DNA from: Paludisphaera rhizosphaerae
GTDB lineage: Bacteria; Planctomycetota; Planctomycetia; Isosphaerales; Isosphaeraceae
NCBI RefSeq assembly: GCF_011065895.1
Contig: NZ_JAALCR010000003.1
Span: forward strand, 62,001 to 126,000
Direction: 5' to 3'
DNA length: 64,000 nt
Of the stretch, positions 1 through 64,000 are shown piece by piece (position 1 is the stretch's first letter; the number at the start of each line of letters is the position of its first letter). The translations under genes were made by a program, and so were the position numbers. The notes under the pieces are model-generated. The model searched no databases, was not told the origin of the DNA, and was given only the letters and a program-made list of their open reading frames with translations.

Positions 1-918
1 GTATTTCAACAGGCCGGGTTTTCTCAGGGGCGGATGGAACTCGATGTGGAAGTGAAACCCCTCGCGACGCATCCCGTCCGTCGGAGCCTGGTGCAAGGCC
101 ATCACGTAGGGGAACGACATCTCCCAGAGGTTGTCGAACCGGATGAGGACCTCATCGAGCACGAGGGCCAGATCGTCGATCTCCTTCGGCGAGAGATCGG
201 CCAGGTTCTGGTGCGGCTCTTTGGGCGTGACGAAGGTCTCGTAGGCGTACCGGGCGAAGTAGGGGATGAAGCCGATGGCCGAGTCGTTCTCGGCGAGGAT
301 GCGACGGCCGTCGGCTTGCTCGGCGGCGATCACGTCCTGCATCAGCGTGCGACGGTTCTCGTTCCAGTACCGGCCGCCGATCTCCGCCTCGTTGGCGATC
401 GTCTTGAAGACGAAGTTGGTGGCGTAGATCTGGCAGTGGGGGTGCGGGTTGGAGACGCCGACGACCTCCCCCTTGTTCTCGAACATCAAGACGTGATTCA
501 CCTCGGGCCGCGCCGCCAACTCGCGGTACTGCTCCTGCCAACAGGTCAGCAGGTCGACGGCCCCGCGACGTCCCAGCTCGGCGAGGGTCAGGTCGTGCCT
601 CGGCGTGTAGCAGACGACGCGCGCGACGCCGGTCGCGGGCTCGACGCGGTACGGCTTCGGCGGCGGCGGGAAGTCCCGAGGCGCGTTCGGCCCGACGCAG
701 GGCATGTCGTTATCGAAGACGAAGACGCCCTGATAATCCGGGTTGGCGACCCCGCCGACTCGCGCGTTGCGAGGACACAAGTAGCAGGTTGGGTCGTATT
801 CAGGGACGACCTTGCCCGCCCCCTCGACGCTGCCCCCGGTCCAGGGTCGGTTGTTCCTGTGGGCGGCCACAACCACCCACTCCTCGCGCAAAGGATGCCA
901 GCGCTGTTCCCAGGTCAT
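1..918 (-). CDS. galT: Galactose-1-phosphate uridylyltransferase, 3' end outside the window
   Basis: This is the Leloir pathway enzyme that exchanges UMP between UDP-glucose and galactose 1-phosphate, in the cytoplasm. The 306 visible residues start at an ATG (complement 916-918) and read through to base 1 without a stop, so the C-terminus lies outside. The zinc cysteines CYLC are at residues 45-48. The nucleotidyl-transfer motif NPHPHCQIY is near residues 158-165, with the nucleophilic His in HPH. A second histidine pair ([10 protein letters not shown]) lies close to the window edge. It is divergent from the LOG-family gene across 228 bases. No Shine-Dalgarno sequence is obvious. The family assignment is secure; the substrate is inferred from the family. 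Confidence 0.95.
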
Positions 919-1076
919 AACCGACGACCCCGGCCGCTCCGACTCTGATTTGAAATGGGCCTCCCCATGCGACGGGGGGCCGAATCGCACACCGCCCACA
1001 CTAACGGATGCGTTCAACGGCCGCCAGGATGCACTGGCGCAACAGCGCCGAACGAGGCGACGTTGGGCGACGTACC

Positions 1077-1082
1077 TATAAT
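1077..1082 (+). promoter_or_regulatory. Possible -10 box upstream of the LOG-family gene
   Basis: TATAAT matches the sigma-70 -10 consensus and lies 65 bases before the next start codon. No good -35 hexamer sits 16-18 bases upstream, so this is only a candidate. Confidence 0.35.
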
Positions 1083-1146
1083 TAACAGCAACACCACGAG
1101 GAACACAGACGACCTCTCTCACGATCCAGGAAGGTAGACCGATTCA

Positions 1147-2097
1147 ATGGACCATGATTTAGAAGGCACCACGACGCCCCTCGCGTCGTGTGGATCGACC
1201 GACGAATGCGGCTCGGACGGAACGGTGAATCGATCGAAGGCTCGAATCCTTCAGCACCTCTCCACCAATGGGGCGCGTCGAACCGAGCCGACCGAAGACG
1301 AGCAGTTGCTCAACCGACCGGCGATTCTCCCGCCGAGGGAGCCGCATCCCCAGGCCCCTGAGTTGGGTGCTTTCACCCATGAAGAGCCCTGGCGAGTTCT
1401 ACGCATTCAAGGCGAGTTCGTTCACGGCATCAACGCGCTGGCCGAGGTCGGAGCGGGGGTGAGCGTCTTCGGCTCCGCCCGGCTCGGCGAGGACGAGCCC
1501 TATTATCAGGAAGCCCGCAAGCTCGGCCAGATGCTGGCCGAGGCAGGGTTCGCCGTGATCACCGGCGGCGGTCCCGGAATCATGGAAGCCGCCAACCGAG
1601 GCGCTCAGGAGGCCGGCGGCTACTCAATCGGGCTGAACATCCAACTCCCGTTCGAGCAGCACGGGAATCCTTACACCGACCTCTCGGTGAACTTCCGCTA
1701 CTTCTTCGTCCGCAAGACGATGTTCGTCAAGTTCGCCGACGGCTTCGTGATCTTCCCCGGCGGCTTCGGAACGCTCGACGAGTTGTTCGAGAGCCTGACG
1801 CTGGTGCAGACGCGCAAGATCAAGCGGTTCCCGATCATCCTCTTCGGCTCGTCCTACTGGAAGGGCCTCATCGACTGGATCGTCGGCACGCTCCTGGAGC
1901 AAAAGACGATCTCGCCGGAAGACTTGAACCTCTTAATTGTCACGGATTCGCTCGATGAGGCGCGTGACGTTCTCGTAGAATGTTACCAGACGCGATGCTG
2001 GGAGGCCTGGAAGCACTCCATCGGGGCCAGCCTGGACGCCGACCCGCCGGGCGCCCCGGCGACGGCCGTCGACCCAGCCAAGTCCGACGCTGAGTAA
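1147..2097 (+). CDS. LOG-family (TIGR00730) nucleotide hydrolase
   Basis: This belongs to the Rossmann-fold LOG / lysine-decarboxylase-like family, whose studied members hydrolyse nucleoside 5'-monophosphates such as cytokinin riboside phosphates or AMP. The two family signatures are present: GGGPGIMEAANRG from about residue 140 and PGGFGTLDE at residues 204-212. The protein has 316 residues, longer than the usual 180-200, because of about 90 extra N-terminal residues with no recognisable domain and a short Pro/Ala tail. The start is ATG, with AGGAAGG about 12 bases upstream. Substrate cannot be told from sequence. Older annotations call such proteins lysine decarboxylases, which is misleading. 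Confidence 0.88.
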   Translation: MDHDLEGTTTPLASCGSTDECGSDGTVNRSKARILQHLSTNGARRTEPTEDEQLLNRPAILPPREPHPQAPELGAFTHEEPWRVLRIQGEFVHGINALAEVGAGVSVFGSARLGEDEPYYQEARKLGQMLAEAGFAVITGGGPGIMEAANRGAQEAGGYSIGLNIQLPFEQHGNPYTDLSVNFRYFFVRKTMFVKFADGFVIFPGGFGTLDELFESLTLVQTRKIKRFPIILFGSSYWKGLIDWIVGTLLEQKTISPEDLNLLIVTDSLDEARDVLVECYQTRCWEAWKHSIGASLDADPPGAPATAVDPAKSDAE

Positions 2098-2135
2098 GCC
2101 TAAACCGACCGACCGACCGTGAAGGACGAGCGACG

Positions 2136-3350
2136 ATGAGAGACGCCAAGACGTCGGAGGCGCGGTCGACGGCCGTCGCCGAGCCCGGCTTCCCCGAGAT
2201 CGACGCCAGCCTTCAAGCCGACGGACCGGCCGCGGCGATCGACCGCCTCGTCGAAGATCTCGACCGACGGGGCGAGTATCGCCTCCTCCTCGACGCGCTG
2301 CTCCTCAAGGCCCGTCACGACCTGGGGCTCCCCCTGATCCAGGTCGGTCGCTACGCCGACCTCCCGGAAGCCGACCGCCAGCGCTTCGAGGAGCGCTACG
2401 TCGAGGCCCTCCGGCGCGTCGGCGCGCGGTTCCTGGAGTCGGGCGACGTTCCCACCGCCTGGGCCTATTTCCAGGCGATCGGCGAGCCCGGCCCGGTTAC
2501 GAAGGCGCTCGGCGAGATGCCGACGCCCGACGATCCCGACAAACTCGCCTCGTTGATCGAGGTCGCCTTCCACCACGGTGCGAACCCGGCGCGAGGCTTC
2601 GAGTGGATCCTTCAGTCCTACGGCCCCTGCTCGGCGATCACCTCGCTGGAACAGGCGACACCCGCCGACCCGACCGTGCGGACTGGCTGCATCGAAAAAC
2701 TGATCGGCCATCTCCACCAGCAACTCGTCGAGAACATCCGCGCGGACATCACTCGTCGCGGCCAGCCCCAACCGCCGGCGAACGCCTCGATCGCCCAGTT
2801 GATCGCCGGCCGCGAATGGCTCTTCTCGGACGAGTCGTACCACACCGACGTCTCGCACCTGACCACGGTCGTCCGCTGGGCGGTCCAGGCGACGGCCCCC
2901 GAGGCGATCGCCAAGGCCGTCGACCTCGCTGAATACGGCCGCCGGCTGTCGCCCAGGCTCCAGTACGAATCGGCCCCGCCGTTCGAGCGGACGTTCGACG
3001 ACCATCTGATCTACCTGAAGGCTCTCACCGGCCAGGACGTCGATGCGGCCGTCGCCCACTTCCAGGGCAAGCTGAACGAGTTCGACGGGGCCGAAGAGGA
3101 CGACGTCCAGGCGACCATCCCCGCGCAGGTGCTGGTGAATCTGCTGGTGCGCGTCGGCCGGCCGGCCGAGGCCGTGGAGGTCGCCTCCAAACGACTGGTC
3201 GGCGTACCGGACGCCCTCCTCACCTGCCCCCCGATCGCCGAGTTGTGCCAGCGCTCGGGGAAGCTGGATCGACTGGCCGAGGCGGCCGTCCGGATGAAGC
3301 ATCCGGTGCACTACCTCGCCGCACGCCTCCAGTCGTCGGGCTCGAACTGA
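2136..3350 (+). CDS. Conserved hypothetical protein (404 aa)
   Basis: I do not recognise a named domain. The protein is soluble, has no signal peptide or membrane segment and is rich in helix-forming segments. It reads like a helical-repeat protein, with a TPR-like stretch near the C-terminus (VNLLVRVGRPAEAVEVASKR). A conserved-looking core lies around residues 140-185 (VAFHHGANPARGFEWIL, then YGPCSAITSLEQ). It starts 38 bases after the LOG-family gene and is probably co-transcribed with it. Its stop lies 9 bases from the stop of the convergent minus-strand gene. The codon pattern matches the neighbours, so it is a real gene; the function is unknown. Confidence 0.8.
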   Translation: MRDAKTSEARSTAVAEPGFPEIDASLQADGPAAAIDRLVEDLDRRGEYRLLLDALLLKARHDLGLPLIQVGRYADLPEADRQRFEERYVEALRRVGARFLESGDVPTAWAYFQAIGEPGPVTKALGEMPTPDDPDKLASLIEVAFHHGANPARGFEWILQSYGPCSAITSLEQATPADPTVRTGCIEKLIGHLHQQLVENIRADITRRGQPQPPANASIAQLIAGREWLFSDESYHTDVSHLTTVVRWAVQATAPEAIAKAVDLAEYGRRLSPRLQYESAPPFERTFDDHLIYLKALTGQDVDAAVAHFQGKLNEFDGAEEDDVQATIPAQVLVNLLVRVGRPAEAVEVASKRLVGVPDALLTCPPIAELCQRSGKLDRLAEAAVRMKHPVHYLAARLQSSGSN

Positions 3351-3359
3351 CGACGCCGC

Positions 3360-3584
3360 TCAATCCCGCGGATCGTCGTCGGAGTCGTCACTCCCGTCAT
3401 CCCATCTCAGGCCGAGCGCCGCAAGCTCGTCGGCGGGGACTTGCTCGAAACGGCTGAGGAGGAAGTCCCGGCCCCAGTCCTCGTTCTCGATCGCCTCCAG
3501 CGGCGGGAGCGAGACGCCGGGCCGGGCGGCGAGGATCGCGTAAGCCTCGGCGACGCCCAGTTCGACCACGGGCTTCAGCTTCAT
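3360..3584 (-). CDS. Small acidic-tailed protein coupled to the site-2 protease gene
   Basis: The 74-residue protein starts at an ATG that overlaps the TGA of the site-2 protease gene (ATGA), the usual arrangement for translational coupling. A GTG five codons upstream is a possible alternative start. The N-terminal half looks folded (VVELGVAEAYAILAARPG). The C-terminus ends in an acidic run of Asp, Glu and Ser. No domain is recognised. Tight linkage to an intramembrane protease suggests a partner or regulator, but this is inference. Confidence 0.65.
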   Translation of the reverse strand: MKLKPVVELGVAEAYAILAARPGVSLPPLEAIENEDWGRDFLLSRFEQVPADELAALGLRWDDGSDDSDDDPRD

Positions 3585-4351
3585 CGACGGCCGCCCCACG
3601 ACGAGGCCGTCGCGTCGACGTGGATCGGAGCCAACCGCCAGACGCCCTGGCCCGTTCGGATCCAGCGGTATCCTGCCGGCGCGCTCCAGTCGGTCCCTCC
3701 GGCATCCTCTCCGTTGCGACGTCGCTCCTCGGCCAGAACTCCCCGCTCCTCAGCGCCGGCCGCCATGTAGATGAACGCGGCCAGTGCGACGTGCATCAAC
3801 TCCCAGTTCAGCAGGCTGTAGACGCCGAAACCGAGCGCCAGCGTTCGACCGACGGCCGCCGCGAAGCTCGTCGCCTTGCCTCGCCCGACCCACCCGCCCA
3901 GCAACGCCCGCAGGACGCGTCCGCCGTCCATCGGAAACGCCGGGATCATGTTGAAGGCGGCGAGCACCAGGTTCATCACCAGCAGATTGGCCATGAAGCC
4001 GCCCGCGCCAACAACCGACCCGACGCCGAGCGTCAGGCAGAGCCCGGCCGCGATCGCCAGGTTCACCGCCGGTCCAGCCAGGGCGATCAGCAACTCGACG
4101 CCCGGCGCGCGAGGCATTCGCGTCAACCGCGCCACCCCGCCGATCGGGTACAGAGTGATGTCCGCCGTCTCGATCCCGAAACGACGGGCCGTGAGGGCGT
4201 GGCCGAACTCATGGAGCAGGACACAGCCGAACATCGCCAGAACGAGCGGCAGGTTCTCCGCAACGCCTGGGAGGAGCAATATCAGCAGAAAAGTCGGATG
4301 CAGGAACACGTCGATCCCCGCGAACCGACCGAGTTTCCAGGACAGGCTCAT
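3581..4351 (-). CDS. Site-2 protease family (M50) intramembrane metalloprotease
   Basis: This is a 256-residue polytopic membrane protein. The zinc-binding motif HEFGH is at residues 47-51 inside a hydrophobic segment. The third-ligand motif (NMIPAFPMDGGRVL) is at about residues 134-147, where the Asp completes the zinc site. Family members cut membrane-embedded regulators such as anti-sigma factors or other integral proteins. It has no CBS or PDZ domain and belongs to the short rhomboid-sized group. A second M50 protein is encoded just upstream on the same strand, separated by a terminator. Its own substrate is unknown; the coupled 74-residue protein is the only local candidate partner. Confidence 0.9.
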   Translation of the reverse strand: MSLSWKLGRFAGIDVFLHPTFLLILLLPGVAENLPLVLAMFGCVLLHEFGHALTARRFGIETADITLYPIGGVARLTRMPRAPGVELLIALAGPAVNLAIAAGLCLTLGVGSVVGAGGFMANLLVMNLVLAAFNMIPAFPMDGGRVLRALLGGWVGRGKATSFAAAVGRTLALGFGVYSLLNWELMHVALAAFIYMAAGAEERGVLAEERRRNGEDAGGTDWSAPAGYRWIRTGQGVWRLAPIHVDATASSWGGRR

Positions 4352-4472
4352 CAGATGTCGTCATCCTTGGTCGAGAGGAGCCGCCGGACGTCGGCGGGCT
4401 TCTCATCGGTACACCTGTCATTCGACGTCAAAGGGTCGAATGTTCGCTTGAAAACGGTCGAGGGGAAGTGAA

Positions 4473-4511
4473 GAAGCCCGGCGGCGATCACGGCGATCGC
4501 CTCCGGGCTTC
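4473..4511 (-). terminator. Terminator of the HlyD/M50 operon
   Basis: Perfect 9-base arms GAAGCCCGG / CCGGGCTTC enclose a further 6-base stem (GGCGAT / ATCGCC) with a 7-base loop. On the minus strand the hairpin is followed by a pyrimidine-rich TTCACTTCCCC stretch. It lies 27 bases after the stop of the last gene of the operon. Confidence 0.75.
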
Positions 4512-4537
4512 GACTCAAATCAAAAGCCTGGACCGCA

Positions 4538-6724
4538 TTAGATGGTGAAGTGGAAGGTCTTGGTGACCATCCGCCACAGCCACCAGCCGAAGGTGTGGGT
4601 GCCGGCGTTGATCTTGGCGAACCCGCGCTGGCCGGGGTGGAACTCCAGGTTGGGGTTGTCGACGGGGATGATGACCTCGTAGACGGTCGACTGAGGCTTG
4701 ACCTGGCCTGTCTTGGGATCGGGCTTGGCGGCGATTTCGCCCCCCGCCGCGTTGGAGAGCTCGGGAGGAATGTCCTCGCGGTTGCGCTTGGCGATCTGGG
4801 AGACCTCGGTCTTCACGGTCTTCTCCGAACGGCCGTAGACCTTCACCCAGGCGGTGGTTTTGTCGTCGAGTCGGATCAGGTCGATGTCCGACTGGTCGAC
4901 GATCAAGTGGGCCTCCAGGTGGTGGGGGTCGGCGACCTCGCAGAACGGCTTGCCGGGCTTGATCCACTGGCCGAGCGTCTCGGGGTGGGGCAGACCGATG
5001 ACCTGGCCGTCCTTGGGAGCGACGATGACGAGCTTGCCGAGTTGCTCGCTGATCTTGGCGAGAGCCGGCTCCAACTCGTCGGCCATGTCGGCGTTCTGAC
5101 GGGCGAGGGCTCGGCCGTCGTTCTCCGTGCTCTGGTTGTACCAGAGAGCCTTGCGAGCGTAGACGTCGTGCTCCGACTGGCGCTGAATCAATTCTTTCTG
5201 CTTCTCACGGTTGACCAGCTTGGCGATGACGTCGCCTTCCTTCACATAGTCGCCGTCGCGGACGGCTAAATCGTAGAGCTGGCCCTCGACCTCGCAGTAG
5301 ATCTCGTTCGGGTGGGCGGGCGAGAGAACCAACGTCCCCTGAACGCGCAGCGGGGTGGGGATCAAAAGGATTCCGGCCACGACGGCTGCGAACGCCGCGG
5401 CGAAGGCGGCCGCACGTGCTTTCTTCACTTTGCGCATCCTCCCGGGCGTGCGTAGGAACTTGAAAATCTGGTAGACGGGCATGGCCAAGAGCGGAATCAG
5501 CGAACCCAGAGCGAGCATGTAACTCACGGCCTGAAGCTTGTACGGCTTCAGGAACTGGGACAGGAAGAACAGGATGCTGAACGTCACCACCCAGCGATAC
5601 ACGTAGCTGGCGACCGCGTAGGTGACGAACAGGGTCCGCCGCGATCGAGGCAGATAGCTCTGAACGGGGACTTCCAACCCCAGCACCTTCTCCTGCAACA
5701 GGTAGGTGAAGAACTGGGTGCTCTTGATCCGCAGGTTGGGGATCTCCAGCCAGTCCGACATCACGTAGTAGCCGTCGTACCGCAGCAGCGGGTTGGCGTT
5801 GAAGAGGACCGTGTTCACCGAACATATAAACATAACGGCCATCGACAGGCTGTTCAGCAACCCTTGCTCGGTGTTGAACCAGACGAACGTCGCGATGCTG
5901 GCCAGGAACAGCTCGACGTAAATGCCGGCGGCCGAGATCCAGATCCGGTGCCACTTGTTGGGGAGCAGCCATGAGTCGGTCACGTCGCAGTAGAGCGCGG
6001 GCGTGAGGACCAGGAACAGCATCCCCATCTCGTGGACCTCGCCGCCGAAGTGCTTGGCGGTGAGGCCGTGGCCGAACTCGTGGATGATCTTCACGACGGC
6101 TAGACTGATCCAGAACGTGAAGATCGTCCACCAGTTGAAGAAGCTCTGAAACTCGGGGAGCTTGCCGTAGAACTGGCTCCACTGGCTGATCACCAGGGTG
6201 ATCGCCGCGAGCATCAGGCCGACGCTCGCGGAGACGAACCAGGGGGTGTAGATCCAGCGGAAGTATGGGTACATCCAGGTCAAGAGCCGCTCAGGGTCGA
6301 TGACCGGGATCTTGATGAACAGAATGTTGGCCAGGAACTGCCAGACCTTCTTCCACTTGTTCTTGCGGCGGCGGCGGATCAGGGCGGAAGCCTGCTCGGG
6401 GCTGTCGATGATGACGACGCCCGCCTCGTGAAGCTGGGCGACGAACCTCGTCAGGTCGTCGATCGAGATCGTCTGGGGCCGGTACTTGCGCTCGAAGGCC
6501 CGCTTGACGTCCTGGAGGTTGTTCTTGCCGTCGAACTGCTGGAGCAGGAAGTACTCCTCGATCTTGAATCGGAAGTACTTCAGCGCCAGCGGGTCCTTGA
6601 CGACGTAGTGAGTCATCCCCTCGTAGAACTGGGGCTGCACCACCAGGTCGGGGCGGAACTTCACCCGCAGGTGTTCAGCGGCCTGCCCGAAGGGCGCCGG
6701 CGTTGTGGAAGGTGCTGCGCTCAT
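4538..6724 (-). CDS. PqqD-like + M50 metalloprotease + HlyD fusion membrane protein
   Basis: The 728 residues comprise several parts. Residues about 30-110 resemble the PqqD-like winged helix (EEYFLLQQFDGKNNLQDVKR, then LHEAGVVI). A polytopic membrane part follows at about 125-440, with HEFGH at 215-219 and NPLLRYDG at 311-318, both zinc-ligand motifs of M50. Residues about 455-700 form a lipoyl-like/beta-barrel HlyD adaptor. The architecture matches the YydH-type 'putative peptide zinc metalloprotease' group, linked in some bacteria to modified-peptide export or protection. It is the last gene of a three-gene operon, 67 bases after the HlyD gene, with AAGGAA before the ATG. No ABC or RND pump gene is nearby. 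The PqqD-like call is by eye and needs a profile search. Confidence 0.85.
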   Translation of the reverse strand: MSAAPSTTPAPFGQAAEHLRVKFRPDLVVQPQFYEGMTHYVVKDPLALKYFRFKIEEYFLLQQFDGKNNLQDVKRAFERKYRPQTISIDDLTRFVAQLHEAGVVIIDSPEQASALIRRRRKNKWKKVWQFLANILFIKIPVIDPERLLTWMYPYFRWIYTPWFVSASVGLMLAAITLVISQWSQFYGKLPEFQSFFNWWTIFTFWISLAVVKIIHEFGHGLTAKHFGGEVHEMGMLFLVLTPALYCDVTDSWLLPNKWHRIWISAAGIYVELFLASIATFVWFNTEQGLLNSLSMAVMFICSVNTVLFNANPLLRYDGYYVMSDWLEIPNLRIKSTQFFTYLLQEKVLGLEVPVQSYLPRSRRTLFVTYAVASYVYRWVVTFSILFFLSQFLKPYKLQAVSYMLALGSLIPLLAMPVYQIFKFLRTPGRMRKVKKARAAAFAAAFAAVVAGILLIPTPLRVQGTLVLSPAHPNEIYCEVEGQLYDLAVRDGDYVKEGDVIAKLVNREKQKELIQRQSEHDVYARKALWYNQSTENDGRALARQNADMADELEPALAKISEQLGKLVIVAPKDGQVIGLPHPETLGQWIKPGKPFCEVADPHHLEAHLIVDQSDIDLIRLDDKTTAWVKVYGRSEKTVKTEVSQIAKRNREDIPPELSNAAGGEIAAKPDPKTGQVKPQSTVYEVIIPVDNPNLEFHPGQRGFAKINAGTHTFGWWLWRMVTKTFHFTI

Positions 6725-6791
6725 CGATCGGCGTTCCTTGGCGGTTCGGTTCGGGGTGCTCCGCGTCCCGCTCCCGGCGTCGCGGCGGGTC

Positions 6792-7724
6792 TCAGCGAGC
6801 CGGGGCCGTGGGTCGGGCGGCGACGTCGTCGCCGAGGTAAATGGTCATCGCCGCCTTGATGCCCGGCCGCAGCTCGAAGGAGGAGTTCTCGAACTCGGCC
6901 CGGATCCGCACGGCGCTTTCGCCGACGGCCTGGACGTTGGGGTCGATGAACTTGACGACGCCGCGGAATGTCTTTCGCTCGATCGGCTGGTCGCCTCGGC
7001 TCCCTTCCAGACGCGGCTGGATCTCGACCACCTGGCCGACTTTTATCCGGGAGTAATAGTCGATCGGTACGAACGCGGTGGCTGAAAGACGCGACAGGTT
7101 GCCGATCTGGACGACCGCCTCATTGGCCCGGACGCTCTCGCCCGGTTCCTTGTAGCGCTTGATGACGATTCCCGCGAACGGGGCCGCGATGGTGTGCTCC
7201 TTGAGCATCTGGACGGCCAGGGCCAGTTCGGCCTCATTGATGGCGTCCTGCTCCATGGCCTCGCGAAGCTGAGCCTCGGCGACCTTGGCCTCGCCCTCGG
7301 CCTTGGTCATCTCCTCCTGGGAGACACTGTCAGGACGGTACTTGATGAGGCGGCGGTTGCGGGCGACGACCGACGCGGCGACTTCCATGGCGGCCTTGGC
7401 CTTCATGGCCGGCCCCTCGTTCTCGGCCGTGAGCTTCGCCTTGGCGACGGTCAGCTCCGCGATCTCCTTGTGGATCGCTCCGATCACGGCCCCCTCCTGG
7501 ACGGAGTCGCCGTAGGTGATCTCCATTTTCTCGATGACCCCCTCGCGGAGGGCGGCGACGTCCGACTTCTCGATCCAGTCGATGGTGGCGAGCTGATCGT
7601 GGGAGTCGAGGACGAGGGTGGCGGCGGACGGCGACTGGCCGGCCCCTCCCTGACCGAAGGAGGCGACGGAGAGGGTCGCCAGAGCGCTCAGGGCCACGGA
7701 CGCTGCGGTCTTCAGGGGCGACAT
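6792..7724 (-). CDS. Periplasmic adaptor (HlyD/RND membrane-fusion) protein
   Basis: The 310-residue protein has an N-terminal signal peptide (about residues 1-29). It then has a lipoyl-like half (DVAALREGVIEKMEITYGDS), a helical hairpin of about 90 residues, the second lipoyl half (AAPFAGIVIKRYKEPGESV) and a beta-barrel domain. Such adaptors bridge an inner-membrane pump to an outer-membrane channel. Here the neighbours are two other HlyD-domain proteins and no pump or TolC gene. It starts at ATG with GGAGG 11 bases upstream. It is the middle gene of the operon, so it probably oligomerises with the HlyD parts of the flanking gene products; that is inference. Confidence 0.88.
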   Translation of the reverse strand: MSPLKTAASVALSALATLSVASFGQGGAGQSPSAATLVLDSHDQLATIDWIEKSDVAALREGVIEKMEITYGDSVQEGAVIGAIHKEIAELTVAKAKLTAENEGPAMKAKAAMEVAASVVARNRRLIKYRPDSVSQEEMTKAEGEAKVAEAQLREAMEQDAINEAELALAVQMLKEHTIAAPFAGIVIKRYKEPGESVRANEAVVQIGNLSRLSATAFVPIDYYSRIKVGQVVEIQPRLEGSRGDQPIERKTFRGVVKFIDPNVQAVGESAVRIRAEFENSSFELRPGIKAAMTIYLGDDVAARPTAPAR

Positions 7725-7774
7725 AAGGGGCGAACCTCCACTCGGGTCGATCGATTCATGCGGTGTGGGGGAAG

Positions 7775-7800
7775 GCGGCCCGGCCGACGCGCCGGGCCGC
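7775..7800. other. Strong intercistronic hairpin
   Basis: Perfect 10-base GC-only arms (GCGGCCCGGC / GCCGGGCCGC) with a 6-base loop sit between the first and second genes of the HlyD/M50 operon. There is no T-run, so it is more likely an mRNA-stability or partial-attenuation element than a full terminator. Confidence 0.6.
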
Positions 7801-7823
7801 GGTGGGTTCGGGTGAGTGCGGTC

Positions 7824-9920
7824 TCACTGAAGGAACGGCCAGCGGAAGAGGACCGACTCGTGCCACACCTGGACGACCTTGCGGAACAGGACGTAGGCCA
7901 GGCGGGCGTCGCCGCAGTCGATCCGGGCGCGGACCTCGGCGCCGGGGCGGAACTCCTGGTTGCGGGCCAGGAACTCGTTGCGAACCGCGTCGCTGAAGCC
8001 GACGGTCACCTTGACCGTGTGCCGCTGCTCAGCGCTCTCGGTCTTGGTCTCGGCCTTGGAAGCGATCCGGCGGATGTAGCCCTGGTAGCGGTGCTCGGGC
8101 TCGGTCATCACCACGAAGTAGGCCGGGAGGGCCGAGCCGGCCGGCTTGGTTCCGGCGGCGACCTCGGCGTCGAGCTTGGACTTGGCGGCCAGGATCGGCC
8201 CCATGTCGTCGTCGGGGACCTCGACCTCCAGAATCCACTCGCCGTCGGTCGCGGCGACCTGGAGCAGTTCGGTGCCGATGTCGACGGGACGACCCATCAG
8301 GTTCTTCTTCACCTCCCAGGTCGTGACGATCCCGTCCTGAGGCGAGGTGATCGTCATCGCCTGGATCTGTTCCTTGGTGATCTCGATCTGCTCCCGGGCG
8401 CTCCGGGCGGTGAGAAGGGCCTCGGAATGCTGGGCCATCAACTGATAGGTTTCGCTGTTGTTCTGCGACGTCCGGTTGGTCGCCTCGATCTGGCGGCCCA
8501 GGATGTTCGCCTGGTTCTCCGCCTTGCCGAAGTCGGCCTGGAGCTTCTTCAGCTCCTTCTCAAGCTCCCGGCTGTCCAGTCGGGCGATCATCTCGCCCTT
8601 CGCGACGTGGTCGCCGTGCTCCTTGGGGACCTCCGCGATGATGCCCGGGTTGGGGGCGTAGACGATGCTCCGGTTCTCCGGCAGCAGCGAGCCCCGGCCC
8701 TCGATCCGGAGGTTCCAGGGGACCAGGGTCAACGCGCCGATCACTGTCACGACCAGAGCCAGGACGGCGAGGATCTTGGCCAGCGTCCGCCCCCGCAGCA
8801 GCCGCCAGGGGGAACCCATCGCCTTGAGGACCGGCCGGAGGAAGATCCGGTGGTGCTCCTGCGAGTTCCACAAGGCCGTCGACGAGTGCCGCGCGACGAC
8901 CTCGGTCCGGGCGTGCATGTCGGTCGGGGCGATCTCGTCGCCGATCTGCTCGGCGACCAGGCAGCCGTAGGGAACCTTCTCCTTGCGTTCGGCCCCCTCT
9001 TCCTTCTCCGGCTTGTAGAGGAGGACGATCGCCAGGGCCTTGGAGCCCGACTCGTCGACGTAAAGCTCCAGAGCGTCGCGGATGTCCGGAGCGAAGCCCT
9101 CGGTGTGTCCGGTGTAGACCAGGTCGTCTCCCGAGCGGATGACGGCCTTGCAGAGCTTGGTCAGCTCGCGGACCTGGTTCGAGCGCTGTTCGACGACTTC
9201 CTGACCGCTGATGGCTTCCACCATCGTCCGGCCCGAGACCTTCATGGCGACGCTGAGGCGGTCGCAACCGACCAGCCGCTTGCCGTCGTTGACGACGGCG
9301 TAGGTCGTCTCCTTGAAGTCGAGCGTGTGGTGGACCTGGTGGGTGAACGTCTCCAACTGGTTCCAGAGCCGCTGCTGCGACACCATCTGCCGCATCTGGC
9401 GGTTCTTCAGATAGTTGGCCGCCAGGTCGGTGAGGTCGCCGACGAACCGAAGCGTGCTCTTCTGCTGGGCCGCCCGCCGGTTGGGATCCATCAGGATCTC
9501 AAGCAGACCGACGACCTGCTTATCAACAATAAGGGGAGCCAGGATGATCGCCAGGTGCGTGGGGTTGAACGCCTGCGGCATCCCCTCGATCACTGCACCG
9601 GGCGGAATCACCTGCGGCTGAGAGGCCTGGATCATGCAGCCCAGCAACTGGTCGTGCGGGGCCGTCTTGACCCGGCCGTCCATCAGGCCGGTCTGGGCGA
9701 ATTCGAGCTGATACTGGAGCCGGAGCCCTCCCCGGCCGTCGAGGAGCCAGAACGCGCCGCCGGAGGCCGCGGTGGCCGCCACAGCCCGGTTGAGGAACTC
9801 GCCGTAGAACTCGTTCGGCTGGACGTCCGACTCGGCGAGGTCGGCGATCTCGGCCACCAACTTACGGATCTGGTTCTTCGTCTGCTCGAGCAGACCGGCG
9901 TCGATGGTTTCTTCCGGCAT
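7824..9920 (-). CDS. GAF-domain / HlyD fusion membrane protein
   Basis: This 698-residue protein begins with GAF-like cytoplasmic sensor sequence. A first module spans about residues 20-170 (HLAIILAPLIVDKQVVGLLEI) and a second about 200-350. A single membrane segment follows at about 378-398 (AKILAVLALVVTVIGAL), then a HlyD-type periplasmic part with lipoyl halves, a coiled-coil hairpin (about 430-510) and a beta-barrel. A GAF sensor fused to an export adaptor is unusual and implies ligand-controlled assembly or gating. It is the first gene of the minus-strand operon, starting at ATG 342 bases from the divergent porin. Standard annotation would see only the adaptor or only the GAF part. Confidence 0.83.
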   Translation of the reverse strand: MPEETIDAGLLEQTKNQIRKLVAEIADLAESDVQPNEFYGEFLNRAVAATAASGGAFWLLDGRGGLRLQYQLEFAQTGLMDGRVKTAPHDQLLGCMIQASQPQVIPPGAVIEGMPQAFNPTHLAIILAPLIVDKQVVGLLEILMDPNRRAAQQKSTLRFVGDLTDLAANYLKNRQMRQMVSQQRLWNQLETFTHQVHHTLDFKETTYAVVNDGKRLVGCDRLSVAMKVSGRTMVEAISGQEVVEQRSNQVRELTKLCKAVIRSGDDLVYTGHTEGFAPDIRDALELYVDESGSKALAIVLLYKPEKEEGAERKEKVPYGCLVAEQIGDEIAPTDMHARTEVVARHSSTALWNSQEHHRIFLRPVLKAMGSPWRLLRGRTLAKILAVLALVVTVIGALTLVPWNLRIEGRGSLLPENRSIVYAPNPGIIAEVPKEHGDHVAKGEMIARLDSRELEKELKKLQADFGKAENQANILGRQIEATNRTSQNNSETYQLMAQHSEALLTARSAREQIEITKEQIQAMTITSPQDGIVTTWEVKKNLMGRPVDIGTELLQVAATDGEWILEVEVPDDDMGPILAAKSKLDAEVAAGTKPAGSALPAYFVVMTEPEHRYQGYIRRIASKAETKTESAEQRHTVKVTVGFSDAVRNEFLARNQEFRPGAEVRARIDCGDARLAYVLFRKVVQVWHESVLFRWPFLQ

Positions 9921-10262
9921 GGTGCCACCAGTTCGTTAAGGGGCCGGGGTCGGCGTCCTCCCCGGCGGGGTCGGTCCCACGCGCGAGGCCGCTTGACGAA
10001 GACAACGGGACGACCACTTCGACCATGTTCCTGACGTCATCGTCAGTTTTCCTGCCGCCCGACCGCATCTGCGACGCAAACCCAATCGTGTCCAGGAGGT
10101 TGAGTTCGAAATCGACATCAAAAAAGAAATAAAGCCGATCAAGTGGAGACGGCTAGCGGGCCGATGAATCGCCGCGTACGCACCACATCGAAAATCTGCC
10201 GCAGAGGGCCTCAACCAGGAGGCCCAGCTAAACCAGGAAAACGAGGGGGAATCGGCGGACAC
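9921..10262. other. Divergent intergenic region, GAF-HlyD operon / porin
   Basis: These 342 bases must hold the promoters of both the minus-strand HlyD/M50 operon and the plus-strand porin. The stretch 10110-10135 is A-rich (runs of A and ATAAA), unlike the surroundings. I found no hexamer pair good enough to call and no small gene. Confidence 0.5.
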
Positions 10263-11909
10263 ATGCGGTCCCAGTTGTTCCTTGCGCTGGCGTTGGGATG
10301 CATCGCGATCGGAGCGGCGGCCGAGGAGCCGAAGCCGCCCCGCGATCCGGCGGCCCGTCGCGCTCGGACGGATGCGGAGGCCGTCGACGCTCGCCTTCGA
10401 GAGCTGGAGGCCATGAACCGGGCGATCCTCGAACGCCTCGACCGATCCGAGCGCGAGCGCGAGGCGGCCGACGAACGCTATCGATCCCTGGAAGGAAAGT
10501 ACGACGAGCTTCGCCGTCGAGTCAGCGCCGAGGGGACCGATGAGGAAGGGCCCGGCACGTCGTTGGAGGCTCTGCCGGACGCGGTGCCGGAAGCCGTCGA
10601 AGCCCGGCGGTCGAATCGGGCCGAGTACGAGCCGAGCGGCGACCTGGCCTCCGAGGGAAGTCGAAGGCCCGGCGTGGAGGACCTGGACCTCCAGGGGATC
10701 TTCGGCAGCGAGGGGTTCGGCTTCAAGAGCCTCGATGACGAGTATCAGCTTCGGTTCCGGGTCCTCGATCAGACCGACTTCAAGGTCTTCTCACCGGGCA
10801 ACCAGGTGCCGGCCACTAGCGGCCTGTACATCCCCCGCGTCCGAATCTACTTCGAGGGAAACCTCACGCGGCTGTTCGACTACGAGGTCTCCATCCAGCG
10901 CAGCGTCGAGGGGGTCTGGGACCTGCTCGACGGCAACGTCGACATCAACATCGACCCTCGCTTCCGACTCAAGTTCGGCCGGACTCTGGTCCCCTACAGC
11001 TACGACTGGTACGACCACCTGGAGCAGTATTTCATCACCCCCGAGCGGTCGCTCTTTCCGCTCAATTTCGGCCTCTCGCGATCAGTGGGGTTGATGGCGC
11101 ATGGACGCCTCTTCGACGGCCGGCTGCAGTACGCCGTCGGCGGCTTCGACGGCCACCTCGTCGGTCTGGCCGACGACAACACCACCCGCGACGTCGTCTC
11201 GTACATCAACACCCGGCCATTCCTGAGGTCTGAGGAATTCCCCCTCCTGCGCGACCTTAACCTGGGCATCTCCGGCTATATGGGCCAGCAGATCGCGCCG
11301 CAGGCGCCCTTGCCGATGCGAACCTCGATCCAGTCGTCCGAGAACGACGAGGCGGCCGCCCGGGCCAGCTCCGTGTTCCTCGAATGGGACGACCGCGCGT
11401 TTCTGCTGGGAGGCCACAGCGCTCTGGCGGCCCACATCGCCTGGTACGTCGGCGGCCTCTCCTTCGAGGCGGAGTGGCAGGGGAGCCGCGACCGCTACGC
11501 CCTCAGCGGCGGGCCCTTGCACCCGTTGTCGGTCCCGGTGAAGGGGAACCACTTCACGCTCGCCTACTTCCTCACCGGTGAGAAGGTCCGCGACCGCAGC
11601 CGCGTCGATCCCCTCCATCCCTTCGATCCGGCGAAGCACTCGTGGGGGCCCGGGGCGATCGAGCTGTTCGCCCGTTACAGCGAGCTTCAGCTTGGCGACG
11701 AGCTTTTCCGCGCCGGCCTGGCCGACCCCAACAAGTGGACCAACGGCATGGGCATGACCGACATCGGCCTGAACTGGTACCTGACGAGCTACATCAAGAT
11801 CTACCTTGACTGGCAGCGGTCGTACTACGACACCCCCGTCCAGCTCAATGAGAACCTCCGCAGCCTCCGCAACGACCTCTTCTGGATCCGCGGCCAGCTC
11901 TACTACTGA
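10263..11909 (+). CDS. OprP/OprO-type outer-membrane porin with coiled-coil N-terminus
   Basis: The likely start is the ATG at 10263, giving 548 residues with a Sec signal peptide (MRSQLFLALALGCIAIGAAA). A charged coiled coil at about residues 30-90 follows, as in planctomycete porins tethered or trimerised by an N-terminal helix. The rest is a beta-barrel of the phosphate-selective porin O/P family (LYIPRVRIYFEGNLTRLFDY; FGRTLVPYSYDWYDHLEQYF). It ends in aromatic residues (QLYY), as expected for outer-membrane insertion. It transports small anions or solutes across the outer membrane; specificity cannot be read. The divergent position suggests it may serve as outer-membrane partner of the neighbouring adaptors, but this is speculative. 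Confidence 0.85.
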   Translation: MRSQLFLALALGCIAIGAAAEEPKPPRDPAARRARTDAEAVDARLRELEAMNRAILERLDRSEREREAADERYRSLEGKYDELRRRVSAEGTDEEGPGTSLEALPDAVPEAVEARRSNRAEYEPSGDLASEGSRRPGVEDLDLQGIFGSEGFGFKSLDDEYQLRFRVLDQTDFKVFSPGNQVPATSGLYIPRVRIYFEGNLTRLFDYEVSIQRSVEGVWDLLDGNVDINIDPRFRLKFGRTLVPYSYDWYDHLEQYFITPERSLFPLNFGLSRSVGLMAHGRLFDGRLQYAVGGFDGHLVGLADDNTTRDVVSYINTRPFLRSEEFPLLRDLNLGISGYMGQQIAPQAPLPMRTSIQSSENDEAAARASSVFLEWDDRAFLLGGHSALAAHIAWYVGGLSFEAEWQGSRDRYALSGGPLHPLSVPVKGNHFTLAYFLTGEKVRDRSRVDPLHPFDPAKHSWGPGAIELFARYSELQLGDELFRAGLADPNKWTNGMGMTDIGLNWYLTSYIKIYLDWQRSYYDTPVQLNENLRSLRNDLFWIRGQLYY

Positions 11910-12063
11910 GCCGAGAGCCGCGGCGAAGGCGGCTTGAGGCTTTGAGCGGCGATGTCGATAATTCCTGGTTCGGATCGGGGACGCGAAGAGCCCCATCGGA
12001 TCGAGACACCGCTTGGCCGAGGTCGAGATTGAGCATCCTCCAGGACGGATCGAGAACGTCGTC

Positions 12064-13239
12064 ATGAGCCGTCCCCATTCGCCCGCTCATGCGCTGGTTA
12101 CGGGAGCCACCGGCCTGCTGGGAAGCCACCTCGTCGAGCGTCTGCGGGCGCGGGGCGACCACGTCCGGGCCCTCGTCCGCCCCTCCAGCGAGACGAGCTT
12201 CCTGGACGGGCTGGGCGTCGAGCCCGCGATCGGGGATCTGCTCGACCCCCAGGCCCTCGACCGTGCCCTGGAAGGCGTGGACGTGGTCTATCACTGCGCC
12301 GCGAAGGTCGGCGACTGGGGAGGCTGGTCGGAGTTCCAGGTCGGTTGCATCGACGCGACGCGGACGCTCGCCGAGGCCGCCCTCCGAGCGGGGGTCTCGC
12401 GATTCGTCCACGTCAGCTCGACGAGCGCCTACGGCCATCCCCGCGACCGCGAGGAGCCCGTTGACGAGTCGAACCCGCTGGGCGAGAACGTGTGGGTGCT
12501 CGACCATTACACCCGCAGCAAGGTCGAGTGCGAACGACTCCTCTGGAAGATGGCCGAGGACGATGGACTGCCCCTGACCGTGATCCGCCCTAGCTGGATC
12601 TTCGGCGAGCGCGACCGCACGACGATCCCCCGGATGATCCGCGAGTTCCGCTGGGGGCGGGTGTCGATCGTGGGCCGGGGAGACAACCCGCTGAGCGCGG
12701 TCTACGCGGGGGTCGTCGCCGACGCCATGATCCTGGCGGCCGACGACCCGGCCTCGATCGGCGAGGCGTACAACGTCACCAGCCATTCCGCCATCACCCA
12801 GCGGCAGTTCCTGGACATGCTGGCCGACGCGATCGGAGTGCGCCGGGTGACCTGGCGATACCCCTACTGGTACGCCTTCTACGGGGGGTTTTCGTTGGAG
12901 CTTCGCGAGCGGCTTTTGCGCAGTCCGAAGCCCCCTCGAGTGACGCGTTACGGAGCGTGGCTGCTGGGGCGTCGCCTGAGCTACAGCACCGAGAAAGCCC
13001 GGCGTAAGCTCGGCTGGACGCCCGCCCTGACCTATGAGGAGAGCCTCGGGAGGACGGTCCGCTGGTTCCTGGAAGACGAGGTCGCGCGAATCCCCCACCG
13101 CCGGACGCCGACGCTGGTGTCCGTCCGTCGGGCGCTCGGGGGATCGGTCAGAACGGCTCGGCAGGAACCGCCGGCTGAGCGGGCTTCCGCGTCGGGGCCG
13201 AGGGATTGGTCGCCTGCGGTGTCGTCGCGGGAGCCGTAG
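12064..13239 (+). CDS. NAD(P)-dependent epimerase/dehydratase (extended SDR)
   Basis: The 391-residue extended short-chain dehydrogenase has the nucleotide-binding motif VTGATGLLGSHLVERL at about residues 12-27. The active-site Ser segment is VHVSSTSAYGH, and the catalytic Tyr-Lys pair is YTRSK. The overall pattern resembles 3-beta-hydroxysteroid dehydrogenase/isomerase or dihydroflavonol-reductase-like members acting on nucleotide sugars, sterols or terpenoids. The ATG at 12064 is preferred over a TTG 17 codons upstream because the Rossmann motif then starts at the normal distance. The last 92 bases overlap the convergent FGE-like gene, and the C-terminal 40 residues look like an unstructured extension, so the true protein may tolerate drift there. 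Confidence 0.88.
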   Translation: MSRPHSPAHALVTGATGLLGSHLVERLRARGDHVRALVRPSSETSFLDGLGVEPAIGDLLDPQALDRALEGVDVVYHCAAKVGDWGGWSEFQVGCIDATRTLAEAALRAGVSRFVHVSSTSAYGHPRDREEPVDESNPLGENVWVLDHYTRSKVECERLLWKMAEDDGLPLTVIRPSWIFGERDRTTIPRMIREFRWGRVSIVGRGDNPLSAVYAGVVADAMILAADDPASIGEAYNVTSHSAITQRQFLDMLADAIGVRRVTWRYPYWYAFYGGFSLELRERLLRSPKPPRVTRYGAWLLGRRLSYSTEKARRKLGWTPALTYEESLGRTVRWFLEDEVARIPHRRTPTLVSVRRALGGSVRTARQEPPAERASASGPRDWSPAVSSREP

Positions 13240-14944
13240 CCGGCGTTTCGGGAGCCGCGACGGCCGGTGGGACGGCGTGCTCGACCTGCAGAGCGCACCG
13301 GAAGCCGACGTAGTTGAGCCGCTTCTCAGGCGCGATCGGCTCGCGGCTCGACGCCGCGCCGAGCTTCCCCCCCTTCACGACGACGTCGTACTTGCCGGCC
13401 TTCGCCGCCGGTCCGGTCGGATCGTCGCTCACCTGGCCGGCGAGCGTCCGGTAGTAGTTGCGGTCGAAGGCGTCGGCCGTCCACTCCAGGACGTTGCCGG
13501 CGAGGTCGAAAACGTCGTAGGGCGATCGATCCTCGGGGAACGACTTGATTGGGTCGACCTGGCGCGGGACCCTCTTGCGGGAGTATTTCGGCGGGTCGTC
13601 GCCCCAGGGGTAGATGCGGCCGTCGGTGGTTCGGCCCGCGGCTTCCCACTGAGCCTCTGTGGGCAGGGCCTTGCCGGCCCACTCCGCGAAGGCCAGTGCA
13701 TCGGCCTGGTTGACCATGACCATCGGCATCATGTCGGCCGTCTTGTCGTCGACCGCCGGCCAGGTCGTCGCCGGCTTGCCGCGGTAACGTGTCTCGCTGA
13801 GGAAGCGGCGGAACTGGCCAACGGTCACTTCGTGCTGGTCGATGTAATAGGCGGAGAGCCGGACCTTGTGCTCGGGCGAGGCGAATTGAGGGTCGCGTTC
13901 CTCTCCCATGAGGAAAACCCCGCCGGGGACGAAGACCATCGGCGCGCCGTCGCGGTCGCCGACGATCACCAGGGGCCAGCCGGAAGGGTCAAGGCCGGCC
14001 TCAGGACGAGAGGCGAACCCATTGGGCAGCCGTCGATCCACTGGTTCGCCGGGCGAAGCCTGCACGGTTGCGGGACGCGTCGAAGGGGCGACCACGTTCG
14101 CCTCGGCCGGGTTGACGGGCGGCACGAGGCTGGCGTTGCCACGAGCTTCGATCGTGGGCGTTCGGGCGTCGACCACCGCCGGCGGCGGCGTGGGCTCGAC
14201 GGGAGCGGCTGGCGCGGGAGTCGCGGCGGCGACGGTCGGCCCTTCCAGAAACAGCGGGAGATTCTGGGCGGGCCGCTTCAGCGCTTCCAGCGCCTCGGCG
14301 GCGGTCCGGGTCTTGGGATAGGTCTTCGAGAGCTGTTCCAGCAGCGCGACCGCCTCGTCCGTCCGGCCGCGTCGGGCCGCGCCTTTCGCTCGCGCCAGCA
14401 TCGCACGGGCCTCGGACTCCAGGTCCGGTTTTTCGGGGACGGGCGTCGCCTCGACGAGTGCGGCCTCGTCGGGGACGTCGGCGTCCATCGGGAACGGGTC
14501 GTAGATGAAGGTGTTGTAGACGATGTAGCCGAGCAGCCCCAGGACGAAGACGAAGAGGCCGCCCGTCGCCAGACGAACGCGTTGACGGGTCTCGTAGGTG
14601 TCGAGGACCGGCGTATCCTCGACGAGAACCTTCTTCTCCCCCTTCTCGTTCAACTCGGGCTTGGGCTTCAACCCGGTTTTGCGAGTCGCGCCTCCCTCGG
14701 CCTCGTCGCGACTGCGCGTGCGGCTGCGAGGGGGAGGAGGCGGCGGGGATTCAGCCTTGGCCTTGGGCGCCGGCTTCGCGACGGGCGGTTCTTCGTCGTC
14801 CGTCTCGGTCTTCCAGAGCCGAGGCAAGGGCTGTCCGGGTCCGCCAGGAGCCTTGGGCTTCGGGGGCGCCGGCGATTCGGCGTCGGCTGGATCGTCCTCT
14901 GGGGAGTCGACCAGATCGTATTCGTCGGGCGCATCGCCGTTCAT
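13148..14944 (-). CDS. Membrane-anchored formylglycine-generating-enzyme-like protein
   Basis: The 598 residues form a charged, Pro-rich cytoplasmic N-terminus, one membrane segment at about 126-143 (TGGLFVFVLGLLGYIVY), a short TPR-like helical stretch (about 170-215) and a C-terminal SUMF1/FGE-sulfatase domain. That domain starts FVPGGVFLMGEERDP and includes YYIDQHEVTVGQFRRFL. True formylglycine-generating enzymes need a Cys pair near the C-terminal RGGSW...GFR region. Here the only Cys is in GFRC and the RGGSW equivalent reads KGGKLGAASS, so sulfatase activation is unlikely. FGE folds without the Cys pair serve as binding domains or other oxidases. It is divergent from the aldo/keto reductase. 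Confidence 0.85.
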   Translation of the reverse strand: MNGDAPDEYDLVDSPEDDPADAESPAPPKPKAPGGPGQPLPRLWKTETDDEEPPVAKPAPKAKAESPPPPPPRSRTRSRDEAEGGATRKTGLKPKPELNEKGEKKVLVEDTPVLDTYETRQRVRLATGGLFVFVLGLLGYIVYNTFIYDPFPMDADVPDEAALVEATPVPEKPDLESEARAMLARAKGAARRGRTDEAVALLEQLSKTYPKTRTAAEALEALKRPAQNLPLFLEGPTVAAATPAPAAPVEPTPPPAVVDARTPTIEARGNASLVPPVNPAEANVVAPSTRPATVQASPGEPVDRRLPNGFASRPEAGLDPSGWPLVIVGDRDGAPMVFVPGGVFLMGEERDPQFASPEHKVRLSAYYIDQHEVTVGQFRRFLSETRYRGKPATTWPAVDDKTADMMPMVMVNQADALAFAEWAGKALPTEAQWEAAGRTTDGRIYPWGDDPPKYSRKRVPRQVDPIKSFPEDRSPYDVFDLAGNVLEWTADAFDRNYYRTLAGQVSDDPTGPAAKAGKYDVVVKGGKLGAASSREPIAPEKRLNYVGFRCALQVEHAVPPAVAAPETPATAPATTPQATNPSAPTRKPAQPAVPAEPF

Positions 14945-15066
14945 GGTCCGAGTCTCGTCACGATTACGCGTCGGTGAACTGAGATGCTTTCAGGTTACTC
15001 GTCGACGTTCACCCCGCCCAGGCTTGATTGCGGATCTCAACCTAAATCATAGGCGACGGCTCAAGG

Positions 15067-15095
15067 CTGACCGTCCCCTTCCCGAGCGTTACAAT
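15067..15095 (+). promoter_or_regulatory. Sigma-70-like promoter of the aldo/keto reductase gene
   Basis: CTGACC (-35, 15067-15072), a 17-base spacer and TACAAT (-10, 15090-15095) match the consensus at 4/6 and 5/6. The expected transcription start leaves a leader of about 33 bases before the ATG at 15135. Confidence 0.55.
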
Positions 15096-15134
15096 CCAGT
15101 CCGGGTCGACAGTTCGAGCCAGGGAGCGACGACG

Positions 15135-16106
15135 ATGCAAGAGCGCGTGTTTGGCCGGTTGGGGTGGGACGTCGGCGAGATCGGCTACGGAATGTGGGGC
15201 CTCGCCGGCTGGACGGGGAACGACGACGACGAGACCGCCGCCGCCCTGGAGCGGTCGGTGGCCCTCGGCTGCAACTTCTTCGACACCGCCTGGGGTTACG
15301 GCGCGGGGAAGAGCGAGCAGATCCTCGGCGGCCTTCTCAAGCGGCATCCTGAGAAGCGTCTCTACGCGGCCACCAAGATCCCGCCCAAGAATTTTCAGTG
15401 GCCCTCGCGCCGGGGGATGACGCTCGACGAGTGCTTCCCGCCCGACCACATCCGGGAATACACCGAGAAGTCCCTAACGAACCTGGGCGTCTCCACAATC
15501 GACCTCCAGCAGTTCCACGTCTGGGAAGACGCCTGGGCCGACGACGACCGCTGGCTTCGGACCGTCGAGGATCTGAAGCGCGAGGGACTCGTCCGGGGCT
15601 TCGGCGTGAGCGTCAATCGCTGGGAGCCGACGAACGTCCTGCGCACCCTCAAAACCGGCGCGATCGACGCGGTCCAGGTGATCTACAACATCTTCGACCA
15701 GGCCCCCGAGGACGAGTTGTTCCCCCTCTGCCGCGAGTTGAACGTGGCCGTGATCGCACGGGTCCCGTTCGATGAAGGGACGCTCACCGGCACCCTGACG
15801 AAGGAGACGAAGTGGCCCGAGGGGGACTGGCGGAACACGTACTTCGTCCCCGAGAACCTGTCGAGAAGCGTCGACCGCGCCGAGGCCCTTCGCCCCTTGA
15901 TCCCCGCCGGCATGACGATGCCCGAGCTGGCGCTGCGGTTCATCCTGGACGAGCCGATGGTCTCGACGATCATCCCGGGAATGCGGAAGATCCGGAACGT
16001 GGAGGCCAACATCGCGGCGAGCGACGGCCACCGGCTGTCGGCGAACCTGAAGACAGAGCTTCGCGAGCACCGATGGGACCGGACGCCGACCTCCTGGTCG
16101 CAATAA
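15135..16106 (+). CDS. Aldo/keto reductase
   Basis: This is a 323-residue cytoplasmic NADPH-dependent TIM-barrel oxidoreductase. The catalytic tetrad is visible: Asp and Tyr in FFDTAWGYGAGKSEQILGG, Lys in AATKIPP, and His in LQQFHVWED. The start is ATG with AGGGAG 8 bases upstream. The barrel is near-complete, and the C-terminal NADP-binding segment (MVSTIIPGMRKIRNVEAN) is of the voltage-gated-channel-beta/YajO-like AKR type. It stands as a single gene between two divergent or unrelated units and has its own promoter. The substrate is an unknown aldehyde or ketone. Confidence 0.93.
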   Translation: MQERVFGRLGWDVGEIGYGMWGLAGWTGNDDDETAAALERSVALGCNFFDTAWGYGAGKSEQILGGLLKRHPEKRLYAATKIPPKNFQWPSRRGMTLDECFPPDHIREYTEKSLTNLGVSTIDLQQFHVWEDAWADDDRWLRTVEDLKREGLVRGFGVSVNRWEPTNVLRTLKTGAIDAVQVIYNIFDQAPEDELFPLCRELNVAVIARVPFDEGTLTGTLTKETKWPEGDWRNTYFVPENLSRSVDRAEALRPLIPAGMTMPELALRFILDEPMVSTIIPGMRKIRNVEANIAASDGHRLSANLKTELREHRWDRTPTSWSQ

Positions 16107-16208
16107 CCGTCGGATTACGAGCTTGACGGTTTCGTGCGGCTGATGCACGATCGCGGCCGCGCGGACCGTCCGCGCCGATCGGGAGGAACTGGACGCGAGG
16201 AGGCAAGG

Positions 16209-17054
16209 ATGCCGCTCCTGGCCGCGTTGTTGACCGTTGTCATGGTCGGGCAGCAGTCCCCGGCGCCTGCGCCCTCGTCGCTCGCCCAGGCTGCGGCGGC
16301 TGACCTCATAAAGCCGCCGGTGATCCCGATAATCCAGTTCGAGATCCGCGAGGTCACCGTCTCCAGCCCCGACTGGCGGGGACGCATGCAGCCGAGGCTT
16401 CAGCCGATCGCCCGCGAGGAGGCGGTCTCCGCCTGGACCGTCGACTTCGAGGCGTTCCGCGAACTGCTTTCCGATCCGAAGGTCAACATCGTCCAGGCTC
16501 CGAAAATGTGGGCCAAGGTGGGTGACCCCGTCCGAATGACCAACGAAGAGAAGACGACCTACGTCGCGCGGGTCGAGCGGGTCTCCGACGGTCCTCCCAA
16601 CGAGGGGACGCAGATCGCCTTCAAGCCTGAAACGGCCCAGGTCCACAACGGCGTCCGCGTCGAACTCACGAACACGCAGCTCAGGGGATCGGCTCTCTCC
16701 GCCCACGTCCTCATCCAGCAGAACCAACTGCTGGGGTTCATCTCGACGGGGTACACGGAAAGCGTCGTTCAGGCGAAAACCGACGACGCCGTCGAAAAGA
16801 CGTCGCTTCTCGCCAAGCTTCGTCCCGAGCCCGACAAGACCGCCATCCGTGCGACGATCCAGATCCCCGAGGTCGCCTCTCGTCGCATCGAAGGCGACTG
16901 GCTGATTCCGTCCAACGGTTTCCTCCTCGTCAGCATGGGCCCGCACTCGCGGGGCGGCAAACTCGGCGGCAAAAGCTACGAAGAGCGCCTGATCCTCCTC
17001 ACCGCCGTCGCAACGACCGAGGCGCCGCCACAGGCCCAACCTGCGGGGCCTTGA
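16209..17054 (+). CDS. Secreted hypothetical protein with secretin-like segment
   Basis: The 281-residue protein starts at an ATG with a perfect AGGAGG 5 bases upstream. The N-terminus is a signal peptide (MPLLAALLTVVMVGQQSPAP). The middle (KVNIVQAPKMWAKVGDPVRM, then a Tyr-Val strand pair) resembles the start of the secretin C-domain, in which 'P-x-hydrophobic-x-x-x-x-G-x-x-A' precedes beta strands. The length is too short for a pore-forming secretin. I infer a periplasmic beta-rich protein of unknown role. It stands about 170 bases before thyA, separated by a palindromic repeat, so it is probably not in the same unit. Confidence 0.65.
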   Translation: MPLLAALLTVVMVGQQSPAPAPSSLAQAAAADLIKPPVIPIIQFEIREVTVSSPDWRGRMQPRLQPIAREEAVSAWTVDFEAFRELLSDPKVNIVQAPKMWAKVGDPVRMTNEEKTTYVARVERVSDGPPNEGTQIAFKPETAQVHNGVRVELTNTQLRGSALSAHVLIQQNQLLGFISTGYTESVVQAKTDDAVEKTSLLAKLRPEPDKTAIRATIQIPEVASRRIEGDWLIPSNGFLLVSMGPHSRGGKLGGKSYEERLILLTAVATTEAPPQAQPAGP

Positions 17055-17159
17055 TTTCCAGCGCATAATTCCAAGCTCACCGGTGGGCGCTGGGTGCCAT
17101 CCCCAGGCTCGTCGTGGGCATGCGATCGGCGACGGTCGCTGTCTGATCCGATGCCGGTT

Positions 17160-17183
17160 CATGGCCACGCAAGCGTGGCCATG
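17160..17183. repeat. REP-like palindrome
   Basis: Two perfect 11-base arms, CATGGCCACGC and GCGTGGCCATG, are separated by AA. The shape and position between genes match the short REP-type palindromes found scattered in planctomycete genomes. A decayed relative lies at 19265-19288. The right arm runs into the region upstream of thyA. Confidence 0.7.
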
Positions 17184-17222
17184 CCACCCGAGACAATCCC
17201 GCGAATCGGGCTCGCTCTGACC

Positions 17223-18056
17223 ATGCGACAGTATCTGGAACTTCTCCGAGACGTCCGCGAAAACGGCCTGCGCAAGCCGACGCGGGCAGTGCTGCTCTCG
17301 ACCGGGACCAAGATCGACGCCCTGAGCGTCTTCGGCCGGCAGATCCGGTTCGACCTGTCGGAAGGGTTCCCGCTGGTCACGACCAAGAAAACGGCCTTCA
17401 ACGCGATCGCCCACGAGCTGATCTGGTTCCTTCGCGGCTCCACGAACATCGCCTACCTGCGCGAGCACAACGTCACTATCTGGGACGAGTGGGCCGACGA
17501 GGATGGCGAACTCGGCCCGGTTTACGGCAAACAGTGGCGGTCGTGGCTGGCCCCCGACGGCAGGGTCGTCGACCAGATTGCCGAAGTCGTCGCCGGCATC
17601 CGTGCGGTGATCGCCGATCCGACGGCCTCCGTAGGTCGGCGGCTCATCGTCTCGGCATGGAACCCGGCGGAGGTCGGCGAGATGGCCCTCCCCCCCTGCC
17701 ACACGCTCTTCCAGTTCAGCGTGGCCGAGGGCCGGCTCTCCTGCCAGCTCTACCAGCGGTCGGCCGACCTGTTCCTGGGCGTCCCGTTCAACATCGCCAG
17801 TTACGCGTTGCTCACCCACCTAACGGCCCACGTCACCGGCCTTCAGCCGGGCGAGTTCGTCCACACCTTCGGCGACGCCCACATCTATACGAACCACCTC
17901 GACCAGGTCGACGAGCAGTTGACCCGCGAGCCCCTACCACTTCCCATGCTGGAGATCGCCCCCGAGGTCCGCGACCTGGCGCACGTGACGCGCGACCAGA
18001 TCCGGCTGGTCGGGTACAGGTCCTGGCCTGCACTCCGGGGCGAGGTCGCCGTTTGA
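17223..18056 (+). CDS. thyA: Thymidylate synthase
   Basis: The enzyme methylates dUMP to dTMP with 5,10-methylene-tetrahydrofolate, yielding dihydrofolate. The 277-residue product starts [15 protein letters not shown], like other ThyA proteins. An in-frame ATG 14 codons upstream (17181) is possible but lies in the REP repeat. The active-site Cys is in [10 protein letters not shown]. Other signatures are [37 protein letters not shown] and [11 protein letters not shown]. folA follows after 22 bases and recycles the dihydrofolate made here, a common operon. The Shine-Dalgarno is poor. Assignment is certain. Confidence 0.97.
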
Positions 18057-18078
18057 GCCTGTCGGGAAGGAGCCGGGC

Positions 18079-18585
18079 GTGGACGTGTCTCTCATCGTCG
18101 CCATGACGAAGGATCGGGTGATCGGCCGAGAGGGCGACCTCCCCTGGCGGCTGCCCCGCGACCTGAAGCACTTCCGCCGGCTGACGATGGGTAAGCCGAT
18201 CATCATGGGCCGCAAGACCTATGAATCGCTCGGTCGGGCCCTCCCGGGCCGTCTCAACATCGTCCTGTCGAAAGGTTCGATCACGACGCCTGCAGGAGTC
18301 CTGCTCGCGCATTCCGCGTCGGAGGCCCTGGAGTTTGCCCGTCGCGAAGGCGCCGCCGAGGCCATGGTCATCGGCGGCGGTCAGGTCTACCGCGAGTTCC
18401 TCGATCGATGTCGGACGATTCACCTCACCCTGGTCGCCGGCGATTTCGAGGGAGATGCTTTCTTCCCAATCGACCCGCTCGACTCCCCCGATTGGCGGAT
18501 CGTCCACGAGGAAGACTGGCCGGCCGACGCCGACAATCTGGTGGACGCCCGATACATCGTGCTGCAGCGTCGGCCCGACGCCTGA
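18079..18585 (+). CDS. folA: Dihydrofolate reductase
   Basis: This reduces dihydrofolate to tetrahydrofolate with NADPH, closing the cycle opened by ThyA. The 168 residues include the family signatures: VAMTKDRVIGREGDLPWRLP at the N-terminus, IMGRKTYESLGRALPGR for cofactor binding and MVIGGGQVYREFLDRC near the C-terminus. The start is GTG at 18079, chosen because GGAAGGAG lies 6 bases before it and because it gives the normal N-terminus. It is probably co-transcribed and partly co-translated with thyA. The stop lies 3 bases from the stop of the convergent lipoprotein gene. Confidence 0.97.
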   Translation: MDVSLIVAMTKDRVIGREGDLPWRLPRDLKHFRRLTMGKPIIMGRKTYESLGRALPGRLNIVLSKGSITTPAGVLLAHSASEALEFARREGAAEAMVIGGGQVYREFLDRCRTIHLTLVAGDFEGDAFFPIDPLDSPDWRIVHEEDWPADADNLVDARYIVLQRRPDA

Positions 18586-18588
18586 GCC

Positions 18589-18993
18589 TCAGAAGTTCGT
18601 GTCCTCCCGCGTGACGACGATCGTGCCGGCGATGTTCACGACGTAGATCGCATCCTTCTTGACCGTCTTGCCTGCCTTGGTCGTGATCGTGATTGGGACC
18701 TTCCAGCGAACGCCCGCGCCGACGGGCTCGCCGTCGCCCTCGACCACATACTCGGTGAGCTTGGACTTCTTGTCCCAATCGCCGTCGACGACGAGCATCG
18801 GGGGCGTCCCCTTGGTCAGTTCGTCCTTGGATTTGCCGCCCTTCCAGGCGTCGAGGGCCGTGATCAGGTGCTGCTTGGCGGCGGTGGGCTCGCTCTTCGG
18901 AGCCTCCTCGGCCTTGCCGCAGCCGAGGACGCCGAACAGCGGGGCGAGCGACAAGACGACCGGGGCGAGGAGGACGGTGCGTCGCAGGACCAT
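18589..18993 (-). CDS. Small predicted lipoprotein
   Basis: The 134-residue protein has a lipoprotein signal peptide ending in the lipobox LGCG (Cys at about residue 25), so it should be lipidated and anchored in an outer or inner membrane leaflet. The mature part is beta-rich and charged, with a strand pattern at KWKVPITITTKAGKTVKKDA. I do not recognise the domain. Its ATG is preceded by GGGAG about 10 bases upstream. It is convergent to folA and has a 364-base region upstream. Function unknown. Confidence 0.75.
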   Translation of the reverse strand: MVLRRTVLLAPVVLSLAPLFGVLGCGKAEEAPKSEPTAAKQHLITALDAWKGGKSKDELTKGTPPMLVVDGDWDKKSKLTEYVVEGDGEPVGAGVRWKVPITITTKAGKTVKKDAIYVVNIAGTIVVTREDTNF

Positions 18994-19357
18994 GGCGAGC
19001 GATCTCCCTTCACGACCAGGCGACGTTTCCCGACGAACGCGGGCCGCCTGTTCTTTGGACGTGAGACACGACGATGATCGAGGTAGGATCGACGAGCGAG
19101 ACCCGCGGCGCGGCGGGTGATCGAATCCAGGCTGCGTCGCCCTCCGAAGAACTCTATGCGAGGAGTCGCGCCGAGAAAAGTAGGAGACAGCCGGAGTCCG
19201 GGGCGGACGAGGAAAATATCAACGCTGGTCGCCCAACACCACGAGGGGAGGCGGCTCTGAGTGCCATGGCCACGCGAGCGCGGCGTTGGCAGGTGAACTG
19301 GCCGCAACGCGGTCGCATTACGCTCTGAGATCAGGCGACCGATCGACTGTGGGACGG
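18994..19357. other. Intergenic region with decayed REP-like repeat
   Basis: These 364 bases between the lipoprotein gene and the feo operon contain no convincing gene. The one notable item is the repeat remnant near 19265-19288. Confidence 0.6.
19265..19288. repeat. Degenerate copy of the REP-like palindrome
   Basis: The left arm CATGGCCACGC is identical to that at 17160-17170. After a 2-base loop the right arm matches at 8 of 11 positions (GCGCGGCGTTG against GCGTGGCCATG). The spacing and loop length are the same. Confidence 0.6.
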
Positions 19358-19573
19358 TCAGCGGACCTTGGTCGCCTCGGCGCGCCCGAGCGCAGGAGCG
19401 GCACCGATCGTCACGATCTGCTCCGGCTCGCCTTGGGCTCCCGAGGAGCACTTGCCGCAAGCCGTCCCGCAGCTTCCCGACTTCTCACCGCCGACGCCTC
19501 GCCAGACGAGGCTCGCGAGATAACCGGCGGCCGCCAGAACCGCCCCAATCGCCACAACGTCTTGCCAGCCCAT
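19358..19573 (-). CDS. FeoB-associated Cys-rich membrane protein
   Basis: The 71-residue protein has one N-terminal membrane helix (VVAIGAVLAAAGYLASLVW) followed by a Cys cluster (GSCGTACGKCSSG). This is the pattern of the small FeoB-associated Cys-rich family (PF12669-like), which replaces FeoC in many lineages. It lies 15 bases after the feoB stop on the same strand, so it is the third gene of the operon. The role is unknown; the Cys cluster may bind iron or sense redox state. The tail after the cluster is Ala/Glu rich and seems disordered. Confidence 0.85.
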   Translation of the reverse strand: MGWQDVVAIGAVLAAAGYLASLVWRGVGGEKSGSCGTACGKCSSGAQGEPEQIVTIGAAPALGRAEATKVR

Positions 19574-19588
19574 GAAGCACCTCCGCGA

Positions 19589-21817
19589 TCAGGCGCCGAG
19601 CCAGGTCCCGATTTGATAGGTCAGGAAAGCCCCGACGTACGCCAGGGCCGTCATGTAGGCAAAGGAGAGGGCGGGCCAGGTCCAGCTTCCGGTCTCGCGC
19701 CAGATGACCGCCAACGTCGAGACGCACTGGGCGCAGAGGGCGAAGAAGACCATGACCGAGAGCGCGACCGGGATCGTGAACAGCGGCTTCCCCGAGTCCG
19801 GCCAGGTCGCCGATTGCAGGGCCTGGGAGAGCCGTCCTTCGCCCTCGTCCTCAACGTCCTCTCCCACGTCGAAGATCACGCCGAGCGTCGAGACGACGAC
19901 CTCGCGGGCGGGGAACGAGGCAAGCGCCGCACTGCCGATCCGCCAGTCCCAGCCGAGGGGTTTGACGAGAGGCTCGATCAGGCGACCGGCCCGGCCAAGC
20001 AGACTCTGACGCTGCTGTGCGCCGGCGATATGGTTCTCGGCCGCCGCGACAGCGTCCTCGGCGTCAGCCGCCGCGGCGTCGTCGTTGGCGGCCTTCGCCG
20101 CTTCGAGACGGGCCTCGGCCCGCTCCCGGTCGGCGACCATCGGCGCGAGGTCTTCGTGCGAGAGTCGGGGGTAATACAGCAAGCCCCACATCACGACGGA
20201 GACGGCGAAGATGATGGTGCCGGCGTTGTAGAGAAAGTCCCAGCCGCGATCGAGCATCCGCCGCACGACGACGATCGGCGACGGCCACTGATACGCGGGC
20301 ATCTCCATCAGGAAGACGGGCGTCGCGCTCCGGAGGAACGTCCGCTTCAGGATCAACGCGGCGAGGGCCGCGACGACCACGCCGACGAGATACATCGCCA
20401 GCAGCGTCAGCCCCTGAAGCTGGAGCCAGCCCCCCAGATACGCCCGCGCGGGGATGAACGCGCCGATCATGAGCGTGTAAACGGGGAGCCGGGCGGAGCA
20501 GCTCATCAAGGGAGCGATGAGGATCGTCGTCAGCCGGTCGCGACGGTTCTCGATTACGCGCGTCGCCATCACGCCCGGGATGGCGCAGGCGAACGACGAG
20601 AGCAGCGGGATGAACGACCTTCCGCTCAGGCCCACGCGGACCATGATCCGGTCCATCAAGTACGCGGCGCGGGCCAGGTAGCCGCACTCTTCCAGGATCG
20701 TCAGCAGGCCGATCAGGATGAGGATCTGCGGCAGGAAGATGACGACCGCCCCCACGCCGCCGATGATCCCACCGACCAGCAGGTCGCGGACCGGCCCTTC
20801 GGGCAAGGCCCCTTCGACCAGGCCGCCAAGGGCCTCGAAGCCGGCGTCGATCCAGTCCATGGGGACGGTCGCCCACGAGAAGACGGCGCTGAAGGTCAGC
20901 AGCATCACGGCCGCCAGGATCAGCGATCCCCAGAGCTTGTGAGTCAGCACCGAATCCAGCCGATCGGCGAACCGCGATCCGGTCTCGCCGGCGTGGGTGA
21001 CGACCCCCTCGGTTGCGCGGGCGATCCAGGCGTATCGCGCGGTCGTCTCAACGTCCGGCGTCTTGCAGCCGACCTCGGCCAGTCGCTTGCGTGCCTCGTC
21101 GATCCGCGCCCGAAGTTGCAGGCGGTCGGGTTCGGCCAGGCCGATGCGGTCCTCGATGTGCGCCCCCACGTCCAGAAGCAGACGCTCGATCAGGTAACGT
21201 GGAAGCTGCCTGCCGTTCAGAACATCCGCAAGCCGGTCGACCTCGTTGCGGAAGGGCTCGGGAAAGACCTGAGGAACCGTCGGCGGCGGAGCGGCCCCGG
21301 CGCTCTCCACGGCGTCCTTGAGGGCTTCAAGCCCCTCGCCGCGGCGGGCCTGTATTGGGACGACTGGGACGCCCAGGCTTCGCGAAAGCCCTTCGGCGTC
21401 GACCTTCGTCCCCTCGGCCTCGGCCAGGTCGTTCATCGTCAGAGCGACGACCACCGGCCGACCCAGTTCCAGGGCCTGGCCGACGAGATAGAGGTTGCGC
21501 GAGAGGTTCCCAGCCGACGCCACGCAGACGACCACGTCCGGCGGGGCGACGTCGGACTGACGGCCGAGCAGAACGTCCACCGTCACCATTTCATCGGGCG
21601 ACCGCGGGGCGAGGCTGTAGGTCCCGGGAAGGTCGACGAGCAGCCAGCGGCGGCCGTCGTGGACGACCTCGCCCACCTTCTTCTCAACCGTCACCCCAGG
21701 ATAGTTGCCCACCTTCTGGGCCACCCCGGAAAGGGCTCCGAAGAGGGTCGACTTGCCGGTGTTCGGATTGCCCACCAGGGCGATCGTCCACGTCGTCTTG
21801 TCCGAGGCGACCGCCAT
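19589..21817 (-). CDS. feoB: Ferrous iron transport protein B
   Basis: This is an inner-membrane Fe2+ transporter with a GTPase domain. From the ATG at 21817 the product has 742 residues. The G1 motif GNPNTGKST is at residues 16-24, DLPGTYSLAPRSPDE carries G3, and ALTMNDLAE carries G4 with TMND in place of the common NMMD. The remainder is polytopic, including the Gate motifs around CGYLARAAYLMDR and GLSGRSFIPLLSSFACAIPG. An Ala/Glu-rich insertion of about 50 residues (ERAEARLEAAKAAND onward) sits before GRAGRLIEPLVKPLGWDWRI and may form a coiled coil. A longer open frame overlaps the end of feoA, but the G1 spacing favours this start. Confidence 0.96.
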   Translation of the reverse strand: MAVASDKTTWTIALVGNPNTGKSTLFGALSGVAQKVGNYPGVTVEKKVGEVVHDGRRWLLVDLPGTYSLAPRSPDEMVTVDVLLGRQSDVAPPDVVVCVASAGNLSRNLYLVGQALELGRPVVVALTMNDLAEAEGTKVDAEGLSRSLGVPVVPIQARRGEGLEALKDAVESAGAAPPPTVPQVFPEPFRNEVDRLADVLNGRQLPRYLIERLLLDVGAHIEDRIGLAEPDRLQLRARIDEARKRLAEVGCKTPDVETTARYAWIARATEGVVTHAGETGSRFADRLDSVLTHKLWGSLILAAVMLLTFSAVFSWATVPMDWIDAGFEALGGLVEGALPEGPVRDLLVGGIIGGVGAVVIFLPQILILIGLLTILEECGYLARAAYLMDRIMVRVGLSGRSFIPLLSSFACAIPGVMATRVIENRRDRLTTILIAPLMSCSARLPVYTLMIGAFIPARAYLGGWLQLQGLTLLAMYLVGVVVAALAALILKRTFLRSATPVFLMEMPAYQWPSPIVVVRRMLDRGWDFLYNAGTIIFAVSVVMWGLLYYPRLSHEDLAPMVADRERAEARLEAAKAANDDAAAADAEDAVAAAENHIAGAQQRQSLLGRAGRLIEPLVKPLGWDWRIGSAALASFPAREVVVSTLGVIFDVGEDVEDEGEGRLSQALQSATWPDSGKPLFTIPVALSVMVFFALCAQCVSTLAVIWRETGSWTWPALSFAYMTALAYVGAFLTYQIGTWLGA

Positions 21818-21869
21818 GGCAGAGGGGTAAGCTCGCAAAGAGGAGAGGAAAAGGCGGCGTCCGCGAAGC

Positions 21870-22148
21870 TCAGGAAGCCATCGCGGGAACGGGAAGGCGA
21901 ACGAGCACATGGGCCAGGTCGTCGCCGCGGAAACCGAGACGCTGTCCGGCCAGGCCGATAATGCAGGGGCTCCCCGGGCGGATCATCCGAACCCTCGCGC
22001 CGTCGATCAAACCCATCTCGCGGAGGCGATGCACGAGTTCCACATTCCCCATCACGCCTCCCACGCAGCCGGTCTCCCCGGCGCGCAGGAATGACAGCGG
22101 AACCATCTCCCCGGTCTCCTCGCTCTGCACCGCCGCCTGCGTCTTCAT
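21870..22148 (-). CDS. feoA: FeoA-family SH3-like protein
   Basis: The 92-residue cytoplasmic protein has the FeoA core: LREMGLIDGARVRMI followed by GFRGDDLAHVLV. FeoA acts with FeoB, probably by modulating its GTPase or assembly. The start is the ATG at 22148. A TTG 15 codons upstream gives a longer frame but would begin inside the operator palindrome at the predicted transcription start, so it is rejected. It is the first gene of feoA-feoB-Cys-rich and lies 52 bases before feoB. Confidence 0.93.
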   Translation of the reverse strand: MKTQAAVQSEETGEMVPLSFLRAGETGCVGGVMGNVELVHRLREMGLIDGARVRMIRPGSPCIIGLAGQRLGFRGDDLAHVLVRLPVPAMAS

Positions 22149-22176
22149 GCTCAGACCCCGAGCCTTCTGAGGGAAA

Positions 22177-22193
22177 TTGAGATCGAATCTCAA
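22177..22193. promoter_or_regulatory. Operator palindrome at the feo transcription start
   Basis: TTGAGATCGAATCTCAA is a perfect 7-3-7 inverted repeat occupying about +1 to +17 of the predicted feo transcript, 29 bases before the feoA ATG. Position and symmetry fit a dimeric iron-responsive repressor of the Fur or DtxR type; which one cannot be told. Confidence 0.7.
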
Positions 22194-22200
22194 CTACAGA

Positions 22201-22229
22201 ATTATAGCCGGTGGGATCCACGATGACAA
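22201..22229 (-). promoter_or_regulatory. Strong sigma-70-like promoter of the feo operon
   Basis: On the minus strand, TTGTCA (22229-22224), a spacer of exactly 17 bases and TATAAT (22206-22201) give a near-consensus promoter. The expected start is about 22194, directly at the operator palindrome. Confidence 0.75.
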
Positions 22230-22244
22230 CGGGTTTCAACCCGT
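22229..22244. repeat. Inverted repeat overlapping the feo -35 box
   Basis: ACGGGTT-TC-AACCCGT is a 7-2-7 palindrome. It follows the stop of the GT87-like gene by 27 bases and overlaps the -35 hexamer of feo by one base. It may be a weak terminator for the upstream gene or a repeat. There is no T-run. Confidence 0.4.
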
Positions 22245-22270
22245 CAACACGGAGGCGTGGAGATGGAGGC

Positions 22271-23545
22271 TCAAGCGAGGGCCGGTTCGGCCTTCGCGGG
22301 GGTCGTCAGGAAACCGCGGCGGGCGTCCCGTTCCAGCTCGACGTATTCGAGGACGAACAGGGCGATCATGCCCAGTCGAACGCTCCACCGGAAGGCGTGC
22401 CAGACGGGGAGCGGGCTGCCGACGACTCGGTCCATGTACGCCACCGAGAGCACGCCGAAGATCGCCAGCCCGACCCAGGAGAATCGTTTCGGCGACGAGT
22501 CCGGCGACCACCCGATCCGCCGCAAAAGCATCGGCAGCAGGAAGATGCCGTCATAGGTCCCGTGGTAGGTCCAGAAGACGGCCGTCACTCCGGCGAGCGA
22601 GAACAGGCGGGCGCGGGGGGCGTTGCGATGGCGATAGAGCGTGATCGCACACACCGCCAGCAAGGTAAGCGGTACGACCGAGACGACCCAGGGAACACGG
22701 GTGCTCAGGGGGAGCACCCATTCCTGGATCGTATACATCCCAGCGGATAGGAAATAGCGGGCCACGGCCAGCCAGTCGCGGAACATTGAGAAAGGCTCGC
22801 GACCGATCCGGTAGGCGACGTAGAGCGTCGCCGCCGCATGCACGACCACCCCCGTCGCCAGGACCCGCCATTCGCGACGGATGACGGGGAGCAGAAACAG
22901 CGGCAGGCAGACGCTCGGCTTCATCAGAGCGAACCCCAGCGCAGCGCCTCGGGCCGGCCAGGAGAAGCGGGGATCGTCCACGACGAGCATCAGCGTCATC
23001 ACCACCAGCGAGAACTGAGCCCGTTCCAACGTGGTGTAGACCGGCGTGTACAGGATCGCGACGATCAGGATCCACCAGAAATTGCCGGCCCTCTCCAGCG
23101 GGCTCGGGGGAGTCGGCCACATCCGGGCCAGCAAGGCGGCGAGCACCAGGATGAGCACAACGTCCAGGACGAACCACGCCCCCAGGGCCGAGGCGGGATC
23201 GCCGAGGAGGGCGAGCGTCGGCGTCAGGAAACCGATCGCCCCGGGAGGATATGTGGCCTCGGGAGGGCCCAACTCGGGGATCACGTCGGCCCGACGTTCC
23301 TCGGGAACCTCCGTCGGGATCCGCGAAACCCATTCGCCCTTCGGGTTGGCGACACCGTAGCGGGCGATCAGGATGTCCTTCGCCAGCGAGTAAGGATCGC
23401 GTCCCTCCTGGACGTAGCGAGCGACGGCCCATTCGCGGACGATGTCGCGCTCGTCATAGTTCCCGGAGCGACGAACGTCCCAGGCCGTCCAGCCGACCCA
23501 CGCCGAGAAGACCGCCGCGACGGCGATGCGCCATCCTCTGCTCAT
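22271..23545 (-). CDS. GT87/DUF2029-like membrane glycosyltransferase
   Basis: The 424-residue protein is polytopic, with about nine hydrophobic segments and a first segment at the N-terminus (RIAVAAVFSAWVGWTAW). The acidic periplasmic loop after the first helix (SGNYDERDIVREW) and the later GFALMKPSVCLPLFLLPV and TYHGTYDGIFLLPML segments match GT-C glycosyltransferases of the GT87/DUF2029 type. Characterised members are polyprenyl-phosphate-mannose-dependent mannosyltransferases. It stands alone. The lipid-linked donor and acceptor here are unknown. The start is ATG at 23545. Confidence 0.78.
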   Translation of the reverse strand: MSRGWRIAVAAVFSAWVGWTAWDVRRSGNYDERDIVREWAVARYVQEGRDPYSLAKDILIARYGVANPKGEWVSRIPTEVPEERRADVIPELGPPEATYPPGAIGFLTPTLALLGDPASALGAWFVLDVVLILVLAALLARMWPTPPSPLERAGNFWWILIVAILYTPVYTTLERAQFSLVVMTLMLVVDDPRFSWPARGAALGFALMKPSVCLPLFLLPVIRREWRVLATGVVVHAAATLYVAYRIGREPFSMFRDWLAVARYFLSAGMYTIQEWVLPLSTRVPWVVSVVPLTLLAVCAITLYRHRNAPRARLFSLAGVTAVFWTYHGTYDGIFLLPMLLRRIGWSPDSSPKRFSWVGLAIFGVLSVAYMDRVVGSPLPVWHAFRWSVRLGMIALFVLEYVELERDARRGFLTTPAKAEPALA

Positions 23546-23748
23546 GATCGCCCCATCCTCGTTGCCGCGACGTCACGGAGTCCGACGCCGCCTCGACATC
23601 CATGCCCTCTCCGGGCGAGCCCCGAGGTTAACGGTCGACCCTCGTCGTCGACAACCCCTCGCCGACAGTGGCTGGCGACAGTCCCCGGCGCGCGGGAGAA
23701 TCGCCGGATCTTCGAGACCGGCTTCATTCCCTCCCCGGAAGCCCCACC

Positions 23749-25002
23749 ATGGCCACCCATTCGTGGACCCGCCGCGACTTCTCCCGCCTGGCGCTCGGGC
23801 TGGGCACCTGCACCGTCGTCCCTTCCCGCTTAGCCCCGGCGGCGGAAACACGCGACTATCGGTTCGACAAGACGATCTCGCGGCCCGTGCTGGAGAATTA
23901 CCTCTCCCGCGCCATCACCGTGCAGGACCTGTTCATCGGCCAGGGGAACTTCGACGACAACCTGCGGATGCTCACGAGCGTGGGCGCGAAGTTCCTCGGC
24001 CGCAGCCTCTGCTTCTGGGCCGATGAATCGCACCTGCTGGAGAAGCTGGAGAAGGTCCGCACGCTGATCCCCAAGGTCCACGCGGCCGACCCGGAGATTG
24101 TCGCGCAGGCGTGCATCTTCGAGATCATCACGCCCCAGGTTGAGCAGGTGCCGATCCCGGCGTGGGCGTTCGAGATGATGGGGATGCCCGTCGAAACTCG
24201 GAACTTCCGGTTCGCCGACATGAGCTTCGCCGACGGCCGGTTCCGCAACCACTGGGGGCGAGGAGGCGGGACGGTCCCGGACGTCAGCCGGCCCGAGACG
24301 CAGCTCTACTTCCAGTTCCTGGCCGCCTCGTACATCGATGCGGGCGTCGAGGCGATCCACTACGGCCAGGTGGAGTTGATGAACAAGAACGACCGCGACC
24401 TGGCCCATTACGCAAAGGTCTTCGAGCGCGCCCGCGCCTACGCTGCGAAGAAAGCCCGGCGCGGGATGCTCCTGTGCGACGCCCACGTCCCGTCCGGCGG
24501 GGTCGTCCGCGAGGGCAAGCTGCTGCTCGACTTCCACTCGTTCCCATTGCGGATCAAGGAGATCCCCGACCCGCCTCTCGGTGGCATCCTGGAAATGGGC
24601 CACAGCGACGGGCTCTACGGCCGCAGCAAGGGGGGGACGACCTACAGCGGATGGTCGTGCGACCACCTCCCCTACCTCGCCGAGCTAGACAACTTCGGCC
24701 GCGGCCGAAACCCCGGCCAGTTCGGCCAGGGGGGCATCTGGAGTTGGGGCTACGACGAGATCAGCTGGTTCGCCCACCTCCCCGCCGACCGCCGCTCCGA
24801 GTGGCTGAAATACGCCTGGTCGTGGACCCGCGAACACGACCCCGCCGCCTTCCTCCAGATGCCCGGCGGCCGCGTCCTCCACGCCCCCGTCGACGGCAAG
24901 CGTTGGTACTACGCCAACAACCCCAGCCCCGCCGTCCCCGACGGCTTCGGCGACGAGGCCGCCATCAAGGCCGTCTGGGCGACGGACACGGCGGCGCGTT
25001 GA
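23749..25002 (+). CDS. Tat-exported hypothetical protein
   Basis: The 417-residue product starts with a twin-arginine signal (TRRDFSRLALGLG), so it is folded before export. I do not recognise a named family. The pattern of strands and helices and conserved-looking segments such as YIDAGVEAIHYGQVELMN, LLCDAHVPSGG and LLDFHSFPLRIKEIP would fit a TIM-barrel hydrolase, with Glu and Asp at strand ends. It is a single gene. Its stop lies 6 bases from the stop of the convergent SRPBCC gene. The ATG at 23749 gives the Tat motif at the usual position; longer in-frame extensions lack support. Confidence 0.75.
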   Translation: MATHSWTRRDFSRLALGLGTCTVVPSRLAPAAETRDYRFDKTISRPVLENYLSRAITVQDLFIGQGNFDDNLRMLTSVGAKFLGRSLCFWADESHLLEKLEKVRTLIPKVHAADPEIVAQACIFEIITPQVEQVPIPAWAFEMMGMPVETRNFRFADMSFADGRFRNHWGRGGGTVPDVSRPETQLYFQFLAASYIDAGVEAIHYGQVELMNKNDRDLAHYAKVFERARAYAAKKARRGMLLCDAHVPSGGVVREGKLLLDFHSFPLRIKEIPDPPLGGILEMGHSDGLYGRSKGGTTYSGWSCDHLPYLAELDNFGRGRNPGQFGQGGIWSWGYDEISWFAHLPADRRSEWLKYAWSWTREHDPAAFLQMPGGRVLHAPVDGKRWYYANNPSPAVPDGFGDEAAIKAVWATDTAAR

Positions 25003-25008
25003 AGCCGT

Positions 25009-25476
25009 TCAATCCTTCGCCGCCACGCGCCACTTCCGGGTCATCTCCAGCGACTCGCCGGTCTCCAGCAGGCTCTTGAGGCTGGCGAGGATCGCGGGCC
25101 AGCCGTTGGAGACGGCACCGATGAGCTTGGATTCGGGCCGGTCCATCTCGTGGATGACGGTGAGCTTGACGGCGTCGCCGGCGGGCTCGATCTCGTAGGT
25201 GAGGAGGGAGTGGCCCTCCTCGCGCAGGGCGGGCTGGAACTCGTTCCGCCACTTGAGGACGAGTTTGCGGTTGGGAACGATCTCGACGACCTCGCCGGTG
25301 TCGGCCACGAGGTCGCCGGGGGCCATGATCCGCCAGGACGCGCCGGGCTTCCACTCGCATTCCTGCCAGGTCTCGGCCCAGTACTGGCGGGTGAACTCGG
25401 GCTCCAGGAGCGCTTGCCAGAGCTTCTCGGGCGTCGTGCGGATGTAGGTCACGTAGACGAACCTCGACTCAGCCAT
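25009..25476 (-). CDS. SRPBCC (AHSA1-like) domain protein
   Basis: This 155-residue START-like fold protein has the AHSA1 pattern: YVTYIRTTPEKLWQALLEPE at the N-terminus, GASWRIMAPGD, and a long C-terminal helix (GWPAILASLKSLLETGES). Such proteins form a hydrophobic cavity and are usually of unknown ligand. The gene overlaps the ArsR regulator gene upstream by 8 bases, so the two are translated together. The pair ArsR-AHSA1 is a widespread two-gene unit. Role unknown. Confidence 0.9.
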   Translation of the reverse strand: MAESRFVYVTYIRTTPEKLWQALLEPEFTRQYWAETWQECEWKPGASWRIMAPGDLVADTGEVVEIVPNRKLVLKWRNEFQPALREEGHSLLTYEIEPAGDAVKLTVIHEMDRPESKLIGAVSNGWPAILASLKSLLETGESLEMTRKWRVAAKD

Positions 25477-25798
25477 CGTTCTCTCCCTCCAGCTTGGACT
25501 TGAGGTCGGCGAGCGCGCGCAGGCGCCCCCGCTCGAACTTGTGGATCCAGCGCTCGGCGATCTCGTGGATCGGCGCCGGGTTGAGGTAGTGGAACTTCTC
25601 CCGCCCCTGCCAGACCGGGACGACCAGCGACGCCTCCTCCAGCACCTTCAGGTGCTTCGTCGCCGCCTGCCGCGTCATCCCCATCGCGTCGCAAAGCCTT
25701 CCCAGCGTCTGCCCGTTCTCCGCATGCAGACGATCCAGCAACAACCGCCGCGCCGGGTCGGCCAGGGCCTTGAACACCTTGTCGGAGTCCGTCTCCAT
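25469..25798 (-). CDS. ArsR-family winged-helix repressor
   Basis: The 109-residue product (METDSDKVFKALADPARRLL) has the winged-helix HTH typical of the family, with GMTRQAATKHLKVLEEASL as recognition region. There are no Cys clusters of the metal-sensing type, so it is not expected to sense arsenic. The ATG at 25798 is chosen because the promoter -10 ends only 6 bases upstream, so the mRNA is probably leaderless and a TTG five codons upstream would lie inside the promoter. It probably represses its own operon through the palindrome at 25808-25827. Confidence 0.93.
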   Translation of the reverse strand: METDSDKVFKALADPARRLLLDRLHAENGQTLGRLCDAMGMTRQAATKHLKVLEEASLVVPVWQGREKFHYLNPAPIHEIAERWIHKFERGRLRALADLKSKLEGENDG

Positions 25799-25804
25799 CA
25801 CCGG

Positions 25805-25832
25805 ATTATGCAACCTTTGGGTTGCATGTCAA
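25805..25832 (-). promoter_or_regulatory. Promoter of the ArsR-SRPBCC operon
   Basis: On the minus strand, TTGACA (25832-25827), a 16-base spacer and CATAAT (25810-25805) are near-consensus. The expected start coincides with the A of the ATG at 25798, predicting a leaderless transcript. Confidence 0.75.
25808..25827. promoter_or_regulatory. ArsR operator inside the promoter spacer
   Basis: ATGCAACCTTTGGGTTGCAT is a perfect 8-4-8 inverted repeat filling the space between the -35 and -10 boxes. Binding there would block RNA polymerase, which is the usual mode of ArsR autorepression. Confidence 0.8.
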
Positions 25833-25966
25833 GCCGGCGGCCTTCAGCTCGGAGTGTCAGATCCTCGGAGTACAGATCGTTGCGACCGACCGAGATGGCG
25901 GTTAGGTTACGAATTCTTCTCATCGACCCTTGCCGCGATCCGCCGTCGAGCTGAAGGATGAGCCCG

Positions 25967-27772
25967 ATGCCCAAGCTTGTGACGACCGTGTTGTTCCTCC
26001 TCTTCGCGACGTACGCAACCGCCGAGGAGCCGGCGAAGAACCCGACAACGCCGATAACGCGGACGATCCAGGGCCGCGTCGTCGATGCCGACGGCCGGCC
26101 CGTGACCCAGGGCAAGGTCTACTTCTCGATCTCGGATTGGTTCCCAAAATACACGAACGAGGGGACGGCGGAACTCGGCCCCGACGGGATGTACCACCTT
26201 GAGTTGAAGGACTACAAAGACGGCGATCTGTCCGTGCCGGCTTCCAACGCACGCAGATACACCGTAGTTGCGGCAGGCTTCCAGGCCGAACAAGGGCTGC
26301 TCGCGGCCGGAGTCGAGGCGGCGACGCTCGATTTCCGGCTGTCGCCGGCGGAGTGGAAGACTACGAGCTTGCGATTCGTAGATCAGCGGAATCATCCTGT
26401 AGCTGGCGTGGACGTCGACGTTCAGATCGCCCGCAACGTCGTCTGGGCGACCCTCAAGAGCGATCGTGAGGGCATCTGTCGTGTCGTGTCGCCCCCAAGG
26501 AAATCCGCAGGCATCCTGGTCGATTCGCGAGACTACCTGCCGATCGAGTGCAGCATCTCGGGGGGCGCGGACGACCCAACCGAGGTCGTCATTCCCATGT
26601 TCGACCCGATCCGCGGCCGGGTGATCGACCCAGCAGGCACTCCCCAGAAGAGAGTGGAGATCGGCGGCTCGATCGGCAGCGAGTACGACGCCAACATCCC
26701 GAACAGCCAGCTTTCGCTCTATGTCAATGGTTTCCCGAACCCCTACGAACCGGAGAAGACCGACGACCAGGGACGCTTCGCTCTGAGGCCGAAGATCACT
26801 CTCGACAACCGCGGAAGAGACAGGTCAGGAACGTTCCGGCTACCCCTCGAACCTCTCTGTTTCGCAGACTCAACCCTTCGAAACATGGCGTTCCTCGGCG
26901 TCGATTTGAAGAACCCGCTTCCGATGTATGAGGTGGTGCTGAAGCCTGCAAGACACGTCCGGATTCCGCTAGATCACGGAGTTGCGTCGACATCGGGCAA
27001 GTACGAGGTGGAATGGGGAATCTATGCACTCGTGGATCGCAGCGATTCTAGAAAGAGCATCCGCGTGATGAGCGGCGGCGTGGGCCCGCGTCAATCCGAC
27101 GGCGACTGGCTGGAGGCCTACTGGCCGGAAGGGAAGTACAGCCTAAACATCGCTTCGCGGGATCCCGTCGCGGACAAAGGGCTCGAGGAGACGACGATCG
27201 AAGTGGACGTACCGTCCGGCGAGGGCCCACTCATCCTGCCGAAGCTTCTCCTGACCGGCAATTACATTGTGAAGCTGGTCGGCAAACCCGCGCCGGAGAT
27301 TGAGGCTCGCGACCTTGATACTCGCAGCCCGATCCGGCTGGCCGATTACCGCGGCAAGGTCGTCGTTCTGGACTTCTGGGGCTACTGGTGCGGTCCTTGC
27401 GTCAGCGCCATGCCCGGGTTGATGAAGATCCACGACAAATACCAAGGCCGCCCGGTCGTCGTCCTGGCGCTCCACGACCAGTCGGTTCAGACGAGAGAGG
27501 CCTACGACGTCAAGCTGGAAAACGTGAAACGGAACATCTGGAACGGACGCGACCTGCCGTTCCGGGTCGCCGTCGACACGCCCGCTCCCGACATCCCGAA
27601 GGACGAGCCCGGCATCGCTCACGGTGTGACCTGCTCCCGATATGAGATCCTCAACTTCCCGACGACCCTGGTCATCGGTCCCGACGGCGTCGTGGCGGGG
27701 AGCGCCAGCCTAAGGACGCCCGGCGCCCTGGAGGCGCTGATCGACACGGTCCTGCCGAAAGCCTCGCCCTGA
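25967..27772 (+). CDS. Secreted TlpA-like thioredoxin-domain protein with carboxypeptidase-regulatory-like modules
   Basis: The 601-residue protein starts MPKLVTTVLFLLFATYATA, a Sec signal peptide. The ATG at 25967 has AAGG 9 bases upstream, better placed than for the ATG three codons earlier. Beta-sandwich modules follow (IQGRVVDADGRPVTQGKVYF; IRGRVIDPAGTPQKRVEI). The C-terminal TlpA/AhpC-TSA domain has WCGPC at residues 474-478 and the cis-Pro segment NFPTTLVIGPDG. The redox part should act on periplasmic disulfides. This domain mix is common in planctomycetes. Base composition is a little lower in GC than the neighbours. Confidence 0.87.
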   Translation: MPKLVTTVLFLLFATYATAEEPAKNPTTPITRTIQGRVVDADGRPVTQGKVYFSISDWFPKYTNEGTAELGPDGMYHLELKDYKDGDLSVPASNARRYTVVAAGFQAEQGLLAAGVEAATLDFRLSPAEWKTTSLRFVDQRNHPVAGVDVDVQIARNVVWATLKSDREGICRVVSPPRKSAGILVDSRDYLPIECSISGGADDPTEVVIPMFDPIRGRVIDPAGTPQKRVEIGGSIGSEYDANIPNSQLSLYVNGFPNPYEPEKTDDQGRFALRPKITLDNRGRDRSGTFRLPLEPLCFADSTLRNMAFLGVDLKNPLPMYEVVLKPARHVRIPLDHGVASTSGKYEVEWGIYALVDRSDSRKSIRVMSGGVGPRQSDGDWLEAYWPEGKYSLNIASRDPVADKGLEETTIEVDVPSGEGPLILPKLLLTGNYIVKLVGKPAPEIEARDLDTRSPIRLADYRGKVVVLDFWGYWCGPCVSAMPGLMKIHDKYQGRPVVVLALHDQSVQTREAYDVKLENVKRNIWNGRDLPFRVAVDTPAPDIPKDEPGIAHGVTCSRYEILNFPTTLVIGPDGVVAGSASLRTPGALEALIDTVLPKASP

Positions 27773-27867
27773 TCAAGCGGACATCAGACGGGTGGGAGTG
27801 CGGCCTGGGCTCCTGTTAGAATCGAGAGGAAGCCGGAAACCCGAGCCGCCACTCGTCGCAGGACGCC

Positions 27868-29943
27868 ATGCGCAAGATCACCCTGAAGCACACGCCGCCG
27901 CCGGCCCTCGCCCGGCAGTTGGCGGACGACCTGAACGCCTCCCAGCGCGAGGCGGCGACCGCGCCGGATGGGTACAACCTGATCCTCGCGGGGCCGGGGT
28001 CGGGGAAGACGCGGGTCATCACCTATCGCGTGGCCTGGCTGATCGCTCGCGGCATACCGGCCGAATCGATCCTGCTCGTCACGTTCACCCGACGCGCGGC
28101 GCGGGAGATGGTGGGGAGGCTCGGCGGCCTGGTCGGGCATGAGGCCGGGCGAGTCTGGGCGGGGACGTTCCATCACGTCGGCAACCGGCTGTTGCGACGC
28201 TCGGCCAAGGAGCTGGGCTTCGAGCCCAACTTCACCATCCTTGACGGTGAGGACCAGACCGACCTCATCCGCCTGGCCATGGACGACGCCGGGCTGGCCT
28301 CCAAGGACAAGCTCGCGCCCAAGCCGTCGCAGATCCAGCACCTGATCAGCTTCGCGGTCAACACGCGGAAGACCATCGAGGACGTCATCGCCGAGACGGC
28401 CGGCAACCTGATCGTTTGGACCGACCACGTCCGGGGCGTCGCCGAGGCCTACGCCGCGCGCAAGCGGGCGAGCAACTGCATGGACTACGACGATTTGCTC
28501 GTCCTCTGGCTCAAGCTGTTGAACGAACACCCGGCTCGACTCGCCGAGCAGGGCAAGATGTTCCGCCACATCCTCGTCGACGAGATGCAGGACACCAACG
28601 CCCTTCAGATCGAGGTCGTGGAGAAGATCGCCGCCGCCGGCGCGGGGAACCTGACGGCCGTCGGCGACGACGCCCAGTCGATCTACCGCTTCCGAGGGGC
28701 CGACTATGACAACATCCTCAAGTTCCCCGACCGCCACGCAGGCTCGCGGATCTTTCGCCTGGACGTGAACTATCGATCGACGCCGCAGATCGTGGCGTTG
28801 ACGCAGGCTTCAATCACGCACAACAAGTCGGGCTTCCCGAAGCAGCTCGTCTCCGCGCGAACCGATGGGCTCAAGCCGGCGGTCGTCGCCACGGCCGACG
28901 TCTATGAAGAGGCGGATCTCGTCTGCCAGCAGATCATGGAGTCGCGCGACCGGGGAATCCCCCTGACCGAAACAGCGGTCCTCTACCGCAACCATTACGA
29001 CAGCGTCGTCCTCCAGGGCGAGTTGCTCGCGCGGGGGATCCCGTACAACGTGCGGAGCGGCATCCGGTTCTTCGAGCAGGCCCACGTCAAGGACGTGCTG
29101 GCGTTCCTGCGGGTCGTCCTCAACCCGCGCGACGAGGCCTCGTGGCGGCGGCTCTTGCTGCTGCTGCCGGGGATCGGCCCCGCGAAAGCCGGCGCGGTTT
29201 ATCGCAAGCTGGCGGCGTCCGGCGATCCATTCTCCGCCGTCGTGGCCGCCGAGACGATGGCGACCGTCCCCGCCAAGAGCCGGGGGATGTTCGCGGCGTT
29301 CGTCAACGACCTGAACCTGATCCGCGTCACCGACCCCGAGAACCGTCCCGCCGCCGCGATCCAGGCCGTGCTCGCCGGCGGCTACCCGGCCGTGATCCGC
29401 CAGCGCTACGACAAGCCCGACAACCGCATCAAGGACGTCGAGCAGTTCGCGGTTCTCGCCGCCAAGTACGAGAGCCTGGAACGTCTGGTCGCCGACCTTA
29501 TGCTCGCCGGCGACCTCTACGGCGTCGAGTCGTCGGGAGGCGAGGAACCGGAAGACCTGCTCGTTCTCAGCTCGGTCCACCAGGCGAAAGGACTGGAGTG
29601 GTCCCAGGTCTTCGTCATCCGACTCGTCGACGACGGCTTCCCCAACCGACGAGCCGTCGACGAACCCGGCGGCGAGGAAGAAGAGCGCCGGATTTTCTAT
29701 GTCGCCGTCAGCCGGGCCAAGGACGAGTTGATGCTGACCTATCCCTCCACGGTCAGCCGAGGCTACGGCCCGACGACCTTCTCCACCCCCAGCCGCTTCA
29801 TCACCGAGATCGACCGAGACCTCTACGAACGGGCCGAGCTTGAGCACGAGTTCGAGGAGTTCGAGATCCCTGTCCCGAAGGAAGCCGACGCGGTCATGCC
29901 GGGACTTCTCGAAGAGGCGAAGAAGAAACGGGAGGCGAAGTGA
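27868..29943 (+). CDS. UvrD/Rep-type superfamily 1 DNA helicase
   Basis: The 691-residue helicase has motif I AGPGSGKTRV at residues 41-50, motif Ia (LLVTFTRRAAREM), motif II VDEMQDT, motif III (VGDDAQSIYRFRGA), motif IV (LDVNYRSTPQI), motif V (VHQAKGLEWSQVFV) and motif VI (RIFYVAVSRAKDELML). These translocate 3'-5' on single-stranded DNA in repair or replication restart. A short charged C-terminal tail follows (KKKREAK). The start is ATG with AGGA 6-7 bases upstream. Its TGA overlaps the ATG of the next gene (TGATG). Confidence 0.94.
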   Translation: MRKITLKHTPPPALARQLADDLNASQREAATAPDGYNLILAGPGSGKTRVITYRVAWLIARGIPAESILLVTFTRRAAREMVGRLGGLVGHEAGRVWAGTFHHVGNRLLRRSAKELGFEPNFTILDGEDQTDLIRLAMDDAGLASKDKLAPKPSQIQHLISFAVNTRKTIEDVIAETAGNLIVWTDHVRGVAEAYAARKRASNCMDYDDLLVLWLKLLNEHPARLAEQGKMFRHILVDEMQDTNALQIEVVEKIAAAGAGNLTAVGDDAQSIYRFRGADYDNILKFPDRHAGSRIFRLDVNYRSTPQIVALTQASITHNKSGFPKQLVSARTDGLKPAVVATADVYEEADLVCQQIMESRDRGIPLTETAVLYRNHYDSVVLQGELLARGIPYNVRSGIRFFEQAHVKDVLAFLRVVLNPRDEASWRRLLLLLPGIGPAKAGAVYRKLAASGDPFSAVVAAETMATVPAKSRGMFAAFVNDLNLIRVTDPENRPAAAIQAVLAGGYPAVIRQRYDKPDNRIKDVEQFAVLAAKYESLERLVADLMLAGDLYGVESSGGEEPEDLLVLSSVHQAKGLEWSQVFVIRLVDDGFPNRRAVDEPGGEEEERRIFYVAVSRAKDELMLTYPSTVSRGYGPTTFSTPSRFITEIDRDLYERAELEHEFEEFEIPVPKEADAVMPGLLEEAKKKREAK

Positions 29944-32090
29944 TGAGCGACCCGCGCGTTCAAAATCCGGCCCATAACGGCCTTCCCCCCTCGCGGGGGA
30001 AGGTGGCCGCGAAGCGGCCGGATGAGGGGGGATCGGCGTCGCGTCCAGAGTCCGACGCGCGGATGCGCATCCGTCGCCGGTCGTCCCCCTCAACTGACCG
30101 CTTCGCGGTCTGTCTTCGCCCTCCAGGGGGGAAGACGCTTTCTCACGACGGCCTCGACGTCGCCAAGCGAGCTTGCGCGTTCGCCTGCCTGGTGCTCGCG
30201 GCTCTCTTCCCCCAAACCGTCGCCGACGAGCCCGCACCGCAAAAGTCCTGCCGCATCATCGTCGTCGATGAAGCCACAGGCCGCGGCGTTCCGCTCGTCG
30301 AACTGCAAACCGTCAACCAGCTCAAGTTCGTCACCGACTCCAACGGCGTCGTCGCCTTCGACGAGCCGGGTTTGCTGGGGGATCGAGTCTTCTTCTCGAT
30401 CAAGAGCCACGGCTACGAATATCCGAAGGACGGCTTCGGCAACCGCGGCACAGCCGTCGAGACGAAGCCGGGGGGAGAGGTTCGGATCAAGATCAAGCGT
30501 ATTAACATCGCCGAACGGCTTTACCGAGTCACCGGCGCGGGTATTTACAGCGACAGCGTCAAGACGGGCGTCCCGACGCCGCTGCATGAGCCGGTCCTCA
30601 ACGGTCGCGTCCTGGGCCAGGACAGCGTCCTGAGCGCCGTCTACGGCGGCAAGATCCACTGGTTCTGGGGAGACACGAACCGGCCCGACTACCCGCTGGG
30701 GAACTTCCACACCCCGGGAGCCGTCTCCGACCTCCCCGCTCGGGGGGGCCTCGACCCGTCGAAGGGAGTCGACCTGACGTATTACGTCGACGAGAAGAGG
30801 TTCGCCCGGCCGACCTGCAAGATGCCCGGCGACGGCCCCACCTGGGTCACCGGCCTGGTGACGCTGACCGACGCCCAGGGCCGCGAGCGGATGTTCGCCA
30901 ACTACGCCAAGATCAAACCCCCGCTCAGCACCTACGAGGTCGGCGCCGTCGAGTGGGACCCGGAAAAGAACGAGTTCGTCAAACGCGTCGCCTTCGCCGG
31001 CAAGCCCGAAACCAGTACCGGCTCCACCCTCCTGGGCCACACGTTCCTCCATCGCGACGCCGGCGTCGACTACGTCTACTACTGCTCCCCCCTCCCCTTC
31101 GTCCGGATCCCCGCAACGCCCGAGGCCCTGATCGACGAGAACGCCGTCGAGGCCTTCACCTGCCTGATCCCCGACGCCAGTCCCGATGCGCAAAAGGTCG
31201 ATCGCGACGCCGACGGCCGGCTGAAGTACTCGTGGAAAAAGCAGGGGCGGCGAGTCGACCAGCGGGGGCAGGAAAAGCTCGTCAAATCCGGCGCGATCAA
31301 GGCCGACGAAGCCCTAATTCAGCTGCGCGATACCGACGGCAAAAAGGTCGTCGCCCACGGCGGGTCCGTTTACTGGAACGACTTCCGCAAACGGTGGGTC
31401 TCCATATTCGTCGAGATCGGCGGGGAGAAGTCGCTGCTGGGCGAGGTCTGGTTCGCCGAGGCCGACTCCCCGACCGGCCCCTGGACGTTCGCCCGCAAGA
31501 TCGCCTCGCACGAGAACTACTCGTTCTACAACCCCAAGCACCACCCCTTCTTCGACCAGGAAGGCGGGCGTTTGATCTACTTCGAGGGGACGTATACGGC
31601 CAGCTTCTCGGGCAACAAGGAGCAGACCCCTCGCTACGAGTACAACCAGTTGATGTACCGGCTCGACCTGGCCGACTCTCGGCTCGGCCTACCCGTCGCG
31701 GTGTACGAATCCGAGACTCCCGGCGGCCTGGCGACAGGGCCCGAACTCAAGAACGAAGTTCGCGGTAAGAGGATCGCCTTCTACGCCCCCGATCGTCCCG
31801 GCCTGGCCGATCGGCCGGTCGTGGAGGTTCAGGATGGGCAGGGATGCCGGACGCTCGCCCTGATGGAGCCGGGGGCAAGGCCTGCTGAGGGGGCCTCAGC
31901 GCCTCGGTTCTTCCTGCTTCCCGCCGATTCCCGGCTTGCGGAAACGACGCCGATCTACGAATACTCCAGGGACGGAAGCTCACAGCGGACGTTCGCCCCC
32001 GAATCGACTCCAGCGATGGATGGGTGGCGGCGGTCGCCGCAGCCCGTCGGCCGCGCATGGAAGAATCCGGGCCCCCCGCAACCGTGGTGA
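29943..32090 (+). CDS. Secreted protein with predicted beta-propeller, N-terminus built from a repeat
   Basis: The 715-residue frame starts at an ATG overlapping the helicase stop. Residues about 14-65 are encoded by a palindromic repeat rather than normal coding sequence. The next part, RACAFACLVLAALFPQTVA at about residues 77-95, looks like the original signal-peptide core. After it come a short beta-sandwich and a long section with Trp/Asp motifs (GGKIHWFWGDTNRPDYPLG; SPTGPWTFARKIA; YYCSPLPFVRIP) resembling five-bladed propellers of GH43/GH32/DUF4185-type proteins. Function unknown; sugar binding or hydrolysis is a guess. The next good in-frame ATG is at 30063, within the repeat region, and would also keep the signal core. 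Confidence 0.75.
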   Translation: MSDPRVQNPAHNGLPPSRGKVAAKRPDEGGSASRPESDARMRIRRRSSPSTDRFAVCLRPPGGKTLSHDGLDVAKRACAFACLVLAALFPQTVADEPAPQKSCRIIVVDEATGRGVPLVELQTVNQLKFVTDSNGVVAFDEPGLLGDRVFFSIKSHGYEYPKDGFGNRGTAVETKPGGEVRIKIKRINIAERLYRVTGAGIYSDSVKTGVPTPLHEPVLNGRVLGQDSVLSAVYGGKIHWFWGDTNRPDYPLGNFHTPGAVSDLPARGGLDPSKGVDLTYYVDEKRFARPTCKMPGDGPTWVTGLVTLTDAQGRERMFANYAKIKPPLSTYEVGAVEWDPEKNEFVKRVAFAGKPETSTGSTLLGHTFLHRDAGVDYVYYCSPLPFVRIPATPEALIDENAVEAFTCLIPDASPDAQKVDRDADGRLKYSWKKQGRRVDQRGQEKLVKSGAIKADEALIQLRDTDGKKVVAHGGSVYWNDFRKRWVSIFVEIGGEKSLLGEVWFAEADSPTGPWTFARKIASHENYSFYNPKHHPFFDQEGGRLIYFEGTYTASFSGNKEQTPRYEYNQLMYRLDLADSRLGLPVAVYESETPGGLATGPELKNEVRGKRIAFYAPDRPGLADRPVVEVQDGQGCRTLALMEPGARPAEGASAPRFFLLPADSRLAETTPIYEYSRDGSSQRTFAPESTPAMDGWRRSPQPVGRAWKNPGPPQPW
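29981..30136. repeat. REPIN-like composite palindromic repeat inside a reading frame
   Basis: Left part: CCTTCCCCC / GGGGGAAGG with a 5-base loop (29981-30003), then GGCCGC-GAA-GCGGCC (30005-30019). Right part: GACCGC-TTC-GCGGTC with flanking CCCCCT and GGGGGG runs to about 30136. Together they make a doublet of GC-rich hairpins, as in REPIN/MITE-like elements. The 156-base length is a multiple of 3, so the frame stays open. Confidence 0.65.
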
Positions 32091-32093
32091 CGA

Positions 32094-33236
32094 ATGGAAT
32101 CCACCACCCGACCGATCGATCTCGTGCTCGATGACGTCTCGCCGCCGATCGAGCCCGATCCGGATGACCCCGGCTCGCCGATCGACGACCTTCTGGACGG
32201 TCTGGAGCACGACCCCGAGGAGTCGTGGAACGCCTTCCTGGGACTGGAATCGCTCGACCCGGAGATCAGCCGGCCGATCGTCCGGGAGTTGATCGCGGCC
32301 CCGCTGAGCGAGGGTCTGTTCCGACTCCTCCACCTTCTGGGCGCCAGCCGGGACGACGAAATCCGAAGCGCCGCTCGCGAAGCCCTGGGGACGAACCGAT
32401 CCGTCCCCTTGCGCAGGGCGGCGACGCTTCCGGCCGTCGTCGACAACGCTCCTCCCCGGCTGGTTCGATCGTTGGCGACGGCAGTCGATGGAGAGGGGCT
32501 GGCCACGATCGTGGTCGTGAGCGTCCAGAGCGGGCGAATCTCCTCGGCCGCGTTCCTCTGCGACGTCCGCGCAGGCATCCGCGACGTGCTCGGCCAGGTC
32601 GACGACGACCCCGAGGCTGACGTCGACCCACTCGCCCGTTTCCCCGAGCTGTCGCTGCGACCCTACGTCGAGGACGTCCCGGAGTTGGCGGTGGGCTTGC
32701 TGGCCGGCAGCCTCATGCTTTCGGGACGCGAGACTCCGCCGAGCGTCCGCGAATGGCTGGACGCGATCCTCGGCCGCGGATTTCATCCCGGGCTTCTGCC
32801 GGCCGCTCGACCCGAATGGGCTCCCGGGGTCCTCGACGCCGCGACGCTCGCCGATCGCGCCTGGCGAATCCTGGCAGCCTGCCCCACCTGGGTCGATCGC
32901 TCGTCGCTCACCTTCGACCTCGCCGAGGAGATCACCGTCCGCGAGCGCCGGGCCGTCGCCGATCCGCTCCGCGACTCCGGCGCCTACCGCTTCCTCTTCG
33001 AGCGTCGGCTCCTCCATCGCCTGGACCTGTACCGCCGGATGCTTCTCTGGATGGCCTTTTTCTGGGACGCCGCCGGCGAGAACGAGTTGGCGTCCGCCGC
33101 GGGCGTCCTCTCGGGGCAGCTTGCCGACCCTCAGTACGCGGTCCCCTCGCACCCCTTCACGGTCGCCCTCTCCACCCGCAGCCTGCACGAGGCCCAGCGA
33201 CGGCTAGGAACCGCCGAGGATCCTCGCCGAGGCTGA
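32094..33236 (+). CDS. Conserved hypothetical protein (380 aa)
   Basis: The ATG lies 3 bases after the stop of the propeller-like protein gene, so the two are co-transcribed and probably coupled. The product is soluble, acidic at the N-terminus and mostly helical. It has HEAT-like regularity in residues 50-130 (LFRLLHLLGASRDDEIRSAA) and a conserved-looking RRLLHRLDLYRRMLLWMAFF segment near residue 305. No signal peptide or named domain is seen. Function unknown. Confidence 0.75.
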   Translation: MESTTRPIDLVLDDVSPPIEPDPDDPGSPIDDLLDGLEHDPEESWNAFLGLESLDPEISRPIVRELIAAPLSEGLFRLLHLLGASRDDEIRSAAREALGTNRSVPLRRAATLPAVVDNAPPRLVRSLATAVDGEGLATIVVVSVQSGRISSAAFLCDVRAGIRDVLGQVDDDPEADVDPLARFPELSLRPYVEDVPELAVGLLAGSLMLSGRETPPSVREWLDAILGRGFHPGLLPAARPEWAPGVLDAATLADRAWRILAACPTWVDRSSLTFDLAEEITVRERRAVADPLRDSGAYRFLFERRLLHRLDLYRRMLLWMAFFWDAAGENELASAAGVLSGQLADPQYAVPSHPFTVALSTRSLHEAQRRLGTAEDPRRG

Positions 33237-33243
33237 CGGCTTC

Positions 33244-33257
33244 TCGTTTCGAAACGA
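33244..33257. repeat. Perfect 14-base palindrome between convergent genes
   Basis: TCGTTTCGAAACGA reads the same on both strands. It lies 7 bases after the stop of the plus-strand gene. It has no loop, so it is a poor hairpin; it could be a protein-binding site. Confidence 0.4.
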
Positions 33258-33323
33258 CAAGGCCGGCCTCGCTCGACGACATGATCGCGCGACGGCCGGC
33301 CCGCAAACTTCGGGGAAAGGCGA

Positions 33324-33431
33324 TTACTTCTTCGGCGCCTTGGCGTCGCTCTTGGCGGGCGCGCCCTTGCCGGTTTTGCCCTTCTTCTCGTCGGCTTTCT
33401 TCTTCTTGGCGATGTCGCGAGCGTCACCCAT
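33324..33431 (-). CDS. 35-residue lysine-rich protein
   Basis: The short frame starts at ATG with AAGGAG 8 bases upstream, an excellent ribosome binding site. The sequence has 14 Lys, with a helix-like MGDARDIAKKKKADEKKGK part followed by a Lys/Ala/Pro tail, giving a strongly basic protein. A longer frame extends upstream but has no ribosome binding site and overlaps the divergent gene. It could bind nucleic acid, but no domain is recognised. It faces the zinc-ribbon gene across 294 bases. Confidence 0.6.
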   Translation of the reverse strand: MGDARDIAKKKKADEKKGKTGKGAPAKSDAKAPKK

Positions 33432-33725
33432 CGTTCGCACTCCTTCGGAAATCTGGACTGAACAGTCCGTCGGGAAAGGGACGTCGCCGTCGAAGGAGGC
33501 GGCGACGTTCTTGAGGATGCCTTCACTGTCAAACGAGTTCAAGACGAAGAGGCTGAAAACCCACGCGATTCTTTCAAAAAAATCGCCGTCCCGTGCACCT
33601 CCCCCCCTTTGCCGCTCCGAAACCGCCCTTCCCCCATCGGCGGCTTCCTGGTACGTTCCTCGCCCGTCGGCGCTTGGCGTCGACTCGCATCCCACGACCC
33701 CGTTCCAAGGAAGGCGGGCCGCACC

Positions 33726-33986
33726 ATGATCAACCCCAGGAATTCCCACTCCCCCCTCCCCGACGACCGCCGCCGCCGCTGCCCGGTCTGCCGCCAGTCG
33801 GTCTACTCCAAAGCCGGCATCCATCCTCAGTGCGCGATCAAGCAGTCCGACCCCCTGCAGGTTGAGGACGACCCCGACACCGACGTGGAAGCCGCGGCCG
33901 AGACGGTCGTCGCCAAGGCCCCGCCGAAGCCCAAGTTCAAGTCCGCCCCCAAGTTCAAGGCGGCGGTCGTGAAGGTCGAGGCCTGA
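33726..33986 (+). CDS. Small zinc-ribbon-like protein with basic tail
   Basis: The 86-residue product has a Cys/His motif CPVCRQSVYSKAGIHPQCA at about residues 19-37 (C-x2-C, then H-x2-C), which fits a single zinc ribbon. An acidic linker and a Lys/Pro/Ala tail with a repeat (KPKFKSAPKFKAAV) follow. The start is ATG with AAGGAAGG about 12 bases upstream. It is divergent from the lysine-rich protein and convergent with the rhodanese gene. The composition suggests nucleic-acid or ribosome association; unproven. Confidence 0.7.
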   Translation: MINPRNSHSPLPDDRRRRCPVCRQSVYSKAGIHPQCAIKQSDPLQVEDDPDTDVEAAAETVVAKAPPKPKFKSAPKFKAAVVKVEA

Positions 33987-34001
33987 GCGATTCCGCCTGG
34001 C

Positions 34002-34868
34002 TCAGGGTTCGATCTGAAGGTCCAGGCGTTCGCTCCACTCGTTCCACGAGCCGTCGTAGTTCGCCAGGTTCTTGTAGCCGAGCCGCGCCAGGTTGAACAG
34101 CACGACCGTCGCCGCCACGCCGCCGTTGCAGTAGGCGACGACGGGCCGGGCCGGGTCGATGCGCTCGCGCTCGGCCAGGGCCTTCAATTCGTCGATCGGC
34201 AGGAACCCGCCCCCCTCGGCGAAGAACCGTTCGCGAGGAATGCTGACCGCCCCCGCGATGTGTCCCCCGCGCGGACCTCGTCGCCGCGCGGCCGTGTACT
34301 GACCGGCGTCGCGGGCGTCCACCAGTTGCATTCCGGGCTCGCCCAGCCGCGCGGCGAGTTGATCGGCCGTGAGCCGAAGCTCGGGGCGGACGCGGGGCGT
34401 GAACGTCGCCCGGGCAGGCGTGGGGACCTCCGCGGTCGTCGGCCTCTCTTCCTCGACCCAGCGGTTCCAGCCCCCTTGCAGGACGCTCACGCGATCGTGG
34501 CCGTAGTAGGCGAGCGCCCACCAGAGGCGAGTCGCGTACTGGCCCCCCATGTGGTCGACGGCGATCACGTGCGTGCCGTCGCCGATCCCCCGGACAGCCA
34601 TCGCCTCCGCGAAGGCCTCCGGCCGGGCGATCTGAGCCTTCACCGGGTCGTCCAGGTCGACGATGTCGCGGGTCCAGTCGACATAGACGGCTCCGGGGAT
34701 GTGGCCGGCCTTGTATTCCTCGGGCGCCCCCTTGTAGTCGGCCTCCTCGACCCCGGGTTCCAGCGGGCGGGTGACGACGTACCCGCGGATGTCGACGACG
34801 CGAACCGTCGGGTCGTTCAGATGGGCTTCCAGCCATTCGGGCGTGACGAGCATTTCGACGTCGGGCAT
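34002..34868 (-). CDS. Two-domain rhodanese-type sulfurtransferase
   Basis: The 288-residue protein has an inactive N-terminal rhodanese domain (VVDIRGYVVTRPLEPGV; GHIPGAVYVDW) and an active C-terminal domain with the loop AYCNGGVAAT, where Cys is the persulfide carrier. This is the thiosulfate/3-mercaptopyruvate sulfurtransferase architecture; the CNGGVAAT loop is closer to thiosulfate enzymes. The start is ATG with GGGAG 6 bases upstream. Divergent from the MDR oxidoreductase by 100 bases. Likely cytoplasmic. Confidence 0.93.
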   Translation of the reverse strand: MPDVEMLVTPEWLEAHLNDPTVRVVDIRGYVVTRPLEPGVEEADYKGAPEEYKAGHIPGAVYVDWTRDIVDLDDPVKAQIARPEAFAEAMAVRGIGDGTHVIAVDHMGGQYATRLWWALAYYGHDRVSVLQGGWNRWVEEERPTTAEVPTPARATFTPRVRPELRLTADQLAARLGEPGMQLVDARDAGQYTAARRRGPRGGHIAGAVSIPRERFFAEGGGFLPIDELKALAERERIDPARPVVAYCNGGVAATVVLFNLARLGYKNLANYDGSWNEWSERLDLQIEP

Positions 34869-34968
34869 GGGGGGCTCCCGGTGGGTTTTCTCGGGCGACG
34901 GCCCTAAGATAACCGGGATACGAACTTTGCTCCAAGCCCTCGCGCCCGCCAGAGAGAAACGATTCGAC

Positions 34969-35982
34969 ATGAAAGCCGCCGTCTTCTCGACTTTCGGAGA
35001 GCCCGCCGAGGTTCTGGACGTCCGCGAAGTCCCCGTCCCGAAGCCCGGGGCGGGACAGGTCCGCGTCCGGATGATCGCCAGCCCGATCAATCCCTCGGAC
35101 ACGATGGTGGTGGAGGGCCGCTACGGCGTCCTGCCGACGCTCCCGGCGACGCCGGGGTTCGAGGGGGTCGGCGTCGTGGAGGAGGCCGGGCCGGGGCTGA
35201 TGGGACGGTTCGTGGTCGGCAAGCGGGTGGTCGTCATCAACAACAAAGGGGGCAACTGGGCCGAATACGCCGTCGTTCCGTGGAAGCAGGCCCGGCCGAT
35301 CCCCGACGACATCCCCGACGAACAGGCGGCCACCTTCTTCGTGAACCCGGCGACCGCCCTGGCGATGGTCCGACACGTCCTGAAAGTGCCGAAGGGGGAA
35401 TGGCTGCTCCTCTCGGCCGCAGGGTCGACGCTCGGCAAGATGATCATCAAGCTGGGTCGGCACGACGGCTTTAAAACGCTGTGCGTCGTGCGCCGGTCCG
35501 AGGCGAAGCAGGAGTTGATCGACCTGGGTGCGGACGCCGTGATCAGCTCGTCGGAGGGGCCTGTGCCGGAGCAAGTCCGGCGCGTGACCGGCGACGCCGG
35601 CCCGAAGTACGCGCTCGACCCCATCGGCGGCGAGGCCGGCACGGCGATTTTCCGATCGTTGGGCCCCGGCGGGCGGCTGATCGTGTACGGCTCTCTGACC
35701 GGCGAGCCGATCGAGGTCGACCCGCGATCGCTCATCAGTACCCGAACGAGCGTTGAGGGCTTCTGGCTCGGCCACTGGATGGCTGAACGCTCCATCCCCA
35801 GCGCCCTGCTGCTTTTCCGCGAAATCGCCGCCCTGATCCGTGAAGGAGTCCTCTCGGCCGACATCGGCCGAACCTACCCGCTGGCCCAGGTCTGCGACGC
35901 CGTTCGCGAGGCCGCGCAGGTCGGTCGAGGCGGCAAGGTGTTGCTGCGGATGTCGGGATCCCAATCGCCGTCCGCCTCCTGA
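34969..35982 (+). CDS. Zinc-free MDR-superfamily oxidoreductase (quinone oxidoreductase/enoyl reductase-like)
   Basis: The 337-residue protein has the N-terminal GroES-like fold (VPVPKPGAGQVRVRMIASPI; ATPGFEGVGVVEEAG) and a Rossmann part (LLLSAAGSTLGKMIIKLG). The Cys/His zinc ligands of alcohol dehydrogenases are absent, so it belongs with NADPH quinone oxidoreductases or mitochondrial-type enoyl-thioester reductases (MECR). INPSDTMVVEGRYG fits the MECR side. The start is ATG with GAGAG 13 bases upstream. Substrate not determinable. Confidence 0.9.
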   Translation: MKAAVFSTFGEPAEVLDVREVPVPKPGAGQVRVRMIASPINPSDTMVVEGRYGVLPTLPATPGFEGVGVVEEAGPGLMGRFVVGKRVVVINNKGGNWAEYAVVPWKQARPIPDDIPDEQAATFFVNPATALAMVRHVLKVPKGEWLLLSAAGSTLGKMIIKLGRHDGFKTLCVVRRSEAKQELIDLGADAVISSSEGPVPEQVRRVTGDAGPKYALDPIGGEAGTAIFRSLGPGGRLIVYGSLTGEPIEVDPRSLISTRTSVEGFWLGHWMAERSIPSALLLFREIAALIREGVLSADIGRTYPLAQVCDAVREAAQVGRGGKVLLRMSGSQSPSAS

Positions 35983-36410
35983 CGGAGCACGGGGGGAGTT
36001 TTTCGGAATTCATTCGCCGGGGGTTGGTAGGGACGCTACAATTTCCTGGTGTAGAGTCCTTCACAGCGCGAGCGGTTTCAGGAACGAGCCGCGTCGGCCC
36101 CTCGGGGCCGGTTCGACCTCATCATCCGTCTCGTCGCCGTGAGCAACCCGCCATCTCCGGCCTCGCCATAGCCCCCCTAATCGTGCTGGCTTCATGAAGG
36201 TTCGGCCGCTAACGCCGGTTCTTCGTGTCTTCTTATCGCTCAAGGGAATTGGACGGCGGTTCGGCGCGGGTTGAGTTTAATGGTGGACGACCTAAGTATG
36301 ACTCCACCCAGCCGGTTCTCTCTCCGGCGGGTTGTATTGTGAAAGTCCCGAGGCGACGTCCCAGGACGCAGGATGCAGGCGCGATCGCGGCGGGCGGGGA
36401 ATAATCGACG
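35983..36410. other. Gene-free region before the acidic-tailed protein
   Basis: These 428 bases hold no convincing gene. A weak TACAAT hexamer lies near 36039. A 60-codon open frame on the minus strand has only a TTG start and no ribosome binding site. Confidence 0.5.
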
Positions 36411-36806
36411 ATGAGTAGCGGAACGAGTGGTGCTCAGGACTGGCGAGCCATCGCGTGTCTCGCCCCCAACGGCGAACGACTCCTCTGCGTGGGCGAAAGC
36501 TCCTCGCAGGTTCGCGCCGCCTACGCGGGGGCCTGGGGCGAGGTGATCCGGGACGAGGATCGTCCCACCGTGCGAGCCATCTCCCTGCAGCGCTGGAGCG
36601 GCCAGTTTTGGTCGGGCCAGTGGGAGCACCAGACCTACCTGACCGTCCCGGCCACCCGCACCGGCAAGGCCGCCGGCGATGGAGACGGCGAATCCGAGAT
36701 CGACGGGGAACTCGACGGCGGCGTTGCCGTCGCGGTCGACTCCGAGGTCGAGGACGAAGAAGGCGACCTTCTGGAAGCCGGCGGCTCCAACTCGAAGACC
36801 AACTAA
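36411..36806 (+). CDS. Hypothetical protein with acidic tail (131 aa)
   Basis: The first 85 residues look like a small folded domain, with a strand pattern at WRAIACLAPNGERLLCVGES and a Trp-rich stretch (QRWSGQFWSGQWEHQTYL). The last 45 residues are Asp/Glu/Gly-rich and disordered. No family recognised. It is a single gene followed by a strong intrinsic terminator, which supports it as a real transcription unit. Confidence 0.7.
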   Translation: MSSGTSGAQDWRAIACLAPNGERLLCVGESSSQVRAAYAGAWGEVIRDEDRPTVRAISLQRWSGQFWSGQWEHQTYLTVPATRTGKAAGDGDGESEIDGELDGGVAVAVDSEVEDEEGDLLEAGGSNSKTN

Positions 36807-36844
36807 GACTTCGGCGAAAAGCCGACCGACGTTTCCTCACTCTT

Positions 36845-36870
36845 CCCCCCGGCCTCCCCGGGGGGTCTTT
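36845..36870 (+). terminator. Intrinsic terminator
   Basis: CCCCCCGG / CCGGGGGG arms with a 5-base CCTCC loop are followed by TCTTTCATTT. It lies 39 bases after the stop of the 131-residue gene and also close to the end of the convergent Nif3-like gene. Confidence 0.85.
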
Positions 36871-36893
36871 CATTTCGAACCCCTGCCTTCAAT

Positions 36894-38003
36894 TCAGCCG
36901 ACTACGACCGCCAGCGGGTCGACCTCGTCCCGACTCGGCCAGACGGTCAACTCGGGAAACGCCCGCGCGATCCGATCGGCCAGGTCTTCCACGCCGGGTC
37001 GTTCCGTGGCGTAGTGCCCGGCGACGATCAGTCCCATCCCCAGCGCCTTCGCCTCCAGAACGCGGTGGAACCGAGCCTCCCCCGTGAATAAGACCTGCGC
37101 GCCGAGTTTCGACGCATCACCCAGGAAATCGTCCCCCGCCCCGCAGGAGACGGCCACGCGCTCGACGGTCGCGTCGAGGTCGCCGGCCACCTGGAACATG
37201 GTCCCACCCAGGGCCCGCGAGGCCGATCGCGCGAACTCGCCGAGCGGACGCGGCTCCTCCAGCCGGCCGATCCGTCCTGCACCCAGCGGTCCGGAAGGCG
37301 ACTCGACCGGATAAACGTCGATCGCCGGCTCCTCGTACGAATGCCTCGCCCGGATCGCCGTCAGGACCGAATCCAACCGATCGCCGGGGCAGACGAACTC
37401 GATCCGGAGTTCCTCGACCGTCTCACGCCGGCCCTTTTCGCCGACAGCGGGGTCGGTCGACTCGCCGCCGAAGAACGTCCCCCGGCCGGGGATCATGAAG
37501 GAACACTCGGAGTAATCGCCGACCCCCCCTGCCCCCACCTCGAAGGCCCCGGCCAGCACGGCTTCACGATCAGCTTCGGGAGTGAACACAACGACCTTGA
37601 ACGCAGGCCGAGGGGACTCGGAACGGATCGGCGACACGTCAACCAACCCCAGCCGACGACAGAGCCCGACGTTGATCCCGTCCGAGGCGCTGTCGAAGGC
37701 CGTGTGCGGGCTCGCCACGGCCACGCCGGCCCGGGCGAGCGCCCAGAGCGGGGCTGTCGCCGGAAGATCGGCGCGGATCTTCTTGGTTTCGCGGAAGAGG
37801 ATCGGGTGATGGCTGACGATCAACCCGGCACCCTCGCGAACGGCCTCCGCCGCGGACTCCGCGGTCACGGTCAGGCACGTCATGACCCGTTCCACGGCCG
37901 CCGTTGGATCGCCCCAGAGCAGCCCCACATTGTCCCACGATTCGGCCAGCCGCGACGGGGCGAACCCCTCCAGCCAGCGAACCACCTCGGCCACGGTCTT
38001 CAC
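36894..38003 (-). CDS. Nif3-like dinuclear metal-centre protein
   Basis: The 369-residue protein has the Nif3/DUF34 pattern: AESWDNVGLLWGDP, SHHPILFRETKKI, PHTAFDSASDGIN and VAGHYATERPGVEDL, whose His/Asp/Glu bind two metals. A PII-like insert separates the halves (about residues 130-240), as in the long form. The start is GTG with GGAGG about 7 bases upstream, overlapping the pabC stop by 4 bases (GTGA). Members are GTP-cyclohydrolase-like in fold and possibly metal chaperones. Linkage to pabBC hints at a folate or pterin link, unproven. Confidence 0.9.
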   Translation of the reverse strand: MKTVAEVVRWLEGFAPSRLAESWDNVGLLWGDPTAAVERVMTCLTVTAESAAEAVREGAGLIVSHHPILFRETKKIRADLPATAPLWALARAGVAVASPHTAFDSASDGINVGLCRRLGLVDVSPIRSESPRPAFKVVVFTPEADREAVLAGAFEVGAGGVGDYSECSFMIPGRGTFFGGESTDPAVGEKGRRETVEELRIEFVCPGDRLDSVLTAIRARHSYEEPAIDVYPVESPSGPLGAGRIGRLEEPRPLGEFARSASRALGGTMFQVAGDLDATVERVAVSCGAGDDFLGDASKLGAQVLFTGEARFHRVLEAKALGMGLIVAGHYATERPGVEDLADRIARAFPELTVWPSRDEVDPLAVVVG

Positions 38004-38821
38004 GATTCGCCTCCCACTGCCAGCCAGCGCGCCAGATCGTCCTGAAGCCGTCGGGTCGTTGATCCCGGGGCGGGGAAACGAGCGCCTCCCCAGACGCCGA
38101 CCGGCACGATTCCCCGCAAGGCGTTCGTCAGGAACATCTCTTCCGGCCGGAGCCGCCGATCCAGCGGCCCAAGCGCCTCCTCGTCGACATCGATCCCCAG
38201 CGCCCGGGCCCGTTCGACGACCAATCCCCGCATCACCCCCGGCAGGATCCGGCCGTCCGCCGGGGGCGTCGTCAGTCGACCGTCGATGACGAAGAAGACG
38301 TTCGTGCGGCTCCCCTCGAGCACCTTGCCGGCCCTGTCGACCAGCAGCGCCTCGTCGCAACCCTCGGCGCGAGCCCGTTCGAAGAGCAGCCGATATGGCC
38401 AGTAATTCAGACTTTTGAAGGCCGTCAGCGGATCCTGCCGCGCCGGGCCGATCGTCCCCAGGCGAAATCCTTCCAAAGGCGGCGACGGAGGGAGCGGCGA
38501 CGACCGCATCCAGAGCGTCGAACCGCCTTCCGCCGAAGCCCCGCCGCTGAGCGTGATCCGGAGCGCCGCGTCCCCTTCCCGACCATCGGCGGCGAGCAAA
38601 GCCTGAACGTCTTCGGGCCCCGGCAGATCGCTTTCTTCGAGCGGGATTCCCAACTCCCGGGCCGACCGCGTGAGGCGTTCGAGGTGTCTCGGCAGGAGCG
38701 TCGGCCGACCGTTCCAGGTGCGGAGCGTCTCGAACAGGCCCAGGCCGTGCTCGAAAGCCCGATCGGAGACGCTGATCCTCAGGGAGTCGTCGGCGACGAT
38801 CGCGCCTTGATACCAGATCAT
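38000..38821 (-). CDS. pabC: Aminodeoxychorismate lyase (class IV aminotransferase)
   Basis: The 273-residue PLP enzyme splits 4-amino-4-deoxychorismate into p-aminobenzoate and pyruvate for folate synthesis. Fold-type IV signatures are ISVSDRAFEHGLGLFETLR at the N-terminus, the PLP Lys in FKSLNYWPYRL, and LLVDRAGKVLEGSRTNVFFV. The ATG overlaps the pabB stop by 4 bases (ATGA) and the stop overlaps the Nif3-like gene. Related branched-chain aminotransferases are the alternative, but the pabB neighbour settles it. Confidence 0.92.
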   Translation of the reverse strand: MIWYQGAIVADDSLRISVSDRAFEHGLGLFETLRTWNGRPTLLPRHLERLTRSARELGIPLEESDLPGPEDVQALLAADGREGDAALRITLSGGASAEGGSTLWMRSSPLPPSPPLEGFRLGTIGPARQDPLTAFKSLNYWPYRLLFERARAEGCDEALLVDRAGKVLEGSRTNVFFVIDGRLTTPPADGRILPGVMRGLVVERARALGIDVDEEALGPLDRRLRPEEMFLTNALRGIVPVGVWGGARFPAPGSTTRRLQDDLARWLAVGGES

Positions 38822-40245
38822 CGGGCGTCCTCCCCGGTGAGGACTCGGCGGATGCCGCGGCCCTTGTGAAGCGTCTCCTCGTATTCGGCCTCGGGAACGG
38901 AATCCGCGACGATCCCACCGCCGACCTGGTAGCTGACGCGGTCGCCCTCCACCAGAGCCGTCCGGATGGCGATATTGAACCCGCTCGTCCCGCCCCGGCT
39001 CAGGTAGCCGATTGCCCCGGTGTAGAGGCTGCGGCGGGTGGGCTCCAATTCGTCGATGATCTCCATCGCCCGGATCTTGGGAGCGCCGGTGATCGAGCCG
39101 CCCGGGAACGTCGCGCGGACGACATCGATCGGCCCCACGTCGGGGCGCAGACGGCCCTCGACGGTCGCCACCAGGTGATGAACCTGCGCGTAGGTTTCGA
39201 GCTTCATCGCCTCAACGACCTGAACCGAACCGAATTGGCAGACGCGGCCCAGGTCGTTGCGCTCCAGGTCGACAATCATGGTCAACTCGGCGCGGTCCTT
39301 GGCCGAGGATTGCAGCTCGGCGGCGAGGGCGTCGTCCTCCTCGGGGGTCGCCCCGCGAGGGCGGGTGCCCTTGATCGGTCGGGTCGCGATCCAATCGCCG
39401 CGAGTCTGATAGAACCACTCGGGACTCGCCGAGACGACCGCCAGGTCCCGCCAGCGAAGAAACGCCGAGAACGGCGCGGGGCTCTCGCGGCGGAGTCGCA
39501 GGAAGAGTTCCAGCGGGTCGATCTTCCCGTGGGCCGAGAATCGCTGGGAGAGGTTGATCTGGAAGACGTCGCCGGCCTCGATGTAGTCGAGCGTGCGGCG
39601 GAGCGCCGTCAGGTATTCGTCGCGGGTGAAGTTGCTCGTGAGCGAGCCGAGCTGCGTCGTGCCGAGCGGCCGGGGCGAGGCCGCGGCGTCCTTGATCGCC
39701 CGCCGCCAGAACCGGGCCCGGCGCTCGACCTCGGTGCGACCCTCGCCGAGCAGGTCCCAGGCGTGGATCGCGGCCGCGCCGGTGCGCTCGTCGACGAGGA
39801 CGGCCGTGTCGTGCAGGGCCATGCGGACGTCGGGGAGTTTTGAATCCCGCGCGGCCTTTCGGGGGAGTCGTTCCAGCGCGGGGGCCAGGTCGTAGCCGAA
39901 GAAGCCGATCAGGCCGCCTCGGAAGGGGCAGGCGTCAGGGTCGTCGGCGAAAGGGTCGGCCGGCTCGGCCAGGCGGAACTCGCGGGCGAGCGTATCCAGC
40001 CGGGCCATCGGGCCGTCCCCGGACATGAAATGCCCGGCGTCGGTTCGGATCGACCACCTCGGGCCGATGGACTCGAAGACGAGCCGCGGGTAGGCGGAAA
40101 GCACGCTCCAGCGGCCGGCCTCGCCGAACCCCGCGCCTCCCGCGAGGATCGCGGGCTCGGGCCAGCAGCCGACGGCGGCCGTCAGCCGGTCGACCGGCAG
40201 GTCGAGGGGGATTCGGACGCTTGTGGGTTCCTGAGTCGTTCCCAA
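38818..40245 (-). CDS. pabB: Aminodeoxychorismate synthase component I
   Basis: This chorismate-binding enzyme adds ammonia to chorismate to give aminodeoxychorismate. The catalytic region has ATRPIKGTRPRG, in which the Lys marks PabB rather than TrpE; DLERNDLGRVC and TFPGGSITGAPKIRAMEIID follow. The frame is open to 40347 but has no ATG at its 5' end. I choose the TTG at 40245 (GGAGAGG 10 bases upstream), giving 475 residues. A TTG at 40347 is the alternative. No pabA glutaminase is in the window. First gene of the pabB-pabC-nif3 operon. Confidence 0.9.
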   Translation of the reverse strand: MGTTQEPTSVRIPLDLPVDRLTAAVGCWPEPAILAGGAGFGEAGRWSVLSAYPRLVFESIGPRWSIRTDAGHFMSGDGPMARLDTLAREFRLAEPADPFADDPDACPFRGGLIGFFGYDLAPALERLPRKAARDSKLPDVRMALHDTAVLVDERTGAAAIHAWDLLGEGRTEVERRARFWRRAIKDAAASPRPLGTTQLGSLTSNFTRDEYLTALRRTLDYIEAGDVFQINLSQRFSAHGKIDPLELFLRLRRESPAPFSAFLRWRDLAVVSASPEWFYQTRGDWIATRPIKGTRPRGATPEEDDALAAELQSSAKDRAELTMIVDLERNDLGRVCQFGSVQVVEAMKLETYAQVHHLVATVEGRLRPDVGPIDVVRATFPGGSITGAPKIRAMEIIDELEPTRRSLYTGAIGYLSRGGTSGFNIAIRTALVEGDRVSYQVGGGIVADSVPEAEYEETLHKGRGIRRVLTGEDAR

Positions 40246-40370
40246 CGGGGATTGGCCTCTCCAAACGGGGCGGCGGGACGTAATCTGGTGGGGAGACGTC
40301 GGAGCCGCGGGGAGTCGATGATCGTCCAGGACCCCCGCCGGCTTCAACCCAGACTCGTCCCGATTGAACG

Positions 40371-41156
40371 ATGATACGAAATCCTCTCGGCCTCCGACTC
40401 GACCCCAACCGACCGATTCGCGACCAGATCCAGCAGGCCGCCCGTATCGGGGCCAAGGCCGTCGTACTGGAAGCGTCGGGCGACCTCGCCCCCCACCGAT
40501 TGGGCGAAACCGGCCGACGCGACCTGAAACACCAGTTGCGGTCCGTCGAGGTCGCCCTGACCGCCCTGGCCCTGCCGACCCGCCGGGCCTTCGACACGAC
40601 CGACCAGCTTGACGACCGCATCCGGCGCGCCGATTCCGTCTTCGCCCTGGCCTTCGAGATGGGCACGCGACTCGTGCTGACGAATGTCGGCCCGGTCCCT
40701 CCCGTCGATGAGGCCCCCCGTCGCGAAGCCTTTACCCACGCGCTCGCCTCGCTGGCGAACCGCGCCGACCATCGAGGAGTTCGGCTGGCGATCGAGGCAG
40801 GCGCCGACCTGCCGGAAACCCTCCGCGAGTTCCTCGACGGCCTGGCCAGCCCGGCGCTCGCCGCCAGCATCGACCCGCCGTCCATGCTCCGTGCGGGGAT
40901 CGATCCGGTCGCCGCCGCCCGCGAGTTGCACGCCTGGGTCGCCCACGCCTACGCCGGCGATCCCACTGGCGGTTCGACCACCGCCCGCAACCCCCGGGGC
41001 GTCGGCTTTCCGCCGGGCGCGCTCGACTGGGAAGAGTACGTCGGGGCCCTTGAAGAGATCGCCTACCACAGCGCCCTGACCGTCTGGCCCGAGCCCCCGA
41101 CCGACCCGGCGAAGCTGTTCAAGGCGGTCGTCGACCGGGTCGCCCAGATCTCCTGA
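40371..41156 (+). CDS. Sugar-phosphate isomerase/epimerase-like TIM barrel
   Basis: The 261-residue protein has the AP-endonuclease-2/xylose-isomerase-like pattern: a first strand with IRNPLGLRLDPNRPIRDQI, AARIGAKAVVLEASGD, GTRLVLTNVGP and RLAIEAGADLPETLREFL. The usual metal-ligand Glu/His/Asp set is only partly visible, so activity is uncertain. It is divergent from pabB and begins with ATG shortly after that gene's 5' end. Probably cytoplasmic. Confidence 0.75.
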   Translation: MIRNPLGLRLDPNRPIRDQIQQAARIGAKAVVLEASGDLAPHRLGETGRRDLKHQLRSVEVALTALALPTRRAFDTTDQLDDRIRRADSVFALAFEMGTRLVLTNVGPVPPVDEAPRREAFTHALASLANRADHRGVRLAIEAGADLPETLREFLDGLASPALAASIDPPSMLRAGIDPVAAARELHAWVAHAYAGDPTGGSTTARNPRGVGFPPGALDWEEYVGALEEIAYHSALTVWPEPPTDPAKLFKAVVDRVAQIS

Positions 41157-41190
41157 GTCTGGCCCGACGTCGCCGAGGCGGCTACGATAG

Positions 41191-41230
41191 GCCCCGCGGG
41201 GGGCGAGCCCCGCGGGGGGCGAGCCCCGCG
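41191..41230. repeat. 16-base tandem repeat, 2.5 copies
   Basis: The unit GCCCCGCGGGGGGCGA is present twice in full and once for half. It lies 26 bases before the YceH start and contains CCCCGCGGGG palindromes that would fold strongly in mRNA. Confidence 0.85.
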
Positions 41231-41255
41231 CATCACGACCCGGACGGGACCGACC

Positions 41256-41993
41256 ATGACCGACAACACAACGCCGCCCCCTCCGGCGGCCTCCTGGGTT
41301 CCGCTCACTTCCCGCGAACGACGGGTGGTGGGCGTGCTGGCCGAGAAGGCCAAGACGACGCCCGAATACTACCCGATGACCATCGCCGCCACCGTCTCGG
41401 GCTGCAACCAGAAGAGCAATCGCGACCCCGTCGTCGACTACGACGCCGACGACGTCGAGGATATTCTTACCGCCCTGCGGAAGAAGGGGGCGGCGATCCT
41501 CGTTGAGGCCGGCGGCCGAGTCCCGCGCTGGAAGCATACGCTCTACGACTGGCTGAAGGTCAGCAAGGTTGAGCTGTCCATCATCACCGAGCTGCTCCTC
41601 CGGGGCCCCCAGACCGAGGGGGACCTGCGGGCTCGAGCGAGCCGGATGGACAAGGACGCGCTCGCCGAACTCCCCGCGCTGCAAACCCACCTGGAAGCCC
41701 TCGCGGATCGCAACCTCGTCGTTTACCTGTCGCCCCGGGGCCAGAAGCGAGGGGTGATCGTCACGCACGGCCTGTATCCGCCCGATGAGCTGGAGAAGGT
41801 CCGGCAGGCCTACGCCAACATGGCACCGATCGACGACGAACCCGCGCCGCGGTCGGCGTCGCCTCGGGTCGATTCGTCCCCCGGCTGGCGCGACGAGGTC
41901 GCCGGCCTGCGAGCGGAGGTCGAGGAGCTTCGCGGTCGAATCGACACGCTAACCGCCGAGCTTCGCGAACTCCGGACCGCCCTCGGAGCCTGA
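41256..41993 (+). CDS. YceH/DUF480 (UPF0502) family protein
   Basis: The 245-residue protein has two winged-helix domains: LTSRERRVVGVLAEKAKTTP with YPMTIAATVSGCNQKSNRDP, then LSIITELLLRGPQTEGDLRARASRM. It ends in a coiled coil (VAGLRAEVEELRGRIDTLTA). YceH proteins are conserved but of undefined function. The end lies 4 bases before the next ATG, so it is co-transcribed with the GH38-like gene. A GC-rich repeat in its leader may affect translation. Confidence 0.9.
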   Translation: MTDNTTPPPPAASWVPLTSRERRVVGVLAEKAKTTPEYYPMTIAATVSGCNQKSNRDPVVDYDADDVEDILTALRKKGAAILVEAGGRVPRWKHTLYDWLKVSKVELSIITELLLRGPQTEGDLRARASRMDKDALAELPALQTHLEALADRNLVVYLSPRGQKRGVIVTHGLYPPDELEKVRQAYANMAPIDDEPAPRSASPRVDSSPGWRDEVAGLRAEVEELRGRIDTLTAELRELRTALGA

Positions 41994-41997
41994 TGGA

Positions 41998-44949
41998 ATG
42001 TCGACGCCCGAATCCGAAGAATCGCCGGGAATCCTCGAACCGTACTCCGAGCCCCCGCCTGCCGAGCCCCCGCCGCCGCTGCCGAAGCGCAGCGGCTGGA
42101 GGATGACGGCCCAGATCCCCAACGCCGGCCGCGAACCCTCGCCGGGCCTGACCGACGCCGAGGCCGAGGCTTCCTGGTGCGCCGTAACGGCTCCCTGGCA
42201 TCCGGCCCTGCTGGCGAAGTCCGCCGCCCTGCCCCGGATCGAGTCGGTCGACGCCCCATCGTCGCCGGCCCGCGACGAGGTCCGCATCGTCGTCGACGGC
42301 CTGATGCACAGGCTCCCGTCGGGCTTCGCCCCCCAGGCCGCCGACTGCGGCGCCGTCCTGATCGAATCGGGCTCGGACCGCGACAAGACCATCGCCGAGC
42401 TTCTCGAACGCGTGGCAGCGCCGTCTGCGGAGACCCAACGACCGCACGCCGAGGACTTCCTGGCGCTCGGCCTGTCGCGTTGGCTGGTCCAGGACCTCAT
42501 CACCGCGATGGGCCGTCCCGAGGCCATGAACGAGGAGATGCTGGCCCGCGAAGCCTTCGCCGCGGCCGACGCCTGGGTCGCCGGCGATTCCGAGGCGTCG
42601 GCAAGCCGGCTCAAGGCGGCCTTTGAAGTTCTCACCCAGGCGCGCGAAGCCGTCTACTCGATCGACGCCTACTTGATCGACATCTGCCTGCTGGACCCCG
42701 CCCTCCCCGCCGGCGCAGCGGCGTCCATGCTGGAGCCCCCCGTCCCGGTCACTTTCCTGGCGTCCGCCCAGGCGATCGAGGCCCAGGCGAAGCTGGACCC
42801 GGACGTCGTCCCCAAACTCGGCCAGGCGATCACCGATGGGCTCGTCGACGTGATCGGCGGCACGTACTCTGAGGCCGAGGACCCGCTCCTCCCCGTCGAA
42901 TCGACCCTCTGGCAGTTCCGCAAAGGCGCTGAGGTCTACCGCGACAACCTGGACGAGCGCAACGTCGAAACCTACGCCCGACGGCGCTCCGGCCTCTGGC
43001 CGCAGGTCCCTCAGCTTTCGCGCAAGTTCGGCCACCGCTTCGCCGTCCATTTCGCCCTCGACGGCGGCCGGTTCCCGGTCCGTCGCGAGCCCAAGCGGCT
43101 CTGGGAAAGCCCGGAAGGATCGACTCTCGAGACGCTCTTCCGACTCCCCATCGCCGCCGACCGGCCGTCGCAGGGGCCGTTGTTCCCCTGGAAACTGGCC
43201 GCGACGATGCGCGCCGATCATGCCGCAACTGTCACCCTGATCCACTGGCCGGCGCCGACCGCCGGCTGGTATCGCGACCTGAGGCGGGCGTCGACGCACT
43301 CGCCGGTCCTCGCTCGCTGGGTGACGCTGGACGACTACTTCCAGCGCACCGATCGCCCCTACGAATCGTTCCGCCCCGAGCCCGACGACTACGGTTCGCC
43401 GTACCTCGCACAGGCGGCCGCCAGCCGCGAGCCTGCCGGGATTTCGCGGTTCTCGACCCACCACCGCCTCCGCGCCCGGCTCGAAGCCGTCCACTGGATG
43501 CGGACGATGTCCCGCGCCGTCTCCGCCTCCCAACCCGATGCGGTCGTCGACGCCGAGGCCGTTCGACTCGAACAGCGAGCCATCGAGGACGCCGAAGCTC
43601 TGCTGGAAACCCGCCGCTTCGAAGAAGCCGCGTCGGCGATTGACGCGCTCGAATCGGAATGGTCGCAGGCCCTGGCCCGGAGCATGAACGGCTCGGCCGA
43701 AGCGAAGCCCGACGCCCGGCCGGGGTTCCTCGTCTTCAACCCGCTGGCCGTCGCGCGGAAGGTCGCCGTGATCCTGCCGGGGGCCTCGCCGGACCTTCGC
43801 CCCGAGGGTCCGCTCGTCGCCGCGCAGCTCACCGACGAAGGGGTCGTCGCGGTCGTCGACCTCCCCGCCTTCGGCTTCGCCTGGGTGCCCCGCGACACCG
43901 ATCCCGAGCGTCCCGCCGCCGAGGCGGGGCAGGTCTCGGCAAACGGTCGCGTGCTGAAGAACGAGAAGATCGAGGTCGAGTTCGACAAGGACACCGGCGG
44001 GATCCGCGGGATCATGGCGCATGGCGAGTCCACCGCCCGGCTCGGCCAGCAGGTCGTCGCGACCGGGCTGGGAACGGGGAACGACCGCGCGGTCGCCTCG
44101 CGGATGAAAGGTGAATCGTTCGAGGTCGAGTTCGCCGGCCCGGCGCTGGTGCAGGCGGTCTCGAAATCGGCCATCGTCGATCCGTCGTCGGGGACGACGG
44201 TCGCCAAGGTGGAGCAGCGATGCCGGCTCTGGGCCGGTCGTTCGGTCGTGGAACTGGACGTGAAGTTGAGCGACGTTGACGCCGACTGGGCGGCCCGCGC
44301 GGTCAAGGGCGATCCGTGGTCGAACCACCTCGCCTGCCGCTGGGCCTGGCCGGACTCCTCGTCGATGATCCGCCGCCTGACGTTCCTTTCCCCCGAGACG
44401 ACTGATTCCGAGCGTCCCGAGACGCCCGACGCCGTCGACATCTCCACCCGCCGCCAGCGCACGGCCGTGGTCTTCGGCGGTCTGCCTTATCACAAGAAGG
44501 TCGGCCAGCGGATGCTGGATACGATCCTGGTCGCCGGATCGGAGCAGGCCCGCGAATTCCGCCTGGCCGTGGTCCTGGACGACGACCACCCGCACCGATC
44601 GGCGGCGAACTTCGTCACCCCGGCGGTCGTCGTCCCTTCGGATTTCGGCCCGCCCCCGGCCGGCGACCGCGGCTGGCTGATGAAGATCGACAGCCAGGCC
44701 CCGGCGGTCATCCACGTCGGCTTCACTCCCGAAACCTACGACAGCCGCGGCTGGGGGATCGACGTCCACCTTGTGGAAACCGTCGGCTACCATGCCCGCT
44801 GCCGGCTCCAGTTCTTCCGCCCCCCCACCTGGGCCCGCCAGTACGACCTCCAGGGCGAGTCCCAGGGAGACCTCTCCGTCGAAAATGACGCCGTCTGGCT
44901 CGACCTCATGGCCGGCGAGTTGTATCGGGTCGTGGTCGCCTTCGGCTGA
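41998..44949 (+). CDS. GH38 alpha-mannosidase-like protein, probably non-catalytic
   Basis: The 983-residue protein has no signal peptide. Residues about 277-350 align with the GH38 core: DVIGGTYSEAEDPLLPVES corresponds to the canonical GTWVEPD...LPGGES segment and LWQFRKGAEVYRDNL follows. The nucleophile motif (W-x-P-D-x-F-G) is missing; that part reads RRSGLWPQVPQLSRKFG. The C-terminal beta-domain pattern is retained (NEKIEVEFDKDTGGIRGIM). It likely binds carbohydrate without hydrolysing it, or uses another mechanism. It lies 4 bases after YceH and 110 before the macroglobulin gene. Confidence 0.7.
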   Translation: MSTPESEESPGILEPYSEPPPAEPPPPLPKRSGWRMTAQIPNAGREPSPGLTDAEAEASWCAVTAPWHPALLAKSAALPRIESVDAPSSPARDEVRIVVDGLMHRLPSGFAPQAADCGAVLIESGSDRDKTIAELLERVAAPSAETQRPHAEDFLALGLSRWLVQDLITAMGRPEAMNEEMLAREAFAAADAWVAGDSEASASRLKAAFEVLTQAREAVYSIDAYLIDICLLDPALPAGAAASMLEPPVPVTFLASAQAIEAQAKLDPDVVPKLGQAITDGLVDVIGGTYSEAEDPLLPVESTLWQFRKGAEVYRDNLDERNVETYARRRSGLWPQVPQLSRKFGHRFAVHFALDGGRFPVRREPKRLWESPEGSTLETLFRLPIAADRPSQGPLFPWKLAATMRADHAATVTLIHWPAPTAGWYRDLRRASTHSPVLARWVTLDDYFQRTDRPYESFRPEPDDYGSPYLAQAAASREPAGISRFSTHHRLRARLEAVHWMRTMSRAVSASQPDAVVDAEAVRLEQRAIEDAEALLETRRFEEAASAIDALESEWSQALARSMNGSAEAKPDARPGFLVFNPLAVARKVAVILPGASPDLRPEGPLVAAQLTDEGVVAVVDLPAFGFAWVPRDTDPERPAAEAGQVSANGRVLKNEKIEVEFDKDTGGIRGIMAHGESTARLGQQVVATGLGTGNDRAVASRMKGESFEVEFAGPALVQAVSKSAIVDPSSGTTVAKVEQRCRLWAGRSVVELDVKLSDVDADWAARAVKGDPWSNHLACRWAWPDSSSMIRRLTFLSPETTDSERPETPDAVDISTRRQRTAVVFGGLPYHKKVGQRMLDTILVAGSEQAREFRLAVVLDDDHPHRSAANFVTPAVVVPSDFGPPPAGDRGWLMKIDSQAPAVIHVGFTPETYDSRGWGIDVHLVETVGYHARCRLQFFRPPTWARQYDLQGESQGDLSVENDAVWLDLMAGELYRVVVAFG

Positions 44950-45059
44950 GGTGGATTCCGACCGGCCCCTAAGAAACCCGTCGCTGCGCCGTTATGATTA
45001 AGGGCGTCACGTCGGCAGGGACGCCGCATGCGATCACGTCTGTCTCGCGCGAGGCCGTC

Positions 45060-48000
45060 ATGAAAATGTCCACGCTCATCGTGCTCGCCGTCGCGGGTCT
45101 GCTGCTGCTCTTCGGCGCGTCCCGAGTCATGTCCGGCGCGGAGGGGCCTCCTGGGTCACGCCAGGCGGCTGACGCCCTCTTCAACCAGGGAAACTTCAAG
45201 GACGCCTACGAGGGCTACCGGGCACTCTCGCTCGCTCCGGGGACCAATCCGGCGGACGTCGAACATTCCCTCAAGCAGGGGATCGTCTGCCTGGACCGAC
45301 TCGGTCGGTCGGCGGAATCGGACAAGTTCCTGGAGGCTGCTCTCGACGCGCGCAAGGGGGACGCCCGGATCGCGACGGCCGTGGCGGGCTGCTATCTGGA
45401 ATCCGTCGCGCACGGAGGCTTCATCGTCGCCGGCGAGTTCACGCGGGGGCGTCCGCGACGACCTGAGGGGCGATACCTCGACGCGACGGAGCGGGACCGC
45501 GTCCGAGCCCTCCAACTGCTGAGCGCGGCGATTCCCGCCATGAAGCCGGACCCGGATCGAAACCGGGCCGGGAGGTTCTTCCTGCGCCTGGCCGAGGCTC
45601 TGGCCGAGAATCGAATTCCCGATCAGGCCTGGCGGCTCCAGACGCTGACCCCCCTCGACGTCCTCCCCGACTTCGACGAGTCATCCCCCCACTGGGGAGG
45701 CGAATCGACGGGAGCCCCCGTGAATCCCGACGGCTCCCCGGTCTACTTCCACACGCCGGACAGCTTTGAGAAAGCGGCCAACGACGGCGAACGCTGGCGA
45801 TGGGCCCTGGCGCAGGCCGTCGAGGCCGACGCCGGGCTGCTCAACACCGCCCGCATCACCCTCGCCGCCTTTTTCCTCAGTCAGTTCGGCACGGAGACGA
45901 TCGACGGGGACAACCCGGGGTTCCCGATCTTCGACGGCGACGACGACGACGACGGCGAGCCCGATCGGCCCGAGACGAGCATCTACGCCCTGGAAACGCT
46001 CCGCGACGACGAGACGGTCGCCCGGTTGGCCTCCGGCCTCAAGCGGTTCACGCTCCCCGACGAGTTCAATCCGATCAAGATCTACCAGGCGATCGTCGAC
46101 GACCCCAGGACGGGCCAGGGCGAGGATGCGACCGTCGTGCTCGCCGAGATGTTCGAGAACCGCCGCCAGTTCTCCAAGGCCGCCGGCTACTGGAAGCTGG
46201 CCAAGGAGAAGTACGACGACAAGGACAAGAACTACCAGGCCCGCATCGACCAGATCGAGAAGCCCTGGGGCCGATTCGAAAGCACGATGACCCGCCCCGC
46301 CGGCCGCGGCGCGGAGCTCGATTTCAGCTTCCGGAACGGCCGCAAGGTCCGCTTCGAGGCTCAGCGGATCCTCGTCGACAAGCTGCTGAGTGACGTCAAG
46401 AATTACATCCGCAGCAAGCCGGCTCAGCTCGACTGGCAGCAGACGAACGTCAACGAGATCGGCGTTCGGCTCGTCTCGCAGAACGAGCGGCAGTATCTCG
46501 GCGAATCGATCGCGAAGTGGGAGTTGGATCTCGACCCTCCCGCGAACCATTTCGACCGCAGAATTTCCGTCGCCACGCCGCTTCAACAGGCCGGAGCCTA
46601 CCTGGTGACGGCCCAGATGGAAGGGGGCAACGTCGGACGGATCATCGCCTGGCTGGACGACACGGCGCTCGTCCGCAAGCCGATGGGCGGCGGCTCGTTC
46701 TACTTCGCCGCCGACGCCCGCACCGGGGCTCCCGTCGCCGATGCGACGCTGGACCTCTTCGGCTGGCGCGTCATCCAGGTGGGGAACGGCAATCAGTTCA
46801 CGGTCGACGTCAAGGAGGAGCGAGGCCGGACCGACGCCCAGGGCCAGCTCACCGCGGCAGTCGCGAACCCCGAGGGCAACGGGGGCCCGATGCAATGGCT
46901 GACCGTCGCCAGCACGCCCCAGGGCCGGCTCGCCTACATGGGCTTCTCGCCGATCTGGACTTTCAGGTCGCCTCGCGAGCGTTATGACGAGGTCAAGGTG
47001 ATCGCCCTCACCGACCGCCCCGTCTATCGCCCCGGGAACACGGTGAAGTTCAAGTTCTGGGTCGCCCGCTCGCGCTACGACCAACCGGAAGCCTCCGAGT
47101 TCGCCGACCGCCCGTTCCGCGTCGAGATCCAGAATCCCAAGGGGGAGAAGGCCTACCAGAAGGAGCTGAGGGCCGACGCTCTCGGCGGAATCAGCGGCGA
47201 GTTCGAGTTGGCCTCCGACGCGACGCTCGGCCACTACTCGCTGATTCTTCCAGACCAGGGGGGCGGCGGGACGTTCCGCGTTGAGGAGTACAAGAAGCCC
47301 GAATTCCAGGTGAAGGTCGACGCCCCTTCGGATCCCGTCGCACTCGGCGAGAAGCTCAAGGCCACGATCAAGGCCGACTACTACTTCGGCGGCCCCGTGA
47401 CTCAGGCGACGGTCAAGTACAAGGTCACGCGACGCTACGCCGACGACCGCTGGTTCCCGATCTCTCCGTGGGATTGGCTCTACGGCGCCGGCTACTGGTG
47501 GTTCGCGGCCGACGCTTCGTGGTATCCCGGCTGGAGTTCCTGGGGGATGCGAGCGCCGAGCCCCTGGTGGTGGCATCGGCCCGAGGGCCCGCCCGAGGTC
47601 GTCGCCGACGCCGAGGTCCCCATCGGCCCCGACGGCAAGGTCGAGGTCGAGATCGACACCGCCTTCGCCAAGGCCGCCCACCCCGACCACGACCACCGCT
47701 ACGAGATCGAGGCCACCGTCACCGACCAGTCGCGTCGGGCCATCGACGGCTCGGGCGGCGTTCTCGTCTCGCGCAAGCCGTTCGCCGTTTACACCTGGGT
47801 CGACCGCGGCCACTACCTGGCCGGCGAGACGATCCAGGCGCAGGTCCGCGCCCAGACGCTCGACCGCAAGCCAGTCGTCGGCAAGGGGACGCTTCGGCTG
47901 CTCAAGGTGAGCTACGAGGCCGACGGCAAGCCCGTCGAAACCGAGGTCGAAAGCTGGCCGCTCGAACTGAACGCCGAGGGAGCCGCCTCGCAGGCGATCA

Positions 48001-51000
48001 AGGCCGCGCAGTCGGGGCAGTATCGGCTCTCCGCCAAGGTCGACGACGGCCACGGCCACACGATCGAGGGAGGCTACCTCGTCACGGTCGCCGGCCAGGG
48101 CTTCGAAGGGGCGAGCTATCGGTTCGCCGACCTGGAGGTCATCCCCGACAAGAAGGAGTACCGCCCCGGCGAGAAGATCCGGCTGATGCTCAACACCGAC
48201 CGGGTCGACTCGACGGTCCTTCTCTTCGTCCGTCCGCTCAACGGCGTCTACTCCGCGCCGAGGACGGTGGCGATCCACGGCAAGTCGACCACGGTCGACC
48301 TGGAGGTCGCGACCGCCGACATGCCCAACCTGTTCGTCGAGGCCGTCACGATCTCCAACGGCAAGGTCCACATCCAGCCGCGCGAAATCGCCGTGCCTCC
48401 CGAATCGCGGGTGGTGAACGTCGATGTGAAGCCCGCCCAGGAGACGTACAAGCCCGGCCAGAAGGCGAAGCTCGCCCTCAAGCTAACCGGCCCCGACGGC
48501 GCCCCGTTCGTCGGCTCGACGGTGGTGGCGGTCTACGACAAGGCCGTTGAGTACATCTCGGGCGGCTCGAACGTCCCGCCGATCAAGGACGTCTTCTGGA
48601 AGTGGAAGCACTCGCACAACCCGCGAACGGAATCGAGCCTCTCGCGCCGATTCTCCAACCTGCTCAAGGACGGCGAAACGCCGATGGGGGACCTCGGCGC
48701 CAACGGCGGCGGCATGCCCTTCGGCTGGGGAGGTGGCGTGAGAGGATCGCGCATGATGATGATGAGGGCCGATGCCGCCCCCGCGCCGATGGCCGCTCCC
48801 GCCGCCGCCCCAATGATGCGCGGCATGGCGGGAGGCATGGGCGGCATGGGCGGGGCGATGCTCAAGGCCGAGGCCCCAGGAAGGGCCCTGAACATGGCCG
48901 CCGACACCGTCATCTCCGCCGACGCGTTCGACGGCGGCGAACCCGCCGGCCCGCAGCCCGTCGTCCGAACCAACTTCGCCGACACCGCCTTCTGGGCGGC
49001 CGCCGTCGAGGCCGGACCGGACGGGACGGCGACGGTTGAATTCCCCCTGCCCGACAGCCTCACGACCTGGAAGACGCGAGCCTGGACGATGGGCCCCGGC
49101 ACCCGCGTCGGCCAGGCGGAGGGGGAGTTCATCGTCTCGAAGGATCTACTCGTCCGGCTTCAGGCGCCTCGGTTCTTCGTCCAGAAGGACGAGGTCGTTC
49201 TCTCGGCCGTCGTCCACAGCAAGCTCAAGGAGGCCAAGTCCGTCCTGGTCTCGCTGGAGTTGGACGGCAGCGTGCTTGAGCCGACGACCGAAACCTCGAA
49301 GACGATCGAGCTGGCCGCCGGCGGCGAGGCTCGCGTCGATTGGCGTGTGAAGGTCGCGCACGAGGGCCAGGCCGTCGTCCGCATGAAGGCCGTGGCCGAC
49401 TCCGATTCCGACGCCGCCCAGATGACCTTCCCCGCCTACGTCCACGGCATGCTCAAGCTGGAAGCCGTCGCCGGCGCGATCCGACCCGATCAGGCCGAGG
49501 CCAAGGTCACGATCAAGGTCCCCGCCGACCGTCGCCCTGAGCAGACCCGGCTGGAGATCCGCTACTCGCCGACCCTCGCCGGGGCCCTCGTCGACGCCCT
49601 CCCCTACCTGGCGGACTACCCCTACGGCTGCACCGAGCAGACCCTCAACCGGTTCCTGCCCACGGTGATCACCCAGAAAATCCTCATCAACATGGGCCTG
49701 GATCTCAATGCGATCCACGCCGCCCACACCAACCTGAACGCCCAGCAGATCGGCCCCAACCGGCCGCTCTTCCAGCACGGCCCCGAGCCGAAGAATCCCG
49801 TCTTCGACTCGGCCGAGGTGTCCAGGATGGCCCGCGCGGGGCTGGACCGACTGGCCGAGATGCAGCTCTCCGACGGCGGCTGGGGCTGGTTCTCCGGCTT
49901 CGGCGAGCGCTCGTACGCCCACACCACGGCGCAGGTCGTCCACGGGCTGCAACTCGCTCGGGCCAACGACCAGGCCGTCCCGCCGCAGATGCTGGAACGG
50001 GGCGTCGCCTGGCTGACCTCCCATCAGGCCGAGCAGGTCCGCCTGCTCAAGAACGGGCTGACCGAAACCAAGCCCTACAAGAAGACGGCCGACGACCTGG
50101 ACGCCCTGGTCTTCATGGTCCTCACCGACGCTGACGTGGCCAACGCGGACATGCTCGGCTTCCTGGACCGTGACCGCCCCGGTCTCTCGGTCTACGGCAA
50201 GTGCCTCTTCGGCCTGGCCCTGCACAAGCTCGGCGACGCCGACAAACTGGCCAAGGTGCTGCAAAACGTCTCGCAGTACGTGGTCGAGGACGAGGAGAAT
50301 CAGACCGCCTACCTGAAGCTCCCCAGCCAGGGATACTGGTGGTACTGGTACGGCAGCGAGACCGAGTCCGACGCCTTCTACCTCAAGCTCCTGGCGCGGA
50401 CCGACCCCAAGGGACGACTTGCCTCGCGACTCGCGAAGTACATCCTCAACAACCGCGAGCACGGCTCGTACTGGCGATCGACCCGAGACACCGCCTACAA
50501 CGTCGAGGCCCTGGCCGACTTCCTCAAGGCCAGCGGCGAGGATCGCCCCGACCTGGCCGTCACAATCGCCGTTGACGGCAAGCCTTTCAAGGAGGTCTCG
50601 ATCACCGCGGCGAACCTCTTCCGGTTCGACGCCTCCGTCGTCCTGCAAGGCGCCGACCTCGACTCGGGCGAGCACACGATCACCTTCACCAAGAAGGGGA
50701 ACGGCCCGCTCTACTACAACACCTACCTGACCAACTTCACGATGGAAGACCCGATCACTCGGGCCGGCCTGGAGGTGAAGGTCGACCGCAAGGTCTACCG
50801 CCTGATCCGCGACGATAAGACCGCGGACGTCGCCGGCGGTCGCGGCCAGGCGGTCTCCCAACGCGTCGAGAAGTATCGCCGCGAACCCCTCGCCGACGGC
50901 GCGACTCTCAAGAGCGGCGACCTCGTCGAGGTCGAGCTGGAGATCGACTCCAAGAACGACTACGAGTACCTCGTCTTCGAGGACTTCAAGGCCGCCGGCT

Positions 51001-51242
51001 TCGAGCCCGTCGAGGTCCGCTCCGGCTACAACGGCAACGACATGCACGCCTACGTCGAGTTCCGCGACGAACGCGTCGCCTTCTTCACGCCGACTCTCTC
51101 GCGCGGCAAGCACTCAGTCGCCTACCGCCTGCGGGCCGAGATCCCCGGCAAGTTCCACGCCCTCCCCGCCCGAGGCGAGGCCATGTACGCCCCGGAACTG
51201 AAGGGCAACTCCGACGAGATTCGCCTGGAGGTCACGGACTGA
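45060..51242 (+). CDS. Bacterial alpha-2-macroglobulin
   Basis: The 2060-residue giant periplasmic protease trap starts at ATG with GAGG upstream. MKMSTLIVLAVAGLLLLFGA is a signal peptide or anchor without a lipobox Cys. MG domains follow (YRPGNTVKFKFWVARSRYD; YRPGEKIRLMLNTDRVD). A Gly/Met/Ala-rich low-complexity stretch at about residues 1215-1280 sits where the bait region is expected. The thioester domain has YGCTEQTLNRF with Cys1524 and Gln1527, so C-T-E-Q can still form the thioester, as CLEQ does in E. coli. No penicillin-binding protein 1C gene is adjacent. About 300 N-terminal residues with an acidic cluster precede the MG domains. Confidence 0.93.
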   Translation: MKMSTLIVLAVAGLLLLFGASRVMSGAEGPPGSRQAADALFNQGNFKDAYEGYRALSLAPGTNPADVEHSLKQGIVCLDRLGRSAESDKFLEAALDARKGDARIATAVAGCYLESVAHGGFIVAGEFTRGRPRRPEGRYLDATERDRVRALQLLSAAIPAMKPDPDRNRAGRFFLRLAEALAENRIPDQAWRLQTLTPLDVLPDFDESSPHWGGESTGAPVNPDGSPVYFHTPDSFEKAANDGERWRWALAQAVEADAGLLNTARITLAAFFLSQFGTETIDGDNPGFPIFDGDDDDDGEPDRPETSIYALETLRDDETVARLASGLKRFTLPDEFNPIKIYQAIVDDPRTGQGEDATVVLAEMFENRRQFSKAAGYWKLAKEKYDDKDKNYQARIDQIEKPWGRFESTMTRPAGRGAELDFSFRNGRKVRFEAQRILVDKLLSDVKNYIRSKPAQLDWQQTNVNEIGVRLVSQNERQYLGESIAKWELDLDPPANHFDRRISVATPLQQAGAYLVTAQMEGGNVGRIIAWLDDTALVRKPMGGGSFYFAADARTGAPVADATLDLFGWRVIQVGNGNQFTVDVKEERGRTDAQGQLTAAVANPEGNGGPMQWLTVASTPQGRLAYMGFSPIWTFRSPRERYDEVKVIALTDRPVYRPGNTVKFKFWVARSRYDQPEASEFADRPFRVEIQNPKGEKAYQKELRADALGGISGEFELASDATLGHYSLILPDQGGGGTFRVEEYKKPEFQVKVDAPSDPVALGEKLKATIKADYYFGGPVTQATVKYKVTRRYADDRWFPISPWDWLYGAGYWWFAADASWYPGWSSWGMRAPSPWWWHRPEGPPEVVADAEVPIGPDGKVEVEIDTAFAKAAHPDHDHRYEIEATVTDQSRRAIDGSGGVLVSRKPFAVYTWVDRGHYLAGETIQAQVRAQTLDRKPVVGKGTLRLLKVSYEADGKPVETEVESWPLELNAEGAASQAIKAAQSGQYRLSAKVDDGHGHTIEGGYLVTVAGQGFEGASYRFADLEVIPDKKEYRPGEKIRLMLNTDRVDSTVLLFVRPLNGVYSAPRTVAIHGKSTTVDLEVATADMPNLFVEAVTISNGKVHIQPREIAVPPESRVVNVDVKPAQETYKPGQKAKLALKLTGPDGAPFVGSTVVAVYDKAVEYISGGSNVPPIKDVFWKWKHSHNPRTESSLSRRFSNLLKDGETPMGDLGANGGGMPFGWGGGVRGSRMMMMRADAAPAPMAAPAAAPMMRGMAGGMGGMGGAMLKAEAPGRALNMAADTVISADAFDGGEPAGPQPVVRTNFADTAFWAAAVEAGPDGTATVEFPLPDSLTTWKTRAWTMGPGTRVGQAEGEFIVSKDLLVRLQAPRFFVQKDEVVLSAVVHSKLKEAKSVLVSLELDGSVLEPTTETSKTIELAAGGEARVDWRVKVAHEGQAVVRMKAVADSDSDAAQMTFPAYVHGMLKLEAVAGAIRPDQAEAKVTIKVPADRRPEQTRLEIRYSPTLAGALVDALPYLADYPYGCTEQTLNRFLPTVITQKILINMGLDLNAIHAAHTNLNAQQIGPNRPLFQHGPEPKNPVFDSAEVSRMARAGLDRLAEMQLSDGGWGWFSGFGERSYAHTTAQVVHGLQLARANDQAVPPQMLERGVAWLTSHQAEQVRLLKNGLTETKPYKKTADDLDALVFMVLTDADVANADMLGFLDRDRPGLSVYGKCLFGLALHKLGDADKLAKVLQNVSQYVVEDEENQTAYLKLPSQGYWWYWYGSETESDAFYLKLLARTDPKGRLASRLAKYILNNREHGSYWRSTRDTAYNVEALADFLKASGEDRPDLAVTIAVDGKPFKEVSITAANLFRFDASVVLQGADLDSGEHTITFTKKGNGPLYYNTYLTNFTMEDPITRAGLEVKVDRKVYRLIRDDKTADVAGGRGQAVSQRVEKYRREPLADGATLKSGDLVEVELEIDSKNDYEYLVFEDFKAAGFEPVEVRSGYNGNDMHAYVEFRDERVAFFTPTLSRGKHSVAYRLRAEIPGKFHALPARGEAMYAPELKGNSDEIRLEVTD

Positions 51243-51274
51243 ATCCGGAGACCGCGTGCAACCGAGAACGATCG

Positions 51275-51318
51275 GCCCCGTCGGAGCCGCCCGCGAGAGG
51301 CGTCCGACGGGGCGTTTC
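51275..51318. terminator. Terminator after the macroglobulin gene
   Basis: Perfect 11-base arms GCCCCGTCGGA / TCCGACGGGGC with a 17-base loop and GTTTCGAT after it lie between the convergent macroglobulin and aldo/keto reductase genes. It may act in both directions. Confidence 0.7.
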
Positions 51319-51320
51319 GA

Positions 51321-52304
51321 TCAGGTCAAGGGCTGTCCGTAGGCCGTCTTCCACTGGGGAGAAGCGGCCAGTTGCAACCCCAGGCGAGCGATCTCCTGCT
51401 CTTCTTCGGTTGAGAGCGGCCGAGCGTTGGCCACGGCGGCGACGGCCTTCTCCAACTCGGCGACGTTCTCCAGCCCCATGACGGCCACAGCCAGGCCGGG
51501 GATCGAGAGAGCGTAGCGGACGGCGCGCTCGTAGTGCTCGTCGTCCATCTTGAATCCCCCCTTCGGGCTCTTCGCTCCGCCGAGGACCTTCATCGCGACC
51601 AGACCCAGGTTCATGTGCTGGGCGCGCGACCAGACCTTGTGTTCGAAGTCGTAGGTGTGGCGAACCACGAAGTTCACGGCGTTCATCAGGACGTCGATCT
51701 CGCCCGAATCCATCGCCCGATGGAATCGAGTGGGGTGCAGATGCCCGCTCGCGCCGATGAACCGCACGACGCCCTGTTTCTTCGCCTCGCGGAGAGCCCC
51801 CATCGCTCCCTTGTCGCCAAAGACCATCGCGTCGTCGCCCCACACCTTGTCGTCGCCGAAGTTGTGCAGATGGACGAGGTCGACATGGTCCGTCTGGAGA
51901 TGCTTGAGGCTCTGGCGCAACGAGTTCCAGGTCCCCTCATACGTGGCGTTCGGCGTCTTCGTCACGAGGAAGACCTTGTCCCGCAGTTCCTTGACCGCCG
52001 GCCCCATCTTCTCCTGGGCCGATCCATAAGCCGGGGCCGTGTCCAGGTAGTTGACGCCCAGCTCAAGCGCCCGGTGGAACATCGTCCGGACGTCATCGGG
52101 GGTGACGGTCTCGCGCTGGAGGTACGCGCAGCCGATCCCCAACTTCGACACCTTCGCGCCGGTCCGCCCCAGGACGACCTGGGGAATCGCGGCGGCCGGC
52201 GGATCGTCGGCCATCGTGCTGCTGGAGAAGGCCGCCGCGCCGCCGATCGCGGCTCCGGCTCTCACGAAACTCCGCCGGGAGATCGTCGGATCGTTCAGTC
52301 CCAT
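51321..52304 (-). CDS. Tat-exported aldo/keto reductase
   Basis: The 327-residue protein begins with a twin-arginine signal (SRRSFVRAGAAIGGAAAF) and is expected to fold before export. The AKR tetrad is visible: Asp and Tyr in NYLDTAPAYGSAQEKMG, Lys in FLVTKTPN, His in LVHLHNFGDD. The cofactor segment PGLAVAVMGLENVAELEKA is near the C-terminus. An exported AKR needs a cofactor source, so it may work with bound NADP. It lies downstream of katG on the same strand, with 223 bases between. Confidence 0.92.
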   Translation of the reverse strand: MGLNDPTISRRSFVRAGAAIGGAAAFSSSTMADDPPAAAIPQVVLGRTGAKVSKLGIGCAYLQRETVTPDDVRTMFHRALELGVNYLDTAPAYGSAQEKMGPAVKELRDKVFLVTKTPNATYEGTWNSLRQSLKHLQTDHVDLVHLHNFGDDKVWGDDAMVFGDKGAMGALREAKKQGVVRFIGASGHLHPTRFHRAMDSGEIDVLMNAVNFVVRHTYDFEHKVWSRAQHMNLGLVAMKVLGGAKSPKGGFKMDDEHYERAVRYALSIPGLAVAVMGLENVAELEKAVAAVANARPLSTEEEQEIARLGLQLAASPQWKTAYGQPLT

Positions 52305-52450
52305 CGCGCGGTCCTCAATGTTCGTGTGTCGACAGTTCCTCGATCCCCGTCAGGTTAATCGGCCGCTGGCTCGTCATCACTCCTTTTCCGCCGCGCCTTG
52401 AACTCTCCATGGGGATCCTGGCCTCAAAGATCGTCGCATCGCGCAGTCGA

Positions 52451-52498
52451 CGGCGGGAGGAATCCGACCCGTCGCGGACAGGTCGCATCCTCCCGCCG
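52451..52498 (-). terminator. Hairpin after katG
   Basis: Perfect 11-base arms CGGCGGGAGGA / TCCTCCCGCCG enclose 26 bases that include a smaller CGACC/GGTCG stem. It lies 29 bases beyond the katG stop. No clear T-run follows. Confidence 0.55.
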
Positions 52499-52527
52499 TG
52501 TTGATGAACGCTGGTCCGCCGGGAGGT

Positions 52528-54747
<2,220 letters not shown>

Positions 54748-54754
54748 TCACCGC

Positions 54755-54783
54755 TTCCTCACATGCCCATAACATGTGAAGAA
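54755..54783. promoter_or_regulatory. Candidate operator upstream of katG
   Basis: Arms TTCCTCACATG and CATGTGAAGAA pair at 10 of 11 positions around a 7-base spacer. The site lies 47-75 bases upstream of the katG start. It could bind a peroxide- or iron-responsive regulator. No convincing promoter hexamers were found. Confidence 0.55.
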
Positions 54784-54984
54784 TCCAAGCAAGCCGCTGG
54801 AGCGTGGCGGGCCGAAAAAGTCAGCCAGGAGTCGGTCGCCCCACGAAACCAACGACCGAAAAGCGTGAAGCATCGACAACGTCGGCGACAGGGCCGACGG
54901 TCCTGATTCTGGCCCTGCCGTCAGGTGAAAACAAGAGACCGGCCGAGCATCCTGGTCTGCGTCGCGTCCAGTCCCGCCCAGATC

Positions 54985-56340
54985 TCAGCCGTAGAGGTTT
55001 CGCGACAGGAACTCGTTGCGGAACTTGCCGCGAGGGTCGTACTTCGCAGCCAGATTCTTGAAATCTCCCAGCCGTTCGTATCGCGATTGGAGGACCGCCG
55101 GCTCGATCGTGAACAACTTGCCCCAGTGGGGACGGACCTTGTATGGCGACAGTTCCTTCTCGATCAACGGCAACAGCCCGAGGACGGCGTCCCATTCCGG
55201 CTTCCAGGTGAAGTGGATGGCGACGCTCGGCTGCTTGTAGCAGGGGCTGAGCCAGAGGTCGTCGGCGTCGATCGTGCGGATCTCCGAGATGAAGAGATGG
55301 GGCGTAATCCGGTCGCGCAGCCGCTCGATCGCGAGGATGGCGTCGACCGCGTTCTCGCGGGGGACGAAATACTCGGCTTGAAGCTCCTTGCCGCTGCTGG
55401 GCGTGAAGCCCATGCGGAAATGCGGCAGACGGTCGTACCAGGGACCGGGAACGCCCATCTGCTCCGTGCAGTTCTCGGCGGAGAGTTCGACGATCGGATG
55501 CAGGTTGCGGGTTGCGCGCGTCGCTCCGTAACGCGTCAGGTCCGCCGCCGCGATTCCTCCATCCACACGACGCTTCACCCAGACTTCGGAGATCCGCCCC
55601 TTCTGCCAGTCGGTGAACAGGCTCACGCTGTAGGCGGCCGACATGACGGCGTCGAAGTGCTCCGAGAGCTGCGCTGTGGGGAGGTTCTCATACACCTCCT
55701 GGCTTACCTGGAAGGTCGGCTCAACGTCCAGCGTGACCTTCGTCACGACGCCGAGAGCGCCGAGATGGACGACCGCGCCGGGGAAGGCCTCGCCGTCCTT
55801 CGCTCGGGAGATCGTCACCAGATCGCCGTCGGGCGTAACCAACTCCATCCCCGAAACGGCCTTGGACAGGTTCCCGTTGCCGACGCCCGAGCCGTGCGTC
55901 GCGGTGGCGCAGGCCCCCGCAACCGAGATGTGCGGCAGCGAGGCCAGGTTATGGAGCGCAAACCCCTTCTCATGGAGATACGGCCCGAGCTGGCCGTAGG
56001 TCATGCCGGCCTCGATCGTCACGGTCTTCGCCGTTGGGTCGAGCGAGACCACCTGGTCCATCGGCTTGACCGAGACGAGGGCGTGCGAGCTGTCGGCGAT
56101 CGTGTTGAAGCAATGACGCGTGCCGAGCGTCCGCATGGAATCATGAGTCCGGACGTACTCGCGGACCTTCTCCACCGAATCGAAGACGACCAGGTTGTCG
56201 GTGCTGTACCGAAGATTTCCGGCCCAGTTGGTGAGCCCGCCCGCCGGTGGAGGCGCGCCCCCCTCTCCACCAAAGAGACTCCGCAGGGAAGTCGCGCCCA
56301 TGATCGCCGCCCCCAGCCCGAGAAACGTCCGCTTGTTCAT
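54985..56340 (-). CDS. FAD-dependent alditol oxidase-like protein
   Basis: The 451-residue protein belongs to the VAO/ALO family. The FAD-binding part includes RTLGTRHCFNTIADS; His76 is the likely covalent FAD attachment, as in alditol oxidase AldO. PHISVAGACATATHGSG and HLGALGVVTKVTL follow. The C-terminal HWGKLF at about residues 405-410 is the ALO/AldO signature. The N-terminus (MNKRTFLGLGAAIMGATSLR) resembles a Tat signal with a KR pair. The reaction would oxidise a polyol with O2 and give H2O2. L-gulonolactone oxidase is the alternative. katG lies 276 bases downstream. Confidence 0.88.
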   Translation of the reverse strand: MNKRTFLGLGAAIMGATSLRSLFGGEGGAPPPAGGLTNWAGNLRYSTDNLVVFDSVEKVREYVRTHDSMRTLGTRHCFNTIADSSHALVSVKPMDQVVSLDPTAKTVTIEAGMTYGQLGPYLHEKGFALHNLASLPHISVAGACATATHGSGVGNGNLSKAVSGMELVTPDGDLVTISRAKDGEAFPGAVVHLGALGVVTKVTLDVEPTFQVSQEVYENLPTAQLSEHFDAVMSAAYSVSLFTDWQKGRISEVWVKRRVDGGIAAADLTRYGATRATRNLHPIVELSAENCTEQMGVPGPWYDRLPHFRMGFTPSSGKELQAEYFVPRENAVDAILAIERLRDRITPHLFISEIRTIDADDLWLSPCYKQPSVAIHFTWKPEWDAVLGLLPLIEKELSPYKVRPHWGKLFTIEPAVLQSRYERLGDFKNLAAKYDPRGKFRNEFLSRNLYG

Positions 56341-56511
56341 AATACGATCTTCCTTTCCGACGAACGCCGACGAGCTACAGACACGATCGCAGACCCGACG
56401 GGGGCCAAGGTGTGAAAAGGGCCGTCAAGCGGGTCGAATCGATGGAACACGACCTTCGGTGCATGCTCTGCCTGGCTCCATGCTCGTCTCATGGAAGCCG
56501 ACTTCAGCTCC

Positions 56512-58209
56512 TCACTTGCTAGAGGGCAGCTCCAGCCGCAGCAGAGAGACCCCTTGACGCGGAAGGCTCATCTGAAGCCCCAGGACGCCGCCGTCGATGC
56601 GATGCCAATCCGGCGGCTCCACCAGCGCGAGGCCCGAGGCTCGCAGCAACGCGGCGTGCTGTTCCGGCGAGGGTTGTGCGGGAGAGCCCATCTGCTTCCA
56701 CGCCTCGTAAGCGTTGCCGTGATCGGCGTCCACGCGGTAGTGGTGCAGGAGCGTGGGGTTTGCCGAGACGGGGAGACCGCTGATCTCCAAAGCGACTTCG
56801 GCAGGCGGGCCGGGAACGTCGTCGTCATGGTAGTGCCAGATCATGACGGAGACGGAGCGATCGTCGCGCGAAGCCAGCGCCGAGACGTCGGGAGCGCCCC
56901 GAACGCCGTCGCGGAGGATGGCGTCGAGACCGACCTCCGACGTGCTGAAAGCCGGCAGCCGACGGTCCCCCATCAGGCTGAACATCCGGAAGACGTTTAG
57001 CGCGGGGAGGTCGACGCCGTTGGTCGCCAGGGCGCGGAAGCCGGCGAAATAGGGCTGGTCCTCGAACTCGAAGGCCCAGGTGAGGGCGCCCTCGAGGTTC
57101 ACCCCTGTCCGCTCGGCGAGGTCGTGCTTGCGGGCGAAGACGGCGGCCGTGTAGCTGGAGTACATCGTGCCGCTGCGGTAGCCGAAACGAGGCCCCTGGC
57201 AGGCTGCGCAGCCTTCGGGGTCGGACTCGCCGATGACGATCGGCTTATCCTTCAGCTCGGGAAAGGACGCCACGATCCGGAAGCCGTCCTGGATGGTCCG
57301 CAACTGCTCGGCGATCCCCATCCGAACGTGGCCGTCGACCACGGTGGGCGCCCCCTTGGCGTGGAACGAGACGAAGTCGATGGGCGTGCCGACCTGACCC
57401 GTCGCATGGTTCCTGCCGCGCAGGCAGTGCTCCAGGAACTCGCGAGTCCATCGCCCGCCGCTGCCGGCGGAATCGGGGCCGCCGACGCGAGCCGTCGGCA
57501 ACGCCCGCTTGATGGCGTCGACGGTGTAGTCGTGGAGCTTCTGGAACTCCTCGGGCGTGCCCCGCCAGTAGCCGATGTTCGCCTCGTTCCAGGTCTCCCA
57601 GTACCACGATTCAACCTCGGCCCGACCGTAGGTTTCGACGCAGTGCCGGGCCCACTGGTAGACCAGTTCGGCCCACTTCGCATAGTCCTTCGGTGGATAG
57701 GCCCAGCCGGTGAAGACCTCGTCGTACTTCGCGGTGGGCGTCCAGTGATGCTGGTACGGCTCCGGCCGGATCGACATCTCCCGGGGCATGAATCCGACCT
57801 GCACATAGGGCTTGACCCCGTTCTCCAGGTAGACGCCGAAGATCCGATCGACGATCGACCAGTCGTACTTCGGATTCCCCTGGGCGTCTTCCGAGTAGGC
57901 CCCCGTCGATCCCCACTTGAGGGCGGGCGTGCCGTCGCCGGAGGTCAGCAGGTTGTGGGCTCGAAAATAGACCGAGCCAGGTCGGAGCCGGCCAAGCTCG
58001 CCGACGAGCTTCCGGCCGTCTTTCATATAGGCGTAGTTCGGCTCATCCGCCCCGAAGAACCGCCAGATCGGCGGCAACGCCCCGCGCGGCTTTGAAGCGT
58101 CGACGCGGACCTGCACCGGAAACCCGGCCGGCAGGTCGTCGGCCCCCCGAGAGATCGAAGCAGCCAGGACCGACAACCCGGCGAACACCCAGCCGATTCC
58201 GCGGATCAT
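56512..58209 (-). CDS. Secreted GH39-like glycoside hydrolase
   Basis: The 565-residue protein has a Sec signal peptide (MIRGIGWVFAGLSVLAASIS). Its start is ATG with AGGAGG about 6 bases upstream. The TIM barrel has the clan A acid/base in SWYWETWNEANIG (Glu209) and the nucleophile in KPIVIGESDPEG (Glu328), with SFHAKG between them. This fits beta-xylosidase (GH39). A beta-sandwich C-terminal part is typical. It lies 171 bases upstream of the AldO-like gene on the same strand. The substrate is inferred only by family. Confidence 0.85.
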   Translation of the reverse strand: MIRGIGWVFAGLSVLAASISRGADDLPAGFPVQVRVDASKPRGALPPIWRFFGADEPNYAYMKDGRKLVGELGRLRPGSVYFRAHNLLTSGDGTPALKWGSTGAYSEDAQGNPKYDWSIVDRIFGVYLENGVKPYVQVGFMPREMSIRPEPYQHHWTPTAKYDEVFTGWAYPPKDYAKWAELVYQWARHCVETYGRAEVESWYWETWNEANIGYWRGTPEEFQKLHDYTVDAIKRALPTARVGGPDSAGSGGRWTREFLEHCLRGRNHATGQVGTPIDFVSFHAKGAPTVVDGHVRMGIAEQLRTIQDGFRIVASFPELKDKPIVIGESDPEGCAACQGPRFGYRSGTMYSSYTAAVFARKHDLAERTGVNLEGALTWAFEFEDQPYFAGFRALATNGVDLPALNVFRMFSLMGDRRLPAFSTSEVGLDAILRDGVRGAPDVSALASRDDRSVSVMIWHYHDDDVPGPPAEVALEISGLPVSANPTLLHHYRVDADHGNAYEAWKQMGSPAQPSPEQHAALLRASGLALVEPPDWHRIDGGVLGLQMSLPRQGVSLLRLELPSSK

Positions 58210-58399
58210 CCTCGCCTCCTCACCCGGGCGGCACGACTTCGACGAACGCCGACCTTTCCAACACGGTAGCACTCCCGAGGAGGTGCAAGAAGTGCGGAGG
58301 ACCTGTTCAACGACGACTTACCGATGACTCCGCCTTTCCCGATCCGATGTCGGGCGCGCTCCGTGAGCGGATGTGAGGCGATCGAGAGTCCGGCGGAAG

Positions 58400-58660
58400 C
58401 TAGACAGTCTTCTTCACGAGACCGATCGCGAAAAGCAGAATGACGGCTCCCAGAGTCCCACCGACGATCTCGTTGAGCATCGCCGAGTTCAGGAAGTTGA
58501 AACTCCCGAAGAGAACGCCGAAGAGGAGCGAGCCGACGATCCCCACGACAATGTTGCCGACCGTGCCGAAGCCGTGCCCTTTCACGATCTGGCCGGCGAG
58601 GTAGCCGGCGATTGCACCGATGAGCAGCGCGAGCAACAACCCTAACACATCGATGTTCAT
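58400..58660 (-). CDS. GlsB/YeaQ/YmgE-family membrane protein
   Basis: The 86-residue product has three hydrophobic segments and the family Gly pattern: LLLALLIGAIAGYLAGQIVK, GTVGNIVVGIVGSLLFGVLF and EIVGGTLGAVILLFAIGLV. The start is ATG with GGAG 9 bases upstream. The family is stress-induced in other bacteria, with unknown mechanism. It is the last gene of a minus-strand run, after the glycine-zipper gene by 196 bases. Confidence 0.9.
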   Translation of the reverse strand: MNIDVLGLLLALLIGAIAGYLAGQIVKGHGFGTVGNIVVGIVGSLLFGVLFGSFNFLNSAMLNEIVGGTLGAVILLFAIGLVKKTV

Positions 58661-58699
58661 GTTAGCTGACTCCGATCGCGTCTGAGTGTCATGATGCTC

Positions 58700-58718
58700 G
58701 CGGCGACGGCGTCGCCGC
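58700..58718. other. Hairpin between the glycine-zipper and YeaQ genes
   Basis: GCGGCGAC-GGC-GTCGCCGC is an 8-3-8 stem-loop. It may end the transcript of the glycine-zipper gene. There is no T-run. Confidence 0.4.
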
Positions 58719-58856
58719 ACGTGATATCGGCTCGAGTCGCCTTACCGGAGATCTCAGGGGCCACGCTCGACGAACGCCAGACGCGCGCCCGATCGTCGAC
58801 GAGCGTGTCAGGGTTTCGAGGCTAGTACCCGGTTGGGAACCGCCGCGAACCTCCGC

Positions 58857-59462
58857 TCACAGCCCCGACCGCGGCCCCGCAGCCGCATGTCCGCCAAGCG
58901 CCTGTCCCACCACGGCGCCTCTTGCAGCGCCGCCTGCCGCTGTTTGCGCGGGGGCTCGGCCCGCGACGGCGCCGAGGGCGGCACCTCTCGCCGCGCCGCC
59001 GCCCAGGGCGGCTCCAGCCACGGCTCCACGAGCGGCCCCACCGACGGCCGTGTCCGCGGGTCCAGAACCCGCCACTGCGCCGAGAGCAGCTCCCTTCGCG
59101 GCCGATCCGCCGAGTGCGGCGCCGGCTGCGGCCCCTCTCACGGCGCTGCCGGCTGCCGTCTGCGCGGGAGCGGCGCCCGCCACTGCCCCAAGTGCGGCGC
59201 CCTGGGCCGCCGATCCGCCGACCGCAGCGCCGGCGACGGCTCCTCGGGCGGCGCCGCCCGCTGCCGTTTGCGCAGGGGCCCCGCCTGCCACCGCGCCGAT
59301 CGCGGCGCCTTTGGCCGCGCCGCCTTGGCCCCCGAGCGCGGCGCCGGCGACAGCGCCTCGGGCGGCCCCACCCAGACCTTGAGCCTTGACGGGAACGTCC
59401 ACAGCGAACACGAATCCCCACACGACCGGAATCAGGATTCCACAAGCATGAACTCGGGTCAT
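58857..59462 (-). CDS. Glycine-zipper repeat protein
   Basis: The 201-residue protein starts with a signal peptide (about residues 1-28). It then has four and a half tandem repeats of about 36 residues, each of the form GGAARGAVAGAALGG, a short linker, KGAALGAVAG and PAQTAA. The GxxxG and AxxxG spacing makes glycine zippers, which form helix pairs in membranes. The last repeat ends in GHAAAGPRSGL. Possible roles are a membrane-inserted scaffold, toxin or structural protein. The gene has about 108-base direct repeats, so unit number may vary. Adjacent genes are YeaQ and an NTF2-like protein. Confidence 0.8.
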   Translation of the reverse strand: MTRVHACGILIPVVWGFVFAVDVPVKAQGLGGAARGAVAGAALGGQGGAAKGAAIGAVAGGAPAQTAAGGAARGAVAGAAVGGSAAQGAALGAVAGAAPAQTAAGSAVRGAAAGAALGGSAAKGAALGAVAGSGPADTAVGGAARGAVAGAALGGGAARGAALGAVAGRAPAQTAAGGAARGAVVGQALGGHAAAGPRSGL

Positions 59463-59514
59463 GGCGTCGTACTCCTCATGATCTTGGATCGGAAGGTCTT
59501 CGCACCTGGACGTC

Positions 59515-60432
59515 TCACTTGGCCTTTGCCACCGAATTCATCGCAGGAACGCGTTTGACGTGGACCTCATCGCCGTCCTCAACGCTCTCGCCTTCGATCG
59601 AACGATTGGTGGAGTGGACGCTGAACTCGTTGTCGCTGATCCGGGTCAGGACGTCCGTCGAATGCGCCGAGCTGCCGTCGGAGAGAATGTTCGTCGTCTG
59701 GCCGACGAGTCGATTGTCTTCCGCCGTGAAGACAGACGCGGCGAACCCACCTTCCGAGTCGAACAGCCACGATCGGATTTCGCCCGACGCCGGGTCAAAC
59801 CCGATCAGTTGCATCCCGGTCGTGACGGAGGAATCCTTCTCGTCCTTGGACGTGATTCGAAACGTGCGCTTGATGAAGTTCTTGTTCTTCGTCCAAACGA
59901 CCGTCGATTCGCTGGTCCTCTTGGGCGACTCCACGACCCAATCGCCGATCATCCATTCAAGAACCTGGAGTTGTGGATAGTTGGACGCCACGGCGACCTG
60001 CAACTCGCGGACGCTGGCGATCATCCACTTGCCGTCCTGCAAGACGAGCGTCGCGGTGTAACAGTTCGGCCCTGGGCGTCCGGCCGGAGGCGGGGAGATC
60101 GCCGCGATTCCGTCCTGGATCGCGATCGTTGGAGTCACCTGACGGCTGGACACGTTCTGAAGGTCCAGCTTCCAGTCGGGATGCTCCGTGAACACTGCTC
60201 CGTACGCTTGCTGAACCGCATCGCGTCCGTGGACGTCCATGCCGGTGTCGTCTCGGTAGTCCGCGTTCTCCACCCAGAGAGCGGCAAGCGCTTTGGCGTC
60301 CTTGGCGTTGTAGGCGTTGACGAACGCGGTCCCGGTTTCACCGAGCGCCTTAAGATTGCCGTCCTCGGCTTGAACAAGTCGCGATCCGAGCAAAGAAACG
60401 CCGCACGCGAGCATGATCGTCAACTGTCGCAT
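59515..60432 (-). CDS. Secreted NTF2-like (SgcJ/EcaC or DUF4440-type) protein with DUF1579-like C-terminus
   Basis: The 305 residues have a Sec signal peptide (LTIMLACGVSLLGSRLVQA), a SnoaL/NTF2-like domain at about 25-150 (FVNAYNAKDAKALAALWVENADY; KWMIASVRELQ) and a beta-barrel part (WMIGDWVVESPKRTSESTVV; GMQLIGFDPASGEIRSWLFD) that resembles DUF1579-type proteins. The start is ATG with AGGAG 6 bases upstream. NTF2-like folds bind small molecules or act as isomerases; neither can be told here. It lies 52 bases upstream of the glycine-zipper gene on the same strand. Confidence 0.82.
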   Translation of the reverse strand: MRQLTIMLACGVSLLGSRLVQAEDGNLKALGETGTAFVNAYNAKDAKALAALWVENADYRDDTGMDVHGRDAVQQAYGAVFTEHPDWKLDLQNVSSRQVTPTIAIQDGIAAISPPPAGRPGPNCYTATLVLQDGKWMIASVRELQVAVASNYPQLQVLEWMIGDWVVESPKRTSESTVVWTKNKNFIKRTFRITSKDEKDSSVTTGMQLIGFDPASGEIRSWLFDSEGGFAASVFTAEDNRLVGQTTNILSDGSSAHSTDVLTRISDNEFSVHSTNRSIEGESVEDGDEVHVKRVPAMNSVAKAK

Positions 60433-60690
60433 CAGCTGCTCCTTCCAGTGGTCGTTCCTTGATCTGCGGGCCCCTTTTGACGACTGACGGAACTGAAAAA
60501 TGCACCCGGCTCATTCGAGCCGACTGCGGACCTGGGGTTTCCGGGATTCCGCCCCCGCCCCGTGGTATTCCAACAAGGGGCAAAGCGGCGTCGTCGCTGC
60601 GACGAACTCGTCGAAAGACATGATCCCGACCGTAGTCCGACGGGATGAACATCCACGTACCGGCACACGGACAATTCAAACGCGCTTTGA

Positions 60691-60728
60691 CACATCGATC
60701 ATACACTTCAACACATCGACCACATCGA
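60691..60728. repeat. Three direct CACATCGA repeats
   Basis: Copies start at 60691, 60712 and 60721, spaced 21 and 9 bases, that is about two and one helical turns. This is typical for multiple binding of a regulator; the AraC-type protein encoded next door is the obvious candidate. Confidence 0.5.
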
Positions 60729-60839
60729 CATATCTCATGGCCGACAATCTCCCTGAGCTTTCCAGGGGAATGGAATATCGATTGGCGTCGACGGTGCGAA
60801 AACAAGATGCGTGCAACAACGCCGGCGTCCGGCTCGGTC

Positions 60840-60855
60840 CGCCGAAGCTTCGGCG
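60840..60855. repeat. Perfect 16-base palindrome
   Basis: CGCCGAAGCTTCGGCG is identical on both strands. It lies mid-way in the gap between divergent genes and could be an operator. Confidence 0.45.
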
Positions 60856-61390
60856 TTAGCCGGTCTCGCGCGAACACATGTTACGATCGACTACCGGACT
60901 GGTCGTTGAGACCTCACTCCGGCCGTCGAACGCATGGCGTACGTCACCAACACCAGCTAGGCGATTGACAGAACGCTCCTGGCTTGCCCGTCATCACTCT
61001 CGCTCCCCCGCACTCCGGCTCGAGGAATCTCGTTCTGGCGACCCCCCTCACGGCGGCAGACGGCCGAAAGGGCCAAGAGGTGATCACGCTTCGAAAACCG
61101 TCGGGGGAAGAAGTCGGTCGAAAACGAAACCAGCATCGGATATGGTCGCGGGCATTCGCAATGCATTTTCGGCAAAAACCGACGTCGTCCTTCAAAGCCC
61201 AGTTGGGACGATGTACAACGCTGACAAGGGCGCCTCTTGCGGCGCGGCTTGATCCAGCCCCCAAGACTTTGCAAATCTGAGTGTCGCATCTTGGCTCTGA
61301 ACGAAATCAGCTGTTTCATCGGTCGCCACGGCCAAACCGTCCATCGGGACGATGCTCAAACAAAAATCGATCGCACTGAGGAATCGCGCC

Positions 61391-62323
61391 ATGAGATTCC
61401 AGGAGTTCGACGACTTCGAGGCCTATGCCGCGGCCGTCCGTCACGCGGATGTGTACATGATGTGCGATCGTCTTGAAATACCCCAGTGGCAGCTCACAAA
61501 CTGGGATTTCACGGGGATTTCACTCCAACTGGGCCGTGAGGGGGGTGGGAACCTCTGTGAGGGGGCTCGCCGCCTGGGAGGGCGCATCCTCTATCTGCCG
61601 TTGACGCGTGTGGAATTCAGCTCCGTCAACGGCGAGCGGCTCGACGACGAGTCGCTCGTGGTGATCGATCCCGGAAGCGAGTTCTGCATCACGGGACGAC
61701 GTCGGGCGCATGACTGGACTTCCATCTTCATTCCATGGGCGGCGGAACATCCATCGCCCTCCGCACAGACTCTCGGAGTCGCCGGCTGCCGTGTCGTACG
61801 CCCGGGGAGCGATCCTCGCCGTCGACTCGTCGATCTCATCAGCTGCATCGCCTCGATGTCTCCGTCTCCAGACGTGCTGCCGGAACCAGCCCGCCGCGCA
61901 GCCTCGCTCGAGCTTCTCGAAGCAGCTCTCGCCTGTATCGCGACCGAAGAATCTCCCACCCCTCCGGAAATCGGCCGACCTCGCTTACGGCGACACGAGA
62001 TCATCCGCCGATGTCTGGAATTCATTGAGGATCAAGGACCCGGTCCTATCCGGGTGGCCGCGCTCGCCGATGCAGCGAGCGTCTCCGATCGAACCGTTCG
62101 AGCGGCCTTCCACGATTACTTCGGCCTCAGTCCCATCAAGTACCTGCAGATGCGCATGCTTCATCGGGTTCGCCAAACTCTGCGCCGCGCGTCTGCGGAC
62201 AGCACGACGGTGACCAAGGTTCTCGCCGACCATGGCATCTGGGAATTCGGTCGCTTCGCCTGCCGATACCGTGAGCAATTCGGAGAATCCCCCTCGGAGA
62301 CCCTCAGGCGGCCTCCCCATTGA
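61391..62323 (+). CDS. AraC-family transcriptional regulator
   Basis: The 310-residue protein has a poorly conserved N-terminal effector domain, with strands around RILYLPLTRVEFSSVNGERL. The C-terminal AraC double helix-turn-helix includes IRVAALADAASVSDRTVRAA, YFGLSPIKYLQMRML and GIWEFGRFACRYREQFGESP. The ATG at 61391 has GAGGA 9 bases upstream; an ATG 13 codons earlier is possible. It resembles AraC members that bind a small molecule through a non-cupin N-terminus. Targets are probably the repeats in the gap upstream. Confidence 0.9.
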   Translation: MRFQEFDDFEAYAAAVRHADVYMMCDRLEIPQWQLTNWDFTGISLQLGREGGGNLCEGARRLGGRILYLPLTRVEFSSVNGERLDDESLVVIDPGSEFCITGRRRAHDWTSIFIPWAAEHPSPSAQTLGVAGCRVVRPGSDPRRRLVDLISCIASMSPSPDVLPEPARRAASLELLEAALACIATEESPTPPEIGRPRLRRHEIIRRCLEFIEDQGPGPIRVAALADAASVSDRTVRAAFHDYFGLSPIKYLQMRMLHRVRQTLRRASADSTTVTKVLADHGIWEFGRFACRYREQFGESPSETLRRPPH

Positions 62324-62728
62324 CTCCATGAAAACGGCGCCTGATCGTCGGCCCGGGCAGACTCGTTCCTGGCTCTCCCAGCGTATTCCGGCTGAATGAG
62401 GATGCCTCGAAGGGGAACGCGGCGAGCCAGGCATGGCTCGAACCGACGCCTACTTACGCCCAGGTTCCTCGCGCCGAAATCCACCGCGTTGCAGCGAGAC
62501 GCGCCCCCTTTGACAGGGGCTCGATGGATCGCTTTAATACATGCACGTGGCAGTGAATGCTGCCCTCCTTTTATGGTATCGAGCGCCGACGCGGTCGTCG
62601 GGCTCGACCTATGAGGGGTTCCGCCTGCTCGCATACCGACCGGCGGCGTCGTGCACGCCCCGTCGACCCCCTTCCTCGCCTGTCGCTCCTCCTCGACTCA
62701 GGCGACCGATCATTAAAAGGGATTTACA
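62324..62728. other. Gene-free region before the delta-60 repeat protein
   Basis: These 405 bases show one clear hairpin at 62423-62440 (CGAGCCA-GGCA-TGGCTCG) and no convincing gene. A short TTTAATAC stretch near 62533 could be a -10 region. Confidence 0.5.
62423..62440. terminator. Possible terminator of the AraC-type gene
   Basis: A 7-4-7 stem-loop about 100 bases after the stop. Without a T-run it is only weakly supported. Confidence 0.35.
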
Positions 62729-64000
62729 ATGAGCGCCCTGGCTCAGGATCCGTCGTTTCGTCGTCCGACTCGTCGTCCTCGGCATGCAACGCACAGGCGG
62801 CCGCGATTCGACGCCCTAGAGGACCGTCGGCTCCTGACGCTTTCCGTGCTGAGCGTGAGAATCATGGCCGACTCGATCGCCACCGACGGCGGCCCTGCCG
62901 CGACCATCGGGACCGTTAGCCGTGGCGTTCCTACGAGCCAGGCGTTGACCGTTTCCCTGACGAGTTCTACCCCGAGCGCGGTCTCTGTGCCGGCTTCGGT
63001 CGTGATCCCGGCGGGCCAGACTTCGGCCAACTTCGTCGTGGACGCCACGCCCGGCAACTCGACGATCGGAGATCAGCTCGTCACGATCACGGCTAAGGCA
63101 GAGATTGGCGACCCTCTCAGCAAGGATTCTTCTTTTTCTACCCGGGCCCTCTCTTTCAATGGAGCCGCGGCGACCACGCAATGGGACGGCAAGATCATCG
63201 CGGCGGGGTCGGTGTACACGACATCCTCCAATTTCGCCGTCCAGCGGTTCAATGCGGACGGTTCTCCCGACGCGACGTTCAACAACGGCTTGGCCGCCGT
63301 CCTCGGGATGACAGGACGGTCCATGGTGGGCAAGGCCGTCGCCGTCCAGGCCGACGGCAAGATCCTCGTCGGCGGCTACTTCCAGGACCAGGGCTCCTCG
63401 ACCTGGAACATGCAACTCGCCCGGCTCACCGCCGACGGCCGGCTCGACTCCTCGTTCGGGACCGGCGGCTGGGTGACCCTCATCCCCACGTCGGGCTTCT
63501 ATAACGAGATCTGGGACCTGGCCGTGCTCTCGGACGGGAAAATCCTGATCGGCGGCTCCATCTACAACTCCAGCACTTCCAACGACTTCGCCGTCGTACG
63601 GCTGAACTCAATCGGGTCGCTCGATTCGACCTTCGGGAGTGGCGGCTACGCCACGACCAGCTTCTCGAACGGCAGCGATCGAGGCTACAAGCTGGCGGTG
63701 CAGCCCGACGGCAAAATCCTCCTGGCGGGGTCGAGCTTCGGCGGCAACGCCAGCTCCACATTCGCCGTCGCCCGCTGGACGTCCGACGGCCGGCTCGACT
63801 CCGCGTTCGGCTCGGGCGGCAAGCTCGCGACCGACGTCCCGGGGAACTACGACGAGGCGAGGGGCGTCGCCGTCCAGCCCGACGGGAAAATCTTGGTGGC
63901 CGGCTCTTCCAGCAACGGGATGACCATGGTCCGCTACTCGGCGGCCGGAACCCTGGATGCCTCCTTCGGGACTGGCGGGATCGTCACAAAGAGCTCCGCG
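62729..64000 (+). CDS. Delta-60 repeat surface protein, 3' end outside the window
   Basis: The 424 visible residues have no stop before the window edge. The N-terminus is basic, then FDALEDRRLLT (about residues 27-37), the motif at the start of many large planctomycete exported proteins. A Calx-beta-like sandwich follows (about 45-130). From about residue 155 on there are repeats of about 55-60 residues: VQPDGKILVAGSS, FAVARWTSDGRLDSAFGSGG and close variants. These are delta-60 beta-propeller-like repeats of extracellular proteins, sometimes calcium-binding. The start is ATG preceded by AAAAGGGATTTACA. A full-length protein may be much larger. Confidence 0.85.
   Translation, partial: MSALAQDPSFRRPTRRPRHATHRRPRFDALEDRRLLTLSVLSVRIMADSIATDGGPAATIGTVSRGVPTSQALTVSLTSSTPSAVSVPASVVIPAGQTSANFVVDATPGNSTIGDQLVTITAKAEIGDPLSKDSSFSTRALSFNGAAATTQWDGKIIAAGSVYTTSSNFAVQRFNADGSPDATFNNGLAAVLGMTGRSMVGKAVAVQADGKILVGGYFQDQGSSTWNMQLARLTADGRLDSSFGTGGWVTLIPTSGFYNEIWDLAVLSDGKILIGGSIYNSSTSNDFAVVRLNSIGSLDSTFGSGGYATTSFSNGSDRGYKLAVQPDGKILLAGSSFGGNASSTFAVARWTSDGRLDSAFGSGGKLATDVPGNYDEARGVAVQPDGKILVAGSSSNGMTMVRYSAAGTLDASFGTGGIVTKSSA

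Follow-up and report, generated by a model that had tools for sequence, protein, structure and literature searches.

The operon at positions 4538–9920 of the window (the whole 64-kb stretch of DNA analysed) is, in our judgement, rather likely to encode the envelope components of a machine that is dedicated to the secretion of very large repeat proteins and also processes their leaders. Genome comparisons suggest that this widespread machine recognises a short N-terminal tag of giant surface proteins and exports them, with the tag probably being cut off. A role in export had already been proposed from the letters alone, and is supported here. That sequence-only reading had also listed three genes encoding GAF-HlyD, HlyD and M50-HlyD proteins, and these were confirmed, with ORFs at the coordinates given here and Pfam domains in agreement; all three lie on the minus strand, separated by gaps of 99 bases (A–B) and 67 bases (B–C). 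The features of the operon, and of a candidate cargo gene in the same window, are:

7824–9920, minus strand: gene A, 698 aa, GAF-GAF-TM-HlyD (ORF call and Pfam)
6792–7724, minus strand: gene B, 310 aa, HlyD-type periplasmic adaptor with a hydrophobic N-terminus
4538–6724, minus strand: gene C, 728 aa, RRE/PqqD-like domain, then M50 membrane protease, then HlyD adaptor
6365–6673, minus strand: predicted RRE/PqqD-like N-terminal domain of gene C, residues 18–120 (AF2 pLDDT 90.7)
6068–6082, minus strand: M50 active site HEFGH of gene C, residues 215–219, invariant in homologues
5774–5776, minus strand: third zinc ligand D317 of gene C, invariant in homologues
4784–5350, minus strand: HlyD barrel-sandwich/hairpin region of gene C, residues 459–647 (Pfam; Foldseek to MexA/MacA, E 3e-12)
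62717–64000, plus strand: start of the candidate cargo ORF, a stop-to-stop frame of 1774 codons that runs off the window

In Pfam searches gene A matched GAF (2.5e-7, in two stretches), HlyD_3 (4.8e-11) and also HlyD_D23; it has a hydrophobic stretch at about residues 383–401, and we infer a topology in which a cytoplasmic sensor is joined to a periplasmic adaptor. Gene B matched HlyD_D23 (Pfam, 7.2e-18) and TIGR01730 (1.7e-30), and gene C matched Peptidase_M50 (3.7e-9) and HlyD_3 (3.8e-11). By sequence, gene C found two weak matches only in the PDB (E 0.08 and 0.22), whilst the 50 Foldseek matches listed for its full model were all of the adaptor type. The earlier statement that no pump accompanies these adaptors holds for the operon itself, where Pfam detected no ABC, MFS or RND pump domain in the three products, but not for the genome, which encodes a SecA-type motor elsewhere. 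Rfam gave zero matches at gathering thresholds within the window.

The N-terminus of gene C is predicted to form a beta-sheet plus three-helix winged-helix structure, and this modelled PqqD/RRE fold is new relative to the published description of the module. Comparison of the domain model with the RRE of TbiB1 with leader peptide (5v1v_A) gave a VIA Z of 11.0 (rmsd 2.9, 87 aligned), and with PqqD (5sxy) a VIA Z of 9.1; the best Foldseek E-value was only 0.01. Structure matches also included the non-RRE proteins PKMT and MINA53, from which an RRE-like fold is known as well. The resemblance to PqqD that had been read from the letters is upheld by the fold match and by profile searches, in which 21 of 36 gene C homologues (a set that includes the window's own gene C) reached E ≤ 0.1, with a best value of 1e-7, though the window protein itself scores below the cut-off (E 0.19; 12.5 bits against 23.4).

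Among 45 family genomes, 43 have gene C, near full length in 40 and as fragments in three; in G016 and G019 the adaptor part alone was matched, and weakly. All three genes were seen together in 14 of 19 family regions, at least one gene in the other five being apparently hidden by a longer ORF from the simple ORF caller. Across the phylum, another A/B-type gene adjoins C in 55 of 60 regions, and among 80 loci taken from genome contigs, some of them short, A was present in 63 and B in 68. Thus, the two outcomes that the sequence-only reading had named as damaging to itself, a lack of PqqD similarity in profile searches and a gene order confined to the genus, both failed to appear: homologues match the profile, the fold is PqqD-like, and the gene order is kept far beyond the genus.

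The surroundings of the operon agreed less well with what had been proposed. A porin is indeed encoded divergently (Porin_O_P, 1e-13), but its suggested part as outer-membrane exit did not hold up, as a homologue divergent from gene A occurs only in L035, L036 and L052, three regions of one genus among the 19 examined for the family; L040 has a 33 % porin match, but on the gene C side. The porin was therefore rejected as a conserved exit. The terminator said to close the operon was not recovered either: a scan of 4000–10300 found no terminator-like site on the operon's strand and four on the plus strand, compared with 4.2 ± 2.1 in shuffles. For the stand-alone M50 gene downstream (3581–4351), no homologue was found in the 19 family regions. 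A small DUF3467 protein, by contrast with a variable precursor, is a conserved domain protein, and its recurrence next to the module (27 of 141 module loci) is a new observation. A profile search of the PDB with DUF3467 gave one weak unrelated match only, and its candidacy as a SecB-like chaperone was not supported (hhalign against the single sequence of E. coli K-12 SecB, probability 0.1 %).

The module does not seem to be without an energy source, which is probably a secondary SecA. Such a protein occurs in 44 of 45 family genomes, its gene lying away from the operon in the window's family; in the window genome it is on contig C22, the operon being on C3. This copy has DEAD, PP_bind and a P-loop, whereas Pfam showed neither SecA_SW nor SEC-C in it at E ≤ 0.001. 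In a tree it clusters with SecAs of the module (support 99/97), and a branch with support 100/100 has the canonical SecAs on one side. Elsewhere the SecA gene lies beside C (19 of 60 phylum regions and nine of 80 contig loci), with the order SecA-A-B-C in eight of nine loci. Of the 57 genomes that carry gene C or a paralogue of it, 45 have at least two SecA_DEAD genes and 12 a single one, whereas at least two are present in four of the 138 genomes without it (p 3e-28, a value that, like the other co-occurrence p values, ignores phylogeny). An enriched SecA model applied to loci without SecA recovered one divergent copy (L128, 170.7 bits).

Candidates for the cargo came from plasmid-borne relatives of the module, in 15 of 18 of which a giant same-strand ORF lies directly upstream (it is absent from L275 and L283), and all nine giants read from plasmid operons carry [LFI]E[PA]Rx[LM][LFY] at the N-terminus. 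The related motif LEPR-XLL was detected in 16 of 195 planctomycete genomes, 15 of which have both gene C (p 2.8e-8) and a second SecA (p 2.1e-9), phylogeny again being ignored; for LEPR-XLL genomes outside the class, gene C was present in 12 of 13. The window genome has a match to this model (NF012209; G000:C37:21494, 25.3 bits versus a cut-off of 17). With a custom leader profile, matches came from 33 of the 57 gene C genomes and from nine of the 138 that lack the gene, and every one of the 23 genomes with at least two matches has gene C; at E ≤ 0.01, 24 of the 57 had zero matches. Within the window, the candidate cargo ORF, found by its motif LEDRRLL and not by the NF012209 model, has RRPRFDALEDRRLLT near the N-terminus, and cadherin/Ig-like repeats. 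A leader is present, too, in a 1653-aa ORF located next to a DUF3467 gene. The window's candidate cargo ORF does not adjoin the operon, beside which there is no SecA, DUF3467 or leader-protein gene. By a crude measure, leader hydropathy (0.6–1.9) is not clearly separated from that of a signal peptide (2.1), so ordinary Sec export of the leader proteins is possible. The recurrent cargo-like partners are giant, repeat-bearing proteins whose N-terminus carries a leader, which disfavours the short peptides first suggested as cargo. Searches of the open-access literature, with few subscription papers and no bioRxiv, turned up no paper that connects the module with giant proteins or with LEPR-XLL proteins, and the accessible parts of PMC8277102 and PMC5313232 make no such connection; a giant LEPR-XLL protein of a Vibrio is mentioned in PMC10868602.

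A different account of the same genes, already proposed in print (Kamneva et al., 2015; PMC4452313), is type I-like secretion: the secondary SecA would do no more than replace the usual ATPase, the M50 part would serve simply as a membrane pore, and neither leader reading nor proteolysis would take place. It accommodates the HlyD domains, the membrane helices and the lack of an ABC domain, as well as the TolC genes of plasmid operons and OEP-type genes in some loci (seven in one neighbour cluster, one Pfam-confirmed). Of 141 module regions, 10 contain ABC-transporter-like genes, which do not adjoin the module at L148, the region inspected; the PLSDB tables, which are incomplete, annotate no ABC gene from the giant gene to the last module gene of the plasmid operons, and ABC importer genes lie further along in three plasmid loci. 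Unexpected for a pore, however, is the conservation of the active site: H215, E216, H219 and D317 are identical in 36 of 36 planctomycete homologues, and pattern matching found HExxH in 18 of 18 plasmid homologues and the distal Asp in 17 of 18. With its zinc ligands intact, the M50 protease recognised in the earlier reading stands. Furthermore, type I secretion as usually defined has, to our knowledge, no RRE domain and no shared N-terminal leader, and we regard the pore account as unlikely.

Two further explanations retain the protease. Among curated families, gene C comes closest to the RiPP M50 peptidases that belong to daptides and epipeptides, and the best curated match of its RRE-M50 part is the daptide family NF041824 (residues 42–420, E 5e-53), which matches 36 of 36 gene C homologues. 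These matches and the RRE fold speak for a RiPP-like pathway, favoured by the sequence-only reading, in which the RRE-M50 protein processes short precursors that leave via the HlyD adaptors. The score of gene C (180.5 bits) nevertheless falls under the curated cut-off of 300, placing it outside NF041824 by score; the recurrent small neighbour is no variable precursor, and a giant gene sits immediately upstream in annotated plasmid operons, such that this pathway appears very unlikely. Regulated intramembrane proteolysis, with GAF sensing a ligand, M50 freeing a membrane-bound regulator and HlyD acting as scaffold, would leave the linkage to SecA, TolC and giant genes unexplained, and the recurrent neighbours (some clusters only were identified) are not such regulators. 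It draws on the GAF fusion, the site-2-type active site and PilZ genes beside some module variants (four loci), and we consider it highly improbable.

Returning to a machine for giant proteins, the cargo would have a basic stretch at its start, together with an [LFI]ExRx[LM][LFY] leader that would be bound in the cytoplasm by the RRE/PqqD-like domain of gene C. The chain would be driven by the secondary SecA, in which the motor and preprotein cross-linking domains are kept and the wing-scaffold domain is missing, with DUF3467 as a putative small accessory in the cytoplasm. The M50 site of gene C would take off the leader, the HlyD parts of A, B and C, together with a TolC-type protein encoded elsewhere, would conduct the chain across the envelope, and the GAF domains of gene A may provide gating. 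More tentatively, and with slightly less than even confidence, we propose a distinct secretion class for giants, common to Planctomycetota and Proteobacteria and partly plasmid-borne, which would combine a SecA without wing-scaffold, a fusion of RiPP-style recognition domain, site-2 protease and HlyD, and a TolC route, and would read and remove the N-terminal [LFI]ExRx[LM][LFY] leader; a SecA-less branch would serve DUF4347/Ig-like giants with the leader variant LE[PA]Rx(M/L)(F/Y)DAA.

Bacterial proteins of 4,000–16,000 residues are known in planctomycetes and many Proteobacteria, and for many of these we know of no established export route. If the proposal is correct, an orphan module would gain a cargo and the orphan N-terminal motif LEPR-XLL a function, RiPP-type leader recognition would apply not only to short peptides but also to the largest proteins that bacteria make, and a SecA motor working without the usual wing-scaffold would be predicted. 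Accessory Sec systems (SecA2) likewise have an additional SecA-type ATPase that serves its own class of cargo, but the secondary SecA of the window genome differs in having no wing-scaffold domain. With type I systems (HlyB-HlyD-TolC), which export giant adhesins too (PMC8277102), the module shares HlyD adaptors, TolC-type proteins in some operons and RTX/Ig-like repeat cargo; it differs in its operon without an ABC transporter, its SecA-type motor, N-terminal leader, RRE domain and protease. Daptide MpaP, described as an RRE-dependent leader peptidase, is alike in having an RRE-like domain followed by M50 and an N-terminal LEx-type motif in its cargo (ELExMEAP in daptide precursors), whereas its substrates are short RiPP precursors, found with modifying enzymes, and the accessible part of the report does not describe it with HlyD, SecA or giants (PMC10036551).

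The system is not undescribed, as had been supposed: a module of M50-HlyD, HlyD, GAF-HlyD and a secondary SecA ATPase was reported, its role left open, by Kamneva, Poudel and Ward (2015; PMC4452313), and the operon shares its domain set, type of neighbourhood and phylum. The same authors also name other phyla, and they give META1p2399-2402 as the module genes of Methylobacterium extorquens AM1. Here too the M50-HlyD, HlyD and GAF-HlyD genes lie together and the genome encodes a secondary SecA_DEAD protein without SecA_SW. A SecA in the same locus is usual but not defining for that module, and the window genome has its SecA elsewhere; the same source describes secondary SecAs without SecA_SW or with a fragment only, some copies not being co-encoded with the module. 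Its main text contains no mention of LEPR, giant or PqqD, its four DUF mentions being of DUF1501 and DUF4062 only, and the accessible part proposes no cargo or leader, whereas leader-bearing giants are proposed here. New relative to that work are the RRE fold, as predicted, the invariant M50 ligands, the recurrence of DUF3467 and the association with giant, leader-bearing proteins.

The three ORFs proposed by the sequence-only reading were recovered, and Pfam returned the GAF, HlyD and M50 domains it had assigned to them. They are termed genes A, B and C here, and are listed with their immediate neighbours.

9920..7824, − strand: gene A, GAF and HlyD domains
7724..6792, − strand: gene B, HlyD domain
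6724..4538, − strand: gene C, Peptidase_M50 and HlyD domains
3581-4351, − strand: stand-alone M50 protease (Pfam, 1.7e-20), directly 3' of gene C
10143-11909, + strand: Porin_O_P gene, divergent from gene A

No homologue of the stand-alone protease was found beside the operon in the Isosphaeraceae regions, and the divergent porin layout occurred in three of 19 such regions, all from one genus. That the operon is undescribed, as had been suggested, does not hold, because Kamneva et al. (2015; PMC4452313) reported the module; passages of that paper propose a machine resembling type I secretion, in which SecA is the ATPase and the M50 protein a possible pore, and call its biological role unknown.

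Gene C or a paralogue was present in 57 of 195 sampled planctomycete genomes (E ≤ 1e-40); among 45 Isosphaeraceae genomes, 43 held gene C (40 near full length, three fragments). The 39 other near-full-length family copies showed 63–89 % identity, the best named relative being from Paludisphaera soli JC670 (88 %), and genomes G016 and G019 showed weak similarity to the adaptor region alone. Co-occurrence of the three genes across planctomycetes, a check suggested beforehand, was borne out: gene A was found in 63 and gene B in 68 of 80 named genome-contig loci, some of them on short contigs, and another A- or B-type gene adjoined gene C in 55 of 60 regions around gene C-type genes, several of these from one and the same genome. 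All three were visible in 14 of 19 family regions; in each of the other five, our simple ORF caller had apparently let a longer ORF hide one or more of them. ABC-like genes were seen by eye in 10 of 141 module regions.

The proposed resemblance of the gene C N-terminus to PqqD was supported by many of its homologues and by its predicted fold, but the protein itself matched PqqD below cut-off, at E 0.19 (Pfam). Among 36 alignment members, 21 matched PqqD at E ≤ 0.1 (best 1e-7) and 10 matched TIGR03859 at E ≤ 0.01 (best 3.2e-6). AlphaFold2 predicted a sheet and three-helix fold for residues 18-120 (pLDDT 90.7), for which the best Foldseek matches were leader-bound lasso-peptide RREs (RiPP recognition elements; E ~0.01), with none at E ≤ 0.001. 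VIA-align gave Z 11.0 to the TbiB1 RRE, 10.8 to 6jx3_B, 9.1 to PqqD (5sxy) and 8.3 to the PbtF RRE (8t19); as domains of methyltransferases, PKMT and MINA53 also reach Z 8-9.3, the fold alone is no proof of function. In the protease domain, H215, E216, H219, N309, N311 and D317 were invariant in 36/36 homologues, and a pattern search of plasmid homologues found HExxH in 18/18 and the distal motif in 17/18.

The window genome (8.05 Mb, 110 contigs) has two SecA_DEAD genes, one for a canonical SecA (1262 aa, with SecA_SW, the wing-scaffold domain, and SEC-C) and one, on contig C22, for a secondary SecA (~740-aa frame; DEAD, PP_bind and P-loop). At E ≤ 0.001, SecA_SW was detected neither in this secondary SecA (Pfam) nor in two module-adjacent SecAs tested; parts of PMC4452313 likewise describe secondary SecAs without SecA_SW or with a small fragment left, some copies not being co-encoded with other module genes. 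Near the secondary SecA gene lies a ResIII-type protein (L034, 465-3590, − strand; 1041 aa; Pfam, 2.9e-10). Every family genome except G009 yielded an orthologue of this secondary SecA (44 of 45), and it lies >100 kb from gene C whenever both share a contig; in other lineages a secondary SecA adjoins the module in 19 of 60 regions and nine of 80 loci. Eight of these nine loci read SecA-A-B-C on a single strand, L246 having gene B after C on the opposite strand; in L241 and L246 the contig begins within the SecA frame. In a tree of 49 SecAs, that of the window genome grouped with module-adjacent SecAs (99/97) and a 100/100 branch separated the 19 canonical SecAs from the rest; the remaining module-adjacent SecAs fell elsewhere, outside the canonical branch, and several long branches in the tree leave finer placement uncertain. 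At least two SecA_DEAD genes were found in 45 of 57 genomes with gene C versus four of 138 without (P = 2.8e-28; phylogeny is ignored in this and all our Fisher co-occurrence tests), and the 12 gene C genomes with a single one count against a strict requirement. In four loci PilZ-domain genes were seen upstream of gene A-like genes, and two of the genomes concerned (G187, G151) have a single SecA_DEAD gene; such loci are possibly a c-di-GMP-controlled variant.

L143, 3220-3678: PilZ-domain gene
L148, 3094-3567: PilZ-domain gene
L139, 10945-11448: PilZ-domain gene
L121, 3345-3776: PilZ-domain gene

A ~110-aa DUF3467 protein (Pfam E-values of 3e-16 to 6e-24 in four tested) was encoded in 27 of 141 fetched module regions, by coordinates adjoining gene A or C in every such locus but L173. 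DUF3467 and gene C occurred together in 45 genomes, gene C only in 12, DUF3467 only in 14 and neither in 124 (P = 7.5e-21, phylogeny ignored); in 17 genomes DUF3467 lay ≤ 6 kb from a gene C match (tables compared by hand). In the window genome and several relatives DUF3467 is found a few kb downstream of the canonical SecA (in the window genome on contig C2; L263, 2520-8389), although in other genomes it adjoins the secondary-SecA module. Tandem DUF3467 (at least two matches, ~260-330-aa frames) was seen in G062, G080, G096, G152, G163, G188 and others.

Outside Planctomycetota, evidence for the module comes from plasmids only. A tblastn search with gene C returned 77 plasmid records, some annotated PqqD family protein, and in 15 of the 18 loci examined a same-strand upstream ORF of at least ~2,400 codons, in many cases truncated at the locus edge, adjoined the leading module or TolC gene; of the other three, L270 is truncated at the start of its record and L275 and L283 had no upstream giant.

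Methylosinus: 26.5 kb gene - DUF3467 - GAF-HlyD - PqqD/M50 - SecA-like - HlyD - TolC
Pseudosulfitobacter: 38.2 kb upstream gene
Thalassospira: 12.1 kb upstream gene with LEPR-XLL annotation, followed by DUF3467
Alisedimentitalea: 24.4 kb upstream gene
Variovorax: 48.7 kb upstream gene
Mesorhizobium: 31.6 kb upstream gene

The Methylosinus SecA-like gene, annotated prepilin peptidase, is SecA-like by model and Pfam; no SecA was seen in the Thalassospira locus. A short leader motif, [LFI]E[PA]Rx[LM][LFY], was present in 9/9 giant N-termini examined, namely those six together with Azospirillum, Niveispirillum and Cupriavidus (in Alisedimentitalea in frame upstream of the annotated start, in Cupriavidus in an unannotated ORF). 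Among 1085 putative neighbouring proteins of ≥ 250 aa, spurious ORFs included, [LFIM]E[PA]Rx[LM][LMFY] occurred within the first 110 residues of four, all ≥ 926 aa, and the looser LExRx[LM][LMFY] in nine. One branch (L271, L272, L278, L280, L281 and L282) had no SecA or DUF3467 matches; its order is giant ORF, TolC, HlyD, HlyD, M50-HlyD (fully annotated in L271, L272, L278 and L282), with the leader LE[PA]Rx(M/L)(F/Y)DAA in 4/4 examined (Variovorax, Azospirillum, Niveispirillum and Cupriavidus).

Similar leaders were found in planctomycetes. In the window genome a 1653-aa ORF beside DUF3467 carries LEARPLMAP after a basic stretch, and LEQRALL, LEQRCLL, LEDRCLL or LESRQLL is found in large ORFs of four family regions. 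The NCBIfam LEPR-XLL model (NF012209), built independently of this analysis, matched in 16 of 195 genomes, 15 of which combine gene C with a second SecA (exception, G131; P = 2.8e-8 and 2.1e-9, respectively, phylogeny ignored); among LEPR-XLL genomes from classes other than that of the window, 12 of 13 have gene C. Our own leader profile is not independent, as its rows were ORFs chosen by motif, mostly from module regions; at least 42 genomes had a match, of which 33 hold gene C (P = 3.3e-14, phylogeny ignored), or 29 of 38 without four known row-source genomes (P = 1.8e-12). At least 23 genomes had two or more matches, all with gene C, and matches totalled at least 134 in gene C genomes versus at least nine in those without; in many genomes scoring covered the first 40 candidates. 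At the threshold used, 24 of 57 gene C genomes had no match; the shortness of the motif may be the reason. Module genes are immediately flanked by leader-bearing ORFs in G186, G191, G069, G209 and G236, the G069 frame spanning 3199 codons with RTX, PKD and cadherin-like repeats; in G145 a 3899-codon frame just upstream of the operon has an internal leader match. In 11 proteins the top hydropathy mean over 12 residues near the motif ranged over 0.6-1.9, versus 2.1 for the gene B N-terminus, a crude measure with overlapping values that does not clearly separate leaders from a signal peptide. Two ORFs have near-identical leaders, RRPRFD(A/V)LEDRRLL.

Window 62717-64000, + strand (L291, 718-6039): first ORF, cadherin/Ig-like repeats
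L291, 10609-12000: second ORF, open at the locus end

The simplest account joins these components: the RRE domain of gene C would read the cargo leader, the secondary SecA would drive the chain, the M50 domain would take off the leader, and the export route would consist of the HlyD parts and TolC. With 26 OEP domain matches, the window genome could supply TolC; signal sensing is the probable task of the GAF domains. Beyond gene linkage, we infer every functional step. The top curated match of gene C is the daptide M50 (residues 42-420, E 5e-53, 180.5 bits versus a cut-off of 300). Passages of the daptide study (PMC10036551) describe fusions of RRE domains with a site-2 protease and short ORFs that co-occur with them and bear the motif ELExMEAP at the N-terminus; they present MpaP as an RRE-dependent peptidase that takes off the leader.
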